From positions 1 through 57,641 of the forward strand of contig JAJYWQ010000011.1 of NCBI GenBank assembly GCA_021791415.1: a stretch of DNA of 57,641 nt, written 5' to 3'. The stretch comes from a bacterium. Its GTDB lineage: Bacteria > Chloroflexota > Dormibacteria > Aeolococcales > Bog-877. The notes beneath the pieces were generated by a model, which was not told where the DNA came from, searched no databases, and saw only the letters and a list, made by a program, of their open reading frames with translations. Positions 1 through 57,641 of this stretch are shown piece by piece. The translations under genes and the position numbers were made by a program. Position 1 is the first letter of the stretch, and every line of letters starts with the position of its first letter.

Positions 1-9
1 TCAAATAAG

Positions 10-85
10 TGGTGCCCCCGGAAGGACTCGAACCTCCGACACGCGGTTTAGGAAACCGCTGCTCTATCCCCTGAGCTACGAGGGC
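10..85 (-). tRNA. tRNA-Arg (anticodon CCU)
   Basis: Read on the minus strand this folds as a complete cloverleaf. The 7-bp acceptor stem pairs GCCCTCG with CGGGGGC, the discriminator is A and a genomically encoded CCA ends at position 10. The anticodon loop is TTCCTAA, giving anticodon CCT, which reads AGG (Arg). The T-arm has GGAGG, the loop TTCGAGT and CCTTC with one G-T pair. It stands alone and is transcribed away from the next gene. Confidence 0.95.
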
Positions 86-302
86 CGGCTTGCCGGGGGA
101 GTTTGTGAGCCGACTGGTCCAACCACAGGGAGGTGTACCCGAGTAGCTGTGGGGTAGCGGCTCTCGAACTGGTCCCGCCGACGACCTGAGTCTAGTCGGA
201 GCGCCGAGCTCCCGTCGTCCGCGGGGGGCGAGCCCAAGACGGGCCCTGGCGCTCATCGAGACTGGGGCCCGAGGCGGGCGAGATCCGCCGGCGGACCTGG
301 GC

Positions 303-319
303 GGTGCCGAGAGGGCACC
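303..319. repeat. Inverted repeat upstream of the asparaginase-like gene
   Basis: GGTGCC (303-308) and GGCACC (314-319) form a perfect 6-bp dyad around a 5-base centre. It covers the expected -35 area of the promoter whose -10 box lies at 330-335, so an operator is possible. A hairpin ending an upstream transcript is the alternative; no T-tract follows. Confidence 0.4.
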
Positions 320-329
320 CTCGACTTCA

Positions 330-335
330 TATAAT
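330..335 (+). promoter_or_regulatory. -10 box TATAAT of a leaderless transcript
   Basis: A perfect TATAAT ends six bases before the GTG at 342. With normal spacing the first transcribed base would be the G of the start codon. No Shine-Dalgarno lies between them and no good -35 is visible. Confidence 0.7.
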
Positions 336-341
336 CCGGGC

Positions 342-1262
342 GTGCTTCTGGTCGCCAGCGCCAACGGGTCGGTGGGCATGAGCGCTGGCTGGGCCATCCT
401 GTCCGCCGGCGGCTCCGCGCTCGACGCCGTGGAGGCCGCGGCGCGCGAGGTCGAGGACAACCCCGACGACCATTCGGTCGGGTACAGCGGGTATCCCAAC
501 CTGTTGGGGCAGGTCGAGCTGGATGCCTCCCTCATGGACGGCGCGACGCGCCGCGCGGGAGCCGTGGGGGGAGTCCGGCGCTTCCGTCATCCGGTCACCA
601 TCGCTCGTGCGGTGATGGAGAGGCTCCCCCATGTGATGCTGATCGGCGACGGTGCCGAGAGACTCGCGGCCGAGATTGGGATGGAGCCGGAGAACCTGCT
701 CACCCCGGAGGCGGAGGCCGCCTGGCGCGAAGGGGTGAGCGGGGAAATCAAGCCGGAGGACTCCCGGCGGCGGCTCTTGGACCGGGTGGCCGGCCTGTTC
801 GCCGACCCCGAGCACGTGGCCGGGACCGTGAACTTCCTGGCCATCGACGCCAGGGGCCACCTGGCCTCGGCCGTGAGCACCAGCGGCTGGGCCTGGAAGT
901 ACCCCGGACGGTTGGGTGATTCCCCGGTGATCGGGGCCGGCAACTACTGCGACGACCGCTTCGGAGCCGCTGCATGCACCGGCTGGGGGGAGCTGGCCAT
1001 CAGAGGTGCGACGGCCCACACCCTGGTCACCCTGCTCTCCCAGGGGGTCCCGCTGGAGGAGGCTGCCAGCGGGGCTTTCGCCGCTCTCTCCGGCCTCGAC
1101 GTTCCGGGGGGCGAGCCGATCATGAACCTCGTCGCCCTGGACCCGGAGGGGCGGCACACGGGCCTCAGCTCCCAGCCGGGCAACTCCTACGTGGCCTGGG
1201 AGGAGGGGATGTCCAACTACGTCACCCTTCCCCGGCGCGTGGTCTCCATCGCTGCCCGCTGA
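342..1262 (+). CDS. Isoaspartyl peptidase / L-asparaginase family (N-terminal nucleophile hydrolase)
   Basis: The 306-residue product matches the plant-type asparaginase and aspartylglucosaminidase family, whose members cleave beta-aspartyl or GlcNAc-Asn amide bonds after self-processing. The segment GTVNFLAID carries Thr162, the expected new N-terminal nucleophile after autocleavage. It is followed by the family motifs around STSGWAWKYPGR, GDSP and GAG-Y-DD, and by ATG-GELA-like substrate-loop residues. Length is normal for the unprocessed precursor. The GTG at 342 is chosen because TATAAT ends six bases upstream, implying a leaderless mRNA. It precedes a run of other amide and peptide hydrolases, so a role in degrading amidated or isomerised peptides is inferred. 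The exact substrate (isoAsp peptide, Asn or glycoasparagine) cannot be told from sequence. Confidence 0.85.
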   Translation: MLLVASANGSVGMSAGWAILSAGGSALDAVEAAAREVEDNPDDHSVGYSGYPNLLGQVELDASLMDGATRRAGAVGGVRRFRHPVTIARAVMERLPHVMLIGDGAERLAAEIGMEPENLLTPEAEAAWREGVSGEIKPEDSRRRLLDRVAGLFADPEHVAGTVNFLAIDARGHLASAVSTSGWAWKYPGRLGDSPVIGAGNYCDDRFGAAACTGWGELAIRGATAHTLVTLLSQGVPLEEAASGAFAALSGLDVPGGEPIMNLVALDPEGRHTGLSSQPGNSYVAWEEGMSNYVTLPRRVVSIAAR

Positions 1263-1289
1263 CCGCGGGGAAGTGCCGGGCCGCGCCGA

Positions 1290-1295
1290 TATGAT
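1290..1295 (+). promoter_or_regulatory. -10 box TATGAT of the KPR-amidase operon
   Basis: TATGAT lies about 50 bases upstream of the TTG at 1347. It would give a short 5' leader containing the Shine-Dalgarno GGGAGA. It probably drives the tightly packed run to about 9.29 kb. Confidence 0.4.
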
Positions 1296-1346
1296 CGGAA
1301 CTGCCGCCCTTCGGCGGTCGGCGCAGCCAACGCCGGGAGAGCTTTT

Positions 1347-3506
1347 TTGCACCTGACCATCATCGGCGCCGGGGCCATCGGCGGGACCATCGGGGCCCAC
1401 ATGGCCCGGGCCGGGCACGAGGTGCTGCTCTGCGACGCCGACCGGGAGCATGTCGAGGCCATCAACCGCGACGGTCTCACTATCGAGGGACCGGTGGCCA
1501 GCTTCACCGTGAGGGTCCCGGCAGTCACTCCAGACCAGCTCCCGGAGCGGCTGGACAGGGTCGGGTTCGCCGTCAAGAGCCATCACACCCGGCAGGCGGC
1601 CGAGCTCCTTCGGGGCCGCCTGGCGCCGGACGGCTACGTGGTGAGCTTGCAGAACGGACTCAATGCCGCCGCCCTCTCCGCCGTGGTGGGGGAGGCCCGG
1701 GTGTTGCTCGGATTCGTCAACTTCGGGGCGGACCTCATGGCCCCCGGCCGGATCATGCAGGGCAACGTCGCGACATTCCGGGTGGGGGAGGTCAAGCCCG
1801 GGCCGGTGACACCTCGGGTGCGGGAGCTGGCGGATGCCCTGCCCTACGCCGAAGCCACCGACAACATCATGGGCTTCCTCTGGAGCAAGGAGGCCTACGG
1901 GGCCATGCTCTTCGCGGGCGCCGTCTCCGACCTTCCCATCTCCGCCACCCTCGAACAGCAGGAGTGGCGCCCACTCATGCTGGCCGTGGCCCGGGAGGTG
2001 CTGGCTCAGGCCCCGGTGCGCTGCGAGCCCTTCGACGGCTTCGACCCCAGGGATTTGGAGGGCTCTCTCGGCAGGCTCGCCGAATTCAATCGTCGTAGCG
2101 CCAAGTCCCACAGTGGCATCTACCGCGACCTCATGGTGCGTCACCGCCCCACCGAGGTGGAGGGACAGCTGGCCGATCTACAGGGCCCGCTCACCCATCA
2201 CGTTGCCGAGATAATCCGCTCCATCGAGCGGGGCGAGCGCACCTGTGAGGTGGCGAACCTGGTCCTTCTCTCGGCGCTGCACCGGGCGGAGGAGACGGGT
2301 CGGGAGCTGCAGGCGGTGGTGCACCTCATATCCGCGCCGCTCCGGGCGCGCACAGGTCCGCTCCTCGGGGTCCCGGTAGCGGTGAAGGATCTCTTCGCTG
2401 TCCGGGGACTGCCCCGGGGCAACGGCAATCCGGAAGCCATGTCCGGCCGGCCCGCCGGCTCCGACAGCGCGGTGGTGGCCCAGCTGCGGGCGGCGGCGGC
2501 GGACGTCTTCGCCACCACCGCCATGCTGGAGTACGCGGCCGGGGCAACCCATCCAGCCGTGCCCGAGACCCTCAATCCCTGGGCGAGGAGCCGCACCGCC
2601 GGGGGATCCAGCGGTGGCTCGGCTGCCCTGGTCGCGGCCGGTGTCTGCCCGGCAGCGCTGGGCACCGACACCGGTGGATCGGTGAGGATCCCCGCCGCCT
2701 ACTGCGGGGTCGTCGGCTTCAAGCCATCCCACGGGCTCCTCGGTCAGGCCGGGGTGCAGCCGCTGGCGCCGACCCTCGACGACGTGGGCATCGTCGCCTG
2801 GGACGTGGCCACGGTCCAAAAGGTTCTGGGGGCGCTGGTGCCGGCGTCTCACTCCCCCAGGGGGCCCCTCGCCTTGGCTTACGTCCCCTCCCACTTCGGT
2901 GACCCCCGGATGGAGGGAGGCGTCTTGGGCCAGTTGGCGACGACCCTGGAGCGCCTCCGGAGTGCCGGTGTCACCCTGGTGGAGCGCGATGCCCTAGTCC
3001 TCAACGAGCTGGACCAACTCTTTGACCCCATCTTCCTGTATGAGGCGTGGCAGGTGCACGGCCCGACCGTCGAAACCCGTCCTGGCCACTTTGGGCCAGA
3101 GACGCTGCGGCTGCTTCAGGCCGCCCGCGCCGTGGGGGTTGAGGAGTATCGGATGGCGCTGGACCGTCGGGAGCAGCTGCTCTCAGCCTTCTCCGACCTC
3201 CTCTTGGGGGTGGATGGCCTCCTCACCCCTGCGGTGCCCTTCGTGGCGCCGCGGACCACCCCGCCGGTGGACACCCCAGAGGGGGAGGCCGAGGCCGCCT
3301 ACACTCGGATGGTCAACGTGGCGGGGGCTCCGGCGGCGGCCCTGCCCTGTGGCCTCAGCGAGGGGATGCCGGTCTCCATCCAACTGGTGGGGAATCCTGG
3401 CGCGGACTGGCCACTCCTCGGCGCCGCAGCAGAACTGGAGCGGTTGTTTAGGTTCGAGGAGTTTGGTCGGCTGTCGCCGGGCGCAGCCGCGGGGAGAGTC
3501 GATTGA
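1347..3506 (+). CDS. Fusion: ketopantoate-reductase-like dehydrogenase + amidase-signature amidase
   Basis: A single 719-residue frame joins two enzymes. Residues 1-310 are ApbA/PanE-like: Rossmann motif GAGAIGG near the N-terminus, SLQNGLNA, and the C-terminal helical domain. Residues 330-719 are an amidase-signature hydrolase. The catalytic triad is visible: Lys347 in VAVKDLF, cis-Ser421 in GGSSGGS and nucleophile Ser445 in GTDTGGSVRIPA. The amidase lacks part of its usual N-terminal helical arm, so the dehydrogenase tail runs almost directly into the core. Start is TTG behind GGGAGA. The next gene overlaps by TTGA. An NAD(P)-dependent oxidation of a hydroxy or oxo acid coupled to amide hydrolysis is inferred; the substrate is unknown. 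No frame break is seen at the junction. Confidence 0.85.
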   Translation: MHLTIIGAGAIGGTIGAHMARAGHEVLLCDADREHVEAINRDGLTIEGPVASFTVRVPAVTPDQLPERLDRVGFAVKSHHTRQAAELLRGRLAPDGYVVSLQNGLNAAALSAVVGEARVLLGFVNFGADLMAPGRIMQGNVATFRVGEVKPGPVTPRVRELADALPYAEATDNIMGFLWSKEAYGAMLFAGAVSDLPISATLEQQEWRPLMLAVAREVLAQAPVRCEPFDGFDPRDLEGSLGRLAEFNRRSAKSHSGIYRDLMVRHRPTEVEGQLADLQGPLTHHVAEIIRSIERGERTCEVANLVLLSALHRAEETGRELQAVVHLISAPLRARTGPLLGVPVAVKDLFAVRGLPRGNGNPEAMSGRPAGSDSAVVAQLRAAAADVFATTAMLEYAAGATHPAVPETLNPWARSRTAGGSSGGSAALVAAGVCPAALGTDTGGSVRIPAAYCGVVGFKPSHGLLGQAGVQPLAPTLDDVGIVAWDVATVQKVLGALVPASHSPRGPLALAYVPSHFGDPRMEGGVLGQLATTLERLRSAGVTLVERDALVLNELDQLFDPIFLYEAWQVHGPTVETRPGHFGPETLRLLQAARAVGVEEYRMALDRREQLLSAFSDLLLGVDGLLTPAVPFVAPRTTPPVDTPEGEAEAAYTRMVNVAGAPAAALPCGLSEGMPVSIQLVGNPGADWPLLGAAAELERLFRFEEFGRLSPGAAAGRVD

Positions 3507-4546
3507 AAGCTGCTGTGTATCGGGGTGCCGGGAATGTCCAGGTGGAGGAGGTGCCCGATCCGGCGATAGTGGAGCCTACCGACGCGGTCGTGCGCGTGGT
3601 CCGTTCCTGCATCTGCGGCTCGGACCTCTGGGCCTACCGGGGGGTGATCCAGCGAGCTGTGCCCGCACGCCTCGGTCACGAGTTCCTGGGGGTGGTGGAG
3701 TTCGTCGGCCCAGACGTCCGCACGGTGGCCGCAGGCGATCTCGTCGTGGCCCCCTTCCAGTGGAGTGACAACACCTGCCCCGCCTGCCGCGACGGGATCC
3801 AGACTTCCTGCGTTAACGGCGGGACCTTTGGCGCCCCGGGGACCGACGGCGGCCAGGGCGAGGCGGTGCGGGTGCCCTGGGCCGACGGGACCCTTGTGGC
3901 GGTGCCCGGGGGCATCGCCGGGGCCACCGACGGACTGCTGAGGTCCCTCCTGGCCACTACCGATGTGGCTGCCACCGGACTCCACGGCGCCCGCCTCGCC
4001 GAGGTCGGCCCGGGCAGCACCGTCGTGGTCATCGGCGACGGCGCTGTGGGCCTGTGCGCCGTCCTGGGCGCCAGATCCATACTCGGCGCGGAGCGGATCA
4101 TTCTCTGCAGCCGCAACCCGCATCGCCGGGAGCTCGGCAGGCGATTCGGAGCCACCGAGGTGATCTCGGAGCGAGGAGATGCGGCGGTGGCCGCGGTGCG
4201 CGATCTCACCGGTGGGCTGGGCTCGCGCCACGTGGTCGAGGCGGTGGGGACCCCGGAGGCGTGGGAGATGGCGCTGGGGATGGCCCGGGAGGGGGGCACC
4301 ATCGGGGCGGTGGGCGTTCCCCACACCACCCCGCAGCTCGCGCTCTTCCCCCTTCTGGTCCACCATCTGCGGGTCCACATGGGGGTGGCCCCGGTTCGCC
4401 ACTATCTTCCTGACCTGATCGACAGGGTGATGGCCGGGACCTACGACGCCGGGGCGGTCTTCGATCTCGAGCTTCCGCTGGACCAGGTTGCCGAGGGATA
4501 CCGGGCGATGTCGGAGCGCAGGGCGATCAAGGTGATGCTCACATGA
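3503..4546 (+). CDS. Zinc-dependent alcohol dehydrogenase (MDR family)
   Basis: The 347-residue medium-chain dehydrogenase has the catalytic-zinc ligands in CGSD (near residue 38) and GHE (near 60). The NAD(P) Rossmann motif is IGDGAVGLCAV. The structural-zinc lobe has only three cysteines (N-CPAC-x7-C), with Asn at the usual first Cys position, so the structural zinc site may be altered. The gene begins with TTG overlapping the previous stop (TTGA) and ends overlapping the next start (ATGA), so it is translationally coupled on both sides. It probably oxidises an alcohol intermediate of the same uncharacterised catabolic pathway. Confidence 0.85.
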   Translation: MKAAVYRGAGNVQVEEVPDPAIVEPTDAVVRVVRSCICGSDLWAYRGVIQRAVPARLGHEFLGVVEFVGPDVRTVAAGDLVVAPFQWSDNTCPACRDGIQTSCVNGGTFGAPGTDGGQGEAVRVPWADGTLVAVPGGIAGATDGLLRSLLATTDVAATGLHGARLAEVGPGSTVVVIGDGAVGLCAVLGARSILGAERIILCSRNPHRRELGRRFGATEVISERGDAAVAAVRDLTGGLGSRHVVEAVGTPEAWEMALGMAREGGTIGAVGVPHTTPQLALFPLLVHHLRVHMGVAPVRHYLPDLIDRVMAGTYDAGAVFDLELPLDQVAEGYRAMSERRAIKVMLT

Positions 4547-5775
4547 GCCCTGCTTCCCACTCCGGCCCCGGCCGCTACCGCGGATACCGCTCCTACCAGT
4601 ATCTCGAGCCCCGGCGGGACTACCGGACGTTCGAGCTGGCCGCGGAGCTGGACCGGGTGCCGTCCGCGGCGGTGCCGACCTCGGCGGAAGAGGAGAGGAG
4701 GGTGCGGCGGCTGCTGGCCGAGGGCCCGATCATCTCCCTCCACGACCATCCCGTGGTGGTGCCCGAGCGCATCGAGGAGCTGCTCGACTACCGGCGGCAC
4801 GGTCGCGACTGGACAGGGTACCTGGGCCTCAGCCGCTCCGGTCTTCACGCCGTCATTGACAACCTGGCAGATGGAGAGGGGTTGATCACCTCCCGCAACG
4901 GCTGGAAGTGGGACGAAACCCTCGCCGACCTGGGCATGCGCCTTTGCGATCTGGCACACCAGGACTACGTGCGGGTGGTGCATCGCTTCTCCGACATAGA
5001 GGAGGCCAGGGCCCAGGGGCAGCTGGCCATGATCCTGGGGATCGAGTCGGCCACTCCGATCGAGAACGAGCTGGATCGGCTGGACATCCTCTACGGCTTC
5101 GGCATCCGCTCGGTGGGCGTCACCTACAGCGAGGCAAACCTCCTTGGCAGCGGCCTAGCTGAGGCTCACGACGCCGGGCTCACGGCTTTTGGGCGCCGGG
5201 CTGTCCGGCGGATGAACCAGCTGGGGATCCTCATCGACTGTGCCCACGCCGGCGACCGGACCACTCTGGAGACGATCGAGGCCAGCTCGGCCCCGGTGGC
5301 CATCTCGCACGCTGGGGCGCGGGCGGTCTGGCCCACCAGCCGGATGAAGCCGGACGAGGTGATCCGCGCCTGTGCCGACTCCGGTGGCGTGATCGGGATC
5401 GAGGCTGCTCCCCACACCACCCTCACCCGGGAGGACACTCACCACAGCATTGACACCTACATGGCTCACTTCGAGTACTGCGCCGAACTGGTCGGGATCG
5501 AGCATGTGGGGTTCGGGCCCGACACCCTGTTCGGGGACCACGTGGGGATGCACCGGGTGATGTCCGACTGGTTCGGCGAGCCGCCCGCCGCTCCGCCTCA
5601 GCCGATCGAGAAGGTGGAGTGGGTGCAGGGGCTGGAGAGCCCCGCGGAGGCGCTCACCAACATCGTGCGCTGGCTGGTGGTCCACGGATACCAGGACCGG
5701 GAGATCCTCCTGGCGGCAGGGGGCAACGCGATGCGCCTCCTGGAGGTCGCCTGGCGCCCGGGGGTGGAGGGTTGA
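4543..5775 (+). CDS. Membrane dipeptidase (peptidase family M19)
   Basis: The 410-residue product carries the renal-dipeptidase TIM-barrel pattern: LHDHP near residue 65 with the first zinc ligands, the bridging Glu in GIES, and HAG and SHAGAR segments with downstream zinc-ligand histidines. The family hydrolyses dipeptides, including those with D-residues, and some beta-lactams. No signal peptide is visible, so the enzyme is probably cytoplasmic. The ATG overlaps the preceding stop by ATGA, placing it in the same operon as the amidase fusion and the Zn-ADH. The N-terminal segment of about 50 residues (Tyr/Arg-rich) before the core resembles that of bacterial M19 paralogues rather than the mammalian enzyme. 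Confidence 0.85.
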   Translation: MSPASHSGPGRYRGYRSYQYLEPRRDYRTFELAAELDRVPSAAVPTSAEEERRVRRLLAEGPIISLHDHPVVVPERIEELLDYRRHGRDWTGYLGLSRSGLHAVIDNLADGEGLITSRNGWKWDETLADLGMRLCDLAHQDYVRVVHRFSDIEEARAQGQLAMILGIESATPIENELDRLDILYGFGIRSVGVTYSEANLLGSGLAEAHDAGLTAFGRRAVRRMNQLGILIDCAHAGDRTTLETIEASSAPVAISHAGARAVWPTSRMKPDEVIRACADSGGVIGIEAAPHTTLTREDTHHSIDTYMAHFEYCAELVGIEHVGFGPDTLFGDHVGMHRVMSDWFGEPPAAPPQPIEKVEWVQGLESPAEALTNIVRWLVVHGYQDREILLAAGGNAMRLLEVAWRPGVEG

Positions 5776-5831
5776 GCGCCCCGGCGGACGCGCTGCAACC
5801 AGCCGCGCCCGGTCGATCCGGAGGTGATGGG

Positions 5832-6515
5832 GTGAGGGTGGCGGTGGTCACCGGGACGGCCCAGGGGATCGGTGCCGCCATCGCCGCGGCGCTGGAGGCG
5901 GACGGAACCCGGGTGTTCGGGTTCGACCGCGACCAGGTGGACATCACCGACCGGAGCCAGGTGGACAGCTACTTCGCCTCCCTGCCCCCGGTCGACATCC
6001 TGGTCAACAACGCCGGTGGGGTGTGTGGCCAGACCTTCTCCCCCCTGGAGGAGGTGACCGACGAGTCCTGGCGGGCGGTGGTCGACGCCAACCTGACCGG
6101 GACCTTCCACTGCACCAGAGCGGTCGTGCCGGGAATGAAGCGGGCCGGCTGGGGGCGAATCGTGAACATCTCCTCGGGTGCGGGCCGAACCGTCTCCCTC
6201 ACCGGGATCCAGGCCTACGCCGCGGCCAAGGCGGCCCAGATCGGGTTCACCAGGCAGATGGCCCACGAACTGGGCCGGTTCGGCATCACCGTGAACTGCA
6301 TAGCCCCCGGGTTCATCCTCTCCAACCCCACCACCCGGCGCCAGTGGGAGAGCTACGGGGAGGAGGGGCAGGCACGGGTTCTGGCGGGGATCGCGGTCGG
6401 CCGCCTGGGGCGTCCGGAGGACATCGCCCACGGAGTCCGCTTCTTCGTGGCCGAGGACTCCTCCTGGATCACCGGCCAGACCATCTCCATCGACGGCGGC
6501 AGTGCCCTCCTGTAG
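5832..6515 (+). CDS. Short-chain dehydrogenase/reductase
   Basis: This classical SDR of 227 residues shows TGTAQGIG (cofactor loop), NNAGG, the catalytic Ser in NISSGAG and YAAAK (Tyr-x3-Lys). It ends with the usual ITGQTISIDGG. The GTG at 5832 is chosen because GGAGGTGA sits six bases upstream and the protein then begins directly at the first beta strand. A TTG at 5772 overlapping the previous stop is the alternative and would add 20 unconserved residues. It resembles FabG-like 3-oxoacyl reductases, but context suggests a dedicated catabolic dehydrogenase. Confidence 0.85.
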   Translation: MRVAVVTGTAQGIGAAIAAALEADGTRVFGFDRDQVDITDRSQVDSYFASLPPVDILVNNAGGVCGQTFSPLEEVTDESWRAVVDANLTGTFHCTRAVVPGMKRAGWGRIVNISSGAGRTVSLTGIQAYAAAKAAQIGFTRQMAHELGRFGITVNCIAPGFILSNPTTRRQWESYGEEGQARVLAGIAVGRLGRPEDIAHGVRFFVAEDSSWITGQTISIDGGSALL

Positions 6516-6576
6516 GGGAGGGGGAGGGCCCCTGGTCTGGGGCTCATGAGGCAGGCAGAGTATTGAGGGGGGGAGT

Positions 6577-8307
<1,731 letters not shown>

Positions 8308-8319
8308 GGAGGGAACGAG

Positions 8320-9291
8320 GTGTCCGTGTCAAGGTTCGCGCAACTGGCCCCTGTACCAGGCGCCGTGGCCCGCGGCTGGGTCAGCGTACCCGGAGTCGAG
8401 CCCGCCTGGGAGCTGCCGGCAGTGGTCGTCCGGGGCGCAGAGGATGGGCCGACGCTCGCCGTGACCAGCGGGATGCACGCCGCCGAGTACGTGCCCATCG
8501 AGGCGGTCACCAGGCTGACCCGCTGGCTGGACCCGGCCCGTCTTCGGGGCACACTGGCGGCGGTGCTGGTGGTCAACACCCCCGGTTTCTATGAGCGATC
8601 GATCTATGTCAACCCCCGGGACGGTCGCAACCTGAACCGCTCCTTCCCGGGCGACAGGGACGGCGATCCCGCGGAGCGGGTGGCCAACTTCCTTCTCGAG
8701 GAGCTGATCGCCCCGGCCGACGCCTACGTGGACGCCCACTGCGGGGATCTCATCGAGGCGCTGAGCCCGTTCACCCTGTGGACCAGGGCGGGGGACGGCG
8801 AGGTGGCCGAGCGCTCCCGCCAGATGGCCCACGCCTACGGCTTCGAGCACAGCCTGGGAGTGGAGCCGGACTCGGTGCCCGGGGCGGCCTACGCCTCCGG
8901 CGCCCTCCGCGGGGTTCCGGGGATCATCGCCGAGATCGGACAGCAGGGAGTGGTGGACGAGGCTTCGGTGGGGCGCCACCTACGGGGGCTGCAGAACGTC
9001 CTGGCCCACCTCGGCATGATCGACCCCCTTGGCCCTCCTCCGCCTCCTCCCCAGGAGATGGATCAGATGGTCTGGACCAGGACCGACATCTCCGCCACCT
9101 ACCACCCCAAGGTGGTGGTGGGTGAGCTGGTCGAGGAGGGGCAGGTGGTCGGTGAGCTTCGGGACGTCTTCGGGGAGACGCTGCGCACCATCCGCGCCCA
9201 GGCCTCGGGGGTGGTGGTCTTCCTGGTCACCTCTCTGGCCGTCAAGGCCGGCGACCCGTTGCTGGGGCTCGGAGTTCCCGCCGGCCGCTGA
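8320..9291 (+). CDS. Succinylglutamate desuccinylase / aspartoacylase family zinc hydrolase
   Basis: The 323-residue product has the M14-like zinc site: H-x2-E in SGMHAAEY, the Arg/Asn pair in GRNLNRSFPG, the third ligand in VDAHCGD and the catalytic Glu in AEIGQQG. The C-terminal part contains a beta domain with lipoyl-like hairpins, as in AstE/AspA-type proteins. The family deacylates N-acyl amino acids or related amides. It starts GTG 12 bases after the DUF885 gene, behind GAGGAGGG, and closes the catabolic operon. Confidence 0.85.
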   Translation: MSVSRFAQLAPVPGAVARGWVSVPGVEPAWELPAVVVRGAEDGPTLAVTSGMHAAEYVPIEAVTRLTRWLDPARLRGTLAAVLVVNTPGFYERSIYVNPRDGRNLNRSFPGDRDGDPAERVANFLLEELIAPADAYVDAHCGDLIEALSPFTLWTRAGDGEVAERSRQMAHAYGFEHSLGVEPDSVPGAAYASGALRGVPGIIAEIGQQGVVDEASVGRHLRGLQNVLAHLGMIDPLGPPPPPPQEMDQMVWTRTDISATYHPKVVVGELVEEGQVVGELRDVFGETLRTIRAQASGVVVFLVTSLAVKAGDPLLGLGVPAGR

Positions 9292-9298
9292 CTGACCG

Positions 9299-9904
9299 TC
9301 ATACCAGCTCCACTCCCGCCGCCTCCAGCTCGCGGATGGCCCGCTCGCCCGCTCCAGGCGTGAGCTCCACCGCGGAGGTGGCGGAACTCACCAGGAAGCT
9401 CGGGTAGCCGAGGCGCATTGCGTCCAGTGCCGTCTCACGCACGCAGACGTCGAGGGCGAGGCCGGCCAACACCAGGCGGACCACTCCCAGCCTCTCCAAG
9501 ACCGCGCTAAGGCCGGTCGCCTCCACCCGACCGGAGGAGGGATCGCGCGACCCGAAGCCGGAGTAGCCGTCCAACCGGCCCTGGCCCTTGCGCACCAGGT
9601 GGTCGGGGCGGGGGAGCAGGGGGTGCAGCTCGGCCCCCCAGCTGTCCTGCACACAGTGCCGGGGCCAGAGCCCTCCCCGCTCCTGGAAGTGGGGGGTGAC
9701 GGCCGGGTGCCAGTCCTGGGTGCAGATCACCGGGGACCCCGCGGCGGCGGCGCCGGCCATGAGGGAGGCGCACTCGGCGGCCACCTCCTGGCCGCCGGGG
9801 ACGAACAGGGTCCCCCGGGGATCGGCGAAGTCGTTCTGCACGTCCACCACCACGAGGGCCACCCTGGGCCCCAGGGGCAGGGCGCCCGGCAGGTCAGCTG
9901 TCAT
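9299..9904 (-). CDS. pncA: Nicotinamidase / cysteine hydrolase (isochorismatase fold)
   Basis: The 201-residue product has the nicotinamidase triad: Asp21 in VVVDVQNDF, Lys106 in VRKGQ and Cys154 in LDVCVRETA. Metal ligands Asp64, His66 (TQDWHP) and His83 are in place, which favours nicotinamidase over generic isochorismatases. It converts nicotinamide to nicotinate for NAD salvage. The ATG at 9904 is used because GAGGTGGAG precedes it; the open frame continues upstream without homology. It is divergent from the kinase-phospholyase fusion and only 7 bases from the convergent end of the aspartoacylase-like gene. Confidence 0.85.
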   Translation of the reverse strand: MTADLPGALPLGPRVALVVVDVQNDFADPRGTLFVPGGQEVAAECASLMAGAAAAGSPVICTQDWHPAVTPHFQERGGLWPRHCVQDSWGAELHPLLPRPDHLVRKGQGRLDGYSGFGSRDPSSGRVEATGLSAVLERLGVVRLVLAGLALDVCVRETALDAMRLGYPSFLVSSATSAVELTPGAGERAIRELEAAGVELV

Positions 9905-9937
9905 CTCCACCTCAGGTGTCGGCTTCTTCCTCTTCCC

Positions 9938-9943
9938 TATATT
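9938..9943 (+). promoter_or_regulatory. -10 box TATATT, possibly bidirectional
   Basis: TATATT ends six bases before the ATG at 9950, so the forward transcript should be leaderless. The complementary strand reads AATATAGG, a plausible -10 for pncA, whose ATG is 32 bases away and has its own Shine-Dalgarno. Confidence 0.6.
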
Positions 9944-9949
9944 GCTGCT

Positions 9950-12301
9950 ATGGGCACACCGGCAACTCCTCCGCCCCTGGGGGCGATGCACGCTGCCCCG
10001 CCCCGGCTCACGGCAGCGGAGGCCGAGGCGGTGGCGCTCAGTCACTTCGGCCGTCGCGGCCGGGCCTATCTCCTGCCGGGGGAACGGGACCAGAACTTCC
10101 GCCTGGAGGCGGATGGTGAACCGCCGCTTCTCCTCAAGGTGAGCAACCGGGGCGAGGACTGCGACGTGATCCGGATGCAGCTCCGAGCCTTGCGCCAGGT
10201 GGCCGCGGCGGACCCGGAGCTGCCGGTTCCCAGGGTGCTCCCGTCGGCAGAGGGCCCGGAGATGGTGGCGCTTCCGGGCGGCGAGGTGGCCCGAATGCTC
10301 ACCTACCTGCCCGGGAGCCAGCTCCGGCCCGTGGACCTGACCTCGGAGGGGCTCTACCAGATGGGGAGGACCTCGGGCCGGTTGGGACACGCTCTGCGCG
10401 GCTTCTTCGACCCCGCGGCGGACCAGTCCATCCTCTGGAACCCCCGCCGGGTGGGGGAGGTGCGGCCCCTGCTCAGCTGGGTGCCCGACTCGCGGCGACC
10501 CCTGGTCGAGCGCGCCCTGGACCGGAGTGAGCCGCGGGTGCTCATGGCGCTGCCGGCCCTCCGCTCCCAGGTCATCCACAACGACCTCTCGTTCAGCAAC
10601 CTGACCTTCGAGGACTCATCCAAGATCAGCGGGATCCTGGACTTCGGCGACATGTGCCACACCGCCCTGGTCTCCGACCTCGCCGTTACCTGCGAGTCCA
10701 TCCTGGAGCTTCCCCGCGGGTTCGACGCCCTGGCCGTCGTGGCCTCGGGCTTCCAGGCGGTCACCCCGTTGGAGCCGGAGGAGGTGGAGCTCATCCCCGA
10801 CCTCCTGCTGGCCCGCTGGGCCACGCTCATCGCCGTATCCGCCTGGCGCCAGGTGGCGTTCCCCGAGACCTCGGCATACGTCGGGGGCTGGCAGCATGGG
10901 CCGTTGCAGCTGCTCTCCCAGGTGGAGCAGCTTGGAGAGGACCGCTGGCGGCGGCTGGTGCGCAACTCGGTCCGCGGTGCCCTCTCCCTCTCCCCGGGTG
11001 GAGCGGAGCCGCTCCCTTCGGCCGAGCTTGTGGAAGCCCGCCAAAGGCTCCTGGGACCGGCGCTCTCGCCGCTCTCATATTCCACCCCTCTCCAGCCCGT
11101 GAGCGGGGAGGGCGCCCTGCTCTTCGACCGGGACGGCACGGAGTACCTGGACGCCTACAACAACGTGCCGGTCCTGGGCCACGCCCACCCCGCGGTGGCC
11201 CGGGCGGTGGCGTCCCAGACCGCAGTCCTCAACACCAACACCAGGTATCTCTACCGCCCGGTGCTGGAGCTGGCGGAGCAGCTGGTGGCCACGATGCCAC
11301 CCGGCCTGGACACCGTGCTCTTCGTCAACTCCGGGAGTGAGGCGAACGATCTGGCCTGGCGGCTGGCCCGGGCCTTCACCGGCGGGGGAGGGGCCGTGGT
11401 CACCCGCCACGCGTACCACGGGATGACCAGTGCGGTGGCCGACTTCTCACCGGATGAGTGGCACATTCCCATCGCCCCTCCCCACGTGGCCATGGTGGAC
11501 GCCCCGGACGGGTATCGCGGCCCTCACCGGCGCGAGCGGCCGGGCTGGACCGATGGCTACCTCGCCCAGCTCGACGCCGCCGTCGTGGAGCTGGCCAGCC
11601 GAGGCCTGGCGCCCGCCGCGCTGCTGGTCGATCCGGCCTTCACCAGCGAGGGAGTGCTGCACGCCCCGCCCGGCTACCTGCGGGCTTTGTTCAAGCGCTG
11701 GCAGGACGCGGGCGGGCTGGTGGTCGCCGACGAGGTCCAGACCGGCTACGGGCGGCTGGGATCGTATCTCTGGGGGTTTGCCCGGCACGGCGCGCTCCCC
11801 GACCTGGTGACCCTGGGAAAGCCCATGGGCAACGGCTATCCCATCGGAGCCGTGGTGACCAGGGCCGAGGTAGTGGAGGCTCTGGCCGAGAAGACCGAGT
11901 GGTTCAGCACCTTCGGTGGCAACCCGGTGGCCTCGATGGCGGGCCTCGCGGTGCTCGGGGAGGCCAGACGGCCGGAGTTCCTGGACCGGGTCGAGGAGCT
12001 GGGGGGCCGCTTGGGGGGCACCCTGCGCGCCCTCGGTGAGCGCCACCCGTCAATCGGGGACGTGCGCCGGCTGGGCCTTTTGGCGGGGGTGGAGCTGGTC
12101 CGGAGCCCGGAGAGCCGTGCCCCCTTCCCCGAGCTGGCCGCCCGGGTGGTGGAGAGCATGCGCCGTGACGGGGTCCTGGTGGGCCGCACCGGCAGGGATG
12201 GCAACGTCATCAAGATCCGGCCGCCCCTGGTGGTCTCGTCGCAGCAGCTGGAGTTGATCTCCGTCGCCCTCGGCCGGGCCCTGGACTCCGAGTCCTCCTG
12301 A
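9950..12301 (+). CDS. Fusion: APH-fold kinase + class III PLP enzyme (hydroxylysine kinase/phospholyase-like)
   Basis: This 783-residue protein has two domains. Residues 1-350 are an aminoglycoside-phosphotransferase/homoserine-kinase-like kinase with catalytic HNDLSFSNLTF and metal motif LDFGD. Residues 370-783 are a class III aminotransferase-fold PLP enzyme with NSGSEAND, the Asp of VVADEVQTGYGR and the PLP Lys in TLGKPMGNGYP. The architecture matches the known pairing of hydroxylysine kinase with 5-phosphohydroxylysine (or ethanolamine-phosphate) phospholyase: phosphorylate an amino alcohol, then eliminate phosphate and ammonia to an aldehyde. The ATG at 9950 sits six bases after a TATATT box with no Shine-Dalgarno. 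A plain kinase/transaminase for another amino alcohol remains possible. Confidence 0.8.
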   Translation: MGTPATPPPLGAMHAAPPRLTAAEAEAVALSHFGRRGRAYLLPGERDQNFRLEADGEPPLLLKVSNRGEDCDVIRMQLRALRQVAAADPELPVPRVLPSAEGPEMVALPGGEVARMLTYLPGSQLRPVDLTSEGLYQMGRTSGRLGHALRGFFDPAADQSILWNPRRVGEVRPLLSWVPDSRRPLVERALDRSEPRVLMALPALRSQVIHNDLSFSNLTFEDSSKISGILDFGDMCHTALVSDLAVTCESILELPRGFDALAVVASGFQAVTPLEPEEVELIPDLLLARWATLIAVSAWRQVAFPETSAYVGGWQHGPLQLLSQVEQLGEDRWRRLVRNSVRGALSLSPGGAEPLPSAELVEARQRLLGPALSPLSYSTPLQPVSGEGALLFDRDGTEYLDAYNNVPVLGHAHPAVARAVASQTAVLNTNTRYLYRPVLELAEQLVATMPPGLDTVLFVNSGSEANDLAWRLARAFTGGGGAVVTRHAYHGMTSAVADFSPDEWHIPIAPPHVAMVDAPDGYRGPHRRERPGWTDGYLAQLDAAVVELASRGLAPAALLVDPAFTSEGVLHAPPGYLRALFKRWQDAGGLVVADEVQTGYGRLGSYLWGFARHGALPDLVTLGKPMGNGYPIGAVVTRAEVVEALAEKTEWFSTFGGNPVASMAGLAVLGEARRPEFLDRVEELGGRLGGTLRALGERHPSIGDVRRLGLLAGVELVRSPESRAPFPELAARVVESMRRDGVLVGRTGRDGNVIKIRPPLVVSSQQLELISVALGRALDSESS

Positions 12302-12312
12302 CCGGGGCTCGC

Positions 12313-13200
12313 GTGACACGGCAGCAGGAGGGAGAAGAGGCAGCGCCGGGCGAGAGCGGCACCCGGTCGCGGCCCAGGGACCGCAGAGAGGCAGCCCGGG
12401 GCCAGTTGCGGGCGCTGGTGGCCCTTCTGGGCCAGGCCCGCGAGCGCTGGGCAGCCAGCCGGTCGCTCCGCCGTTCCTTCGCCTTCTGGGCCGCCCTCGG
12501 CCTGCTGCTGGGCTTGGCCTCGGGACTGGGGGCGGGGATCGTCGGGTCACGGGCCGACCTGGGGGTGGTCCTCGCGCTCGTCTGGTGGCTGCTGACGACC
12601 GCCGCGCTCTTCCTGGGGCTGGGCCTCGCCGTCTCCTACCCGGCCCGCCGCCCGCTGCCCGGACTTGGCCTCCCCAACGGCCTCACCGCCGTTCGTGCCT
12701 ACATGGCGCTGCCGATCATCCTCTTCGCCACCCTGCCCGGCCAGTACCTGGCCCGGGACCTCTTCCTCTGCGCCGCGGCTCCGGTGGCTTTGCTCGATGC
12801 GCTGGACGGCTGGGTCGCCCGCACCTTCGGCCCGGTCAGCTTACTTGGACGCGCCCTGGACCCGATCATGGACGCCACCTTCTTCTCGCTCGCCGCGGTG
12901 GGCTGCCTCTGGCTGGGGCTGGCCCCGCTTTGGCTGGTCCTGCTGGTGGTGGTCCGGTACGCGCTTCCGGCCCTCGGCTTCCTGCTCCTGTACCCCTGGC
13001 TGCCACGCCGACCGGACATGGTGGCAACCCGATTCGGCAAGGTGAACACCTTCGCTGGCGGCGTCGCCCTGGCGGGCTCGTCCCTGCTGGTGCTGGCTGG
13101 GATGCCGACCCTCCTCTTCGACCTGGTGCTGGGGGTGATCCTGGGGGCGACCGCGGCCGGCCAGGTGGTGAGCCTGGCCCGGCGCACCCTCGCCGCCTGA
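12313..13200 (+). CDS. CDP-alcohol phosphatidyltransferase family membrane protein
   Basis: The 295-residue protein contains an intact CDP-alcohol phosphotransferase signature, D-G-x2-A-R-x8-G-x3-D-x3-D, within DALDGWVARTFG and the following DPIMDA. There are roughly eight hydrophobic segments and a charged N-terminus of about 55 residues. The family transfers a phosphoalcohol head group from a CDP-alcohol at the membrane. The head group is not identifiable. It starts with GTG 11 bases after the kinase-phospholyase fusion, so co-transcription is likely; a link to ethanolamine- or inositol-phospholipid turnover is only inference. Confidence 0.8.
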   Translation: MTRQQEGEEAAPGESGTRSRPRDRREAARGQLRALVALLGQARERWAASRSLRRSFAFWAALGLLLGLASGLGAGIVGSRADLGVVLALVWWLLTTAALFLGLGLAVSYPARRPLPGLGLPNGLTAVRAYMALPIILFATLPGQYLARDLFLCAAAPVALLDALDGWVARTFGPVSLLGRALDPIMDATFFSLAAVGCLWLGLAPLWLVLLVVVRYALPALGFLLLYPWLPRRPDMVATRFGKVNTFAGGVALAGSSLLVLAGMPTLLFDLVLGVILGATAAGQVVSLARRTLAA

Positions 13201-13392
13201 GGCGGCCCGCCTCCCCCGGATCGAGGCCACCACCCGGCCCGGGCACGCTCCAGCCGGCGCCGGACCAACTGCGGGCCTCGATGGCCGCCAGAGGTCTGGC
13301 TCCGATGACCTATGCCTCCAGTTCAGGCCGGGGCCACCTCGCCGAAGGCCGGGGTTCAGGGGACCCAGGCTGGATCCGCCAGGCGTGCCAGG

Positions 13393-14493
13393 TCAGCTGC
13401 GGCTGATCTCCACGATCGCCTCCGGGGCGACCAGCCAGTGGAGCGCGGCATGGGCTGGGCCCAGCAGGGTGCCCATCTGCCCGCACTGGAAGAGCCTCCG
13501 GTAGGCCCGGCGGACCGTGGCCTCCGCCAGATGCACCACCCCTCCCATGACGGCGAAGGGGAGGAGTTGGAAGTCCACGAAGAGGGCCATGGCGGCGGCC
13601 ACGCCGGCCGGCACGTGGAACTGGATCAGCAGGAAGACCAGCAGCCCCTCTCTGAGCCCGATCCCATTGGCCGAGATGGGGACGAAGGTGACCAGGAGAG
13701 CTACGGGCAGGGCGACGGCGAACACACCCCAGGGGATGTTGTAGCCCAGGGCCCGGCTGAAGGCCTCCATGGAGAGCAGGTTCAACCCCCATCCGACGCC
13801 ACCTGCCGCGACGGAGAGCAGGACGGCCCGGGGCACTCCGCGGAAGTGGCCCAGCGCCCGGAGGAACCCGCCCATCCGCTCAGAGAGCTGGTGGGAGAGC
13901 CAGGAGCCGTGCGACCGGTCATGGCCGCGCAGCCGGGCGAAAACCTTCTCGGCCACCAGGGCGAGCCCCCAGGCCACCAGCATGGCGCCGCTGAAAGCGG
14001 CAAACCCCACCACGTCGGTGGTGTGGAAGACGGCCGAGCTGAGCAGGGCGCCGCAGAGTCCCCAGAGCGCCATCCCCAGGGTGCCGGCCATGCGGCTGCC
14101 GACCAAAGAGGCGATGACCGGCCCGTGCCCCACCGACCGGCCAACCTGCACCGCACGGACGGCGTCGCTGCCCACTCCCGCGGGCAGGACCTGGTTGATG
14201 AAGAGCCCCTTCATGTACCAGGCACCGAGGTAGTGCCAGCCGATCCGCTTGCCCACGCCCCGGAGCAGCGCCCCCCACTCCACGATGCTGGCGACCACGG
14301 AGAGGCCGGCCAGGGCCATGGCCAGGAGTGCCCACTGCCAGCGCAAATGGGAGAAGCGGGAAATGGCCGCCCCGAGGTCCACCGAGTGGACGAAGATGGC
14401 GAAGGCCAGCACTGTGACCGCGACCCGGAGACCAGGGTGTTTCAGCGCCCCTCGGGCCCGCCTGAGCCAACGCGACCGGTCACCGATGACCAC
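13393..14493 (-). CDS. LPG-synthase-TM / flippase-like integral membrane protein (UPF0104 type)
   Basis: The 366-residue polytopic protein has family hallmarks PAGVGSDAVRA near residue 105 and ISANGIGLREG near 255. These are typical of the flippase-like half of lysylphosphatidylglycerol synthases and of the stand-alone family thought to move lipid-linked substrates. No synthetase domain is attached. The GTG at 14493 follows a TATGCT box by eight bases on the minus strand, divergent from the glycosyltransferase at 14582. Association with the polysaccharide locus is inferred from this shared intergenic region. Confidence 0.8.
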   Translation of the reverse strand: MVIGDRSRWLRRARGALKHPGLRVAVTVLAFAIFVHSVDLGAAISRFSHLRWQWALLAMALAGLSVVASIVEWGALLRGVGKRIGWHYLGAWYMKGLFINQVLPAGVGSDAVRAVQVGRSVGHGPVIASLVGSRMAGTLGMALWGLCGALLSSAVFHTTDVVGFAAFSGAMLVAWGLALVAEKVFARLRGHDRSHGSWLSHQLSERMGGFLRALGHFRGVPRAVLLSVAAGGVGWGLNLLSMEAFSRALGYNIPWGVFAVALPVALLVTFVPISANGIGLREGLLVFLLIQFHVPAGVAAAMALFVDFQLLPFAVMGGVVHLAEATVRRAYRRLFQCGQMGTLLGPAHAALHWLVAPEAIVEISRS

Positions 14494-14501
14494 GGTCGCG
14501 C

Positions 14502-14507
14502 AGCATA
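14502..14507 (-). promoter_or_regulatory. -10 box TATGCT (leaderless, flippase-like gene)
   Basis: On the minus strand TATGCT is followed by eight bases and then the GTG at 14493. There is no Shine-Dalgarno. It is back-to-back with the forward promoter at 14569-14574. Confidence 0.5.
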
Positions 14508-14568
14508 CCGCACCAGGCTGGGAGCCGCCTGTGACGTCATTTCTTCGTGTCAGGATCGACCTTCGCTA

Positions 14569-14574
14569 TAGGAT
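14569..14574 (+). promoter_or_regulatory. -10 box TAGGAT (leaderless, membrane glycosyltransferase)
   Basis: TAGGAT, within TATAGGAT, ends seven bases before the GTG at 14582. No Shine-Dalgarno lies between. Confidence 0.5.
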
Positions 14575-14581
14575 CGGAGCC

Positions 14582-16183
14582 GTGAGCCAGACCCCGGTGC
14601 TCGACTCCACTCCCGAGGCCGTCCCCAGGATCGGGGTCCTGCCGGGGTACGTCCCCCCGGAGCGGATGTCGAGGCGTGCCCCTAGTGCACCCGGCTGGAG
14701 GCAGCGGCTCTGGGAGATGGCTCCCGGGGCGACTGTGTGGCTGTGCCTCCTGGGACCGCTGGCGGTGGGCTTCCTGATCACCTTCGCCAACTTCCAATAC
14801 CTCTGGATCCTGGGCGCCTTCGCGGTGGTCCTGGACCTCTACTGGCTGGTGAAGCTGGTCCACACCTTCCGCTACGTGCTGCGTGGCATCCAACTTTTGG
14901 AGGAGGCCCAGCGCATCCACTGGGGGGCCCGCCTCGACCGCCTGGAGCCCCGGTCCGGTGGACCGGACCCGCACGCCTTGGTCCACGCGGTGCTGATCCC
15001 CACCTACACCGAGAAGTACGAGACGTTGCGGGCCACAGTGGGGGCGCTGGCCGAGTCCGACTATCCCAGCCATCTCCGGATCGTGGCGGTCATCACCCGG
15101 GAGACCGACCTCCAGGGCTGCCGCAACGTGGCCCGCCTCCAGGAGGAGCTGGGGGACAGGTTCCTCGCCTTCTGGCACATCAAGGACCCGCTGCTTCCGG
15201 GGATCGTGGTGGGGAAGTCGGCGGCCATGGCCTACGGGGGCCCGGTCCTGCACAGGGCGCTCTTGGGGCTGGGGCTGGACCCGGACCAGGTGATCGTCAC
15301 CGACCTGGACTCCGACTACCGGGTCCACCCCCAGTACTTCAACTACATCAGCTACCAGTACAGCCTGGACCCCGAGCGGGCCACGACCATCTGGCAGCCG
15401 GTGCCCATCTTCCTCAACAACCTCTGGCGGGTTCCGGCGGCGGTGCGGTCGATGGCCACCCTGGCGACCCAGTGGCAGCTCTACCTGCATCAGCACCCCA
15501 AGCGGCTGGTGATGTTCTCGGCCTACTCCATGTCACTGCGACTGCTTTCCGAGGTGGGTTTCTGGGACGACGACGTGATCCCCGAGGACTCCCGCTTCTA
15601 CTGGAAGGCGTTCTTCGTGTACGGGGAGCGGCTGCGGGTGAGGGGAGCCTTCCTCCCCATGTACGGGGACGCGCCCCGGGCGGCGGACTACGGAACCACC
15701 CTGGTCAGCCAGTACGAGCAGATCAAGCGCTGGGCTTGGGGGGTGACCGACATCCCCTACGTCGCTGCGCGCATGACCCAGCATCGGGAGATCCCGCTCC
15801 GGATCCGGCTGGATCGCTTCCGGCTGCTCATCTTCAACCACCTGAGCTGGGCCACCGTCCCCCTTCTGATCCTGGTTTCCGGCACCCTCCCTTCCCTGTT
15901 CAACTACGACTACGCCCTCTCCACCACCGGGGCGCTGCTGGAGACGGTGGGAAGCCTGATCCTCCAGGTCACCCTGCTCAACATCCTGGCGGTGGCGGTC
16001 CTGGACAACCGGCTCCAGCCCCGGCCGCCGGAGTGGAGTTGGTGGCGCCGCCGGTTCGCCGACCTGCAGACCCTTATGTACCCGGTGGTCTTCGTGGTCC
16101 TCAGCGTCCTCCCGGCGCTGGAGGCCCAGACCCGGCTGCTCTTCGGGTCCCACCTGGAGTACCGGGTCACCGAGAAGCACTGA
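14582..16183 (+). CDS. Membrane-bound family 2 glycosyltransferase (cellulose-synthase-like)
   Basis: From the GTG at 14582 the product is 533 residues. Two N-terminal membrane segments (about 50-100) precede a cytoplasmic GT-A domain with the first Asp region after TYTEKYE, the DxD-type VTDLDSD, a PEDSRFYWK segment and QIKRWAWG, the Q-x2-R-W motif of processive GT2 enzymes. Three or four C-terminal membrane segments follow. Such proteins polymerise or transfer sugars across the membrane. It stands at the head of the polysaccharide locus and is divergent from the flippase-like gene. The start is set by the -10 box seven bases upstream; the frame is open further upstream but unconserved. Confidence 0.85.
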   Translation: MSQTPVLDSTPEAVPRIGVLPGYVPPERMSRRAPSAPGWRQRLWEMAPGATVWLCLLGPLAVGFLITFANFQYLWILGAFAVVLDLYWLVKLVHTFRYVLRGIQLLEEAQRIHWGARLDRLEPRSGGPDPHALVHAVLIPTYTEKYETLRATVGALAESDYPSHLRIVAVITRETDLQGCRNVARLQEELGDRFLAFWHIKDPLLPGIVVGKSAAMAYGGPVLHRALLGLGLDPDQVIVTDLDSDYRVHPQYFNYISYQYSLDPERATTIWQPVPIFLNNLWRVPAAVRSMATLATQWQLYLHQHPKRLVMFSAYSMSLRLLSEVGFWDDDVIPEDSRFYWKAFFVYGERLRVRGAFLPMYGDAPRAADYGTTLVSQYEQIKRWAWGVTDIPYVAARMTQHREIPLRIRLDRFRLLIFNHLSWATVPLLILVSGTLPSLFNYDYALSTTGALLETVGSLILQVTLLNILAVAVLDNRLQPRPPEWSWWRRRFADLQTLMYPVVFVVLSVLPALEAQTRLLFGSHLEYRVTEKH

Positions 16184-16193
16184 CCCCCCTCGG

Positions 16194-16199
16194 TACAAT
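16194..16199 (+). promoter_or_regulatory. -10 box TACAAT (leaderless, trpS)
   Basis: TACAAT ends six bases before the ATG at 16206, with no Shine-Dalgarno between. The box starts 11 bases after the preceding stop codon. Confidence 0.65.
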
Positions 16200-16205
16200 C
16201 TGAGA

Positions 16206-17204
16206 ATGGCCGACCGCCCGGTGGTGTTCAGCGGGATGCAGCCGGACGGGGTCCTGCACCTGGGCAACCTGCTGGGGGCGCTCCGCCCCTGGGTCCAGGA
16301 GCAGTCGCTCTACCGCAACTACTTCTGCGTCGTCGACCTCCACGCCCTAACCCGCCAGGAGCCGCGCGACCTCGCCCAGAAGACGCGCGAGGTGGCGGCG
16401 CTCTACCTGGCGGCGGGCATCGACCCAGAGCAGTCCACGCTCTTGGTCCAGTCGCACGTGCCCGAGCACGCCGAGCTGGCCTGGATCCTGGGCTGCTTCA
16501 CGCCGATGGGCTGGCTGGAGCGGATGACCCAGTTCAAGGACCGCTCCCGCAAGCTCTCGTCCGAGCGGATAGGGTCCGGACTCTTCAGCTACCCGGTGCT
16601 GATGGCGGCCGACATCCTCCTCTACAAGACCGACCTGGTGCCGGTGGGGGAGGACCAGCGTCAGCATCTGGAGCTGACCCGCAACCTGGCGCTCAGGGTC
16701 AACCGCATCCTCGGCGACACCTTCGTGATCCCCCGGGCCAAGATCGGGTCGATCGGGGCGCGGGTGATGGCCCTTGACGACCCCTCCAGCAAGATGAGCA
16801 AGAGCGCGGACTCCGAGGCCGGCCGGATCGGCCTACTTGACCCTCCGGACCGGGTGCGGGCCAAGTTTCGTCGGGCCACCACCGACAGCGGGACCGCGGT
16901 CGACCTGGAGACTGCCTCTCCCGGGGTGCAGAACCTCCTGGAGATCTATCGCAGCCTCACCGGGGCCGGCGAGCGGGAGCTGGCCGAGGTCTTTCAGGGC
17001 AAGGGCTACGGACGGCTCAAGGAGGTGGTGGCGGACGTCGTGATCCAGGAGCTCGAGCCGATCCAGCGACGCTGCCACGACCTTCTCCAAGATCCCGTCG
17101 CGCTCGACCGGCTGCTCGCGGACGGCGCCGCCCGGGCGCGGGGGAGTGCTGGGGCCACCATGGCCCAGGTGCGCCAGCGGCTGGGGATGCTGCCGGCCCG
17201 CTGA
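16206..17204 (+). CDS. trpS: Tryptophanyl-tRNA synthetase
   Basis: The 332-residue class I synthetase shows SGMQPDG with HLGN (HIGH box) near residue 20 and SKMSKSADS (KMSKS) near 198. Length is typical of bacterial TrpRS. It charges tRNA-Trp in the cytoplasm. The ATG is supported by the TACAAT box six bases upstream and by the conserved N-terminus. It sits between a membrane glycosyltransferase and a Wzy-like gene, each of which has its own promoter, so trpS is probably transcribed independently. Confidence 0.95.
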   Translation: MADRPVVFSGMQPDGVLHLGNLLGALRPWVQEQSLYRNYFCVVDLHALTRQEPRDLAQKTREVAALYLAAGIDPEQSTLLVQSHVPEHAELAWILGCFTPMGWLERMTQFKDRSRKLSSERIGSGLFSYPVLMAADILLYKTDLVPVGEDQRQHLELTRNLALRVNRILGDTFVIPRAKIGSIGARVMALDDPSSKMSKSADSEAGRIGLLDPPDRVRAKFRRATTDSGTAVDLETASPGVQNLLEIYRSLTGAGERELAEVFQGKGYGRLKEVVADVVIQELEPIQRRCHDLLQDPVALDRLLADGAARARGSAGATMAQVRQRLGMLPAR

Positions 17205-17250
17205 CACCACCGCGCCTCGCTCCGGCGGGGGCGGGGTGGGGGCCGGGACC

Positions 17251-17256
17251 TATAAT
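17251..17256 (+). promoter_or_regulatory. -10 box TATAAT (leaderless, Wzy-like gene)
   Basis: A perfect TATAAT ends seven bases before the ATG at 17264. No Shine-Dalgarno is present and no -35 is evident. Confidence 0.65.
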
Positions 17257-17263
17257 CCCGCCG

Positions 17264-18502
17264 ATGCGGTGGAGTCGTGCTGGCGTCTTTCTAACCGCCG
17301 CCGCCCTTCCCGCCTACGTGCTGCGGGGCAGCCTCCTGGGGAAGCTGCCCTTCACCGGGCTGGAGGTGGTGCTGGCGCTCACCGTGCTGGCGTTCGCCAT
17401 CGAGAGCTGGCGTCAGCGCCGCATGCCCCACCTGGACACCCCCTTCACCGTCCTCATCTTGGTGCTCCTGGTGGCCACGGCGATCGCGGTGGCCGTCAGC
17501 CCGGAGAAGAAGGACGCCCTGGGGATCGCCAAGGCCTACATCGTGGAGCCGGTCATCTACTTCTTCGTCGCGGTCAACGTGCTGCGCTCCAGCTGGGACT
17601 GGGAGCGGCTCGCCTACGGGCTGTATGTCAGCGGCACGGTGGTGGCGGTGTCCCAGTTCGTGGCCCTGGGAAGGGCCCTCCAGGCCCACACCCTCAACCT
17701 CAACGTCGCCCCCCCGGTGCCGACCTGGCTCTGGACGAACAACAACTTTGGGGGGATCTTCCTCGACCCCCTGGTTGGTCTGGCCCTGGGACTGGCCCTG
17801 TTCGGGGGCACCCGCCACCCCAGGGTCCACTGGGCCATGCTGGTCCTGCTCGGGGCGGGCGACGTCCTCACCCTGAGCCGGGGGTCCTGGCTGGCGCTGG
17901 TGGGGATCTCCCTCTTGGCGGCGGCGATCCATCCGCGGCGCCGCCAGCTGGTCCTGGCCTGGGCGGCCCTGGCGGTGGTGGCGCTCCTCCTGCCTCCCAT
18001 CCGCCACCGGGTGGAGAACGAGCTCAATCCGAACAACCCGGCCAACTCCATGGTGAGTCGGGTCCACCTCTGGCACGCCACCCTGGACCTGATCCTGGCC
18101 CACCCGTTCCAGGGCTCCGGGCTGGCCAACTACCAGCAGGAGATCGGGCCCTATCGCGCCCAGCTCCACGACGTCATCCACCAGACCCACGTCTACCCCG
18201 ACCAGCTCGAGCTGGACTTCTGGGTCGAGCTGGGGGTGATGGGTCTGATCTTCCTGGTGGGCTTCTTCGTCGAGGTGGGGCGCTATCTCCTTCCCGTGCT
18301 CCGGGCGGGCCCGATGGCCCAGCCGTGGGCCGCGTCGCTGGTCCTCGGCTGGACGGCCATCGTGATCCATGGCCTGGTGGACAGTCCGTACTGGAAGAAC
18401 GACCTCTCGGTGGAGTGGTGGGCCCTGGCTGCGCTTCTGGTGGTGGCAGTGGTCCCGGCCGCCCGGCAACTGCGGCTGCGCCGACCCCCAGCCCGCGCCT
18501 GA
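17264..18502 (+). CDS. O-antigen ligase / Wzy-type polymerase family membrane protein
   Basis: The 412-residue protein has about ten to twelve membrane segments and the Wzy_C-type pattern in its large periplasmic loop: SRGSWLALVG, then SRVHLWHATLDLILAHPF-GSGLANY near residues 265-290. The family joins or polymerises lipid-linked glycan units outside the membrane. It is followed after 10 bases by a flippase gene, then by the priming transferase and rhamnose genes, so it belongs to the polysaccharide operon. Ligase and polymerase cannot be separated from sequence alone. Confidence 0.8.
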   Translation: MRWSRAGVFLTAAALPAYVLRGSLLGKLPFTGLEVVLALTVLAFAIESWRQRRMPHLDTPFTVLILVLLVATAIAVAVSPEKKDALGIAKAYIVEPVIYFFVAVNVLRSSWDWERLAYGLYVSGTVVAVSQFVALGRALQAHTLNLNVAPPVPTWLWTNNNFGGIFLDPLVGLALGLALFGGTRHPRVHWAMLVLLGAGDVLTLSRGSWLALVGISLLAAAIHPRRRQLVLAWAALAVVALLLPPIRHRVENELNPNNPANSMVSRVHLWHATLDLILAHPFQGSGLANYQQEIGPYRAQLHDVIHQTHVYPDQLELDFWVELGVMGLIFLVGFFVEVGRYLLPVLRAGPMAQPWAASLVLGWTAIVIHGLVDSPYWKNDLSVEWWALAALLVVAVVPAARQLRLRRPPARA

Positions 18503-18512
18503 GCGGGGCGGC

Positions 18513-19964
18513 GTGAGCCTCGCCCAGCGAACCGTCCGCAACACCGGGATGCTCTTCGCGGCCCGCACGGGGTCGCGCCTACTTGTCTTCGGGGCCTTCC
18601 TGATCCAGCAGCACACGCTGGGGGCCACCCGATACGGGGAGTTCGGGGTGGTGGTGGTCCTGAGCAACCTGGCCAGCATCGTGGGGGACGGGGGCCTGCA
18701 GATCGTCTATCTGCGCGAGGGAAGCCGCCGGCCGGCCCGGCTGGAGGCCTACCTCTCGGTGGTCCTGGGCGCCAAGATCCCCCTTCTCCTGGGGAGCCTC
18801 CTGACCCTGGCCGCCATGCTGGCCCTCACCAGCGGCCCCTCGCTCTTCTACCTGCTGCTGCCGGCCTTCGGGCTCCTGGCCTTCACCTCGGTGGCCAACG
18901 TCCTGCGCAGCACCTTCTACGCCACCGGGGACATGCGCTACGAGGCCTTCGAAACGCTCTCCGAGGGAGCGATCCTGCTGGTGGGCACCCTGGTGGCCGC
19001 CGTCCTGCGCCTGGGCCTCGCCGCCTACCTGCTGGCCTACGCCGCCTCCTACCTCTTCACCTGCGTGTACGCGGTCATCATCATCAGCCGCCGCTACTTC
19101 CGGCCCCGCATCCGCTTCCACTTCCCCGCCTCCCGGCGCCTTCTCACCATGGGCCTTCCCTTCGCCCTGGTCTTCCTCCTCAACACCATCTACTTCAAGA
19201 TCGACGTGGTGATCCTGGAGGCCCTCCGGGGACCGACCGAGGTGGGCTACTACCAGGCCGGCTACAAGTTCCTGGAAGGGCTCTCGTTCATCCCCCAGAC
19301 GGTGATGAACGCCGTCTTCCCGGCGCTGTCGGTCCTCCACCTGGGCCAGCTGGCTGCCCTTCGCAGCGCCTACACCGTGACCATCAAGCTGCTCACCGCC
19401 ATCGCCGTCCCCGCGGCGGTGGCGCTGGCGTTCGGAGCGGGCCCGCTGATGGCACTTCTGCGGGTCTACCCCCAGTCCGGGCCCGCGGTCCGGATCCTGG
19501 CCCTGGCGCTGGTCTTCCTCTTCGTCAACAACACCTTCGTCTTCGGCCTGGGGGCGATGAACCGGCAGCGCGACAGCGTGGTCCTCTCGGTCCTCAGCAT
19601 CGCCGTCAACGTCAGCCTGAACCTGATCATGATCCCGCTGTTTCCCCGCGCGACCGGCTATCTTGCCTGCAGCTGGGCTACCGTGATCACGGAGGTCTTC
19701 CTGCTGATCGCCGGGTACGTGATGGTGCGCCGCCAGCTGCAGCAGCTCCCCTGGGGGCTGGCGGTCCTGCCGGTGCTGGTGTCGGGAGCCCTGATGGTCG
19801 GGGTGATGGCGGTGCTCTCCTCCCAGAACGTCTTCTGGGTGGCGGCCCTCGGTGGCGCCGCCTACGTGGGCAGCCTCTGGGTGACCGGTGCGATCTCCCC
19901 GGAAGAGGTGCGAATGGCCCGCCGGAGCCTGAGACGGGCGGTCGAGGAGCCCGCCGATGGCTGA
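18513..19964 (+). CDS. Polysaccharide flippase (Wzx/MATE-type, MOP superfamily)
   Basis: The 483-residue, roughly 14-segment membrane protein has the N-terminal pattern of oligosaccharide flippases (RTVRNTGMLFAARTGSR, then GATRYGEFG). In the centre YFKIDVVILEALRGPTEVGYYQAGYK is the typical Wzx block. It would export undecaprenyl-linked repeat units. GTG at 18513 is chosen as the first start consistent with family length, 10 bases after the previous stop. It overlaps the priming transferase by 8 bases. Confidence 0.85.
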   Translation: MSLAQRTVRNTGMLFAARTGSRLLVFGAFLIQQHTLGATRYGEFGVVVVLSNLASIVGDGGLQIVYLREGSRRPARLEAYLSVVLGAKIPLLLGSLLTLAAMLALTSGPSLFYLLLPAFGLLAFTSVANVLRSTFYATGDMRYEAFETLSEGAILLVGTLVAAVLRLGLAAYLLAYAASYLFTCVYAVIIISRRYFRPRIRFHFPASRRLLTMGLPFALVFLLNTIYFKIDVVILEALRGPTEVGYYQAGYKFLEGLSFIPQTVMNAVFPALSVLHLGQLAALRSAYTVTIKLLTAIAVPAAVALAFGAGPLMALLRVYPQSGPAVRILALALVFLFVNNTFVFGLGAMNRQRDSVVLSVLSIAVNVSLNLIMIPLFPRATGYLACSWATVITEVFLLIAGYVMVRRQLQQLPWGLAVLPVLVSGALMVGVMAVLSSQNVFWVAALGGAAYVGSLWVTGAISPEEVRMARRSLRRAVEEPADG

Positions 19965-21411
19965 GAGCGACTCGCTGATCCGGCCCCGCGAGGCGGCGGC
20001 CGCTCAACAGGGGACGGCCCGGCTCTGGCCCCTACTCCTGGTCCGCCCGGTCATGGATGCCCTGGCGGTCGCCCTGGGGGCGCTGATCGGATATCAGTAT
20101 CGATTCCACATCTCCGGGGTCCCCATCCCCGGGGGCCAGATCCCCTCCTTCCAGCAGTACGCCATGGCGGTGCCCGTGGTGGTGGGGCTCTGGCTGGTCA
20201 CATTCCTGTCCACCGGTCGATACCGGCTGCGACGGGGCCAGTCCTACGTGGACGAGATCCTCTCCTCGGCGGGATCGGTGGCCCTCTTCGTGGTCCTGGC
20301 CCTGGCGCTGGAGGGGCTCTATCGGGGCTTCCCCTACTCCCGCCTCGTGCTCGCGGACGCCTCGATCGCCGCCCTCATCCTATTCATGGTCGACCGGGCG
20401 GTGGTCCGGGTGGTGCAGAGCGCGCTGCTTCGGTCGGGGTACGGGGCGGTACGGGTGCTGCTGGTGGGCGGCGGGGAGGCGGCCGAGCTCCTCATCCGCC
20501 GGCTGCGCATGTTCCCCGAGTACGGCTACCGGCTGGTGGGTCAGGTGGTGGTCCCCGGCCAGCCCGAGCCCGCAGCGGACCTCAGCCTCCCCCGCCTCTC
20601 CTTGGAGGGGGGCCTCGGTGGGGTGGTCGAGCGGGAGCGCTGCCAGCTGGTGGTGCTGGCGGGGGCGGGCCCGCACGAGCAGCTGCTGGAGATGGCTCGG
20701 GCCTGCCTGGAGAGGGGGGCCGAGGTCAAGGTGGCCCCGGATGTCCTGGAGATCATGACCAGCGCCGCCGGCAGCGAGGAGGTGGCCGGGATTCCCCTGC
20801 TGGGTGTGCGGCCCAACCGCCTCGTCGGGGTCAACATCGTCCTGAAGCGGGCCTTCGACGTGGTCGGGACCCTGGTCCTGGCGGTGCCTGCCGTCCCGGT
20901 GGTGGCGGCGTGCGCTCTGGGGATAGTGCTCACCTCCCCGGGGTCTCCCTTCTACGGCCAGGAGAGGCTGGGCTACCGGGGCAGGACGTTCCGGGTCTGG
21001 AAGCTGCGCTCCATGGTCCCGGACGCCGAGAGGGAGACCGGCCCCACCATGACCCGCGAGGACGACGAGCGCCGCACCCCCGTGGGCAAGGTGGTGAGGC
21101 GGTTCAGCCTGGACGAGCTGCCCCAGCTCTGGAACGTGTTCAAGGGGGAGATGAGCCTCGTGGGTCCCCGCCCGGAGCGGCCCTTCTTCGCCCGCCAGTT
21201 CGAGCTGGAGGTGCCGCGCTACCGGGAGCGCCTCGAGGCGCTGCCTGGGGTGACCGGTTGGGCCCAGGTGAACGACCTGCGGCAGGGGTCCGGGATCGAG
21301 GAGAGAGTCTTCTACGACCTCTACTACATCGAGAACTGGTCTTTGGCCTTCGATCTCAAGATCCTGCTCCTCACTCCCTGGCGGATCCTCTTCCACCGCC
21401 ATGCCTACTGA
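19957..21411 (+). CDS. Polyprenyl glycosylphosphotransferase (WcaJ/WbaP-like priming enzyme)
   Basis: The 484-residue product has four or five N-terminal membrane segments, a central Rossmann-like CoA-binding-type region (VLLVGGGEAAELLIRRL) and a C-terminal bacterial sugar-transferase domain from about residue 285. That domain contains KRAFDVVGT, FYGQERLGYRG-F-VWKLRSM and DELPQLWNVFKGEMSLVGPRPERP. It starts repeat-unit assembly by moving a hexose-1-phosphate to undecaprenyl phosphate. The ATG lies inside the end of the flippase gene. Confidence 0.9.
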   Translation: MAESDSLIRPREAAAAQQGTARLWPLLLVRPVMDALAVALGALIGYQYRFHISGVPIPGGQIPSFQQYAMAVPVVVGLWLVTFLSTGRYRLRRGQSYVDEILSSAGSVALFVVLALALEGLYRGFPYSRLVLADASIAALILFMVDRAVVRVVQSALLRSGYGAVRVLLVGGGEAAELLIRRLRMFPEYGYRLVGQVVVPGQPEPAADLSLPRLSLEGGLGGVVERERCQLVVLAGAGPHEQLLEMARACLERGAEVKVAPDVLEIMTSAAGSEEVAGIPLLGVRPNRLVGVNIVLKRAFDVVGTLVLAVPAVPVVAACALGIVLTSPGSPFYGQERLGYRGRTFRVWKLRSMVPDAERETGPTMTREDDERRTPVGKVVRRFSLDELPQLWNVFKGEMSLVGPRPERPFFARQFELEVPRYRERLEALPGVTGWAQVNDLRQGSGIEERVFYDLYYIENWSLAFDLKILLLTPWRILFHRHAY

Positions 21412-21428
21412 GGTGCCGGGGCGTCTGG

Positions 21429-21434
21429 TACCTT
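21429..21434 (+). promoter_or_regulatory. -10 box TACCTT (leaderless, rmlA)
   Basis: TACCTT ends seven bases before the GTG at 21442. No Shine-Dalgarno is visible, suggesting an internal promoter for the rhamnose block. Confidence 0.4.
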
Positions 21435-21441
21435 GGCCGCG

Positions 21442-22503
21442 GTGAAAGGGCTCGTTCTCAGCGGGGGCAAGGGGACCAGGCTTCGACCCATCACCCACAC
21501 CGGGGCCAAGCAGCTGGTCCCCATCGCCAACAAGCCGGTCCTCTTCTACGGCCTCGAGGCGCTGGTGGAGGCGGGGATAGAGGAGATCGGCATCGTTGTC
21601 GGCGACACCGGCGACGAGATCCGTCAGGCGGTCGGGGACGGCAGCCGCTTCGGGGCGCGGGTGGAGTACATCCCCCAGCTGGAGCCGCTGGGGCTGGCCC
21701 ACGCCGTCCAGGTGGCGCGCTCGTTCCTCGCCGGCGAGCCCTTCGTCATGTACCTTGGGGACAACTTCATCACCGGGGGGATCGGGGAGGTGGTCCGCCG
21801 CTTCGCCACCGACCAGCCGGACGCTCTGATCCTCCTGAAGCGGATGCCCGAGCCCGAGCGCTTCGGGGTGGCGGAGCTCAAGGATGGACGGGTGGTCCGG
21901 CTGGAGGAGAAGCCCCCGCACCCACTCTCCGACCTGGTCCTGGTGGGGGTGTACTGTTTCCAGCCCAGCATCATGGAGGCGGTGGACGCCATCAGCCCCT
22001 CGGCCCGCGGTGAGCTGGAGATCACCGACGCCATCCAGTGGCAGATCGACCGGGGGCTGCGCGTGGAGGCCCACGAGGTCCTGGGCCGGTGGATCGACAC
22101 CGGCAAGATGGACGACCTCCTGGAGTGCAACCGGGTGGTCCTGGACCTGCTGGAGGAGCGGCGACTGGGCACGGTCTCCGAGGACTCCAGACTCATGGGC
22201 AAGGTGATCATCGAGGAGGGGGCCGAGATCATCGGCAGCACCATCCGCGGGCCGGTGATCGTAGGAGCCCACACCCGGGTGGTGGACTCCTTCGTGGGGC
22301 CCTTCACCGCCCTCTACCACCATGTGGTGGTGGAGGGCAGCGAGATCGAGCACGCCATCGTCCTGGAGAACACCGTGATCCGCGGGGTGCGCAAGATCGA
22401 GGACTCTTTGATCGGCCGGGACGTGGTGATCGAGCGTGGATCCACCCTGCCCCGGGCCCACAAGATGATGCTGGGCGACCACTCCCGGGTGAGCCTGGCC
22501 TGA
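21442..22503 (+). CDS. rmlA: Glucose-1-phosphate thymidylyltransferase, long form
   Basis: The 353-residue product starts VKGLVLSGGKGTRLRP, the nucleotidyltransferase signature. It has YLGDNF for metal/nucleotide binding and EKPPHPLSDL. The C-terminal 110 residues form the left-handed beta-helix of the long RmlA type. It makes dTDP-glucose from dTTP and glucose-1-phosphate, the first step of dTDP-L-rhamnose synthesis. The GTG at 21442 gives the family N-terminus; a TTG at 21433 would add three residues. rmlC follows after 10 bases. Confidence 0.9.
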   Translation: MKGLVLSGGKGTRLRPITHTGAKQLVPIANKPVLFYGLEALVEAGIEEIGIVVGDTGDEIRQAVGDGSRFGARVEYIPQLEPLGLAHAVQVARSFLAGEPFVMYLGDNFITGGIGEVVRRFATDQPDALILLKRMPEPERFGVAELKDGRVVRLEEKPPHPLSDLVLVGVYCFQPSIMEAVDAISPSARGELEITDAIQWQIDRGLRVEAHEVLGRWIDTGKMDDLLECNRVVLDLLEERRLGTVSEDSRLMGKVIIEEGAEIIGSTIRGPVIVGAHTRVVDSFVGPFTALYHHVVVEGSEIEHAIVLENTVIRGVRKIEDSLIGRDVVIERGSTLPRAHKMMLGDHSRVSLA

Positions 22504-22513
22504 GGAGGTGGCG

Positions 22514-23092
22514 ATGGCCTGGCAGCGGCTGACACCAGAGCTGGAGGTGGTGCTGGAGGGGATGGCCAAGACCCCAGCCCAGGAGCGGCTGGGGGAGATC
22601 GATCAGGTCATGGTCAAGTCACTCCTGCTCCACCACGACCAGCGGGGCTTCTTCACCGAGCAGCTGAAGCGCGGGGACACCGACGACCGCGGCAGGCCCT
22701 TCCTTTTGCCCCAGCAGTTCAGCCAGATGTCGCGCTCTGTGGCCTTCGCCCGGGGAGGCAATCCCCCCGAGCTGATCAAGGCCTTTCACTGGCACCGCCG
22801 CCAGTGGGACTACTGGGACATCGTCTCCGGCGACGCCCGGATCGTGCTGGTGGACCTCCGGCCCGACTCGCCGACCCGGGGCCGGATCCAGGTGCTCATC
22901 GCCGGCGAGCATGCGCCCAAGGTGGTCGCCATCCCACCGCTGGTGGCCCACGGCTACCAGGTGCTGTCGCTCCGAGACGTGGTCCTCTGCTACTACGTCA
23001 CCGAGCCCTACGACCCCGAGGACCCCGACGAGGGCCGGATCCGCTACGACGACCCTCGGATCGGGTTCGACTGGTCGGTGGAGAACATCTGA
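22514..23092 (+). CDS. rmlC: dTDP-4-dehydrorhamnose 3,5-epimerase family protein
   Basis: The 192-residue cupin-like protein aligns with RmlC through FHWHRRQWDYWDIVSGDARIVLVDLR (catalytic His region), PPLVAHGYQVLS and the C-terminal YYVTEPYDPEDPDEGRI. The first motif diverges from the usual GLHYQ-type sequence, so this is a divergent RmlC subtype. Its place between rmlA and rmlB makes the epimerase role likely. The ATG at 22514 has GAGGAGG seven bases upstream; the in-frame GTG at 22508 is part of that Shine-Dalgarno. Confidence 0.85.
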   Translation: MAWQRLTPELEVVLEGMAKTPAQERLGEIDQVMVKSLLLHHDQRGFFTEQLKRGDTDDRGRPFLLPQQFSQMSRSVAFARGGNPPELIKAFHWHRRQWDYWDIVSGDARIVLVDLRPDSPTRGRIQVLIAGEHAPKVVAIPPLVAHGYQVLSLRDVVLCYYVTEPYDPEDPDEGRIRYDDPRIGFDWSVENI

Positions 23093-23093
23093 A

Positions 23094-24164
23094 ATGGGGG
23101 GCACCAGCTCTCAGCTCGACCTTGGCCGGGAGCTGCCGCGCCGGCTCCTCGTGGCCGGGGGGGCGGGGTTCATCGGCTCGGCCTTCGTCCGCCTCCTCCT
23201 GGCCCTCGACCCCAGTCCCCGGGTCACCGTGCTTGACAAGCTCACCTACGCCGGCAACCTGCGCAACCTCGAGGAGGTCGAGCACCATCCCCGGTACCGC
23301 TTCGTCCGGGGGGACATCTGCGACCGGGAGCTCGCCGATCGGCTGGCGGCTGAGGTCGACTGCATCGTCAACTTCGCCGCCGAGAGCCACGTCGACCGCT
23401 CCATCCTGGACCCGGACGCCTTCATCCGGACCGACGTGTACGGCACCTACTCCCTGCTGGAGGCTGCCCGGCGGCACCACCACAGCCGCTTCCTCCAGGT
23501 CTCCACCGACGAGGTGTACGGCGACGTGGAGGCCCCCCAGCTCTCAGTCGAGCGAGACCCTCTGCGGCCCCGCTCTCCCTACTCGGCGAGCAAGGCCGGC
23601 GCGGAGATGCAGTGCCTCGCCTACCACGCCACCTACGGCTTGCCGGTGGTGATCACTCGCGGCTCCAACACCTACGGCCCCTTCCAGTACCCGGAGAAGA
23701 TCGTCCCCCTCTTCGTCACCCAGGCGCTGGACGGCCTTCCCCTGCCGGTCTACGGCGATGGCGGGGCGGTCCGGGACTACCTTTACGTGGACGACCACGC
23801 CCGGGGCATCGTCACCGTGCTGGCCCGGGGTGAGCCCGGTGAGGCGTACAACCTGGGGCAGGGGGCCGAGCCGCTCAACGGGCTCCAGGTGGCAGACTCG
23901 GTCCTGGAGCTGGTGGGGGCGCCGCGGGGGCTGATCCAGCACGTGCAGGACCGCCCCGGCCACGATCGCCGCTACGCCCTGGACAGCTCACGGGCCCGCG
24001 GCCTGGGGTGGGCACCAGAACTCGACTTCACATCCGGCATGGCCCGGACGGTGGACTGGTATCGCCAGCGCCGCGACTGGTGGGAGCCGATCAAGTCGGG
24101 GGAGTTCCTGGAGTTCTACCGCCGCAACTACCGGCCCCTGGAGCCGGCCGGCCCGACCGCCTGA
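23094..24164 (+). CDS. rmlB: dTDP-glucose 4,6-dehydratase
   Basis: The 356-residue extended SDR has GGAGFIGS (NAD loop), the family's LDKLTYAGN, NFAAESHVDRS, STDEVYGD with catalytic Asp-Glu, and YSASK (Tyr-x3-Lys). It converts dTDP-glucose to dTDP-4-keto-6-deoxyglucose. The ATG begins one base after the rmlC stop. A longer open frame upstream overlaps rmlC and has no homology. Confidence 0.95.
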   Translation: MGGTSSQLDLGRELPRRLLVAGGAGFIGSAFVRLLLALDPSPRVTVLDKLTYAGNLRNLEEVEHHPRYRFVRGDICDRELADRLAAEVDCIVNFAAESHVDRSILDPDAFIRTDVYGTYSLLEAARRHHHSRFLQVSTDEVYGDVEAPQLSVERDPLRPRSPYSASKAGAEMQCLAYHATYGLPVVITRGSNTYGPFQYPEKIVPLFVTQALDGLPLPVYGDGGAVRDYLYVDDHARGIVTVLARGEPGEAYNLGQGAEPLNGLQVADSVLELVGAPRGLIQHVQDRPGHDRRYALDSSRARGLGWAPELDFTSGMARTVDWYRQRRDWWEPIKSGEFLEFYRRNYRPLEPAGPTA

Positions 24165-24172
24165 AGGTCGCC

Positions 24173-25054
24173 GTGCGGGTCCTTGTCCTGGGCGCCGGAG
24201 GCCAGCTCGGCCGCGACCTGGTGCCCCAGCTTCGGGCTGCCGGCCACGAGGTGCTGGCGCTGGCGCGGGGAGAGCTGGACATAGCCGAGGAAGGGGCGCT
24301 GGCCGGACTCCTCCGCCGGTCCCGTTTCGACCGGGTGGTGAACTGCGCCGCCTACACCAACGTCGACCGTGCCGAGACGGAGCCCGAGCTGGCGGCACGT
24401 TGCAACGCTCGGGGCGCGGCGCTGGTGGCGGCGGCCTGCGCCGAGTTCGAGGTGCCCCTCTGTCACCTCAGCACCGATTTCGTTTTCGGCGGCGACCCCC
24501 CAGAGGACGGGAGGGGGTGGGTGGAGTCCGACCCCCCAAGTCCCCTTGGCGTCTATGCCACCACCAAGCGCCAGGGAGAGCTCGCCTGCCTGCAGACCGG
24601 GGGGCCGCTGTACCTGGTGCGCACCTCCTGGCTCTACGGCAACACCGGCCCCAACTTCCCGCTGGCGATCCTGAGGAGGGCGGTCGCCGGCCTGCCGCTC
24701 CGGGTGGTGGCTGACCAGGTGGGCAGCCCCACCTGGACCTTGGACCTGTCCCGGGCCCTGACCCGGCTGCTGGAGCTGCCTCCCTGCGGCCTCGTCCATC
24801 TCTCCGGCGGCGGGAGGACCACCTGGCACCGATTCGCCGAGGAGATACTCCGACAGGCCGGGATGGAAGCCGCGGTGAGCCCAGTCAGCACCGCAGAGTG
24901 GGGGGCCCAGGCACCGCGGCCTCGGTTCTCTGTCCTGTATAGCCAGCGGTGGGAGGAGCTGGGGCTGACGCCGCTGCGCCCGTGGGAGGAGGCGCTGGGT
25001 GAATATCTCCGCTCGGAGCCCGGGGTGGCCTCGGTCCTGAACCGCCCGGGCTGA
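24173..25054 (+). CDS. rmlD: dTDP-4-dehydrorhamnose reductase
   Basis: The 293-residue SDR-like reductase begins VRVLVLGAGGQLGRDL, has CAAYTNVDRAE and STDFVFGG, and the SPLGVYATTKRQGE segment with catalytic Tyr and Lys. It makes dTDP-L-rhamnose. The GTG at 24173 gives the canonical family start. A CTG at 24161, overlapping the rmlB stop as CTGA, would add four residues but lacks a close Shine-Dalgarno. Order rmlA-C-B-D is complete within the locus. Confidence 0.9.
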   Translation: MRVLVLGAGGQLGRDLVPQLRAAGHEVLALARGELDIAEEGALAGLLRRSRFDRVVNCAAYTNVDRAETEPELAARCNARGAALVAAACAEFEVPLCHLSTDFVFGGDPPEDGRGWVESDPPSPLGVYATTKRQGELACLQTGGPLYLVRTSWLYGNTGPNFPLAILRRAVAGLPLRVVADQVGSPTWTLDLSRALTRLLELPPCGLVHLSGGGRTTWHRFAEEILRQAGMEAAVSPVSTAEWGAQAPRPRFSVLYSQRWEELGLTPLRPWEEALGEYLRSEPGVASVLNRPG

Positions 25055-25057
25055 GCC

Positions 25058-25951
25058 GTGGCCCAGCTGGATCCGGACGGGGTGCGGGCGGTGATCTGCA
25101 CCTTCAACTCCCGCCCCGATGTCTCCCGGGCGATCGAGTCCTGCCTTCGGGAGGGGATCTCCGCCGCGCACCTGACGGTGGTCGACAACGCCTCCACGGA
25201 CGGCACCCCGGAGCTGGTGCAAGGGTCGTTCCCTGAGGTCCGGCTTCTGGCCGAGGACCGCAACCGGGGATTCGCCGCGGCGGTGAACCACGGAGCGAGG
25301 GGCACCGGAGGAGAGTCCGTCCTGCTGCTCAACCCGGACGCGGAACTGCGGCCGGGCGCCCTCCGGGAGATGCTTGAGGCGCTGGCCCTCGATCCGCGGC
25401 GGGGGGCTGTGTCACCTCGCGTGATCCGACCGGACGGCCGTCTGGACCCCGCCTGCAGGCGGAGATTCCCCAGCCCCCAGGTCGCCCTCTGGCGGCTCAC
25501 CGGCCTGAGCCGGCTGCGGCCCGGCAGCTCCCGGTTCGGCGCCTACAACCTCTCCCACCTGCCGGTAGACCGGCCGATGCCGGTGGACAGCGGCACCGGC
25601 GCCTGCCTCCTCATCCGGCGCCCGCTCTTCGACTCGGTGGGTGGGCTGGACGAGGGCTACTTCATGTACGGAGAGGACCTGGAGCTCTGCTGGCAGCTGC
25701 GCCAGCGCGGCGCCCAGGTCTGGTATCAGCCCACCGCGGTAGTCATCCACCGCAAGGGGAGCAGCTCGGAGCAGGTGGCCCTGCCCATGCTGGTTCACTT
25801 CCACCGCTCCATGTGGCGCTTCTACCGCCTGCACTACATGCGGGGCGCCGGGGCGGCCCTGGCGCCGGCGGTGGCGGTGGGGATCCTGCTCCGGCTCGCC
25901 GCCCTTCTCCTCCTCAACTCGGCGCGGCCCCACCCCAGGGTCAGCCCGTGA
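25058..25951 (+). CDS. Family 2 glycosyltransferase (rhamnosyltransferase-like)
   Basis: The 297-residue GT2 protein has VICTFNSRPDVSRAIES, VVDNASTDGTPEL, FAAAVNHGA and LLLNPDAELRPG (DxD-type), then GEDLELCWQLRQRG and a C-terminal membrane-proximal segment. This is the WcaE/RfbF-like rhamnosyltransferase pattern. It starts GTG three bases after rmlD and overlaps the next glycosyltransferase by GTGA. It probably adds rhamnose to the repeat unit; the acceptor is unknown. Confidence 0.85.
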   Translation: MAQLDPDGVRAVICTFNSRPDVSRAIESCLREGISAAHLTVVDNASTDGTPELVQGSFPEVRLLAEDRNRGFAAAVNHGARGTGGESVLLLNPDAELRPGALREMLEALALDPRRGAVSPRVIRPDGRLDPACRRRFPSPQVALWRLTGLSRLRPGSSRFGAYNLSHLPVDRPMPVDSGTGACLLIRRPLFDSVGGLDEGYFMYGEDLELCWQLRQRGAQVWYQPTAVVIHRKGSSSEQVALPMLVHFHRSMWRFYRLHYMRGAGAALAPAVAVGILLRLAALLLLNSARPHPRVSP

Positions 25952-26925
25952 GTGCCGACCCACAGGTGGCCGCGGTGGTGGTCAGCTGGAACGGGGGCTC
26001 CGACCTCGTGGCCGCGCTCGACTCCCTGGGGCGGCAGTCCCTACCGCCGGCCGAGGTGGTGGTGGTGGACAACGGGTCCGTGGACGGCAGCGCCGAGTGG
26101 GTGGCCGGGCAGCCCGGCGCCCGGTTGGTGCGCAACCCCAGGAACCTCGGGTTCGCGGTGGCCGCCAACCAGGGGATCGCCGCCACCGGCTCCGAGATGG
26201 TCCTCCTGCTCAACCAGGACGTCGTCCTCGACCCGCAGTTTCTGGAGGTGGCGGCCCGCCGCATGGCCAGCCATCCGCAGGCGGGGGCGGTGGCCCCCCG
26301 CCTGCGTCGGGGAGCTCTCCTCGACAGCACAGGTCACCTGCTGCACAACAGCCTGTGGGTCTCCAACCGCGGGCAGGGGGAGCCGGACGACGGCCGCTAT
26401 GCCGACGCAGAGGAGGTGTTCGGGGCCTCTGCGGCGGCGGCGCTCTACCGGCGCGAGATGCTGGAGGACGTGGCGCTGGGGGAGGAGGTGTTCTGCGCCC
26501 GCTTCTTCGCCTACCTGGAGGACGTTGACCTGGACTTCCGGGCGCGCTGGCGGGGATGGTCCTGCTGGTATGAACCCGGGGCCACCGCCTCCCACCTTCG
26601 GGGTGGGAGCGGACTGCACCGCACCGCCGCGATCGAGCGCCACGTCCTGACCAATCGGTTCCTCCTCCTGGAGCGGGTGGCACCGCCCAGCTGGCGGCGG
26701 GGACGGGGACAGCTCGAGCCCCGGGCCCTGCTCCTCTTGCGCTGTGGGCTCGCGGCGCGCCGTCATCCCACAGCGCTTCTCGGGGTAATGGACGCCGCCC
26801 GACAGCTGGGCGCGGCGCGCCGCGACTGGCGCCGGATCTGGAGTGCCCGGCGGGTCGAGGAAGGGGAGATCCTGCGGTGGGCCGCCCCGACCCCCTGGGG
26901 GCCCCTCATCCGCCGCTCCACCTAG
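25948..26925 (+). CDS. Family 2 glycosyltransferase (rhamnosyltransferase-like)
   Basis: The 325-residue GT2 protein has AVVVSWNGGSDLVAAL, VVDNGSVDGS, FAVAANQGI and LLLNQDVVLDPQF (Asp pair), and YLEDVDLDFRARWRG as the catalytic Glu-Asp segment. It is a paralogue of the preceding gene. The GTG at 25948 overlaps the previous stop (GTGA), so the two are translationally coupled. It is the last gene of the polysaccharide operon; its end overlaps the convergent M50 protease gene by 4 bases. Confidence 0.85.
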   Translation: MSADPQVAAVVVSWNGGSDLVAALDSLGRQSLPPAEVVVVDNGSVDGSAEWVAGQPGARLVRNPRNLGFAVAANQGIAATGSEMVLLLNQDVVLDPQFLEVAARRMASHPQAGAVAPRLRRGALLDSTGHLLHNSLWVSNRGQGEPDDGRYADAEEVFGASAAAALYRREMLEDVALGEEVFCARFFAYLEDVDLDFRARWRGWSCWYEPGATASHLRGGSGLHRTAAIERHVLTNRFLLLERVAPPSWRRGRGQLEPRALLLLRCGLAARRHPTALLGVMDAARQLGAARRDWRRIWSARRVEEGEILRWAAPTPWGPLIRRST

Positions 26926-28058
26926 CCCTGGGGACGCGTGCCGAGGAGCGGGGCCAGGGCGCCCATCCGGGCGAGGTCGGAGGCGGCGAGGGTGCCCACC
27001 AGCTGGCCGCCTGCCACCACCAGGGCCCCCTGCTCGAGGTGGGGGCCGAGACGCAGCAGCGCCGCCTCCAGATCCTCGTCCGGGCGCACCGTTATGAGCT
27101 GCTCCGCGGCCACCGCCAGGGCCTCCAGCCTCCACTCGGGATGCCCGGATCGCACCGCGTCGTCCACCCGGCTGCGGGGGAGGAAGCCCACCAGCTCGCC
27201 GCCCACTCCGTGAAGCGCGTACAGGCCGGCCCCCCGCCCGCCGGCCTCGGCCAGCTGCCCGCAGGTGAGCCAGCTGGGGAGAGTGGGCACCGGGCTGGTC
27301 ATGACGGCCGAGACCGGCACCTGTCGCAGGCGAGATCGGATGCCCACCTGGCGCCCCTCGGCAGCCCCGGCCGAGAGCAAGAACCAGCCGATCAGGGCGA
27401 GCCACAGGCCGTTCAGCAGGCCGCCCGCCAAAACCTCGAGAGCCCCCAGCGCGATCAGCAGGTAGGCGAAGAACCTCCCCACCCGGACCGCCCCGGTCGT
27501 TCCCCGGTCCTTGGAGCCGGTCCGCCACCAGACGGCGGCCCCCAGGAGCCGGCCCCCGTCCAGGGGGAGGGCGGGCACCAGGTTGAAGACCCCCAGGACC
27601 AGGTTGAGCAGCGCCATCCAGGAGAAGAGGGTCACGAGGAGCAGGGGTTCGTTGAGGGTGGTGAGCAGCTGCTGAACTCCGAAGAAGAAGGCGGCCAGGA
27701 CCAGGCTGGTGAGGGGCCCAACAGCTGTGATGAGCGCCTGGTCCTGAGCCCGGCTCGGCTCCCCCTCCAGCTGGGTCACCCCACCGAAGAGCCAGAGGGT
27801 GATCCCCGACACCTTGACCCCCTTGGCCTTGGCCACCAAGGCGTGGGACAGCTCATGGGCCAGAAGGCAGGCGTAGAAGACCACGGTGCCCAGCACCCCG
27901 GCGATCCAGTACTCGGTGCTGGAGAGCCCGGGTGACCCCGACGGCAGGACCTCCGTCGCCATGGTCCAGGCCACGAGGAGGAAGAAGGGCAGCAGGCTCC
28001 AGTTGAATCCGATCTCCAGGCCGAAGAGCCGGCCCAGGCGGATCGTCTGACTACCCAC
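26922..28058 (-). CDS. Site-2 protease family M50 metalloprotease with CBS domains
   Basis: The 378-residue membrane protease carries the zinc motif HELSH (His68, Glu69, His72) in the second membrane segment and the third ligand Asp167 in VPALPLDGGR. Residues 255-370 look like a CBS pair (SAVMTSPVPTLPSW near the start, TVRPDEDLEAALLRL near the end). The group cuts membrane-anchored substrates inside the bilayer, and CBS domains usually sense adenine nucleotides. The GTG at 28058 follows a TATGGT box by seven bases, implying a leaderless mRNA. Confidence 0.9.
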   Translation of the reverse strand: MGSQTIRLGRLFGLEIGFNWSLLPFFLLVAWTMATEVLPSGSPGLSSTEYWIAGVLGTVVFYACLLAHELSHALVAKAKGVKVSGITLWLFGGVTQLEGEPSRAQDQALITAVGPLTSLVLAAFFFGVQQLLTTLNEPLLLVTLFSWMALLNLVLGVFNLVPALPLDGGRLLGAAVWWRTGSKDRGTTGAVRVGRFFAYLLIALGALEVLAGGLLNGLWLALIGWFLLSAGAAEGRQVGIRSRLRQVPVSAVMTSPVPTLPSWLTCGQLAEAGGRGAGLYALHGVGGELVGFLPRSRVDDAVRSGHPEWRLEALAVAAEQLITVRPDEDLEAALLRLGPHLEQGALVVAGGQLVGTLAASDLARMGALAPLLGTRPQG

Positions 28059-28065
28059 GACCTAG

Positions 28066-28071
28066 ACCATA
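28066..28071 (-). promoter_or_regulatory. -10 box TATGGT (leaderless, M50 protease)
   Basis: On the minus strand TATGGT is followed by seven bases and the GTG at 28058. No Shine-Dalgarno is present. Confidence 0.6.
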
Positions 28072-28294
28072 GGGCACCCGCGAGTGGAGGGCCACCCGGA
28101 AGCGGTGGGAGCTCGGTTGGCCGTCCCCATCCCCACCAGCTCCGGGAGAGTTCTTCGGGCCGAGTCGAACGGCCTCCTAAGCCGCAGCCGGGAGCGACGC
28201 GGGGCAGCCGGCGGGGATGCCCCTTGCTCCCGAGGCGGCCGCGACTAGAGGGCTTCTACCGTTCCTACATCTGCGGGGATCGGCGCCGCTCCGG
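28072..28294. other. Intergenic, nothing recognised
   Basis: This stretch lies between the M50 promoter and the TnpB-like remnant. No open frame here has recognisable homology, and no strong hairpin or tRNA was found. Confidence 0.5.
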
Positions 28295-28711
28295 TCATGC
28301 CCGGTCCCACCGAGTCCTCGGACCCTTCGACCGACACCGCGTCAACCACTTCCGCGCCACCTTCCCTACACACTCAGCGGAACTGAGTTCCGTGTTGCGG
28401 GTGGTGCCGAACGGTGGTGAGCCACCTGGTTCCCCAGCCGGTATGGGCCAAACGGCGGAGTCGGCAGCTCTCCGTTCCCGATCCGCTGGTCGGGCTCGGT
28501 CACACCTTTCCCGTCGCCGTGCTCGCTGGCCGAGCCCGCGTCTGCCGATGACGAGCGCTGCCGCATGCTGGCCGCTCGCCGTCGGCGAGATCTCCTGCAC
28601 GGTCCCGAGCCAGTGCTCGGCACCCCAACAGCTGGTGTAGGCAGGGTCCACGGCCACCACCACCAGCAGCAGATCCGGCGCAAGCGTTCCTGACCCGGCT
28701 CGCTTGACGCC
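28295..28711 (-). pseudogene. C-terminal remnant of a TnpB-like (OrfB) transposase-associated protein
   Basis: On the minus strand this frame contains LLLVVVAVDPAYTSCWGAEHW followed about 20 residues later by AALVIGRRGLGQRARRR. I recognise this as the RuvC-III/C-terminal block of the actinobacterial TnpB-like family lacking the usual zinc-finger cysteines; the Asp of VDPAYTS is the third RuvC acidic residue. The frame is open upstream to 29131 but unrelated, so the N-terminal two thirds, with the other catalytic residues, are missing. Match is from memory, and no terminal repeats were found. Confidence 0.5.
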
Positions 28712-29033
28712 CGAGCGTCGAGTGGTGCCCGTGGACCGTGGATCCGCGGGCGGGTGACATCTCCTAGGGCACCTTCTGAGGGCGCTGCCTCGGCCTTCGT
28801 ACGCGAGCGGACCGACACCGAGCCATTGCTGGGTCATGATCACGGTCATGAACTCGGCCACCACTCCTCTCGCCCTCGAACTCGATTCCCGAGCGGGAGC
28901 GGTCCAGAGCCAGGGAGGCGCCCCATCGGAGAGCGGCCCACAGCACCGTGCCCGCCCGCTCGTCTGGCCGCGTAGTCCCCGCCTCGCGGAGCGAGCCGAA
29001 GAGATCGGCCCCACTGGATCGGCCAGTACTCGG

Positions 29034-29639
29034 ATGCTCGGCCTCTGGATCGACCTGCTGCGGCAGGCCGGTGGCGTTCCGACCTCCGTCGGCGCGGAGG
29101 CAAAAGGTGGACTCGGCCGACGGCACTTCAACGCCCTCGACTTCCTCCGTCGCGTTCCCCGATCTAGCCACAGCCTGGCGCTGGGGATCGGGGTCAGTCC
29201 CGCTGCCGCCTTGGCGGTGGCCGATCACCTCTTCGGGTTGGGCCTTGTCGAGCGCCGCGGAGACGGGGTGGCCGGATCGGGGTGGATGCTGTCCACCACC
29301 GCTGCCGGAGTCCGCCTGGTGGCCCGGGACCGCCGGGCCCAGCTGGTGTCCCTGCGGCTACTACTCGGCCAACTGGGGCCTGCCCGACTGCTGGTCATGC
29401 AGCGAGCCATGGCCCAGTTGGCCCGGGCGTACCAACCACTCCAGCCAGTGGAAGCGCCGGCGAAATTGGTACCGGCTCGGCAGGCAAGGCGGCGCGCGTC
29501 GCTGCAAGCGTCCTCCCCTCCCGGCGGCCCTCTGGGCCGCCGGGATTCCGGCCTACCTCGGCCCACCCACGCCCTTGGTCCGGTCTCCAGCGCCAGGATC
29601 AGGACACGCCCGCTCGCACCCCACAGTCTCGAACAGTAG
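29034..29639 (+). CDS. MarR-like winged-helix regulator (tentative)
   Basis: From ATG 29034 the 201-residue product resembles MarR repressors. A short N-terminal helix is followed by a recognition-helix region LGIGVSPAAALAVADHLFGLGLVERRGDG, a wing, and TTAAGVRLVARDRRAQL. After about residue 140 the sequence becomes a Pro/Arg/Ser-rich tail of about 60 residues that is unlike the family and may be out-of-frame or degenerate. The frame is open to an ATG at 28836, but that extension looks non-coding. It lies in a gene-poor stretch beside a transposon remnant, so a decaying gene is possible. Confidence 0.45.
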   Translation: MLGLWIDLLRQAGGVPTSVGAEAKGGLGRRHFNALDFLRRVPRSSHSLALGIGVSPAAALAVADHLFGLGLVERRGDGVAGSGWMLSTTAAGVRLVARDRRAQLVSLRLLLGQLGPARLLVMQRAMAQLARAYQPLQPVEAPAKLVPARQARRRASLQASSPPGGPLGRRDSGLPRPTHALGPVSSARIRTRPLAPHSLEQ

Positions 29640-29800
29640 AGGACGCTCCCCGCGCACACTCCCTGGTCGAAAAGGACTGCGAACTTGAGAGTCGATCCGC
29701 GACGCGGGGAGTGAGACCGCCCAGGCGTCCGCGGCCCAATCTGCTGTTTGCCGGGTCTTCCCGAGTCATGGCGGACCGGGGCGGTGGCGACGAGTCCAGA

Positions 29801-30523
29801 TCAGATTGGTTGCGGAACCGCCACCCTCTCCAGCGCCGAGCGAATCACCTCATAGCACTCGCAGGAGGCGCCCTCGAGGCCGTTCCGGTCTGTGATCTCG
29901 ACGTGGCCCCGGTGGTACTGGATGAAGCCCGCCCGCTGCAGGATGCTCGCCGACAGGGTCACCGTGGCTCGCCGCGAGCCCAGCATCTGGGCCAGAAACT
30001 CCTGGGTGATGAAGAAATGGTCCGCGCCGACCCGATCGTGGCTCATGAGCAGCCAGCGGGCCAGGCGCTCCTCATTGGAGTGCAGTCGGTTGCAGGCGGC
30101 CGCCTGGGAGATCTGGCCGAAGAGGGCCTGGACGTAGCTGTCCACCACGCGGGATAGGGCGCCCCTCTTCCCGAGCTCGGAGAGGAAGGCCCCCGCCTCG
30201 ATCGTCAGGCAGCGCCCGGCCACCTGGGAGATGGCGCGGACCGCTAGGCTGCCCCCGAGCACCACGGGCACCCCCACCAGCCCCTCGTTCCCGACCGTCG
30301 CCACCTCCACGATGTCCCCGTCTTCGAGGGGCGTGACCAGGGAGATCACGCCGTCGAGGGGGAAGTAGACGGCGTCGATCGGCTGCCCCGGCTCGAAGAG
30401 CACCGTCTTGACCTTGAGGAAGACCTCGGTCAGTCGGGGCAGCAGCGCCTCTCGCTCACCCGGCGGCAGGCCTGCCAGCAGTCGGTTCTCGGTACCCTGA
30501 ATTGCGCCGCTCCCAGGTTCCAC
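29801..30523 (-). CDS. Crp/Fnr family transcriptional regulator
   Basis: The 240-residue protein has an N-terminal cyclic-nucleotide-binding-like beta-barrel (residues 25-125, with VEVATVGNEGLVGVPVVLG) and a C-terminal helix-turn-helix at about 170-215 (ITQEFLAQMLGSRRATVT, then LQRAGFIQYHRGHVEI). No Fnr-type iron-sulfur cysteine cluster is evident at the N-terminus. The barrel resembles the GlxR/Crp-like subgroup without a clear cAMP Arg/Ser pair, so the ligand is unknown. GTG start behind AGAGAGG. A -10 TAGAAT and a 7-bp hairpin lie upstream, which may allow autoregulation. Confidence 0.85.
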   Translation of the reverse strand: MEPGSGAIQGTENRLLAGLPPGEREALLPRLTEVFLKVKTVLFEPGQPIDAVYFPLDGVISLVTPLEDGDIVEVATVGNEGLVGVPVVLGGSLAVRAISQVAGRCLTIEAGAFLSELGKRGALSRVVDSYVQALFGQISQAAACNRLHSNEERLARWLLMSHDRVGADHFFITQEFLAQMLGSRRATVTLSASILQRAGFIQYHRGHVEITDRNGLEGASCECYEVIRSALERVAVPQPI

Positions 30524-30540
30524 GATGGTCGGCCTCTCTG

Positions 30541-30568
30541 GACGGAGCCCGCACGTCCGGACTCCGTC
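30541..30568. repeat. Inverted repeat in the crp-like 5' leader
   Basis: GACGGAG (30541-30547) and CTCCGTC (30562-30568) form a perfect 7-bp dyad around 14 bases. It lies between the putative -10 TAGAAT (minus strand, 30594-30589) and the start codon at 30523. It could be an operator or an mRNA hairpin. Confidence 0.4.
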
Positions 30569-30598
30569 ACCCTCTGGTCAACAAAGGCATTCTATCCA

Positions 30599-30647
30599 CC
30601 GCTAGGTCGCGGATGGGCCGGGAATGACCCGCCGACCGATCTAGCGG
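30599..30647 (-). terminator. Hairpin at the 3' end of the PRC-barrel gene
   Basis: CCGCTAG (30599-30605) pairs with CTAGCGG (30641-30647), extended by GTCG/CGAC across a 4-base bulge. It includes the stop codon of the PRC-barrel gene and precedes the crp promoter. No T-tract, so termination is tentative. Confidence 0.35.
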
Positions 30648-31015
30648 CGGGCCAACCTGCGACCGCTCTCATTGGCGATCGGAGTGTAGTTCAGCTCGAA
30701 GTGGTGGTAGAGGGCGGACTCGTCCGCCTGCGACAGCTCCTCCCCGTGGAGCTCAAGGTGGGGGGCTGATCGGACCTGCTGCCGGGTGGTGTTGACCTGG
30801 AGGCCGTTCGGCCCGACCTTGACGCCGCCCAGTGGCACGAACGTGAGGTGGCGGTCGATAAAGCCCTCCTTCACGGTTCCGAATTGGGGCTCGTCGGTCT
30901 CCACGTCGACGTACACATCCTCGAGCTTGCCGATCCGCTCCCCCGCCGTGTCTATTAGCGCCTTGCCATGCCACTCGGCGACGTTCCAGCTGGCCTCTTC
31001 CTTGCTCGCTTCCAT
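30641..31015 (-). CDS. PRC-barrel domain protein
   Basis: The 124-residue product contains a PRC-barrel: HGKALIDTAGERIGKLEDVYVDVETDEPQFG, followed by LTFVPLGGVKV. An extended C-terminus ends with helical HHFELNYTP. Stand-alone PRC-barrel proteins bind RNA, membranes or partner proteins, and in soil actinobacteria often sit near stress genes. The ATG at 31015 is set by the strong GGAGGTGA seven bases upstream; the longer open frame is low-complexity. Confidence 0.8.
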   Translation of the reverse strand: MEASKEEASWNVAEWHGKALIDTAGERIGKLEDVYVDVETDEPQFGTVKEGFIDRHLTFVPLGGVKVGPNGLQVNTTRQQVRSAPHLELHGEELSQADESALYHHFELNYTPIANESGRRLARR

Positions 31016-31202
31016 CTCTCTCACCTCCGTAGCCGACCCTGCCCCAAGCCGGCTCCCCCGGCAGGGGGCCGCACCTTTTCCTGGAACGCCCCACCTGGGC
31101 TCAGCTCCACCTGCGTCATGCTCGGCCGGCCGCCTGCTCGGCGGGCAGCCGCGGGCGACCAGGGGCTCCTGGCCGCCGCCGACACTGAGCGGCGGCCGGA
31201 GG

Positions 31203-32189
31203 TCATCGGTGCCACCGATGCCGCCGGGGCCTGCCGGCGATCTCGATCCGCGACCGGGACACTGAAGCCCAGGCGAGGCCGGCGGCGAAAAGGAAGACCC
31301 CGATGGCACCCAGCCCGAGCGCCTCGCCAGCGTTGGACCCAGCCAGAGCGCCCGTGTTGGGGGTCGCGGCGGTGGGCGTCCCCCCGGTCGACGCTGAGGG
31401 CGAGGGGGACTGTGAGGCGGAGGGGGAGGGCGACGGAGAGGCCGAACTACAGGCGGCCTGGGTGAAGGTGTTGTCGTCCAAGCTGACCTCACCGTTGCGC
31501 GCCAGCACCCGCCCGGCGACGGTCGCTCCGGTCTGGACGCTGATCGAGGTCAGAGCCAGAACCGTCCCGGCGAAACTGGAATTGGTCCCCAGCGTCGCCG
31601 AACTACCCACGACCCAGAAGACATCGCAGGCCTGGGCCCCGCCCGTCAGGGCCACCGAGCTGCCCGCGGCCGTGGTCAGCGTGGACCCCGCTTGAAAGAT
31701 GAAGACGGCGTTCGGATCGCCCTGGCCGTTGAGCGTGACCGTGCCGGTCAGCCCCATCCCGCTGGTGGCCTTGTACACGCCGGGGATCAACGTCTGCCCA
31801 CCGAGGTCGCTGGTGACCGGGGCGGCGGGCGTGCGCGCCGCGGCATCAAGGTAGGCGGTGGTCAGATCGGCCTGGGCCTGCTGGGCCACCCCATCGGCGC
31901 TGTGGATGGAGCCGCTGGTCACCTGTCCCGGTGGAAACCCGGTGATCGCCGTGCCCGGATAGACGCCGACGCTGCCGGCGATGGTGGATGGCCCGGTGTT
32001 GGTCACCGTGGTCCCGGCCAGCACCGCGAAGGAGGCGGCAGTCCCCAGTCCAACAGGGGGCTGCCCAGAAGCGCTGACCGTGAGCAGTCCGCCGGCGATG
32101 ATCCAGCCCACCGCGACCGCCACGCCCAGCCGGCCAGCATGGGCCCTGTGGCCAGCCTCGCCTCTTCGTGAATTAGACCCCGACTTCAT
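31203..32189 (-). CDS. Ice-binding-like (DUF3494) surface protein with C-terminal anchor
   Basis: From ATG 32189 (GGAGG upstream) the 328-residue protein has a signal-like hydrophobic segment near residues 20-40. A DUF3494 beta-solenoid follows: LGTAASFAVLAGTTVTNTGPSTIAGSVGV, DLTTAYLDAA, GVYKATSG and the closing VAGRVLARNGEVSLDDN. A Ser/Pro-rich linker then leads to a TPNTG motif, a hydrophobic helix and an Arg/His-rich tail. That end resembles a sortase signal with Thr in place of Leu, or a simple membrane anchor. The family includes ice-binding proteins and adhesins; ice binding here is unproven. Confidence 0.85.
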   Translation of the reverse strand: MKSGSNSRRGEAGHRAHAGRLGVAVAVGWIIAGGLLTVSASGQPPVGLGTAASFAVLAGTTVTNTGPSTIAGSVGVYPGTAITGFPPGQVTSGSIHSADGVAQQAQADLTTAYLDAAARTPAAPVTSDLGGQTLIPGVYKATSGMGLTGTVTLNGQGDPNAVFIFQAGSTLTTAAGSSVALTGGAQACDVFWVVGSSATLGTNSSFAGTVLALTSISVQTGATVAGRVLARNGEVSLDDNTFTQAACSSASPSPSPSASQSPSPSASTGGTPTAATPNTGALAGSNAGEALGLGAIGVFLFAAGLAWASVSRSRIEIAGRPRRHRWHR

Positions 32190-32241
32190 ATAGCAACCTC
32201 CAGGCGCGGGCTCTGAATGGCAGCGGAGATCCGATTCCGTA

Positions 32242-32276
32242 TCCACGATCAGGAGACACGCCTTCCTGATCGTGGA
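32242..32276. terminator. Strong 13-bp hairpin between acyltransferase and ice-binding-like gene
   Basis: Positions 32242-32254 and 32264-32276 are perfectly complementary over 13 bp (core CCACGATCAGGA / TCCTGATCGTGG) with a 9-base loop. It lies downstream of the acyltransferase stop and 50 bases upstream of the ice-binding-like start, both on the minus strand. It is probably a terminator for the former; there is no T-run. An operator for the latter is the alternative. Confidence 0.5.
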
Positions 32277-32386
32277 CCCAGGGGCGGGATTCGTCTGTCC
32301 GCCAGCGCACCAAGCGGGGCGGTGGGTGAGCGCCGCCGGGGTCCGGGCGGCCTGGGTGGCCTATGCGCCGCCCCAGGACGGGGAGC

Positions 32387-33442
32387 TCATCCGGAAGCGG
32401 TGCGGCCCACCGACCATGCGGTGTACCTGTTGCGGGCCAGGGCGCTCGCCCCCAGGACGCCGAACGCGGTGGAGCTGAGCACCAACACGCCCATGGGTAG
32501 GAGGGACCACGGCAGCGCCTCCTGCAGTGAGAGGGGCCGGGGCATCACTTCCAGCAAGGGTCCGGCCCCCAGCAGCCAGATCGGATGGACGATGTAGATC
32601 CCCAAGGAGTTCTGGCTCAGGCTGTGCACCGCTCTGCGCGTCACGGCTCCCCCAAGCTTGCTCGCCACGGGTGCCACAGCCCAGATGTCGTACAGGACGA
32701 CCGCGGTGAGAAGAAGCAGTGAGGGGCGGAGGAAGGCGCCCGTCCCATTGACCCATGGTCCCCAGTTGACAGCGATCTTGCCGGGGAGACCGGCCAGGAG
32801 CACAAGGCCCGCTCCCAGAGTGAGGGGCGCCGCCAGCCAGCGGAGGGGGGAGAGTCGGGGCCACCGGCCCGCCCGGAGTCCGAGGAAGACGCCCAGCCCG
32901 AAGTACCCGACCCAGAGGGGCGCCTCCTCATAGCCGTAGTCGAGCAGGAGGATCTTGCCCCATCCCCCGTGAATCGGCAGCCACACCCGGGCCAGCTGCA
33001 GGGTCAGCTGCACGGCCACGGAGATGAGCAGGGCCCACTTCGAGCCGCGCTGGCTCTTGGGCCAGATGAGGTAGAGCAGGTACAGCTGGGGGATCAGGAT
33101 GAGGAAGAACAGGTGGCCGGCTCCGCCCGTCCACCAGCCCCAGCTCTGGGCGGGGTCCGCGGACATCCCCCCGATCCCCACCGTGAGGGCAAAGAAGATG
33201 GCCGCCCAAAGCACCCAGGGCAGCAGTGTCCGCTTCAGCCGGCGCTGCCAGAAACGGAGGGGAGCGTCGATGCGCGGGTAGTGGCGGGCCAGCAAAAGGC
33301 CGCTGATCACCACGAACAAGGGCACGCTCACGCGGGCCAGGAGATCGATGTCGGAGTACACCGCCTGTGCCCCCGGGGTCGCGTGGGATGGCCATGGCGC
33401 GCAGTGGATCACCACCACCAAGACCGCGGCAACGGCCCGCAC
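32387..33442 (-). CDS. Acyltransferase 3 family membrane protein
   Basis: The 351-residue protein has about ten membrane segments and the family start VRAVAAVLVVVIH, with the catalytic His at its end. It also has VPLFVVISGLLLARHY and a C-terminal LSQNSLGIYIVHP. The family O-acylates sugars or other surface molecules. In-frame codons just upstream of the GTG encode Ala-Asp-Trp, which fits the family consensus, yet no ATG/GTG/TTG precedes them, so the true start may be non-canonical. Role in decorating the polysaccharide made by this region is inferred. Confidence 0.8.
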   Translation of the reverse strand: MRAVAAVLVVVIHCAPWPSHATPGAQAVYSDIDLLARVSVPLFVVISGLLLARHYPRIDAPLRFWQRRLKRTLLPWVLWAAIFFALTVGIGGMSADPAQSWGWWTGGAGHLFFLILIPQLYLLYLIWPKSQRGSKWALLISVAVQLTLQLARVWLPIHGGWGKILLLDYGYEEAPLWVGYFGLGVFLGLRAGRWPRLSPLRWLAAPLTLGAGLVLLAGLPGKIAVNWGPWVNGTGAFLRPSLLLLTAVVLYDIWAVAPVASKLGGAVTRRAVHSLSQNSLGIYIVHPIWLLGAGPLLEVMPRPLSLQEALPWSLLPMGVLVLSSTAFGVLGASALARNRYTAWSVGRTASG

Positions 33443-33841
33443 CCAATCGGCCTGAAGGAGGTCGGCCGGCCGGCCCCCGGGGGCGCCGGGCGCCCCATCC
33501 TGAGGGCCCCCGCCAGCGCCGGCGGCGATCAGGGCCCGGCGCCCTGGGGCCGGCGAGGAGCCCTGCCCTCTAGTTCCCGGCCAACGTTGCCGCCTGGGCA
33601 GGGGCAGGCGGGCTGAGGGTCACGCGGTGACGCCCGGTGGTGCGCCGTGCGGGCAAACATTGCATCCGCAGGATGCGCCTTTGGGCGGATCCTTGACGGA
33701 CGCCATCCCCGTGCTCGGGGAGGGCTTCCGCGCGGCAGCGAGGTTGCCGTGGACATCCCACCTACGGGGAATTGGAGACTCCGCGCAGACCCGGCAGATC
33801 GGTAAAGTGGCGCCGCCGGAATCTTCCCGTGGAGTGCCCTA
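33443..33841. other. Divergent intergenic region with two small hairpins
   Basis: No gene is recognisable. GCATCC/GGATGC (33662-33676) and TCCCC/GGGGA (33706-33721) are short hairpins, and TAAAGT near 33803 is a possible -10 for the PAP2 gene. Confidence 0.4.
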
Positions 33842-34600
33842 TTGCAGATCCTCTCCGCCGCGCCCATCGCTCCCGCCATCCTCCGCTGGAACTACGCCGG
33901 CTATCAGGTGCTGGCCCATCAGGGGCCGCATGGGGGCCTGTGGAACTCCGCTGCCAGCGCCCTCGCCGAGTGGGGCATCTTCGCCCTGGCCTTCTGTCTG
34001 GTGGCCCTCCTGTTCTTCGGCCATCCGCCGCAGTCGGCGCGACTCGCCGCCCTGGCGGGGGCAGCCGCGGCGGTGGTGGCGCTGGTGCTGAACCACCTCC
34101 TGGGGCTTCTCTGGTATGAGCCCCGCCCCTACCTCTCCTCGTATCACGTGCCGCTCCTGGCGGCGGCCGCCCACGGAAACTCCTTCCCCTCAGACCACCT
34201 GGCCTTCGCCGGCGCCGTGGCGGCCACCCTGCTCGTCACCCGGAATCGACTGCTCGGCTGGGCCTCGCTCCTCATCGCCGCCGGTGTGGGCTGGGCCCGG
34301 GTGTTGTGCGGGATCCACTGGCCGCTGGACGTCCTGGCCGGGCTCGGGCTGGGGTTGGTGGTGGGGTGGGTCGCGGGGTGGGTCGCGCTGCGGCTCCCCG
34401 CCCTCGGGCGGGCGCTCGGGGCGGTGAGGATTCCCCGCTGGCCAAGGGTGGCGGCGGCGGTGGTCGTGGTTGCCGTGGGCTTCGCCGCCCTCGAGAAGGC
34501 AACCCACATCGGAATCGTGGCCGGCCCGATAGCCCTTGGTGCGGTGTTCATGGCGGTCCTCGGGGCCATCTGGTCGCAGACCCCGGCGGGAGCCGTCTGA
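33842..34600 (+). CDS. PAP2-family phosphatase (membrane)
   Basis: The 252-residue polytopic protein has the three phosphatase motifs: GLLWYEPRP, SFPSDH and GWARVLCGIHWPLDVLAG, giving the catalytic His pair and Arg. It is likely an undecaprenyl-diphosphate or lipid phosphatase on the outer face of the membrane. The TTG at 33842 has GTGGAG eight bases upstream. It is followed by apt after 27 bases but the two are functionally unrelated. Confidence 0.85.
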   Translation: MQILSAAPIAPAILRWNYAGYQVLAHQGPHGGLWNSAASALAEWGIFALAFCLVALLFFGHPPQSARLAALAGAAAAVVALVLNHLLGLLWYEPRPYLSSYHVPLLAAAAHGNSFPSDHLAFAGAVAATLLVTRNRLLGWASLLIAAGVGWARVLCGIHWPLDVLAGLGLGLVVGWVAGWVALRLPALGRALGAVRIPRWPRVAAAVVVVAVGFAALEKATHIGIVAGPIALGAVFMAVLGAIWSQTPAGAV

Positions 34601-34627
34601 CCAGGCCGTGCTCAGCCATCCAATACC

Positions 34628-35179
34628 ATGGCCGAAGTGAGCCCTGAGCGCGCCAACCCGCCGGTGGAGCTCAGGACGTTCATCCGCGACATCCCTGACT
34701 ATCCCCGTGAGGGGGTGCTCTTCCGGGACATCACCCCGCTTCTGGGCTCTGCCGCAGCCTTCCGTTCCGCCTGCGACCAGCTGGCGGAGCGCTTCGCCTC
34801 GTCTGATCTGGACGCGGTGGCGACCATCGAGTCTCGGGGCTTCACCTTCGGGGCGGTGATCGCCTACCAGCTGGGCCTCGGGGTGGTGCCGGTGCGCAAG
34901 GCGGGCAAGCTGCCCTGGGCCACCCTCAGTGCCAGCTATTCCCTGGAGTACGGGGAGGCGGTCCTGGAGGTGCACCGGGACGCCATCCCCCCGGGTGCCC
35001 GGGTCCTGGTGGTGGATGACCTGCTGGCGACCGGCGGCACGGCGGTGGCTACCCGCAAGCTGATCACGGAGCTGCAGGGCGAGGTGGTGGCATTCGGCTT
35101 TCTCATCGAGCTCCTGGAGCTCGGCGGCCGAGCGAGATTGGGGGAGACGGCGAGGGTGGAAGCCCTCCTGTCGCTGTGA
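34628..35179 (+). CDS. apt: Adenine phosphoribosyltransferase
   Basis: The 183-residue type I phosphoribosyltransferase begins with the APT pattern LRTFIRDIPDYPREGVLFRDITPLL. It has the PRPP loop VLVVDDLLATGGTA. It converts adenine and PRPP to AMP. ahcY follows after 12 bases and metK after that, so the unit combines SAM synthesis, SAH hydrolysis and adenine salvage. Confidence 0.95.
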   Translation: MAEVSPERANPPVELRTFIRDIPDYPREGVLFRDITPLLGSAAAFRSACDQLAERFASSDLDAVATIESRGFTFGAVIAYQLGLGVVPVRKAGKLPWATLSASYSLEYGEAVLEVHRDAIPPGARVLVVDDLLATGGTAVATRKLITELQGEVVAFGFLIELLELGGRARLGETARVEALLSL

Positions 35180-35191
35180 AGGGGAGAGGTT

Positions 35192-36454
35192 TTGGCTGAT
35201 CGCTTCGATGTCGCCGACCCACAGATGGCTCCCGACGGCCAGCTGCGCATCGACTGGGCGGCCCGGGAGATGCCGGTACTGGGCGCGATCCGGCGCCGCT
35301 TCGCCTCCGAGCGCCCGCTGGCCGGGCTCAGGGTCGGCGCCTGCCTGCACGTGACCGCCGAGACCGCCAACCTCATGCTCGCCCTGAAGGCCGCCGGAGC
35401 CGAGGTGCACCTCTGCGCCAGCAACCCCCTCTCCACCCAGGACAGCGTGGCGGCTGGGCTGGTGGCCCAGGGAGTCGCGGTCCACGCCCGGCGCGGTGAG
35501 GACAGCGCCACCTATTACCGCCACCTGGAGGCGGTGCTGGCGGCCTCTCCCCACCTCACCATGGACGACGGGGGTGACCTGGTGACCGCCCTGCACTCCC
35601 GTCCGACCTCCGAGATGGGGGTTGTGCGCGGGGGCACCGAGGAGACCACGACCGGGGTGGTCCGGCTGCGGGCCATGGCCCGCCAAGGCGTCCTGCGCTA
35701 CCCCGTCATCTCGGTCAACGACGCCCAGACCAAGCATCTGTTCGACAACCGTTACGGCACCGGGCAGTCCACCATCGACGGCCTGATCCGAGCCACCAAC
35801 CTGCTCCTGGCGGGCCGCACCCTTGTGGTCTGCGGCTTCGGCTGGTGCGGCAGGGGTCTCGCCTCGCGGGCCCGCGGCATGGGCGCCCAGGTGGTGGTGA
35901 CAGAAGTGGAGCCCGTGAGGGCGCTGGAGGCGGTGATGGAGGGCTACCGGGTGATGCCGCTGGCCGTGGCAGCGCCCCTCGCCGACGTCATCATCACCGT
36001 GACCGGGGACTGCAATGTGGTCGACCGGGAGCATCTCCAGGCCGCCAAGGACGGCTGCGTGATCGCCAACAGCGGCCACTTCAACTCCGAGATCAACCTG
36101 GCGGCCCTGGACGAGCTCACCGTGAAGGTGCGCCAGGTCCGGCCGGAGGTGGCGGAGCATGAGCTGGCCGATGGCCGTCACCTCTACCTTTTGGCCGAGG
36201 GCCGGCTCCTCAACCTGGCCGCGGCAGAGGGCCACCCCGCTGCCGTCATGGACATGTCGTTCGCTAATCAGGCGCTCTCGATAGCCCATCTCGCCGCCTT
36301 CTCCGCCGCGATGTCCCCAGGGGTCCACGAGGTCCCGGCGGATATCGACGCCGAGGTCGCCAGGTTGAAGCTGGAGGCTCTCGGGGTGCGGATAGACGCT
36401 TTGACCGAGGAGCAGCGCCACTACCTGGTGTCCTGGGAACAGGGCACGGCCTGA
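35192..36454 (+). CDS. ahcY: Adenosylhomocysteinase
   Basis: The 420-residue enzyme has HVTAETANLML, SNPLSTQDSVAAGL, the TEETTTGVVRLRAM segment, VNDAQTKHLFDNRYGTGQS (catalytic Asp/Lys) and the NAD loop GFGWCGRG. It hydrolyses S-adenosylhomocysteine reversibly to adenosine and homocysteine. It is the shorter form without the roughly 40-residue insertion of eukaryotic and many proteobacterial enzymes. TTG start behind GGGGAGAGG, 12 bases after apt. Confidence 0.95.
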   Translation: MADRFDVADPQMAPDGQLRIDWAAREMPVLGAIRRRFASERPLAGLRVGACLHVTAETANLMLALKAAGAEVHLCASNPLSTQDSVAAGLVAQGVAVHARRGEDSATYYRHLEAVLAASPHLTMDDGGDLVTALHSRPTSEMGVVRGGTEETTTGVVRLRAMARQGVLRYPVISVNDAQTKHLFDNRYGTGQSTIDGLIRATNLLLAGRTLVVCGFGWCGRGLASRARGMGAQVVVTEVEPVRALEAVMEGYRVMPLAVAAPLADVIITVTGDCNVVDREHLQAAKDGCVIANSGHFNSEINLAALDELTVKVRQVRPEVAEHELADGRHLYLLAEGRLLNLAAAEGHPAAVMDMSFANQALSIAHLAAFSAAMSPGVHEVPADIDAEVARLKLEALGVRIDALTEEQRHYLVSWEQGTA

Positions 36455-36480
36455 GGGAGCCAGCGCAACCTTCTCGCGGC

Positions 36481-36486
36481 TAAGAT
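36481..36486 (+). promoter_or_regulatory. -10 box TAAGAT (metK)
   Basis: TAAGAT lies about 70 bases before the metK ATG and 26 bases after the ahcY stop. No SAM riboswitch-like fold is apparent in the leader. Confidence 0.3.
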
Positions 36487-36556
36487 CGAGAGGTCCCCGG
36501 ACAGGAGAAGGCCCGTGGCCGCAAGCGGGTGGCTTCCGGTGGGGAGGGAGTTTGCT

Positions 36557-37744
36557 ATGAGCCCACAGCGCAGCCGGAGGCTCTTCACCTCCGAATCGGT
36601 CACCGAGGGCCACCCCGACAAGATGGCCGACCAGATCTCGGACGCCGTCCTGGACGCCATCTTGGCCAAGGACCCGCTGGCCCGGGTGGCCTGCGAGACC
36701 GCCCTCACCACTGGGACCGCCATCCTCCTCGGGGAGGTCTCCACCGAGTGCTACGTCGACCTCCCCAAGGTGGTGCGCCAGACCATCCGGGGGATCGGCT
36801 ACACCCGGGCCAAGTACGGCTTCGACTGGGAGACCTGCGGGGTGATGGTCTGCATCGACGAGCAGTCCCCGGACATCGCGCTCGGGGTGGACCAGGGCGG
36901 CGCGGGCGACCAGGGGATGATGTTCGGATACGCCTGCGACGAGACCCCGGAGCTGATGCCGGCGCCGATCCAGTACGCCCATCAGCTGGCCCGCCAGCTG
37001 GCGCAGGCCCGGCGCAGCGGATCCCTGCGCTGGGCCCGTCCGGACGGCAAGTCCCAGGTGACGGTGGAGTACGACGAGGTGGGGAGGCCCCGGCGACTGG
37101 ACACGGTCCTGGTGAGCGCTCAGCACTCCGAGGACACCACCGCCGAGGAAGTCCGCGCGGGGGTGATGGCCGAGGTGATCTCCCGGGCGGTCCCCCAGGA
37201 GATGCTGGACCAGAACACCAGGATCCTGGTCAACCCGACCGGCCGATTCGTGGTCGGTGGCCCCCAGGCGGACGCCGGTCTCACCGGCCGCAAGATCATC
37301 GTCGACACCTATGGCGGCGCCGGGCGGCACGGAGGCGGTGCCTTCTCGGGGAAGGACCCCACCAAGGTGGACCGCACCGGGGCGTACGGGGCCCGCTATG
37401 TGGCTAAGAACCTCGTCGCGGCGGGGCTCGCCCGGCGGCTCGAAGTCCAGCTCGCCTATGCCATCGGGGTCGCCCACCCGGTCTGGGTGGGGGTAGAGAC
37501 ATTCGGCACCGAGCTGGTCCCCCGGGAGCAGATCGCGGCGCTGGTCGATGAGTACTTCGACCTCTCTCCAGCCGGGATCATCAAGGAGCTGGAGCTCCGC
37601 CGCCCCATCTACCGCCAGGTGGCCGCCTACGGCCACTTCGGCCGGGCCGACCTGGACCTGCCCTGGGAGCGCACCCCCTATCGGGAGGAGCTGGCAGGCC
37701 AGGCGGGAGTGGAGCCCGTGGCCCTAGAGGAGGTCCTGCCCTGA
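36557..37744 (+). CDS. metK: S-adenosylmethionine synthetase
   Basis: From the ATG at 36557 (GGGAGGGAG upstream) the 395-residue enzyme starts [25 protein letters not shown]. It has [12 protein letters not shown] and the [21 protein letters not shown] loop with [12 protein letters not shown]. It makes SAM from methionine and ATP. An in-frame GTG at 36515 would add 14 unconserved residues. The next gene appears to start on the CTG overlapping its stop. Confidence 0.95.
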
Positions 37745-38871
37745 CACCGACCCTGCTGGGCTCTGGACACAGGCTACCCTCGCCCCCCGGCCTGGTCGCC
37801 GTCATCCTGGCCGGGGGGTCGGGCACCCGCCTCTGGCCGCGCTCCCGGCGGCGCCTCCCCAAGCATCTGCTGCCGGTGGCACCGGACGGGCGCACCCTTC
37901 TTCGCCACGCCTTCGAAAGGGCGCTCTCCCTGGGAGGGGAGGTGCTGGTGGTGTCGGCCTCGGACCAGCGGGACCAGATCCTGCGTGAGTTGCCGGAGCT
38001 GGCCCCGGGCCACCTGCTGCTGGAGCCAGAGCCGCGGGGCACCGGGCCGGCGCTGGCGCTGGCGGCCATGGCCGCCGAGCGGCTGGTGCCGGGAGCGGTG
38101 ATGGTCTCGCTCCACGCCGACCACCACCTCCCGGAAGAGGCGGAGACCACCTTCGCCCTGCTCAGCGCCGCCTGGTGGGCGCGCGAGTTGCCCAGCCTGG
38201 TGGCCATCGGGGTCCGCCCCACCCGGCCGGCCACCGGCTTCGGGTACGTGGAGCAGGGGGAGGCGCTGTCCCGTCCACCGGGGATCCCGGCGGCCGCGCT
38301 GGGCCTCTCCGGCGCTCTTGGCTTCAAGGAGAAGCCCGACGCCGCCGGCGCCGCCGCCATGCTGCGGGAGGGGCGGTATCTCTGGAACACCGGGCTCTTC
38401 GCCTGGCCGGCGAGCCTGCTGCTCTCCGAGTTCCAGGAGCACTCTCCGGAGACCCTCGCCGAGGTGCGCGCGGCGGCGGGCCCGGAGGAGGTGGACCCCG
38501 ACCTGTGGTCCCGGGTCTCCCCGGGGGTTGTCGAGCGGCTCGTGTTGGAGCGAAGCTCCAAGCTCGGGGTGCTGCCCACGGCGCTCGACTGGTCCGACCT
38601 GGGGTCGTTCCTGGACCTGTACCAGGCGGCCACCGCCGCTGGGGCCGCGGACGGTGAGGGGAACGTCGCCCGCGGGGAGGTGCTTCTGGCCGACTCCTTC
38701 GGGACCATGGTGGATTCGGCCGCGGGCCGCCTGGTGGCGGTGGTGGGAGCTTCGGGCCTGGTGGTGGTGGACACCGAGGACGCGGTCCTGGTCTGCCCCA
38801 TGGAGAGGGTCCAGGAGGTGAGCGAGGTGGTCGCCGAGCTGCGGCGGCGCGGGAGGGCTGACCTGCTCTGA
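37741..38871 (+). CDS. manC: Mannose-1-phosphate guanylyltransferase, probable CTG start
   Basis: The N-terminal signature [27 protein letters not shown] is encoded from 37795, but no in-frame ATG, GTG or TTG precedes it; the first is at 37876, inside the domain. The CTG at 37741 overlaps the metK stop as CTGA and has AGAGGAGG seven bases upstream, so it is the best start, giving 376 residues. Later motifs [25 protein letters not shown] and WNTGLFAW fit GDP-mannose pyrophosphorylases, with a C-terminal beta-helix end. The following phosphohexomutase supplies its substrate. Confidence 0.8.
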
Positions 38872-38910
38872 GGGGACCCTCCCTGAGAGGAGTTCCTCAC
38901 TCCAGCCTCA

Positions 38911-38916
38911 TACAAT
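38911..38916 (+). promoter_or_regulatory. -10 box TACAAT (phosphohexomutase)
   Basis: TACAAT lies 36 bases before the ATG at 38953, giving a short leader that includes the Shine-Dalgarno GGGAGG. Confidence 0.4.
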
Positions 38917-38952
38917 CAGTGGCCGCGCCAGGGGGGCGCAGGGAGGTGCGAG

Positions 38953-40407
38953 ATGGCGGCTTCGGAGATCAGCTTCGGGACCGACGGCTGGCGGGGCATA
39001 GTCGCCGACGACTTCACCTACGCCAACGTCAGGGTGGTGAGCCAGGCAGTGGCTCTGTACCTCGCCGTCCAGCCCCCGGAGGGACGGGTCGTGGTTGGCC
39101 ACGACACCCGCTACTGCGCCGAACTCTTCGCCCGGGAGGTGGCGCGGGTACTGGCCGCCAACTCCCGCAGGGTCCTGCTGCTCGACCGCCCCAGCCCCAC
39201 CCAGGCCGCCGCCTGGATGGTGGTGGCCCGCAAGGCTCTGGGTGGGGTGGTGGTCACGGCCAGCCACAACCCGCCGGAGTTCAACGGGCTGAAGTACAAG
39301 CCCGACTACGGCGGCTCGGCCTCGCCCGAGGTGGTGGCGGCGCTCGAGGAGGAGGTCGTCAGGGTTCTCTCCCAGGGGTCGGTCAAGACCATGTCCTTCG
39401 AGGAGGCGCTGCACCAGGGGCTGGTGGAGATGATCGACCCCAGGCCGGAGTACCGGGCCCAGGTCGGGCGGATCGTGGACCTCGACCAGATCCGCGGGGC
39501 GGGCCTCAAGATCCTCCACGATCCCATGTACGGCGCCGGGGCCGGGTACGTGGCCGACGCCATCGGGGCCGGGGCCACCACTGTCGAGGAGCTGCACCAG
39601 GAGCGCAACCCGGGATTCGGGGGCCTGCACCCCGAACCCATAGCCGTCAACCTGCAGGAGGCCATCGGCAGGCTGCGCTCAGGCCGATACGACCTGGGGA
39701 TCGCCAACGACGGTGACGCCGACCGGGTGGGGATCATGGACGGGACCGGGGCGTTCGTCGACCAGCTGGAGGTGGCCACGATGCTCCTCTGGCATCTCTG
39801 CGAGAACCACGGCTGGAGGGGGCCAGTGGTGCGCTCTTTGACCTCGACCGGGCGACTCGACATCCTGGGGCGGCACTACCGGCTGGAGGTTGAGGAGCTC
39901 CCGGTGGGCTTCAAGTACCTCGGGCCGCGCATGCGTGAGCGGGACGCCATCCTCGGCGCCGAGGAATCCGGAGGCTTCGCCTTTAGGGGACACATCCCCG
40001 AGCGCGACGGCATCCTGAGCGGCCTCATGTTCGCCGAGATGATCGCCATGACCGGCCGGCCCCTGGCGCAGCTGCGCCGCGAGGTCGCGGATCTGGTGGG
40101 GCCCCACGCCTACGCCCGGCGTGACCATCACTTCCCCAGGGAGGAGTACCCGGAGGTGCGCGAGCGGCTTGCCCACCGCCTGCGCACCCGGCCGCCGGAG
40201 AAGGTGGGAGCCGAGCGGGTGGTCAGGGTCCGCTCCGACGACGGCGCCAAGTTCTGGCTCGAGGACGGGTCCTTCGTCCTGGTCCGGATGTCCGGGACGG
40301 AGCCGTTGATGCGGGTCTACTGCGAGTCAACCGATCCCGCACGGGTTCAGCGCCTACTCGACGACTTCGAGACGGAGCTGGGGGTGGTGGGGGACAGCCA
40401 TGGCTGA
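38953..40407 (+). CDS. Phosphomannomutase / phosphoglucomutase (alpha-D-phosphohexomutase)
   Basis: The 484-residue enzyme has the phosphoserine loop TASHNPPEFNGLKYKP, metal loop NDGDADRVGIMD, sugar-binding EESGGFAF and the C-terminal phosphate-binding RMSGTEPLMRVYCES. It interconverts hexose 6- and 1-phosphates. Next to manC it probably makes mannose-1-phosphate, though phosphoglucomutase activity (feeding RmlA) is equally consistent. Overlaps the cupin gene by 8 bases. Confidence 0.9.
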   Translation: MAASEISFGTDGWRGIVADDFTYANVRVVSQAVALYLAVQPPEGRVVVGHDTRYCAELFAREVARVLAANSRRVLLLDRPSPTQAAAWMVVARKALGGVVVTASHNPPEFNGLKYKPDYGGSASPEVVAALEEEVVRVLSQGSVKTMSFEEALHQGLVEMIDPRPEYRAQVGRIVDLDQIRGAGLKILHDPMYGAGAGYVADAIGAGATTVEELHQERNPGFGGLHPEPIAVNLQEAIGRLRSGRYDLGIANDGDADRVGIMDGTGAFVDQLEVATMLLWHLCENHGWRGPVVRSLTSTGRLDILGRHYRLEVEELPVGFKYLGPRMRERDAILGAEESGGFAFRGHIPERDGILSGLMFAEMIAMTGRPLAQLRREVADLVGPHAYARRDHHFPREEYPEVRERLAHRLRTRPPEKVGAERVVRVRSDDGAKFWLEDGSFVLVRMSGTEPLMRVYCESTDPARVQRLLDDFETELGVVGDSHG

Positions 40408-40786
40408 GGGCCCCACCCTCTCGGTGCCCGCGCGCCGGGTGCAGAAGCCCTGGGGCCACGAGGTCTGGTTTGCCGTCACCGACCGCTACGCCGGCAAGAT
40501 CCTCCACATCGAGGCGGGGGAGTGCCTCAGCCTGCAGTACCACGAACGCAAGGACGAGGCCATCTGGGTACTGCACGGGGAGCTGGAGCTGGAGCTGGAC
40601 AGCCCCGAGGGGGAGCTGGAGGTTCACCGCCTTGGTCCGGGCGAGGGGCGCCGGATCCTGCCCGGGAGGCGCCACCGGATGCGGGCAGTCACCGTGGTGG
40701 AGATCTGTGAGGTTTCGACCCCCGACCTGGACGACGTGGTGCGCCTCGAGGACCGCTACGGCCGGGCCGGAACCAGCACCGCCTGA
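40400..40786 (+). CDS. Cupin-domain protein, mannose-6-phosphate isomerase type II-like
   Basis: The 128-residue protein has RVQKPWGHEVWFAVTDRYAGK, then SLQYHERKDEAIWVLHGELEL, the metal-binding cupin motif, and a second GPGEGRRILPGRRHRM motif. It matches the C-terminal cupin of type II phosphomannose isomerases, here detached from a guanylyltransferase. With manC and the phosphohexomutase it would complete fructose-6-phosphate to GDP-mannose. Isomerase activity by the isolated domain is plausible but unproven. Confidence 0.75.
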   Translation: MAEGPTLSVPARRVQKPWGHEVWFAVTDRYAGKILHIEAGECLSLQYHERKDEAIWVLHGELELELDSPEGELEVHRLGPGEGRRILPGRRHRMRAVTVVEICEVSTPDLDDVVRLEDRYGRAGTSTA

Positions 40787-40801
40787 GTCATGGGTGCACA
40801 G

Positions 40802-40823
40802 TTTCCACAGGTGAACGTGGAAA
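40802..40823. repeat. Inverted repeat with DnaA-box-like halves
   Basis: TTTCCAC (40802-40808) and GTGGAAA (40817-40823) form a perfect 7-bp dyad around 8 bases. One half extends to TTTCCACA, close to the DnaA-box consensus. It sits in the short gap between the cupin gene and a membrane-protein gene. Confidence 0.35.
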
Positions 40824-40842
40824 AGCCCCGCTCGCTCGCCCG

Positions 40843-41673
40843 GTGAGCCGACTCCCCGCAGGGCCGGCTGCGCTCCGCCGCCAGGCCGAGATCGGTGGGC
40901 TACCGGAGCCGCACGTAGAGGCAATGCGGCCACTCCTGCTGGCCATCTTCGCGTTGGCCGCGGCGCTGGTGGTGGCCATTTCCGGGCTCGGTGTCCTGGC
41001 CCCGATCTGGGGCTACCTCCTGGCGCTGGCGGCCGCCGCCACCTACGTGCTGGGGCTACGCTCGTTCCTTCCCAGCCGGGCTCGGGCCGGGGCCCGCTTC
41101 TGGTTCTCCCCGCGGCTGCTGGAGGTGGCCGCCGTGCCGCTCACCGCGATCACCGGGGCGGTGGTCGTGCTGAACGCCGGTCCAGGGCCCCTTGTGGTGG
41201 GCGTGCTCGCCGGCTGGCTCTTCCTGGTGCTCGGCCTCGGAGCCTGGCTGGACGCCGCCGGTTCCCGCGGTGAGGGCCCGGCGTGGGGCCCGACGATCCT
41301 CTCACTGCTACTGGTGAGTGTGCCCGCACCGCTCCTGGTGAGCTCCCTTGGCCCTGGAGTCCCCCCCTGGTTGGTCGCGTTGGGGGTGGCGGCGGGCACC
41401 TGGGGACCGGGATGGCGGCTGGTCCGGATGGCGGGTGGTGGCTGGAGGGAGACCGCCGTCGTGGCCCTCGGGGTGGCCCTGCTGCTGGGAATTTCCGCCG
41501 TGCTGGCGCTCCGGGCCAGTGCCGCCGGCGCGGTGCTGCCGGCAGCGCTGCTGGTGGGGTGGTACGGGCTCACCGGGGTGGCCTCGCGGACCCGTTCAGA
41601 GGCACCCGCCCTGCCCTCCCTCGGCTTCGTGGTGCTGGCGGCGCTGATGCTCGCCCTCACCCAGCCCGCCTGA
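40843..41673 (+). CDS. Polytopic membrane protein of unknown function
   Basis: The product has about nine hydrophobic segments (from MRPLLLAIFALAAALVVAI near residue 28 to the C-terminal LGFVVLAALMLAL) with short charged loops such as SFLPSRARAGARFW. I do not recognise a family. The GTG at 40843 gives 276 residues; an ATG at 40924, with AGAGG just upstream, would give 249 and begins directly at the first membrane helix. Neither is decisive. It stands between the GDP-mannose genes and an amino-acid catabolic operon. Confidence 0.6.
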   Translation: MSRLPAGPAALRRQAEIGGLPEPHVEAMRPLLLAIFALAAALVVAISGLGVLAPIWGYLLALAAAATYVLGLRSFLPSRARAGARFWFSPRLLEVAAVPLTAITGAVVVLNAGPGPLVVGVLAGWLFLVLGLGAWLDAAGSRGEGPAWGPTILSLLLVSVPAPLLVSSLGPGVPPWLVALGVAAGTWGPGWRLVRMAGGGWRETAVVALGVALLLGISAVLALRASAAGAVLPAALLVGWYGLTGVASRTRSEAPALPSLGFVVLAALMLALTQPA

Positions 41674-41678
41674 GTCGC

Positions 41679-41684
41679 TACCGT
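41679..41684 (+). promoter_or_regulatory. -10 box TACCGT (leaderless small ORF)
   Basis: TACCGT ends eight bases before the ATG at 41693. It probably also drives the aminotransferase operon. Confidence 0.35.
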
Positions 41685-41692
41685 TGCCCATC

Positions 41693-41761
41693 ATGGACGC
41701 CCGTCACATGGGCCGCTGGTGGGACGCCAACGGTCTGCCCCCACCCCGGACCCGGCGCTGA
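41693..41761 (+). CDS. Possible 22-residue leader peptide
   Basis: An ATG eight bases after a TACCGT box opens a 22-codon frame encoding a peptide with a Trp-Trp pair and ending in PPPRTRR. It stops on the 5' base of a GC-rich region where CCCGGG (41763-41768) can pair with CCCGGG (41774-41779). The aminotransferase starts 69 bases further on, with its own Shine-Dalgarno. A leader-peptide attenuator is possible, but so is chance. Confidence 0.3.
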   Translation: MDARHMGRWWDANGLPPPRTRR

Positions 41762-41830
41762 CCCCGGGCTCGCCCCGGGTGTCCGGATCTCCGGTGGATT
41801 GGCGGCCGCAAGGCCGAGGAGGGCAACGAA

Positions 41831-43162
41831 ATGGCGAACACCACATCCAGCTCCGCTGACGGGGAGGTCAGCCAGCTGGCGCGTGACTGGCATCAGCGGG
41901 ACCACAGGGCCGTGGCCGGGGTGTACTCCCGCTACACCGACATCGTGCTCCAGGACGCCCAGGGCTCATATCTGGTGGACGTCGACGGGCGCCGGTACCT
42001 GGACTTCGGCTGCGGGATCGGGGTGACCTCCCTGGGCCATCGCCACCCGGCGGTCGCCGAGGCCGTCCACCGCCAGGTGGACAGCTACTGGCACACCTCG
42101 GTGGTCACCGAGCACGTGCGGCTCACCGAGGCCGCGGAGCGGGTGGCCCGGATCTGCCCCGACCCCCTGGACACCGTCTTCTTCGCCAATTCCGGGGCCG
42201 AAGTCGTGGATGGGGCCATGAAGCTGGCCCGGCGCGCCACCGGGAGGCGGGGGATTGTCGCCTTCCGGGGAGGCTTCCACGGCCGGACCTTCGGCGCCGC
42301 CAGCGTCACCACCAGCAAGGTCCACTATCGCGAGGGGTATGGGCCCCTCCTCCCGGACGTCTACATAACCCCCTATCCCTACTGCTTCCGGGAGTGCCAC
42401 CACACTCCGGCGGAGCCCTGCCCGATCGCCGCGGGTGAGGAGCTGGATCGGCTCTTCCAGCGCATCATCCCGGCCGAGGAGGTGGCCGCCATCCTGGTGG
42501 AGCCAATTCAGGGAGAGGGCGGGTACGTAGTCCCCCCCAAGGGCTTCCTGGCCACCCTGCGGCGCATCTGCGACCGCCACGGGATCCTCCTCATCGCCGA
42601 CGAGGTGCAGAGCGGGGTGGCGCGCACCGGCAAGTGGCTGGCACTCGACCACGACCAAGTTGTCCCGGACATCCTCCTTCTGGCCAAGGCGCTGGCCAGC
42701 GGGCTCCCGCTGGGGGCGATCGTGGCCAGCCGCCAGCTCATGGACCGCTGGCCCGCGGGCGCCCACGGCACCACCTTCGGCGGCAATCCGATCTCCTGCG
42801 CCGCGGCCATTGCCACCCTCGACGTGATCGAGAGGGAGGGGCTCCGAGATCGGGCCGCGGAGCTGGGGGGGCGCATCCAGGCGGCGGCACGAGGCTGGAA
42901 GGAGAAGGTCGGCGGCCCCAGCGACGTGCGCGGACGAGGTCTGATGATCGGATTGGAGTTCCTGGATTCCGCGGGCCTCCCGGATGCCGAGAGGGTGGAG
43001 GAGATCCGGGCGGCCTGCCTGCGTCGCGGGCTGCTGCTCCTCTCCTGCGGCCTGGATGACAACGTGATCCGGCTGATCCCGCCGCTCACCCTCTCCGACG
43101 GGGAGCTGGCGGAGGCGCTGGAGGTGATGGAGTCGGCGATCACCGGCGTGGAGGTCAGGTGA
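41831..43162 (+). CDS. Class III aminotransferase (4-aminobutyrate / omega-amino acid type)
   Basis: The 443-residue PLP enzyme has FFANSGAEVVDGAMKLAR, FRGGFHGRTFGA, VEPIQGEGGYVVPP, IADEVQSGVARTGK and the Schiff-base Lys in LLAKALASGLPLGA. This is the GABA-aminotransferase pattern. It would convert an omega-amino acid to a semialdehyde for the ALDH encoded next (overlap at TGATG). ATG behind CGAGGAGGG. Confidence 0.85.
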   Translation: MANTTSSSADGEVSQLARDWHQRDHRAVAGVYSRYTDIVLQDAQGSYLVDVDGRRYLDFGCGIGVTSLGHRHPAVAEAVHRQVDSYWHTSVVTEHVRLTEAAERVARICPDPLDTVFFANSGAEVVDGAMKLARRATGRRGIVAFRGGFHGRTFGAASVTTSKVHYREGYGPLLPDVYITPYPYCFRECHHTPAEPCPIAAGEELDRLFQRIIPAEEVAAILVEPIQGEGGYVVPPKGFLATLRRICDRHGILLIADEVQSGVARTGKWLALDHDQVVPDILLLAKALASGLPLGAIVASRQLMDRWPAGAHGTTFGGNPISCAAAIATLDVIEREGLRDRAAELGGRIQAAARGWKEKVGGPSDVRGRGLMIGLEFLDSAGLPDAERVEEIRAACLRRGLLLLSCGLDDNVIRLIPPLTLSDGELAEALEVMESAITGVEVR

Positions 43163-44676
43163 TGGAGCAACCCTCGGCCCTAGAGGCCAGGACCTACGGC
43201 AACCTCATCTTTGGGGAGTGGCGCGCCGCCCGGGGAGGAGACACCTTTGACTCCCTCAACCCGGCCCGGCGGAGCGAGATCCTGGGCCACTTCGCCCGCA
43301 GCTCCGCCCTGGACATCGAGGACGCCGTCTCCGCGGCGGTGGCGGCCCAGCCGGGCTGGCAGCGCACCCCGATGCCACTCCGGGCCGAGATCCTGGCGCG
43401 GGCCGGCCGGCTCTTGGAGGAGCGCAAGGAGGAGCTGGGGCGGCTGATGACCCGGGAGATGGGGAAGGTTCTCACCGAGGCGCTCGGCGACGTCCAAGAA
43501 GGCATCGACATGGCCAAGTACATGGCCGGCCAGGGCCGGATGCCGGTCGGGGAGGTGGTCCCCAGCGAGCTCCGGGACAAGCGCTGCTTCGCCGAGCGGG
43601 TGCCCATCGGGGTCGTCGGCTGCATCACCCCCTGGAACTTTCCCATGGCGATCCCCTGCTGGAAGCTGATGCCGGCACTGCTGGCGGGCAACGCGGTGGT
43701 CTTCAAGCCGGCCGAGGACACCCCCCTGGTGGCCATCCGTCTCGCTGAGATCCTGGTCGAGGCCGGCCTTCCCGCGGGGGTGTTGAACCTGGTCACCGGG
43801 CTGGGCGACGAGGCCGGCGCGGCGCTGGTGGCCCACCCTCGGGTGCGGGCGATCTCCTTCACCGGGTCGATGGAGGTGGGGAACCAGATCGCCGCCACCT
43901 GCGGCAAACTGGGCAAGCGCGTCTCCCTGGAGCTGGGGGGCAAGAACGCCATGCTGGTGGCGGCGGACGCCGACCTGGAGCTGGCGGTCGACGGCGCCCT
44001 CTGGGGCGGGTTCGGGACCGCCGGACAGCGCTGCACGGCCACCTCGCGCCTGATCGTCGACCGGCAGGTCCTGGGCGACTTCCAGGAGCGGTTGCTGGAC
44101 CGGGTGGAGAAGTTGCGCCTGGGCGACGGGCTGGACCCGGCGACCGACGTGGGCCCGGTCATCAACTCCAAGCAGCTTCGGAGGATCCACTCCTACACCG
44201 AGATCGGCAAGCAGGAGTCGGCGCGCCTGCTCACCGGGGGCGCGGTGGCCGAGGACGGCGAGCTCAGCCTGGGGAACTTCTACCGGCCCACCGTCTTCAC
44301 CGACGTCCGGCCGGAGATGCGCATCGCCCAGGAGGAGATCTTCGGGCCCACGGTCTCGGTGCTTCCCGCCGAGGACCTGGCGGACGCGGTGCGCATCGCC
44401 AACGGCACCCGCTACGGCCTTTCGCTGGCGGTGTACACCCGCGACCTTTCCCGTGCCTTCTGGGCGGTGGACCGGCTGGAGTCGGGGATCGTCTACGTCA
44501 ATGCCCCCACCATCGGCGCCGAGATCCAGCTTCCCTTCGGCGGGGTGAAGGGCACCGGCAACGGCCACCGGGAGGCGGGGACCACCGCCTTGGACGAGTT
44601 CACCGAGTGGAAGACCGTTTACATCGATTACTCCGGCCGGCTGCAGCGGGCCCAGATCGACACCGGGCAGGGCTGA
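43162..44676 (+). CDS. NAD(P)-dependent aldehyde dehydrogenase (semialdehyde type likely)
   Basis: The 504-residue ALDH has ITPWNFPMAIPCWK, SFTGSMEVGNQ, the catalytic Glu in LELGGKNA, catalytic Cys in FGTAGQRCTATSR and EEIFGPTVSVLP. The C-terminal PFGGVKGTGNGHREAGTTALDEFTEWK is typical of one ALDH subgroup of Gram-positive and soil bacteria. Between an omega-aminotransferase and an acyl-CoA dehydrogenase it most likely oxidises a C4-C6 semialdehyde (succinate, glutarate or 2-aminoadipate). The chain length cannot be fixed here. Confidence 0.85.
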   Translation: MEQPSALEARTYGNLIFGEWRAARGGDTFDSLNPARRSEILGHFARSSALDIEDAVSAAVAAQPGWQRTPMPLRAEILARAGRLLEERKEELGRLMTREMGKVLTEALGDVQEGIDMAKYMAGQGRMPVGEVVPSELRDKRCFAERVPIGVVGCITPWNFPMAIPCWKLMPALLAGNAVVFKPAEDTPLVAIRLAEILVEAGLPAGVLNLVTGLGDEAGAALVAHPRVRAISFTGSMEVGNQIAATCGKLGKRVSLELGGKNAMLVAADADLELAVDGALWGGFGTAGQRCTATSRLIVDRQVLGDFQERLLDRVEKLRLGDGLDPATDVGPVINSKQLRRIHSYTEIGKQESARLLTGGAVAEDGELSLGNFYRPTVFTDVRPEMRIAQEEIFGPTVSVLPAEDLADAVRIANGTRYGLSLAVYTRDLSRAFWAVDRLESGIVYVNAPTIGAEIQLPFGGVKGTGNGHREAGTTALDEFTEWKTVYIDYSGRLQRAQIDTGQG

Positions 44677-44679
44677 GCC

Positions 44680-45879
44680 GTGGTCGATCTGGAGCTTAGC
44701 CCGGAGCAGCTGCAGTTCCAGCAGATGCTGCGGGACTTCGCCGCCCGGGAGCTGGCGCCGGAGGTGCCGCGGCGGGACCGCGACGCCGAGCCCGACCCCG
44801 AGCTCTTCGCCAAGCTGAGCTCCATCGGCCTGCCCGGCGTGTCCATCCCCCAGCGCTACGGCGGGGCCGGCCTGGACTGGATCTCCCTGGGGCTGGCGTG
44901 CGAGGAGTTGGAGTACGTGGACGCCTCCTGCCGCACCGCGCTCTCGGTGCACGCGGGCCTCTGCAGCACCGGCGTGTACCAGTGGGGCACCGAGGAGCAG
45001 CGGCAGCGGCTGCTTCGGCCGCTGGCCGAGGGGCGCTGGCAGGGCTGCTTCGCCTTGACCGAGCCGGACGCGGGCAGCGATGTCCGGGCACTGCGGACCC
45101 GGGCCTACCGGGAGGGGGACGTCTACAGGCTCCGGGGCCAGAAGGTCTGGATCTCCATGGGGGACCGGGCCGACCTGATCCTGGTCTTCGCCACCGGGGA
45201 CCCCGAGCAGGGGACCGGCGGGATCACCGCGTTCGCGGTGGAGCGGGCCGCGGCGGGGCCGGGGTTGCGCACCGAGCCCATCCACAACAAGTACGGACTG
45301 CGCGCCAGCGACACCGCCATCGTCTATCTGGACGACGCCCTGGTGGCGGCCGAGAACCGCATCGGGGAGGAGGGCGAGGGCTTCAAGGTGGCCATGTCCT
45401 GCCTCGACAGCGGCCGCTACTGTGTCGCCAGCGGGGCCGCCGGCACCATCCGCGCCTGCCTGGACATGAGCGTCGCCTACGCCCGCCAGCGCCAGGTGCA
45501 GGGGCAGGAGATAGGGCGCTTCCAGCTGGTGCAGCAGATGGTGGCCCAGATGGCCCGCGACTACGACATCGCCCGGTTGCTGTGGCTTCGGGCAGGGTGG
45601 GCCAAGAACCGGGGGCTGCGCAGCTCGCGAGAGTCCGCCCTCGCCAAGTGGGTCAACTCCGAGCGGGCCAACCGCTGTGCCGACGACGCGCTGCAGATCC
45701 AGGGGGCGACTGGCTTCAGCGAGGAGAGCGCAGCGGCCCGTTATCTGCGCAACAGCCGGGCCACCCTCATCTACGAGGGGACCCGGGAGGTTCAGACCCA
45801 GCTGGCGGGGGAGTACGCCCTGGGATACCGCCAGGACCGGCCGGTGCGCTGCCCGCTCCCATCCTGGCCCAACGAGTAG
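44680..45879 (+). CDS. Acyl-CoA dehydrogenase
   Basis: The 399-residue flavoenzyme has FALTEPDAGSD, the FAD-contact KVWISMGDRAD, TGFSEESAAARYLRNSR and the catalytic Glu in IYEGTREVQ. It starts GTG three bases after the ALDH stop. Position after an aminotransferase and ALDH suggests oxidation of the CoA ester of the resulting dicarboxylate or acid (glutaryl-CoA-like), although no CoA transferase or ligase is nearby. Confidence 0.9.
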   Translation: MVDLELSPEQLQFQQMLRDFAARELAPEVPRRDRDAEPDPELFAKLSSIGLPGVSIPQRYGGAGLDWISLGLACEELEYVDASCRTALSVHAGLCSTGVYQWGTEEQRQRLLRPLAEGRWQGCFALTEPDAGSDVRALRTRAYREGDVYRLRGQKVWISMGDRADLILVFATGDPEQGTGGITAFAVERAAAGPGLRTEPIHNKYGLRASDTAIVYLDDALVAAENRIGEEGEGFKVAMSCLDSGRYCVASGAAGTIRACLDMSVAYARQRQVQGQEIGRFQLVQQMVAQMARDYDIARLLWLRAGWAKNRGLRSSRESALAKWVNSERANRCADDALQIQGATGFSEESAAARYLRNSRATLIYEGTREVQTQLAGEYALGYRQDRPVRCPLPSWPNE

Positions 45880-45891
45880 CTTCCGGGCGTC

Positions 45892-46743
45892 ATGCTGCCT
45901 CCTCCACCGCTGCCCGCGGCGGCCGCCGCCGGTTGGCAGCAGCATTTCCTGGACCGCCCGCAGGGTTCGCTCCGCTACGTGACCGCAGGGACCGGCCTGC
46001 CCCTGGTCCTCTGCCACGGCTTCATAGGCTCCGCGGAGAACTTTGAGAGCTGGGTGGAGCGGCTGAGCCGAATCCGGACCCTGGTGATCCCGGACCTTCC
46101 GGGCTTCGGATGGTCGGCGCCGCTGCCGGGGCCCCATCGCAGCCGGGACCTGGCCCGGGAGGTGCGGGCTCTGCTCGACCACCTCGGGGTCGGAGAGTTC
46201 GAGGCGGGAGGCCTCTGCCTCGGTTCGACGGTGGCGCTGGAGCTGGCCGCCGGTGACCTGCGCCGGGTCCGCGGCCTCCTGCTCCACACCCCGCTGCTGG
46301 CCCCCGAGCTCACTTCACCACCATTCCGAGCTCAGGTGGCGGCCCTCACCGTGCCCGGGGTCTTCGCCGCGGTGGGCACGGTCGGCCGCTGGCGCCCCCT
46401 GGCCGACCTCTACCGGCGGGTCCTGGTCGAGGGCGGGGGAGAGATCGACGAGCGCTCGGCTCAGGTGAACTTCGACAACCAGTTGCGGGCCAACCCGCGC
46501 GCGGCCCGGGAGTGGCTTCGGGACGGCGCCCGGCTCGACTTCCGCCAGTTCCTGCGGCGCGTGCCCCGCCCGGTGGCGGTGCTGGCCGCGGCCGACGACC
46601 ACCTGCTGCGGGTGGACCGCCTGCGGGACTTCTGCGCGCCGCTGGCGCAGGTCCGGCTCCGACTGCTGCCCTCGGCCGGCCACGGTTGGAGCCCTGAGTT
46701 CATGATCCGGCAGGTGACGGTGCTGGAGGAGCTGCTGGCCTGA
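45892..46743 (+). CDS. Alpha/beta hydrolase with Cys nucleophile
   Basis: The 283-residue alpha/beta-hydrolase has the oxyanion HGFIGSAENF, the lid-adjacent DLPGFGWSAP and a nucleophile elbow G107-L-C109-L-G, with Cys where most members have Ser. The acid is in AADDHLL and the His in SAGHGWSPE. Cys nucleophiles are known in dienelactone hydrolases but are rare in this lid-containing group. It follows the acyl-CoA dehydrogenase by 12 bases. Substrate unknown; a thioester or lactone is a guess. Confidence 0.75.
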   Translation: MLPPPPLPAAAAAGWQQHFLDRPQGSLRYVTAGTGLPLVLCHGFIGSAENFESWVERLSRIRTLVIPDLPGFGWSAPLPGPHRSRDLAREVRALLDHLGVGEFEAGGLCLGSTVALELAAGDLRRVRGLLLHTPLLAPELTSPPFRAQVAALTVPGVFAAVGTVGRWRPLADLYRRVLVEGGGEIDERSAQVNFDNQLRANPRAAREWLRDGARLDFRQFLRRVPRPVAVLAAADDHLLRVDRLRDFCAPLAQVRLRLLPSAGHGWSPEFMIRQVTVLEELLA

Positions 46744-47315
46744 GTCGCAAGGTTCTCTTCGTGGCCGCCGCCGTCCCCCTGGCGGACGTCTCCCGCAGCT
46801 GGCTTTTGGAGGTCGCCGCCTTGCCCGAGTCCCGCATGGTCCGGGGAGAGGGCCTCCACCTGACCCTGCGTTACCTGGGCCCTACCGAGCTCGCGGACCC
46901 CGCCGCCCTGACCTCGGAGCTGCACAGCTTGGTCGCAGACGAGCGCCCGTTCTCGGTCCGCCTGGAAGGGCTCGGGGCCTTCCCCAGTCTTCGTCGCCCC
47001 CGGGCCATCTGGGTCGGGGTCAGCCGGGGCAGGGCCGAGCTGGTTCGCCTGGGAAGGCTCCTGGCCCCAGGGGAGCCGGAGATCACCCCGCACTGCACGC
47101 TGGCCCGGGTGGGCAGGCCGATCTCGCCGGCGTCCCGGGACCGGCTCCGAGAGTTGGCGGAGGGTGGCCTGCCACCGCTGGACCTCTGGTGCGCGTCGCT
47201 GGCGGTGATGGAGTCCCTAGCCGATCCCCCCGGTCCCGCCCGCTACCGGAGCCTCGGAGAGCTTCCGCTTGCCGGCTCAGCGTCCGAAGGGCCGTCCCCA
47301 GAAGGGGTCGAGTAA
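46740..47315 (+). CDS. thpR: RNA 2',3'-cyclic phosphodiesterase (2H family), probable CTG start
   Basis: The 2H-phosphoesterase motifs HLTL (in GLHLTLRYLG) and HCTL (in ITPHCTLARV) are both present. The first beta strand, KVLFVAAAVP, matches the family RLFVA start but lies upstream of the first ATG/GTG/TTG (GTG 46761). A CTG at 46740 overlapping the hydrolase stop (CTGA), with GGAGGAG eight bases upstream, restores the strand and gives 191 residues. The 3' end overlaps the convergent SCO1664-like gene by 39 bases. Likely role is opening 2',3'-cyclic phosphate RNA ends. Confidence 0.8.
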   Translation: MSRKVLFVAAAVPLADVSRSWLLEVAALPESRMVRGEGLHLTLRYLGPTELADPAALTSELHSLVADERPFSVRLEGLGAFPSLRRPRAIWVGVSRGRAELVRLGRLLAPGEPEITPHCTLARVGRPISPASRDRLRELAEGGLPPLDLWCASLAVMESLADPPGPARYRSLGELPLAGSASEGPSPEGVE

Positions 47316-48005
47316 GGGATACCTGCCGGAGCGCCGGAGCTCCAGAGCCCGCCGGCGAAAGGCCGCCACCTCGTCCCGGTCCAGAAGCCGGAGGAGGCTG
47401 GCCTGCAGCACGCCGAGCCGGTCGTGGTCACCGAGCAGCGAGGCCAGGTCGGCCATGGCCTCCTCAGGAACCAACTGGCCGCCGAGGTCGGCAAGCACCG
47501 TCCGCAGCTTGAACTCCGCGCTGAAGGTGACACCGTGGTCTATGCCGCGCAGGTGCAGCCCGGGATCAAGCAGGAGGTGGGCCGCCTTGCGGTCGCCGTT
47601 GTTCACCAGGACATCCAGCGCCGCCAGACGGCGCAGCTCCGCCTCCAGCTGGCCGCGGTCCGGGGTAGCGTCCTCGGGGGGCTCCGCCACCCACTCCTGC
47701 ATCGACCCCGGTCCGAGCGGCCCATCCCGGCGGGCCACCGTGGGGGGGACGAGCCCCCATCCCAGCGCCCTGTCGACCACGTAGGTGGCGGCCTCCCTCC
47801 GGTAAAGGGTTTGAGGCGGGAAGTCCCAGAGCGGCCGCTCCCCCCGAGCCGGCTTGTAGACCGCGGTGAGGGCCTTGCCCTCCGTCTCCAGGCGAACCTG
47901 AAAGACGCGGTTGCTGCCGGCGACCACCTCGGCGATCTGGGTCACCTCTCCCCGGGTCAGAATCGCCTCCGTCTCCGCCGCGCTACCGGGCCGCACCTCA
48001 GCCAT
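47277..48005 (-). CDS. SCO1664-family protein (PI3/4-kinase-like fold)
   Basis: The 242-residue protein matches the actinobacterial SCO1664 family: LTRGEVTQIAEVVAGSNRVF, VYKPARGERPLWDFP (Lys of the kinase-like core), ALGWGLVPPTV, MQEWV, LDVLVNNGDRKAAHLLL and GIDHGVTF. The DNGDRK-like and DHG segments mirror catalytic and metal loops of PI3/4-kinase or HipA-like folds. Cellular role is unknown. The ATG at 48005 has GGGAGAG upstream; an in-frame extension to 48107 lacks homology. It is convergent with thpR and divergent from dedA. Confidence 0.8.
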   Translation of the reverse strand: MAEVRPGSAAETEAILTRGEVTQIAEVVAGSNRVFQVRLETEGKALTAVYKPARGERPLWDFPPQTLYRREAATYVVDRALGWGLVPPTVARRDGPLGPGSMQEWVAEPPEDATPDRGQLEAELRRLAALDVLVNNGDRKAAHLLLDPGLHLRGIDHGVTFSAEFKLRTVLADLGGQLVPEEAMADLASLLGDHDRLGVLQASLLRLLDRDEVAAFRRRALELRRSGRYPLLDPFWGRPFGR

Positions 48006-48136
48006 CTCTCCCGCCAGGTTATCGGCACTCGTCACCTGCCCGGCGATCGGCTCTAATGCAGGTGGCGCCCTCGATCGGCCACAATGGCAGGGATGCACCT
48101 CCCCCACCAGGGACCTGCGGGCGGGGACGGGCGGCC

Positions 48137-48751
48137 GTGATCCAGGGGCTGGAACACTTCCTGACCGTCGCCGGTTACCTGGCGCTCTTCCTTCTCACCG
48201 TGGCCCAGTGCTGCGGCTTCCCGGTGTCCAGTGAGGTGGTGCTGCCCTTCGCCGGGGTTCTGGTGTCCACTGGGACCCTGGCGCTGGTGCCCGCCGTGGT
48301 CGTCGCTCTGGCCGCCGAGCTGGTCGGTGGCCTCATCGCCTATGGCGTGGCGGCCTTCGTGGGGCGGGCCGCCCTGTTGGGGTTCGGCCAGCGCTTCAAG
48401 CTGAAGGAGAGCCACTTCGAGGCGGCAGAGCGTTTCTATGAGCGCCGTGGGGTGGCCGCGGTGGCGGTCGGAAGGGTGCTGCCCGTGGTCCGCAGCTACA
48501 CCTCCTTCCCGGCCGGGTTTGCCAGGATGCCGCTGCGCCTGTTCATCCCCGCCACCCTCGCCGGGGCGCTGGTCTGGGATGTTGGTCTGATCGTGGCGGG
48601 GATGGAGCTGGGGAAGCACTTCTCGGTGATCGGCAAGGTCATCAAGCCCCTGGAGTACGCCATTGCCGCGCTGGTGGCCCTGGCCATCCTCTACCTGGTC
48701 TACCGCTACATCAACCGGCCGGCCCAGAGGGCCGCAGATCGGGAGACGTAG
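48137..48751 (+). CDS. DedA family membrane protein
   Basis: The 204-residue protein has the DedA pattern: GFPVSSEVVLPFAG, RFYERRGVAAVAVGRVLPVVRSYTSFPAGFARM and five or six membrane segments. DedA proteins recycle polyprenyl phosphate or phospholipids across the membrane. The GTG at 48137 gives the usual family start; an upstream ATG at 48056 would add 27 residues without homology. The downstream MFS gene begins 16 bases later but seems to have its own control site. Confidence 0.85.
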   Translation: MIQGLEHFLTVAGYLALFLLTVAQCCGFPVSSEVVLPFAGVLVSTGTLALVPAVVVALAAELVGGLIAYGVAAFVGRAALLGFGQRFKLKESHFEAAERFYERRGVAAVAVGRVLPVVRSYTSFPAGFARMPLRLFIPATLAGALVWDVGLIVAGMELGKHFSVIGKVIKPLEYAIAALVALAILYLVYRYINRPAQRAADRET

Positions 48752-48771
48752 TACACTCACCTTAACGTGAG
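48752..48771 (+). promoter_or_regulatory. Operator-like palindrome and -10-like box at the MFS start
   Basis: CTCACCTTAACGTGAG (48756-48771) is a dyad with 14 of 16 symmetrical bases; it covers the GTG start at 48767. TACACT (48752-48757) just before it may be the -10 box, nine bases from the GTG. The overlapping merR gene at the end of the MFS gene is the obvious candidate regulator. Confidence 0.5.
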
Positions 48772-51154
48772 CGTAAACGCCGTGACGGCAGGTGCCGGCC
48801 GTCCCGACCGCTACAAGTGGATCGCCCTCTCCAACACCACCCTCGGGGTGCTGATGGCGATCGTGAACTCCTCGATCGTGCTCATCTCGCTTCCCGCCAT
48901 CTTCCGCGGGATCCACGTGAACCCCCTGGCTCCCGCCAACGTGAGCCTCCTCCTCTGGATGCTCATGGGCTACATGGTGGTGACGGCGGTGCTGGTGGTG
49001 AGCCTGGGCCGGGTGGGGGACATCTTCGGCCGGGTGCGCATGTACAACCTCGGGTTCCTGGTCTTCACCGTGGCCTCGATCGGGCTTTCGGTGGTCTTCT
49101 TTCAGGGCACCTCCGCCGCCCTGACGCTGATCGGCCTCAGGGTGGTCCAGGGTGTTGGTGGCGCTCTGCTGATGGCCAACTCGGCCGCCATCCTGACCGA
49201 CGCCTTCCCCAGCAACCAGCGAGGCATGGCGCTGGGCATCAACGTCGTCGCCGGCATCTCCGGGTCCTTCATCGGGCTGGTGCTGGGCGGCCTCTTGTCC
49301 GGTGTCGACTGGCACCTGGTCTTCCTGGTCTCCGTCCCACTGGGGCTCTTCGGGACGGTCTGGGCCTACCTCAAGCTCCGGGAGATCGGGGTGGTGAAGA
49401 GGGCGAGGATCGACTGGCTGGGCAACGTGACCTTCGCCGTCGGGCTGATCTCCGTCCTGGTGGGGATCACCTACGGCATCCAGCCCTACGGCGGCAGCAG
49501 CATGGGTTGGACCAATCCCGAGGTGCTGGTCGAGATCCTCGGGGGCCTTGTGGTGCTGGGCCTCTTCGTGGTGATCGAACGTCGGACTGAGGAGCCGATG
49601 TTCAACCTCGGCCTCTTCCGGATCCGGGCGTTCACCGCCGGCAACCTCGCCTCCCTCCTGGCGTCCATCGGTAGGGGCGGGCTGATGTTCATGCTGATCA
49701 TCTGGCTGCAGGGGATCTGGCTGCCACTGCATGGCTTCAACTTCGTGCAGACCCCGCTCTGGTCGGCCATCTACATGCTCCCGCTGACCGCCGGCTTCTT
49801 GGTGGCGGGGCCGTTCTCCGGCTATCTGTCGGACAGGTACGGCGCCCGCCCCTTCGCCACCGGTGGAATGCTCGGCGCGGCGTTGAGCTTCGGCCTCCTC
49901 TCGCTCCTTCCCGCCAACTTCTCCTATCCGGTCTTCGGGGTCCTGCTCTTCGTCAACGGGTTCGCCATGGGCATGTTCTCGGCGCCCAACACCGCGGGCA
50001 TCATGAATTCGGTGCCGGCGGAGCAAAGGGGGGCGGCCTCGGGGATGCGCTCCACCTTCCAGAACTCGGGCATGACGCTCTCGATCGGGCTCTTCTTCAC
50101 CCTCATGGTCCTGGGGCTGGCGTCGGCCCTGCCCTCGTCGCTCTACCACGGGCTTCTCCAGCAGGGGGTCCCGCAGGCGGCCGCGAGCCGGATCTCGCAC
50201 CTCCCGCCCGTGGGCAGCCTCTTCGCCGCCTTCCTTGGCTACAACCCCATGGCGAGCCTTTTGGGACCGGTGCTGGGACACCTGCCGGCCTCACGGGTGG
50301 CGGTCCTCACCGGCCGCAGCTTCTTCCCCGATCTCATATCCCGGCCTTTCATGACCGGGATGCGGGTCACCTTCTACTTCTCCGCGGCCATGATGCTGGT
50401 GGCCGCCGCCGCCTCCTGGATGAGGGGCAAGCGCTACGTCCACGACGAGCAGCGGCTGGAGGTGGCGGCGGCGGCCGGCCAGCCGCCGCTGCGTACCCAT
50501 GACCGCTCGGGCCTGGTGCGGACCATCACCGTCTCGGCCAGCTACGGCGCTGGCGGGGACGAGGTCAGCCGCCGGGTGGCAGAGATGCTCGCGCTGCCCT
50601 TCCTGGACCGGGCGATTCCGGTCGAGGTTGCCGAGGAGCTCGCCGCCCCCCTCGACGAGGTTCTTTCCGAGGAGGTCTCGGGCCACAACGGGGTCGGAGA
50701 CGTCTTAGCCGGGCTGGCGCGCGGGGTCGGCCCGGTGGCACCGAGCCCGGCCACGGACGCGGAGGGCGAGGGGGATGCGGAGCGCTTCCGCCGGCAGACC
50801 GAGGCCGTCATCCGCAGGCTGGCCTCCCAGGGCGGGGTGATTCTGGGCCGGGGCGCGGCGATCATCCTCGCGGATCGGGACGATGTGCTGAGGGTCCGGC
50901 TGGACGGGCCAGCCGAGCGCCGGGTCCAACGAGTGGCGGAGCTGACCGGCATCGACCTGGCGACGGCGAGGCGCGACCAGCGGCACACGGATCGGGCCCG
51001 CCAGGTCTACCTGCGCCACTTCTACGACGCCGATCCCGCAGATCCTGGCCTCTACGACGTATGGATCGACACCACCGCCGTGGGACCGGACGCCGCTGCT
51101 CGGATGATCGTGGAGGCGGTCCGCGGGAGGGTGCCCAGTGGCGTCTCCAGCTGA
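48767..51154 (+). CDS. Fusion: DHA2-type MFS transporter + cytidylate-kinase-like domain
   Basis: The 795-residue protein is bipartite. Residues 15-560 form an EmrB/QacA-like 14-segment transporter with LGRVGDIFGRVRMYN and GLRVVQGVGGALLMAN motifs. Residues 585-790 match the cytidylate-kinase-like family: TITVSASYGAGGDEVSRRVAEMLALPFLDRA (glycine-rich loop), LGRGAAIILAD, VRLDGPAERRVQRVAE, DQRHTDRARQVYLRHFY and the closing DVWIDTTAVG. Both parts look intact and in one frame. The pairing is unusual; nucleotide-dependent gating or phosphorylation of the transported compound are guesses. merR overlaps its end by 17 bases. Confidence 0.85.
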   Translation: MSVNAVTAGAGRPDRYKWIALSNTTLGVLMAIVNSSIVLISLPAIFRGIHVNPLAPANVSLLLWMLMGYMVVTAVLVVSLGRVGDIFGRVRMYNLGFLVFTVASIGLSVVFFQGTSAALTLIGLRVVQGVGGALLMANSAAILTDAFPSNQRGMALGINVVAGISGSFIGLVLGGLLSGVDWHLVFLVSVPLGLFGTVWAYLKLREIGVVKRARIDWLGNVTFAVGLISVLVGITYGIQPYGGSSMGWTNPEVLVEILGGLVVLGLFVVIERRTEEPMFNLGLFRIRAFTAGNLASLLASIGRGGLMFMLIIWLQGIWLPLHGFNFVQTPLWSAIYMLPLTAGFLVAGPFSGYLSDRYGARPFATGGMLGAALSFGLLSLLPANFSYPVFGVLLFVNGFAMGMFSAPNTAGIMNSVPAEQRGAASGMRSTFQNSGMTLSIGLFFTLMVLGLASALPSSLYHGLLQQGVPQAAASRISHLPPVGSLFAAFLGYNPMASLLGPVLGHLPASRVAVLTGRSFFPDLISRPFMTGMRVTFYFSAAMMLVAAAASWMRGKRYVHDEQRLEVAAAAGQPPLRTHDRSGLVRTITVSASYGAGGDEVSRRVAEMLALPFLDRAIPVEVAEELAAPLDEVLSEEVSGHNGVGDVLAGLARGVGPVAPSPATDAEGEGDAERFRRQTEAVIRRLASQGGVILGRGAAIILADRDDVLRVRLDGPAERRVQRVAELTGIDLATARRDQRHTDRARQVYLRHFYDADPADPGLYDVWIDTTAVGPDAAARMIVEAVRGRVPSGVSS

Positions 51155-51683
51155 GTCCCCCCCGGGCCCGGAGTTGAGGATAGGGGAGGTGGCCAGCATG
51201 ACCGGTGTCACGACCCGCACTCTCCGCTACTACGAGGAGATCGGGCTCATCACCCCCTGCACCCGGATCAGCGGGGGGCAGGAGCGCCGATACACCGAGA
51301 TGACGGTGGCCCGGGTACGTCGTATCCGAGAACTTCAGGAGGTGCTGGGATCCGGTCTCTCCGAGATCCGCGAGGCGCTACTCGCCGAGGACCGGATGGA
51401 GGCTCTGCGCCAGGCCTACCGGCGCACCACCTCTCGGGTCGGACAAGCCAAGGTGCTCCGTGAGGCCGTCGAGGTGGCCGAGCGCCAACTGGCCCAGATC
51501 CAGCGGCGCCAGGACCAGCTGGGGGCACTCCGCCAGGAGCTTGAGGAGCGACGCTCTAGGCACCTCCAGCGATTGTATGAACTGGGTGGAGACTCCCAGC
51601 CAAGGGGCGGCCAGGGGCCCGCGAACGGCCGGCCCATAGCGGGTGAGGGTCACCCAGGTGGGCCGGAGGGCCGGTCGGGATAG
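51138..51683 (+). CDS. MerR family transcriptional regulator
   Basis: The 181-residue protein has RIGEVASMTGVTTRTLRYYEEIGLITPCTRI, the MerR winged helix-turn-helix, and QERRYTEMTVARVRRIRELQEVLGSGLSEI. A long coiled coil (residues 85-150) and a Gly/Pro-rich tail follow. No metal-binding cysteines are present, so an organic inducer is likelier than a metal. It overlaps the transporter-kinase fusion by 17 bases and probably regulates it through the dyad at 48756-48771. Confidence 0.9.
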   Translation: MASPAESPPGPELRIGEVASMTGVTTRTLRYYEEIGLITPCTRISGGQERRYTEMTVARVRRIRELQEVLGSGLSEIREALLAEDRMEALRQAYRRTTSRVGQAKVLREAVEVAERQLAQIQRRQDQLGALRQELEERRSRHLQRLYELGGDSQPRGGQGPANGRPIAGEGHPGGPEGRSG

Positions 51684-51795
51684 CGGTCGGCCCCCCGTGG
51701 CGGGCAAGCAGGCGACCGGGAACGCCATTCGCGACCGCCACCAGCTGCCTCGGCGCCGGTGCTGGGTGCAGGTGAGCTGGACGGCCGCGCTTCGC

Positions 51796-51828
51796 TGCTG
51801 CGCTCAGAGGGATTTGAACCTACGCAAA
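51796..51828 (-). other. tRNA 3'-end-like fragment 1 (possible attachment site remnant)
   Basis: On the minus strand this reads as a T-arm (GGTTCAAATCC) plus acceptor and a degraded GCA end, without D- or anticodon arms. It matches fragment 2 (54464-54496) at 27 of 33 positions. Confidence 0.45.
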
Positions 51829-51929
51829 ACCACCTGAAAACACATGCGACGCAGACGCCTCCCTATCTTTCACCCGGGCAACTTGTTCCTGTGCACCCAG
51901 CGGGGCAGCCGCCGGCCCGTTTTGAGCTT

Positions 51930-52484
51930 TCACCCCACTCTTCCTTCTCCCTCCTCGGCCCCGTACTTCGGTTGGAGGTCGAAGAGTGGGTTGTGTCGAG
52001 CCGCGGCGATGTAGTCATCGAGGCGGTCGTCGACGCGGCTTCGCAAAGTCCACATGACCCCGATGGGTGGCCTGAAGTGTGGCCCGAACAGGGCACGGAG
52101 GACGCGCGACCGCCGATACCGCTGGAGTGCGCGCCGCAGCACAGCTCCCGCTTCCTCGGGCGTGAGCTCGACGGCATGGACCCTTACCTGACGGCCTCCC
52201 GGGTGGGTGACTAGGGCCTCGGCATCCACCCGAAGGTTGGCGACCCAGCCGGTCTGGCCGTACGAGCCCTGCACGAACCAGTGACCGTCGAGGTCTACCA
52301 TGCCTACCGGCACCGTTCGAAGCTTGCCGGACCGCCGACCGCGCGTCGTGAGGAGCACGTTGGGGGCACCCGTCGGTAGTCCCGCCGAGATCAACCGACG
52401 GAGCAGCGGATTGACCAGGCGGAGCATCCGCCCACCCACCCTGTAGCGGACATCGTGGCGGAAAGACGCGCGGCGACCACTCAT
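51930..52484 (-). CDS. Deazaflavin (F420)-dependent nitroreductase family protein (Ddn-like)
   Basis: From ATG 52484 the 184-residue product fits the split-barrel nitroreductase/quinone reductase family common in actinobacteria: NVLLTTRGRRSGKLRTVPVG, WFVQGSYGQTGWVANLR and PLFDLQ near the end. Members use reduced F420 to reduce quinones or nitro compounds. The frame is open to 52646 but the extension is unlike the family. It is the last gene of the ECF41 block, 205 bases after the AhpD-like gene; co-transcription is uncertain. Confidence 0.8.
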   Translation of the reverse strand: MSGRRASFRHDVRYRVGGRMLRLVNPLLRRLISAGLPTGAPNVLLTTRGRRSGKLRTVPVGMVDLDGHWFVQGSYGQTGWVANLRVDAEALVTHPGGRQVRVHAVELTPEEAGAVLRRALQRYRRSRVLRALFGPHFRPPIGVMWTLRSRVDDRLDDYIAAARHNPLFDLQPKYGAEEGEGRVG

Positions 52485-52689
52485 GAACACGGCACGAATC
52501 GAACTCCCCGGATCTGCCGGCCAGGTTTGGTAGCGCCCGCGAACACTAGGGCTGCCGCCGGCATGCCAGGGGTAGGCCACTGGGCGAGGTTCATGAGATG
52601 CCTCCTGATCGGTTACCTCGGCGAGCCAGGTTCGCCACCGACCCAAGATGCCCTTGCTACTCGCAGTCGTTCACCGCCTGGATCGCTTC

Positions 52690-53187
52690 TCAACCCGGCT
52701 GGCCCACTCGCTCGGACTCGACGACGCGGGCGACGTGATCCCCGGTGGGCTGGCGGGTCGAGGCATTGACGCGGTTGAACGCGTTGATCGCTGCGATGGC
52801 GACGACGAGGGCCGCCAGCTGCTTCTCGTCGTAGTGTTGGGCGACCTCGTCCCAGACCTGGTCGGGAACCGGGTCCGGGCGGTCTGCCAGTCGGGTGGCC
52901 GCCTCGGCGAGTGCCAAGGCGGCGCGCTCTGCGTCGCTGAAGTACGGCGCATCGCGCCAAGCGGCGACGAGGTGGATGCGCTGGCTGCTCACCCCCATCG
53001 CCTCGAGCTCTCTGCTGTGGATGTCCACGCACACGCTGCAGCCGTTGATCTGGCTCGCCCGGAGCGTGACCATGGCGAGAGTCACCTCGGGGATCCCGGC
53101 TCCCCTGGCCGAGTGGCCGAGCCCTCGGAGCGACTCGAGCGCCCCGGGAACGATGAGCGCGGGGTTCTGGGTCCGTGCCTGCGGCAT
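52690..53187 (-). CDS. Carboxymuconolactone decarboxylase / AhpD-like protein
   Basis: The 165-residue protein has the AhpD-type active site GCSVCVDIHSRE with the C-x2-C pair and following His, and FSDAERAALALAEAATRL. Family members are peroxidase or reductase partners. The ATG at 53187 has GAGGAGG upstream and lies 11 bases after the ECF41 stop. ECF41 sigma genes are typically paired with a gene of this family or another oxidoreductase, so it is the expected target and partner. Confidence 0.85.
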   Translation of the reverse strand: MPQARTQNPALIVPGALESLRGLGHSARGAGIPEVTLAMVTLRASQINGCSVCVDIHSRELEAMGVSSQRIHLVAAWRDAPYFSDAERAALALAEAATRLADRPDPVPDQVWDEVAQHYDEKQLAALVVAIAAINAFNRVNASTRQPTGDHVARVVESERVGQPG

Positions 53188-53198
53188 GGTGTTCCTCC

Positions 53199-54188
53199 TC
53201 ATCTGTCGGCTGTCGGTTGACGGCCGACGCCCGGCGAGGCGGCTCGCCGGTGGCCGCTGGTAAGTGCAGCGAAGTCCGCCAGTGGGCCGAGGTGCGCGAG
53301 CTTGTCCGGGTTCACGATCGAGCTCACGGCACGGATCTCCCCGCCGGCGATCTCGAGCGCCCACACGCTGACGAGACGGCGCTGGTCGTCGAGCACCACG
53401 ACACCGGGACCACAGTTCACCTCCACCGGACGCAGCGCGAAGGAGGGGAGCCGGTCAAGGACGTGCCTCCACCTGAGGAGCATCCGGGCCACGCATCGGC
53501 GGCCGTGCAGCGAGCGCGCCAGGGCTGGCACCTTCCCACCGCCGTCACCGGTGAGCACCACGTCGTTGGCCAGGAGCGCCTCGAGCCCGGCCAGGTCTCC
53601 GTTCTGGGCCGCCGCGAGGAACCTATCCGTCAGCTGCCTTCGCTGCTCGAGTGAGGTCTCGAACCGGGGACGGCGCGCTTCGATGTGACGCCGGGCCCGG
53701 CTGGCGAGCTGGCGCACGTTGTCCTCGCTCGTCTCGATGATCGTCGCGATCTCCCTGTAAGCGTAGCCGAACACGTCGCGCAACAGCCACGCCGCGCGCT
53801 CCTGGGCAGAGAGGCTCTCGAGCACCACGAGCAGTGCCAGTGACACCGAGTCGGCCAGCTCGGCGCGCTCGGCGGGATCGTCGTCCCCGTCATTGAGGAT
53901 CGGCGCCGGCAACCACTCACCGACGTACTGCTCGCGGCGTCGGCGCGCCGACGCCAGCTCGTTGATCGCCAGCCGGGTCGTGACAGTGGCCACGTACCCC
54001 CGCAACGCCGCGATCCGCTCCCCCCTCTCGATCGCCCGGAACACTCGCAGCGACACCTCCTGGACCAAGTCCTCGGCTTCGGCCACGGTGCCGAGCATCC
54101 GATACGCGATGGGGAAGGACACGGCCCGAACCTGCGCGAGATCGTGCTCCCTGAACGTGGTTTCGTCGGCCCCGGTCGAGCTCATCAT
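53199..54188 (-). CDS. ECF41-type sigma factor with C-terminal SnoaL-like domain
   Basis: From ATG 54188 the 329-residue protein has sigma region 2 (FPIAYRMLGTVAEAEDLVQEVSLRVFRA), linker WLPAP, sigma region 4 (LRDVFGYAYREIATIIETSEDNVRQLASRARRHI) and a SnoaL/NTF2-like C-terminus. The C-terminus carries DGGGK and NPDKL, the hallmark motifs of ECF41 sigma factors, in which the extension replaces an anti-sigma factor. It is followed by the AhpD-like gene. An upstream promoter of the ECF41 type suggests autoregulation. The second ATG (54185) is an equal start choice. Confidence 0.9.
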   Translation of the reverse strand: MMSSTGADETTFREHDLAQVRAVSFPIAYRMLGTVAEAEDLVQEVSLRVFRAIERGERIAALRGYVATVTTRLAINELASARRRREQYVGEWLPAPILNDGDDDPAERAELADSVSLALLVVLESLSAQERAAWLLRDVFGYAYREIATIIETSEDNVRQLASRARRHIEARRPRFETSLEQRRQLTDRFLAAAQNGDLAGLEALLANDVVLTGDGGGKVPALARSLHGRRCVARMLLRWRHVLDRLPSFALRPVEVNCGPGVVVLDDQRRLVSVWALEIAGGEIRAVSSIVNPDKLAHLGPLADFAALTSGHRRAASPGVGRQPTADR

Positions 54189-54213
54189 TAGTTCACGACC
54201 CACACCATGTGTA

Positions 54214-54240
54214 GACAACAGGGGCACCGCTTCTGTGACA
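54214..54240 (-). promoter_or_regulatory. ECF41-type promoter (TGTCACA-N16-TGTC)
   Basis: On the minus strand TGTCACA (54240-54234) is followed by 16 bases and TGTC (54217-54214), about 26 bases before the sigma start. The known ECF41 consensus, from memory, is TGTCACA with CGTC at this spacing; here the -10 differs by one base. Confidence 0.6.
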
Positions 54241-54463
54241 GCCTGGCGCCACAACGCCTCAAGGGATACGAGGTCCTCCCCACAGGCGGCCACGGGCATC
54301 TCGCCGTCCACACCGCACGGGTGACCCGCACGAGCTCGAGAACCAACCCGAGGCTCGAGGCTCTCGCCCATCACTGACCTGGCACTCCCCAGCAATCCGG
54401 TTGGGCTTGCGCCAGATCTTCAGGGAGTCTGGCGCCGTTCTTCCCAGTTCGTTTGATCTGCGG

Positions 54464-54496
54464 TGGTGCGCCCAGACGGATTCGAACCCCCGCAAA
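54464..54496 (-). other. tRNA 3'-end-like fragment 2 (possible attachment site remnant)
   Basis: On the minus strand this reads as a T-arm (GGTTCGAATCC), acceptor strand TGGGCGC, discriminator A and CCA. No 5' tRNA half is found upstream. It lies in the gap between the ECF41 gene and the HTH gene, 2.67 kb from fragment 1 in the same orientation. Confidence 0.5.
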
Positions 54497-54660
54497 CCCA
54501 CACCCCTTGTCATGATCCGTACCGGGCGGTGACTCTCCGACTTTGCTGGAGCGCCTGACCGGTCTCTCTCCATCGCGTCCTAGTCAAGACCGTCGAACGT
54601 GGGCTCCAGCTGGCTGGTCGTTCGTCTGTTTCGTTCGATGCGTTCCTTGCGTTCGCCTGT

Positions 54661-54666
54661 TATGAT
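54661..54666 (+). promoter_or_regulatory. -10 box TATGAT (HTH antitoxin-like gene)
   Basis: TATGAT lies 21 bases before the ATG at 54688, with a CGGAGG Shine-Dalgarno in the short leader. Confidence 0.45.
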
Positions 54667-54687
54667 CGGGTCTCGGAGGACCAACAT

Positions 54688-55152
54688 ATGACAACCACTC
54701 TTGAGCGCGAGCCAGTGGTGCTCGAAGCGGAGCATCGCACCGAGGCCGCCGTCGCAGCGGAGCGGGTGGGGGCTGTCGCCGAGGGGCATCGTCATAGGCC
54801 GACCCTGATGATCACCCTGGAGGATGAGCGCCCGTTCACCGTACCGGTCGAGGCGGTGGCACTCCTAGCAGACATCCTCAGGGAGATGGCGCGCGGCCAC
54901 GCGGTGACCGTGGTGCCATACGGGACCGAGCTGACTACGCAGCAGGTCGCGGAGATCCTCAACGTTTCGCGACCCTACGTGGTAAAGCTCATCGAGACGG
55001 GCCAGCTCGAGGCTCGCAAGGTAGGGCCGCGCCGACGCGTTCGCTTCGAGCATCTCATGGGGTACAAGCACGCCGATGATGAGCGCCGTCGCCGGGTAGC
55101 GCGCGATCTGACTCGGGAGGCCGAGGGCCTCAGTCTCGGTTACCAGAGGTAA
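54688..55152 (+). CDS. Excisionase-type HTH protein, putative antitoxin
   Basis: The 154-residue protein has a C-terminal excisionase-like winged helix: LTTQQVAEILNVSRPYVVKLIETGQLEARKVGPRRRVRFEHLM. The N-terminal half (PFTVPVEAVALLADILREMARGHAVTVVP) is typical of DNA-binding antitoxins paired with PIN toxins. It ends overlapping the convergent PIN gene by 13 bases. Most such pairs are co-directional, so the head-to-head 3' arrangement is unusual. Confidence 0.75.
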   Translation: MTTTLEREPVVLEAEHRTEAAVAAERVGAVAEGHRHRPTLMITLEDERPFTVPVEAVALLADILREMARGHAVTVVPYGTELTTQQVAEILNVSRPYVVKLIETGQLEARKVGPRRRVRFEHLMGYKHADDERRRRVARDLTREAEGLSLGYQR

Positions 55153-55691
55153 CGGCGGACCGCCTCGACGGATTCAGGAAGGCCAGCACGCTTCAGGCTC
55201 GCGAGCACATGGTCGAGTCCGGGCCGGCTGCGGAGGTCCTGCTCCATCGTCCGAATCACATGGGCAACCGCGACGGGACTCAGGTCGATCAGGTTGTAGA
55301 GAAAGGTGTCTGGCGTCTGGGCATTGATCTCGCCGAGCTGGTTGGGAGGGAAATCTTGGAGGTTGAACGTCACGATGATCCGAGCGCCCGCCTTGATGGC
55401 GGCAGCGAGGACGTGGCGGTCGTCCTCGTCGGGGAGTTCCAAGCCCGCGACCAGGTGCTCGTAACCCTCAACCAAGACGTCCCGAATAGCTTCACCCATG
55501 AGCTTCCGGGTCCGCCGTAGCCGCTCTGGGTCGAGATCGGGTCGGTCCCTCAATATGCCTCGAAAGCACTCGTCCAGGATCCGTTCCGTCCAGCGGACGT
55601 GCACCAGCCCAGCCTGGCCAACCCTGATGAGGATGTCCCGGAGGCTGGCGGGGTAGAGTACGCAAGCGTCGTAGACGACTGTGAACGGCAC
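55140..55691 (-). CDS. PIN-domain protein, putative toxin
   Basis: The 183-residue product starts VPFTVVYDACVLYPASLRDILIRV, the first acidic PIN residue. It continues with ERILDECFRGI (second acid) and LPDEDDRHVLAAAIKAGARIIVTFNLQDFP (third and fourth), so the Asp/Glu metal cluster is complete and RNase activity is plausible. The GTG at 55691 follows TACTCT by six bases on the minus strand, implying a leaderless mRNA. The frame is open to 55916 but unconserved. Confidence 0.8.
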   Translation of the reverse strand: MPFTVVYDACVLYPASLRDILIRVGQAGLVHVRWTERILDECFRGILRDRPDLDPERLRRTRKLMGEAIRDVLVEGYEHLVAGLELPDEDDRHVLAAAIKAGARIIVTFNLQDFPPNQLGEINAQTPDTFLYNLIDLSPVAVAHVIRTMEQDLRSRPGLDHVLASLKRAGLPESVEAVRRYLW

Positions 55692-55697
55692 CGGGCC

Positions 55698-55703
55698 AGA
55701 GTA
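55698..55703 (-). promoter_or_regulatory. -10 box TACTCT (leaderless, PIN gene)
   Basis: On the minus strand TACTCT is followed by six bases and the GTG at 55691, with no Shine-Dalgarno. Confidence 0.5.
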
Positions 55704-56156
55704 GCGACCGTCGACCAGCCGGAGCGGCCGTTGTCTGCATGCAAGCGTAGGGCCGAACCACTCCCGCGCGATCCGCTGCTTGGTGCAGCAGGTCTTCATG
55801 CGGACGCGGACCATCGGTAAGTTGACGCCGAAGTGCCGCGGCCCTGCTCGGGACAGTGACACCACGCTGGGCAGACCAGATCGTTGCCGCCCCAGCCGGA
55901 AGGCGCATGTAGCCAAGCAACTAGGTGTGCAGGGCGCTCAACGAAGGCTGGGGTACGCGCCCTGGCAATTCACGCGTGACTCGACATGAGAAGCGACCGA
56001 GGAGAGGTGAGAGGGTGCACGATGACCGGCTCCCAGTAGTGGTGCTGACTCTGGGACACCGCCGCGAAGTCCACCGAAAGCACTGAGGGTCGTCTTGCCC
56101 AGTTCCCGGCACGGCCACGGAAGGCGAGTAGGCCAGGCTCCGGGGAGGGCAGTCGG
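55704..56156. other. Intergenic, nothing recognised
   Basis: About 450 bases without a recognisable gene. Several frames are open on the minus strand but show no family motifs and have Arg/Ser/Pro-rich translations typical of shadow frames. Confidence 0.5.
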
Positions 56157-56549
56157 TCAGGAGGAGACCTGCTCGCGGTCGCGCTCGGAAGCGTTCGCCT
56201 CGGTTGGAGTGAGCGCGGCCAGGGTGTCGAATAGCTCGTCGATGCGCTTCAACGTCGCGGCGCGCAGATGAGTAGCGAGGCGTTCCCAATCATCAGGACT
56301 GGGCGCCTGGCGCGGCGGAAGGGCGGAGAGAGCCTCGGCGATCTCAGCGATGGACAGGCCGACCCGCTGCGCCGCACGGATCATGGCCACCCGGCAGCAG
56401 ACATCGGCGAAGAAGCGCCGGTGTCCGGCTGGCGTACGTTCACTGGGAAGGAGGCCATGATCGTCGTACCAGCGCACGGCTGAGCGGGCAACGCCCATCC
56501 GCCCGGCCACCTGGCCGACACTGAGCCCAGGCTGGTGCCAGTCGTCCAT
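56157..56549 (-). CDS. MerR family transcriptional regulator
   Basis: From ATG 56549 the 130-residue protein has LSVGQVAGRMGVARSAVRWYDDHGLLPSERTPAGHRRFFADVCCRVAMIRAAQRVGLSIAEIAEAL, a MerR winged helix. A dimerisation helix and short C-terminus follow. It resembles SoxR-like regulators in its helix-turn-helix but lacks the four-Cys iron-sulfur cluster; only the CC pair in the winged-helix region is present. It is divergent from the flavin reductase fusion with a typical MerR promoter between them. Confidence 0.85.
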   Translation of the reverse strand: MDDWHQPGLSVGQVAGRMGVARSAVRWYDDHGLLPSERTPAGHRRFFADVCCRVAMIRAAQRVGLSIAEIAEALSALPPRQAPSPDDWERLATHLRAATLKRIDELFDTLAALTPTEANASERDREQVSS

Positions 56550-56575
56550 GCGGACCAGCTTAGCCGATAGGGGCC

Positions 56576-56606
56576 TTGACTTCAACTTAGGTTGACCCCT
56601 TACGGT
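56576..56606 (+). promoter_or_regulatory. MerR-type promoter with 19-base spacer, leaderless
   Basis: TTGACT (56576-56581) and TACGGT (56601-56606) are separated by 19 bases, the long spacer of MerR-activated promoters. The spacer holds the dyad TCAAC-TTAG-GTTGA (56582-56595). The ATG at 56614 lies seven bases after the -10 box. Confidence 0.7.
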
Positions 56607-56613
56607 CGACTCC

Positions 56614-57641
56614 ATGAACATCACCTCGCCACTTCGCACCGCCGTAATAGTTGGCAGCACCCGCCCAGTGCGCCTGGGTCCACAGGTCGCCGAGTGGGTG
56701 GCCGCCGACCCGAATCCTGACCTTGATCTAGTCGTCGTGGATCTGGCGGAGATCGACCTGCCTCTCCTAAATGAACCCGCGCCCCCCTCGTGGGGCAAGT
56801 ACGCCCACGAAACCACCCGGGCGTGGTCCGCGGTCGTATCGGGGTTCGACGCCTTCGTCTTGGTCACCCCGGAGTACAACCATTCGACGTCGGCGGCACT
56901 GAAGAACGCTCTCGACCACCTCTACGCCGAGTGGGCCGACAAGGCGGCCGCCTTCGTCGGGTACGGCATCGACGGAGGCACACGAGGTGTTGAGCACCTG
57001 CGCGCCATCTGCGCCGAACTGGGGATGGCTGGCGTCGGCCCGCAGGTCTGTCTCCGCCTCGGCGACGACTTCCCCGACGGCCGTTGCGCTCCAGGAGAAG
57101 CCCAGGTCGCCGCACGGGGGCGGATGCTCGTTGCCGTGGCCAGATGGGGTGGTGCCCTGCGAACCCTGCGACGGGCACCTGCGCTCCTGAGTGACGCGGC
57201 TCGTCCCAACCTGGAGCTAACTCAGCTGCGCTCTCGCGCCGCAGCTGCCGTGGATCAACTCATCGCGGACCTCCAGGACGGGATAGACAGCTCCGACGCC
57301 GAACGCTACGACGCCCGCTTCGCCGCTGACGTTCTCTGGGGCAGCCCCTATGGAGCCGTACTCACCGGAATCGACGACCTGCTACCTATCCATCGATCCC
57401 TCATGGCGGCGGGTGCAGCCCCTCCCTCCCGCTTTGAGGTCGTCCGGCTGAGAGTACCGGCTCCCGGCGTCGCCTTGGCACATATCCGCCGCCGAGCTCT
57501 AGATGGGCCAGGAGAAGGCTTCTCGGAAATGGCCCTCTACGCGCTGGTAGAGCGCGATGGCAAGTGGTGGCTGGCCGCAGCGCAGAACACGCCCATCACC
57601 GCCACCCACCGGGATGCGCAACCACGCACAACAACGCCACC
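56614..57641 (+). CDS. Fusion: NAD(P)H-dependent FMN reductase + NTF2/SnoaL-like domain (3' truncated by window)
   Basis: Translated from ATG 56614, the frame stays open to the window end (342 codons). Residues 1-190 are a flavodoxin-like FMN reductase: VIVGSTRPVRLGPQVAEWV, LLNEPAPPSWGKYAHETT, LVTPEYNHSTSAALKNALDHLY and a GYGIDGGTRGVEHLR loop. From about residue 205 an NTF2-like domain of the SgcJ/EcaC type begins (AVDQLIADLQDGIDSSDAERYDARFA, later FSEMALYALVERDGKWWLAAAQNTP). FMN reductases reduce flavins or quinones; the appended domain could bind a small substrate. Regulation by the divergent MerR is strongly suggested by the promoter. Confidence 0.8.
   Translation, partial: MNITSPLRTAVIVGSTRPVRLGPQVAEWVAADPNPDLDLVVVDLAEIDLPLLNEPAPPSWGKYAHETTRAWSAVVSGFDAFVLVTPEYNHSTSAALKNALDHLYAEWADKAAAFVGYGIDGGTRGVEHLRAICAELGMAGVGPQVCLRLGDDFPDGRCAPGEAQVAARGRMLVAVARWGGALRTLRRAPALLSDAARPNLELTQLRSRAAAAVDQLIADLQDGIDSSDAERYDARFAADVLWGSPYGAVLTGIDDLLPIHRSLMAAGAAPPSRFEVVRLRVPAPGVALAHIRRRALDGPGEGFSEMALYALVERDGKWWLAAAQNTPITATHRDAQPRTTTP

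Follow-up and report, generated by a model that had tools for sequence, protein, structure and literature searches.

An ApbA/PanE-like dehydrogenase fused to an amidase-signature hydrolase is conserved in Candidatus Dormibacterota and actinobacteria

In the DNA stretch analysed here (57,641 nucleotides, called the window in the following) one gene encodes an ApbA/PanE-like dehydrogenase that is joined to an amidase-signature (AS) hydrolase, and the same fusion is present in a conserved gene island of many other genomes. The preferred reading, to which we assign a probability of about 55%, is that the fusion is a bifunctional catabolic enzyme combining amide hydrolysis with 2-hydroxy acid oxidation in an island for peptide use. 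We infer the direction of the reaction, the cofactor, the succession of the steps and the role of the island as follows. The C-terminal Ser-cisSer-Lys amidase would hydrolyse a small amide or peptide-like conjugate and free an acid. The N-terminal NAD-linked dehydrogenase of the ketopantoate reductase (KPR)/D-mandelate dehydrogenase fold would oxidise a 2-hydroxy acid, or run in reverse, with the hydroxy acid being either produced by the amidase hydrolysis or feeding it. Peptide-like compounds imported by the island would be trimmed by its dipeptidases, deacylases and isoaspartyl peptidase, and the carbon would be passed on via an alcohol dehydrogenase (ADH), a short-chain dehydrogenase (SDR) and often a methylaspartate ammonia-lyase. 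In support of a bifunctional enzyme, solved structures match each of the two folds almost from end to end, and the dehydrogenase residues Lys181, Asn103, Lys77 and Glu270 are kept. The features of the fusion are:

1347..3506, forward strand: fusion gene (ApbA/PanE-like dehydrogenase plus amidase-signature hydrolase), 719 aa, TTG start
1347..2306, forward strand: dehydrogenase part, residues 1-320, Rossmann plus helical domain (PF02558; fold matches)
1434..1436, forward strand: Asp30 at the end of strand 2, invariant (59/59)
1887..1889, forward strand: Lys181, counterpart of the catalytic Lys176 of E. coli ketopantoate reductase (58/59)
1899..1901, forward strand: Gly185, where ketopantoate reductase has Asn180 (Gly in 58/59)
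2154..2156, forward strand: Glu270, counterpart of ketopantoate reductase Glu256 (59/59)
2187..2306, forward strand: predicted shared junction helices 281-294 and 302-320, in which the dehydrogenase end serves as the amidase N-terminal arm (AF2; alignments)
2307..3461, forward strand: amidase-signature domain, residues ~321-705 (PF01425, 2.9e-70; Foldseek matches to 2dc0 and malonamidase E2)
2385..2387, forward strand: Lys347 of the amidase triad (49/49 aligned fusions)
2607..2609, forward strand: Ser421 (cis-Ser) of the amidase triad (49/49 aligned fusions)
2679..2681, forward strand: Ser445, amidase nucleophile (49/49 aligned fusions)

The reading frame at 1347-3506 is uninterrupted and holds both domains in frame, as the initial annotation had described. 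A ribosome-binding-like GGAGAG (1336-1341) is located five bases 5' of the TTG start. With Pfam, two of the three families expected for this architecture were recovered above their cut-offs, i.e. PF02558 (ApbA; residues 4-149, E 1.5e-29, 103 bits) and PF01425 (Amidase; residues 326-690, 238 bits versus a cut-off of 27), while PF08546 (ApbA_C) stayed below threshold at E 0.014. A PF08546 search of the source genome returned zero matches, i.e. no well-scoring ApbA_C, that of the fusion included. An open reading frame antisense to the fusion (327-2144, reverse strand, 605 aa) matched no NCBIfam family and looks like a shadow frame of GC-rich DNA.

To see how widely the fusion occurs, about 85,000 species genomes were scanned for relatives and the best 80 loci were taken. 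Among these, at least 57 loci, window included, carry both domains in one stop-free frame, confirming that the dehydrogenase-amidase fusion is real. The fused relatives are mostly 47-90% identical to the window protein and 702-772 aa long, except for one that is clipped at a contig edge. The frame is open in six genomes of the same genus (five at 85-91% identity, one at 71%) and in two other genera of the same family (62-63%). Hosts belong to Candidatus Dormibacterota and several actinobacterial classes; they comprise isolates of Microbispora, Planotetraspora, Streptosporangium, Nonomuraea and Microlunatus as well as metagenome-assembled genomes labelled Acidimicrobiaceae, Thermoleophilia and Candidatus Dormibacterota. 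Within the class of Microbispora the fusion was present in 7 of 395 sampled genomes. In plasmid and phage collections no record covered 80% of the fusion query, and amidases top the matches listed there. The initial annotation had regarded relatives with two separate genes as a sign of an assembly or sequencing error. Such relatives do exist, but they do not point to an artefact here: the aligned set shares the same junction, five isolate genera have one open frame, and an erroneous joining of two genes is ruled out by 57 fused loci from independent assemblies.

For the amidase half the assignment to the AS superfamily rests on PF01425, on the Lys-cisSer-Ser triad and on the fold. The triad Lys347-Ser421-Ser445, which had been noticed previously, is complete and invariant in all 49 aligned fusions. 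A Foldseek search with the AlphaFold2 (AF2) model returned 2dc0 and malonamidase E2 (E 6e-32 to 1e-30, TMt 0.82-0.89). None of the NCBIfam AS equivalog cut-offs (GatA, allophanate hydrolase, AtzE, indoleacetamide hydrolase) was reached, the best score being 213 versus 391 for PRK08310; the GatA model scored 177 versus 481.

The dehydrogenase half retains much of the KPR active site. According to alignments K181, N103, K77, S256 and E270 correspond to Lys176, Asn98, Lys72, Ser244 and Glu256 of KPR and are near- or fully invariant. The roles of Lys176, Asn98 and Glu256 in KPR catalysis have been described (PMC3478992). The closest fold match is the ketopantoate reductase 5ayv (E 2e-20, TMt 0.86); D-mandelate dehydrogenase 5x20 is matched as well (TMt 0.82), and N-(1-D-carboxylethyl)-L-norvaline dehydrogenase (1bg6) appears far more weakly. 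One fused protein, from a Jatrophihabitans metagenome-assembled genome (L065), carries Thr at the otherwise near-invariant catalytic lysine (K181T). The ketopantoate reductase label of the initial annotation is nevertheless misleading. Because Gly replaces Asn180, Asp30 is invariant and the TIGR00745 score of 119.1 bits stays below the NCBIfam cut-off of 141.35, this half is probably an NAD-linked KPR-fold enzyme rather than a ketopantoate reductase. Asp30 suggests the use of NAD(H), and Gly185, at the position contacting the product hydroxyl, may be indicative of a reaction that differs from that of KPR. A 'PanE' annotation of such proteins is thus probably wrong.

AF2 with 59 sequences predicted one compact model (pLDDT 93.8, pTM 0.91), in which helices 281-294 and 302-320 run through the junction and form a well-defined joint. 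Both helices are again present when the dehydrogenase is modelled alone. Malonamidase E2, a 412-residue target, could be aligned to the model over 424 columns (TMt 0.89), and phmmer aligned its residues 5-407 with residues 287-698 of the fusion. Since nearly all of malonamidase E2 is thereby matched, the last helices of the dehydrogenase are predicted to occupy the place of the amidase N-terminal arm, in agreement with the earlier suggestion of a shortened arm that is replaced in this way. The unfused ApbA relatives end in the same junction helices, and a related segment opens one standalone amidase (L121, from Modestobacter DSM 44400). Local alignments of residues 280-325 with true amidase N-terminal arms gave z values of 0.1 to 3.6, such that the segment may be either a homologue or a mere analogue of these arms.

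Among the relatives, fused and unfused versions occur side by side. The ApbA tree places 22 unfused sequences, from Geodermatophilaceae, Microbacteriaceae and other groups, in a single supported clade, which together with the single sequence L091 is nested inside the fused sequences. This topology requires three changes of fusion state, consistent with a single fusion event followed by two losses. A pre-fusion state was considered for the closest unfused cluster (L013/L014); its ApbA branch is very distant (length 1.69), such that this is only a possibility. On the amidase side the fused proteins group together (100/99), along with two standalone amidases (L113, L114) whose genomes gave no ApbA match. 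In Homoserinimonas the halves are separate genes that lie 16 kb apart in the same island, and Modestobacter DSM 44400 encodes both halves separately within one genome. Two genomes (G644, G753) have the amidase and lack ApbA, Modestobacter VKM Ac-2986 has ApbA and lacks a close amidase, and one further genome carries the fusion together with an unfused paralogue within ~14 kb. Split halves in one island, as in Homoserinimonas, speak for a common pathway, in which both activities probably take part. Because relatives encode the halves separately or keep only one of them, the covalent link, and hence channelling, appears not to be essential, and one step need not directly follow the other. With its fused, split and half-lost versions, this enzyme pair is a natural system in which to ask what is gained by a covalent enzyme fusion.

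The genes around the fusion belong to a conserved island, which in the window comprises:

342..1262, forward strand: isoaspartyl peptidase/asparaginase family 2, an Ntn hydrolase (PF01112, 2.6e-67; in 39/57 fused loci)
3503..4546, forward strand: zinc alcohol dehydrogenase, start overlapping the stop codon of the fusion (PF08240/PF00107; in 25/57 fused loci)
4543..5775, forward strand: peptidase family M19, membrane-dipeptidase type (PF01244, 2e-64)
5832..6515, forward strand: short-chain dehydrogenase, start inferred from similarity (PF00106, 3e-45)
6577..8307, forward strand: DUF885 protein, presumed peptidase (PF05960, 3e-144)
8320..9291, forward strand: AstE/AspA-type deacylase (PF24827, 1.4e-25)

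As the M19 start likewise overlaps the ADH stop, the fusion, ADH and M19 genes look like one operon. The initial annotation had grouped the fusion with the adjacent ADH and dipeptidase; both are part of a much larger conserved island. Recurring members are M55 D-aminopeptidase, isoaspartyl peptidase, DUF885, M19, M20 dipeptidase, AstE/DoeB-type deacylase and the creatininase family. At least two of seven amide/peptide hydrolase families were found nearby in 43/57 fused loci, a lower bound given that the loci differ in length. Other recurring neighbours are a family-5 peptide ABC transporter (31/57), SDR, zinc ADH, methylaspartate ammonia-lyase, an alpha/beta hydrolase and an RpiR regulator. 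The solute-binding protein of the island resembles nickel/opine and glutathione binders. The methylaspartate ammonia-lyase reaches 547 bits with TIGR01502 (cut-off 286), and such genes recur in the peptide-import island (L086:9936-11234 and 35 other loci); no glutamate mutase was noticed next to them. Several of the hydrolase families handle aspartyl or D-amino-acid peptides, which suggests, as a lead only, that the substrate is a half-amide or peptide of an aspartate-like kind. Overall, the peptide context is broad and points to no single substrate.

A tRNA-Arg (CCT; 10-85, reverse strand), the only tRNA of the window, adjoins the island, and an isochorismatase-type hydrolase (9308-9859, reverse strand; nicotinamidase-like, below cut-off) is convergent with it. 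A second two-enzyme frame (9599-12301, forward strand) combines an APH-type kinase (residues 161-370) with a class-III aminotransferase (498-893); it has partial PRK06148/PRK06149 matches below their cut-offs and is kept in the same genus. Elsewhere in the window we found polysaccharide/O-antigen-type biosynthesis genes at ~17-26 kb (Wzy-like, flippase, sugar transferases, nucleotide-sugar enzymes) and an ice-binding-like protein (PF11999; 31203-32246, reverse strand).

Different chemistries have been considered for the dehydrogenase half. It would be very improbable that a true ketopantoate reductase of pantothenate biosynthesis was incidentally fused to an amidase: the PF02558 match, the top fold matches 5ayv/5hws and the five retained active-site counterparts are what one would expect of it, but the Asn180 to Gly exchange in 58/59 sequences, Asp30 in place of the NADP-binding Arg, the TIGR00745 score, the sub-threshold ApbA_C match and a neighbourhood that resembles peptide catabolism speak against it. 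Equally far-fetched appears a breakdown of pantothenate or pantoyl amides, in which the amidase would split pantothenate into pantoate and beta-alanine, with pantoate being oxidised by the dehydrogenase. Both steps would be chemically natural and would account for the fusion of these two families; the same exchanges at the KPR site oppose it, however, and it leaves no obvious role for the dipeptidases, the isoaspartyl peptidase and the methylaspartate ammonia-lyase of the island. Action on a secondary amine instead of a hydroxy acid, in an opine-like manner as for N-(1-D-carboxylethyl)-L-norvaline dehydrogenase of the same superfamily, is improbable but has somewhat more in its favour. The presence of 1bg6 among the fold matches and the nickel/opine- and glutathione-like solute-binding protein are consistent with it, and the replacement of Asn180 could fit another substrate; yet the KPR-type Lys and Glu are kept, and 1bg6 is matched far less well than ketopantoate reductase or D-mandelate dehydrogenase.

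A more serious competitor, with a chance not far from even, is that two independent activities of one pathway were joined for co-expression and fixed stoichiometry only, with no intermediate being passed. It opposes the channelling proposed in the initial annotation and is otherwise compatible with the preferred bifunctional catabolic enzyme. The halves that are split within an island or a genome, the ApbA-only and amidase-only relatives, and the 22-sequence clade in which the link was dropped while the dehydrogenase was retained all favour it, while the persistence of the fusion across several actinobacterial classes and two phyla, as well as the predicted well-defined joint, argue against it. 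A rather speculative extension takes the opposite direction: helices 281-320 would both finish the dehydrogenase and replace the amidase arm, such that a rigid enzyme hands a hydroxy or oxo acid between its sites, in an undescribed actinobacterial pathway that uses peptides or half-amides of the aspartyl or methylaspartyl type.

The fusion, as a bifunctional catabolic enzyme, would mark two steps of an apparently single, uncharacterised catabolic route of many actinobacteria and Dormibacterota, and Microbispora, Planotetraspora and Modestobacter are cultured hosts in which this route is testable. In the literature on ketopantoate reductase/ApbA, amidases and methylaspartate ammonia-lyase we found no account of such a fusion or island, and neither the sequence matches nor the literature searched held a characterised enzyme of this architecture, as had been supposed initially. 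While the folds of both parts are known, their pairing is new with respect to this literature.

Compared with ketopantoate reductases (PanE/ApbA of E. coli; 5ayv/5hws of T. kodakarensis) the dehydrogenase half has the full-length fold and the catalytic counterparts in common. It differs by Gly in place of the residue contacting the product hydroxyl, by Asp30 where the NADP-binding T. kodakarensis enzyme has an Arg-rich turn, by its score below the subfamily cut-off, by being joined to an amidase and by its catabolic context. With D-mandelate and D-2-hydroxyacid dehydrogenases of the KPR fold (E. faecium 3wfi/5x20) it shares the fold (TMt up to 0.82), and with the L. brevis enzyme 8wl1 the Asp at the end of strand 2; identity is only ~20%, however, and the solved enzymes are unfused. 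The amidase half shares the complete Lys-Ser-Ser triad with malonamidase E2 (1obi, 1ocl), the T. thermophilus amidase 2dc0 and GatA, and the full AS fold with the former two, whereas its N-terminal arm would be provided by dehydrogenase helices. Allophanate hydrolase and urea amidolyase, families that turn up among the profile and sequence matches of the fusion, follow the same principle of an AS amidase with a partner domain in a nitrogen-compound pathway; in the window fusion this partner is an N-terminal dehydrogenase.

Follow-up and report, generated by a model that had tools for sequence, protein, structure and literature searches.

Within the window, by which we mean the whole stretch of 57,641 nucleotides that was analysed, a single gene encodes an MFS transporter joined through a linker to a kinase-like domain of the PF13189 (Cytidylate_kin2) family. 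This fusion of pump and kinase is a real, conserved part of one protein. Because it is real and conserved, and because in some relatives the two parts are separate genes lying side by side, the pump and the kinase-like domain very probably work together; of the fusion and the functional link by themselves, apart from any proposed mechanism, we are highly confident. Computation shows that the single reading frame is conserved, that both domains are under selection, that the kinase-like domain has a kinase fold, and that genes of its clade are repeatedly coupled in genomes to MerR/MarR regulators and to MFS pumps, in some cases RND pumps. The features of the locus are listed in Table 1.

Table 1. 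Features of the fused gene and its neighbours (positions in the window; aa, residues of the fused protein).
Feature	Positions	Strand	Basis
dedA/VTT-domain gene, immediately upstream of the fused gene (15 nt between them)	48137..48751	+	PF09335, E 2.4e-18
14/16 dyad spanning the start codon, proposed as merR operator; symmetry no better than chance	48756..48771	.	Counts and relatives
Fused gene, MFS transporter, linker and PF13189 kinase-like domain	48767..51154	+	Frame and Pfam; architecture in 14/61 genomes, own included
DHA2-like MFS part, aa 1-553, 14 predicted long helices	48767..50425	+	MFS_1 aa 25-438; TIGR00711; AlphaFold
Linker, aa 554-583, predicted disordered, fast-evolving	50426..50515	+	pLDDT, dN/dS
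Kinase-like domain (aa 584-795) with CMP/shikimate-kinase fold and no Walker A lysine	50516..51151	+	PF13189 aa 587-770; structure comparison; residues
P-loop-equivalent TVSASYGAGGDE, aa 588-599	50528..50563	+	Alignment to the genome's own CMP kinase
LID-like segment DQRHTDRAR, aa 737-745	50975..51001	+	D742, A744 and R745 invariant in 16 fused rows
merR-family regulator gene, 17-base overlap with fused gene	51138..51683	+	PF13411/PF00376

The frame runs uninterrupted from a GTG start to a TGA stop (795 aa), and Pfam finds both MFS_1 (E 4.2e-37) and PF13189 (E 4.3e-36) in its translation, in agreement with the original prediction of an in-frame fusion. We extracted and aligned the thirteen relatives with the same architecture; the fused loci named below are contigs of these thirteen plus one from an Acidimicrobiaceae genome (L085). 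Among 296 sampled Acidimicrobiia, the domain occurs in thirteen and is fused in two of them. Relatives with split, overlapping genes are known, as might be expected if a frameshift or assembly error had merged two genes here, but the thirteen relatives have an identical architecture, their linkers vary in length and sequence without ever containing a stop, and the two Acidimicrobiia are also fused. The fused relatives rule out an assembly artefact, and we give an erroneous merger a negligible probability. Separate translation of the kinase is made unlikely by the lack of a start codon at any one conserved site in the 25 codons before the domain (fourteen rows); single rows do have a start codon close before it, in the window a GTG at aa 584.

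Within the genus, dN/dS for seven pairs was 0.05-0.08 in the kinase part and 0.04-0.09 in the transporter. The kinase part is thus under purifying selection like the pump at this level, which rules out its decay. Between genera it diverges faster than the pump, with 54-58% identity versus 83-86%, and a dN/dS between the window and L079 of 0.27 versus 0.15. The linker has a pLDDT below 50 at aa 554-581 of the AlphaFold model and a dN/dS of 0.15-1.1 (ten pairs).

The transporter passes the PF07690 (MFS_1) cut-off, with 128 bits against 33.4. TIGR00711 (EmrB/DHA2 subfamily) is the top NCBIfam match at 162 bits over aa 24-436 but falls below its own cut-off of 230 bits, and we therefore term the pump DHA2-like only; none of the 22 NCBIfam models listed is matched above its curated cut-off. 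The top matches are all exporters (EmrB, SmvA, TcmA, LfrA, and QacA). The fourteen predicted long helices, which may be transmembrane, come from an AlphaFold model with a mean pLDDT of 60. The pump has Asn at the TM1 position where Asp is typical of DHA2 members, and it lacks the Pro of exporter motif C. Two kinase-less paralogues of the pump are present in its own genome, and the C-terminal tails of eighteen kinase-less members of the pump family measure 0-72 aa.

The family assignment of the kinase-like domain held up at 125 bits for PF13189 (gathering cut-off 28), and all forty-one members of relatives set A3 match as well. Among structural neighbours, which were drawn from Foldseek's own matches only, the closest to the predicted domain model are two members of this family, 3HDT ('putative kinase'; Z 20.7, rmsd 1.8 over 158 residues) and 3FDI ('uncharacterized protein'; Z 19.3, rmsd 2.2 over 157 residues). 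CMP kinases (cmk) share the fold at Z 11-15, with the GR and final D-T aligning, but the window domain lacks their Walker A Lys, Ser, and Thr: relative to the genome's own CMP kinase (L003, G-V-G-K-S-T), K18, S19, and T20 correspond to G597, D598, and E599. The glycine-rich loop that had been called intact retains G-x-G-G but does not match the Walker A pattern GxxxxGK[ST]. A housekeeping CMP kinase is ruled out by this loss together with the separate intact cmk-like gene in the genome (L003, 1480-2181), and TIGR02173 ((d)CMP kinase) scores 26 bits on the whole protein and 31.5 on the domain alone, failing its cut-off of 102.1.

The Walker A lysine is missing from all 116 aligned PF13189 rows. 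The loss of Walker-type residues, anticipated as a possible objection, is real for this lysine, while other pocket residues, including those on the substrate side (GR, D-x-A-R, and the final D), are retained. Position 591 is Arg in 32/32 ordinary PF13189 rows and Ala or Ser in 84/84 rows of the window's clade. In that clade D614, R615, G694, R695, R711, D713, R719, D742, R745, and D768 are invariant or nearly so. It differs from ordinary PF13189 in lacking the Arg of SR[EQ] and in having invariant R615 and R711; the window's domain is, in addition, fused to a transporter. Fused relatives carry loop variants (GALG in three, GAAG in one, AAGG in one), and the P-loop is altered further in family f2 and in one fused copy from Acidimicrobiia. 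The DQRHTDRAR segment is present as predicted, but only [TV]-D-[RH]-A-R is kept across the sixteen fused rows that we aligned for residue conservation.

CBS or STAS tail domains gate other transporters, and the kinase-like domain could likewise be a non-catalytic sensor that binds nucleotide or cargo and gates the pump. This would fit a pocket kept apart from its Walker A Lys and Ser/Thr, the purifying selection on the kinase part, and a disordered linker acting as tether. Stand-alone genes away from any pump would be odd for a pure gating domain, however, and the substrate-side residues are also kept; we consider sensing possible but rather unlikely.

Relatives in which a stop separates the two parts could have spoken against the predicted link between pump and kinase. 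They do exist, but their split genes remain coupled to the same kind of transporter, which supports the link rather than refuting it. MFS and kinase are separate genes with a 4-nt overlap in L134 and L150 (the L150 kinase being cut by the contig end), and L265 has the order MFS-merR-kinase. A separate MFS gene precedes the kinase in L266, stands directly before it in G471, and directly after it in G632. RND-kinase-MFS operons are found in three genomes (L132, L197, and L199, the same as L118), and L056 shows the order kinase-marR-MFS-MFS. The long frame at L168 proved to be an RND gene followed by a kinase of its own, and no second Pfam domain was found in the long frame at L220. Among the forty-three best-ranked non-fused kinases of the phylum, fourteen have an MFS within 2.5 kb, including ten of thirteen from the window's clade and four of the thirty others; the remaining three clade members have no MFS nearby. 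Random placement inside the same stretches gave a mean of 8.3 kinases near an MFS and at least fourteen in 1 of 5000 trials. Within 300 nt, the count is 10/43 by whole-ORF distances and 9/43 by matched stretches.

Many actinobacterial kinase copies lie away from pumps. In Actinomadura, Geodermatophilaceae, and several Acidimicrobiaceae, copies that are not fused have housekeeping genes as neighbours, so this clade also serves a function independent of pumps. These neighbourhoods, along with the kinase-less paralogues of the pump, are what one would expect if a general-metabolism enzyme had been attached for co-expression only and did not work on the pump's cargo. Against this, kinases are found paired time and again with MFS genes of more than one type and in differing gene orders, and we judge this reading improbable. 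The genome's second kinase copy (L055) is oriented divergently to genes interpreted as pyrR-pyrB-carAB. Together with the CMP-kinase fold and the absence of Pro from motif C, it could point to import and trapping, with a nucleoside-like or other small molecule taken up, phosphorylated by the tethered kinase, and kept inside. The best NCBIfam matches are exporters, though, and AcrB-type RND pumps as well as MarR/MerR/HxlR regulators are found beside kinases of this clade, so that we find import quite improbable.

The fused kinases form one clade (support 84/86, not starred) in a tree of thirty-six chosen rows that included two more Acidimicrobiia; an earlier kinase tree of eighty-seven rows gave weak support (56) for their monophyly. 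In the MFS tree, a single clade of all fused parts was rejected (p-AU 1.8e-6; 1.3e-4 for f1+f2 alone) because kinase-less MFS proteins of genus g11 (L245-L247) group with the fused members of family f2. The tree test does not reject the clade when L245-L247 are added (P = 0.42) or when L085 is added as well (P = 0.34). From this grouping it follows that the domain was lost in g11 or gained twice. Two of the three f2 members (L049, L054) have the gene order YceI, Rv2466c-like nitroreductase, fused gene.

The dedA gene, which may instead start at ATG 48056, lies 15 nt from the fused gene in all ten fused loci L073-L082. A merR gene follows in nine of them, and the tenth (L077) stops at a contig edge. 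The window's MerR has the expected N-terminal HTH (PF13411, E 3.4e-19, 69 bits, cut-off 21.6), and its predicted 17-base overlap with the fused gene was confirmed. The dyad proposed as its binding site does have 14/16 symmetry, but at chance level: the window contains sixty-one such 16-mers, and ten first-order Markov simulations averaged 53. It is identical in 7/7 loci of the genus and drops to 8-12/16 in 4/4 loci of the sister genus. With symmetry no better than chance and no conservation outside the genus, it is poor evidence of an operator and lends no support to MerR binding there.

The reading that we prefer is modification coupled to export. The C-terminal tail of the DHA2-like pump would be a tethered kinase-like domain, most probably cytosolic, whose small-molecule targets are also those of the pump. 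MerR would switch the operon on when the cell meets a toxic compound; in the cytosol the domain would bind this compound, or some nucleotide-like portion of it, and modify it. The modification would most likely be phosphoryl transfer by way of a non-canonical P-loop, and export by the pump would be coupled to it. Catalysis is the weakest step. A transporter that phosphorylates its own substrate, originally proposed with nucleoside-like antibiotics as an example of the cargo, is possible, and the whole chain from MerR induction to coupled export is a tentative proposal to which we give somewhat less than an even chance. A broader version is unlikely: that a PF13189 clade set apart by relocated arginines and a P-loop without lysine phosphorylates toxic cargo and passes it to MFS/RND pumps, the two parts being encoded by separate but coupled genes in Chloroflexota and Actinomycetota and forming one polypeptide in Dormibacterota and some Acidimicrobiia.

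In the open-licence papers searched we found no described substrate for PF13189, and no description of the family or of kinase-transporter fusions or pairs. The accession PF13189 turned up in a single paper, PMC7806268, whose main text does not use it, and PMC8756737 mentions a cytidylate kinase-like protein only because it lies beside a nitrite reductase. The tie to multidrug-type pumps provides a functional handle on this family. Should the domain modify the pump's cargo, a single protein would combine two routes to resistance, modification and export, as a self-contained modify-and-export transporter; should it act as a sensor only, it would represent a pump gate of a new kind. Both readings are accessible through the soluble 212-residue domain.

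Several known systems resemble parts of this arrangement. The DHA2 (14-TM) drug exporters EmrB, QacA, and SmvA share the MFS_1 match, the similarity to the EmrB model, possibly the fourteen helices, and a MerR-type regulator beside the gene, but the window's pump misses their curated cut-offs and bears a C-terminal kinase-like domain. Chloramphenicol phosphotransferase (CPT) has a canonical P-loop; one structure, 1qhs, compares with the predicted domain model at Z 11.1, and the CPT profile (PF07931) does not match the window's domain even with an E-value limit of 1, though it matches four of forty-one relatives (best E 0.021). In Streptomyces venezuelae the CPT gene, cpt, adjoins the MFS gene cmlV (PMC6804068), placing a kinase-fold drug kinase beside an MFS gene. 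Our scheme would resemble this pair but in one polypeptide, whereas the S. venezuelae genes are separate and CPT has no close sequence kinship to the window domain. A parallel for the fusion itself is LplT-Aas, an MFS transporter and the enzyme modifying its cargo that share an operon and, in some bacteria, one fused ORF (PMC11416262), although there the cargo is lysophospholipid and an acyltransferase takes the place of the kinase-like domain.

The fused gene is a real and conserved architecture whose components are two known families. The window is the complete contig C82 of a 2.16 Mb assembly in 86 contigs, and a single frame carries MFS_1 (residues 25–438) and PF13189 (residues 587–770), both well above the Pfam cut-off, which bears out the fusion first proposed from the sequence. 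Upstream, a gap of 15 nt separates the fused gene from a dedA/VTT gene, and the merR start lies 17 bases ahead of the fused gene's end, an overlap that the gene coordinates likewise confirm. No description of the architecture was found in the literature searched (open-licence papers only).

Coordinates of the fused gene and of related loci
Feature	Location	Coordinates	Strand	Remark
Fused gene	window	GTG 48767 to TGA 51154	+	one frame, 795 aa
MerR gene	window	51138–51683		181 aa
Start-region stretch	window	48749–48776
MFS-merR-kinase	L265 (G668)	5230–8332		one strand
MFS of further type before kinase	L266 (G471)	5196–7480
Second clade kinase with MFS and divergent genes	L055 (own genome, C63)	1518–11327
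RND-kinase-MFS operon	L132	2532–8346
RND-kinase-MFS operon	L197	2–5749
RND-kinase-MFS operon	L199	2114–7886
YceI/nitroreductase/fused gene	L049 (family f2)	7536–11648
YceI/nitroreductase/fused gene	L054 (family f2)	2820–6477

A PF13189 search found the domain within a frame of 781–858 aa in 14/61 genomes (own genome counted). These comprise 7/8 of the window's genus, 4/4 of the sister genus g2, 0/6 of the rest of the family, 3/32 of another family of the class (f2), and 0/11 of its other families. The eighth genome of the genus (G001), which showed no such frame, is a 90% complete assembly. All thirteen fused relatives (window excluded) were extracted and could be aligned over both domains, though one (G002) is truncated by a contig end. 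A scan of 84,980 species, which may omit records of the window's own genome, yielded 91 relatives of the kinase domain. The best 80 of these 91 represent 79 loci, of which fourteen are fused: the same 13 contigs (with equal lengths) and L085, an Acidimicrobiaceae MAG. The domain occurs in 13 of 296 sampled genomes of that class, and the surroundings read in six of the thirteen carriers include fused genes in L085's genome and in G608. Across the phylum, 156/400 genomes had a PF13189 match, with no additional fused frame among the matches listed. The two other frames of >450 aa in this set are no MFS fusions.

Within the genus, dN/dS is 0.04–0.09 for the transporter, 0.05–0.08 for the kinase part, and 0.16–1.1 for the linker (seven pairs); the window and L079, a pair from different genera, give 0.15 (transporter) and 0.27 (kinase part). 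Separate translation of the kinase domain is unlikely, since the 14 aligned rows share no start codon at a single conserved position ahead of it.

The fused kinase domains (10 of 36 tree rows) form a single clade with support of 84/86 (not starred); an earlier tree of 87 rows gave 56. The MFS parts form no exclusive clade because the kinase-less L245–L247 group with family f2. These trees are most simply explained by one fusion, subsequent loss in some f2 members, and transfer between Dormibacterota and Acidimicrobiia, though the fusion may have arisen separately more than once.

Relatives with transporter and kinase as separate genes do exist, but several of them keep the partners in one gene cluster (L134, L150, and, with merR in between, G668). 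In L134 and L150 a transporter with 64–65% identity to the window's precedes the kinase with a 4 nt stop/start overlap (ATGA, GTGA). In G668 (Acidimicrobiia) the MFS and merR are 67% and 48% identical to the window's, and in G471 and G632 of the same class a separate MFS adjoins the kinase. The G471 transporter shares 24% identity with the window's, and its end is the kinase start on the same strand. No MFS was seen within 1.5 kb of the kinase in G499 (Acidimicrobiia). A second kinase of the clade (the PF13189 subgroup holding fused and related stand-alone members) in the window's own genome has 45% identity and lies upstream of another MFS gene. Phosphoribosyltransferase, carbamoyltransferase, and carbamoyl-phosphate synthase genes, interpreted as pyrR-pyrB-carAB, are oriented divergently to this kinase. 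G003 has the order kinase-marR-MFS-MFS. Three Chloroflexota genomes carry operons of an AcrB-type RND pump, a PF13189 kinase, and an MFS gene (Pfam was run on the L132 pumps only). MarR genes lie upstream of these operons in L132 and in L118, the same contig as L199.

Among the 43 best-ranked non-fused matches of the phylum, fourteen have an MFS gene within 2.5 kb of the kinase (10/13 of the fused-type clade and 4/30 of the ordinary type). Random placement of the kinase in the same stretches gave a mean of 8.3 and reached fourteen in 1/5000 trials. Within 300 nt, nine were observed against a random mean of 3.7 (reached in 15/5000). Drawing the stretches around the kinase makes this test conservative, though copies are phylogenetically non-independent and several stretches end at contig edges. 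Counting against a pump link are the stand-alone kinases of Actinomadura and Geodermatophilaceae, whose neighbours, as read in representatives, are housekeeping genes (thioredoxin, malic enzyme, AIRS-domain, FakA-like, and recG), and those of several Acidimicrobiaceae, which adjoin uvrA (two run through Pfam). On balance, a functional link between transporter and kinase-like domain is highly probable; it may consist of cargo modification, ligand gating, or mere tethering.

In the window's family, the fused gene has dedA and merR as companions. The window's MerR is longer than those of L073, L074, L075, and L078 (153–163 aa), and the L076 frame has 201 aa. Two f2 members of the three (L049 and L054) have YceI and Rv2466c-like mycothiol-dependent nitroreductase genes ahead of the fused gene, and L049 also has an HxlR gene next to the fused gene; neighbours of the third (L051) were checked for dedA, merR, and pumps only. 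A MarR gene overlaps the fused gene by 4 nt in G608, and a VTT gene lies downstream of it in L085. Such regulators and neighbours would fit a xenobiotic response. The 14/16 dyad over the start codon, originally predicted to be a merR operator, has symmetry at chance level. A start-region stretch (TAGTA..., TT.AC, GTGA.CGT) seems better kept than the dyad over two genera (window and L073–L082) and is a possible promoter or leaderless start.

EmrB/DHA2 is the pump's top NCBIfam match, scoring under its cut-off. The genome holds two kinase-less paralogues with 66–69% identity, and eighteen kinase-less family members have C-terminal tails of 0–72 aa. In a full-length model (14 rows, pLDDT 60), 14 long helices are seen and residues 554–581 form a disordered linker; an even helix number together with a cytosolic N-terminus would place the kinase-like domain in the cytosol.

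We compared pocket residues (numbered by the window's protein) in three sets of PF13189 rows: 16 fused, a further 68 from the clade, and 32 of the ordinary type. The rows include near-copies and were grouped by hand from trees and alignments. In a profile alignment, K18-S19-T20 of the genome's own CMP kinase (L003) lie opposite G597-D598-E599, and Lys is absent from position 597 in all 116 PF13189 rows, where 112 carry Gly and 4 Ala. At position 591, 32/32 ordinary rows have Arg and 84/84 clade rows have Ala/Ser, and positions 615 and 711 are Arg in 84/84 clade rows; this signature is common to fused and stand-alone members. G694, R695, R719, D742, R745, Y763, and D768 are invariant in the clade or absent in one or two rows, while R745 and D768 vary in the ordinary type. 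The census shows a largely retained pocket with an unorthodox phosphate-binding loop. The original reading of an intact glycine-rich loop holds in part, for the window's protein has G-x-G-G but not the Lys-Ser-Thr. Judged from these alignments, the loop is a trait of the family rather than decay after fusion. The closest solved structures to an AlphaFold model of the domain (41 sequences; pLDDT 76.8, with domain residues 43–84 below 50) are 3HDT (Z 20.7) and 3FDI (Z 19.3). CMP kinases match it at Z 11–15, gluconate and shikimate kinases at Z 11–13, and chloramphenicol phosphotransferase (1qhs) at Z 11.1.
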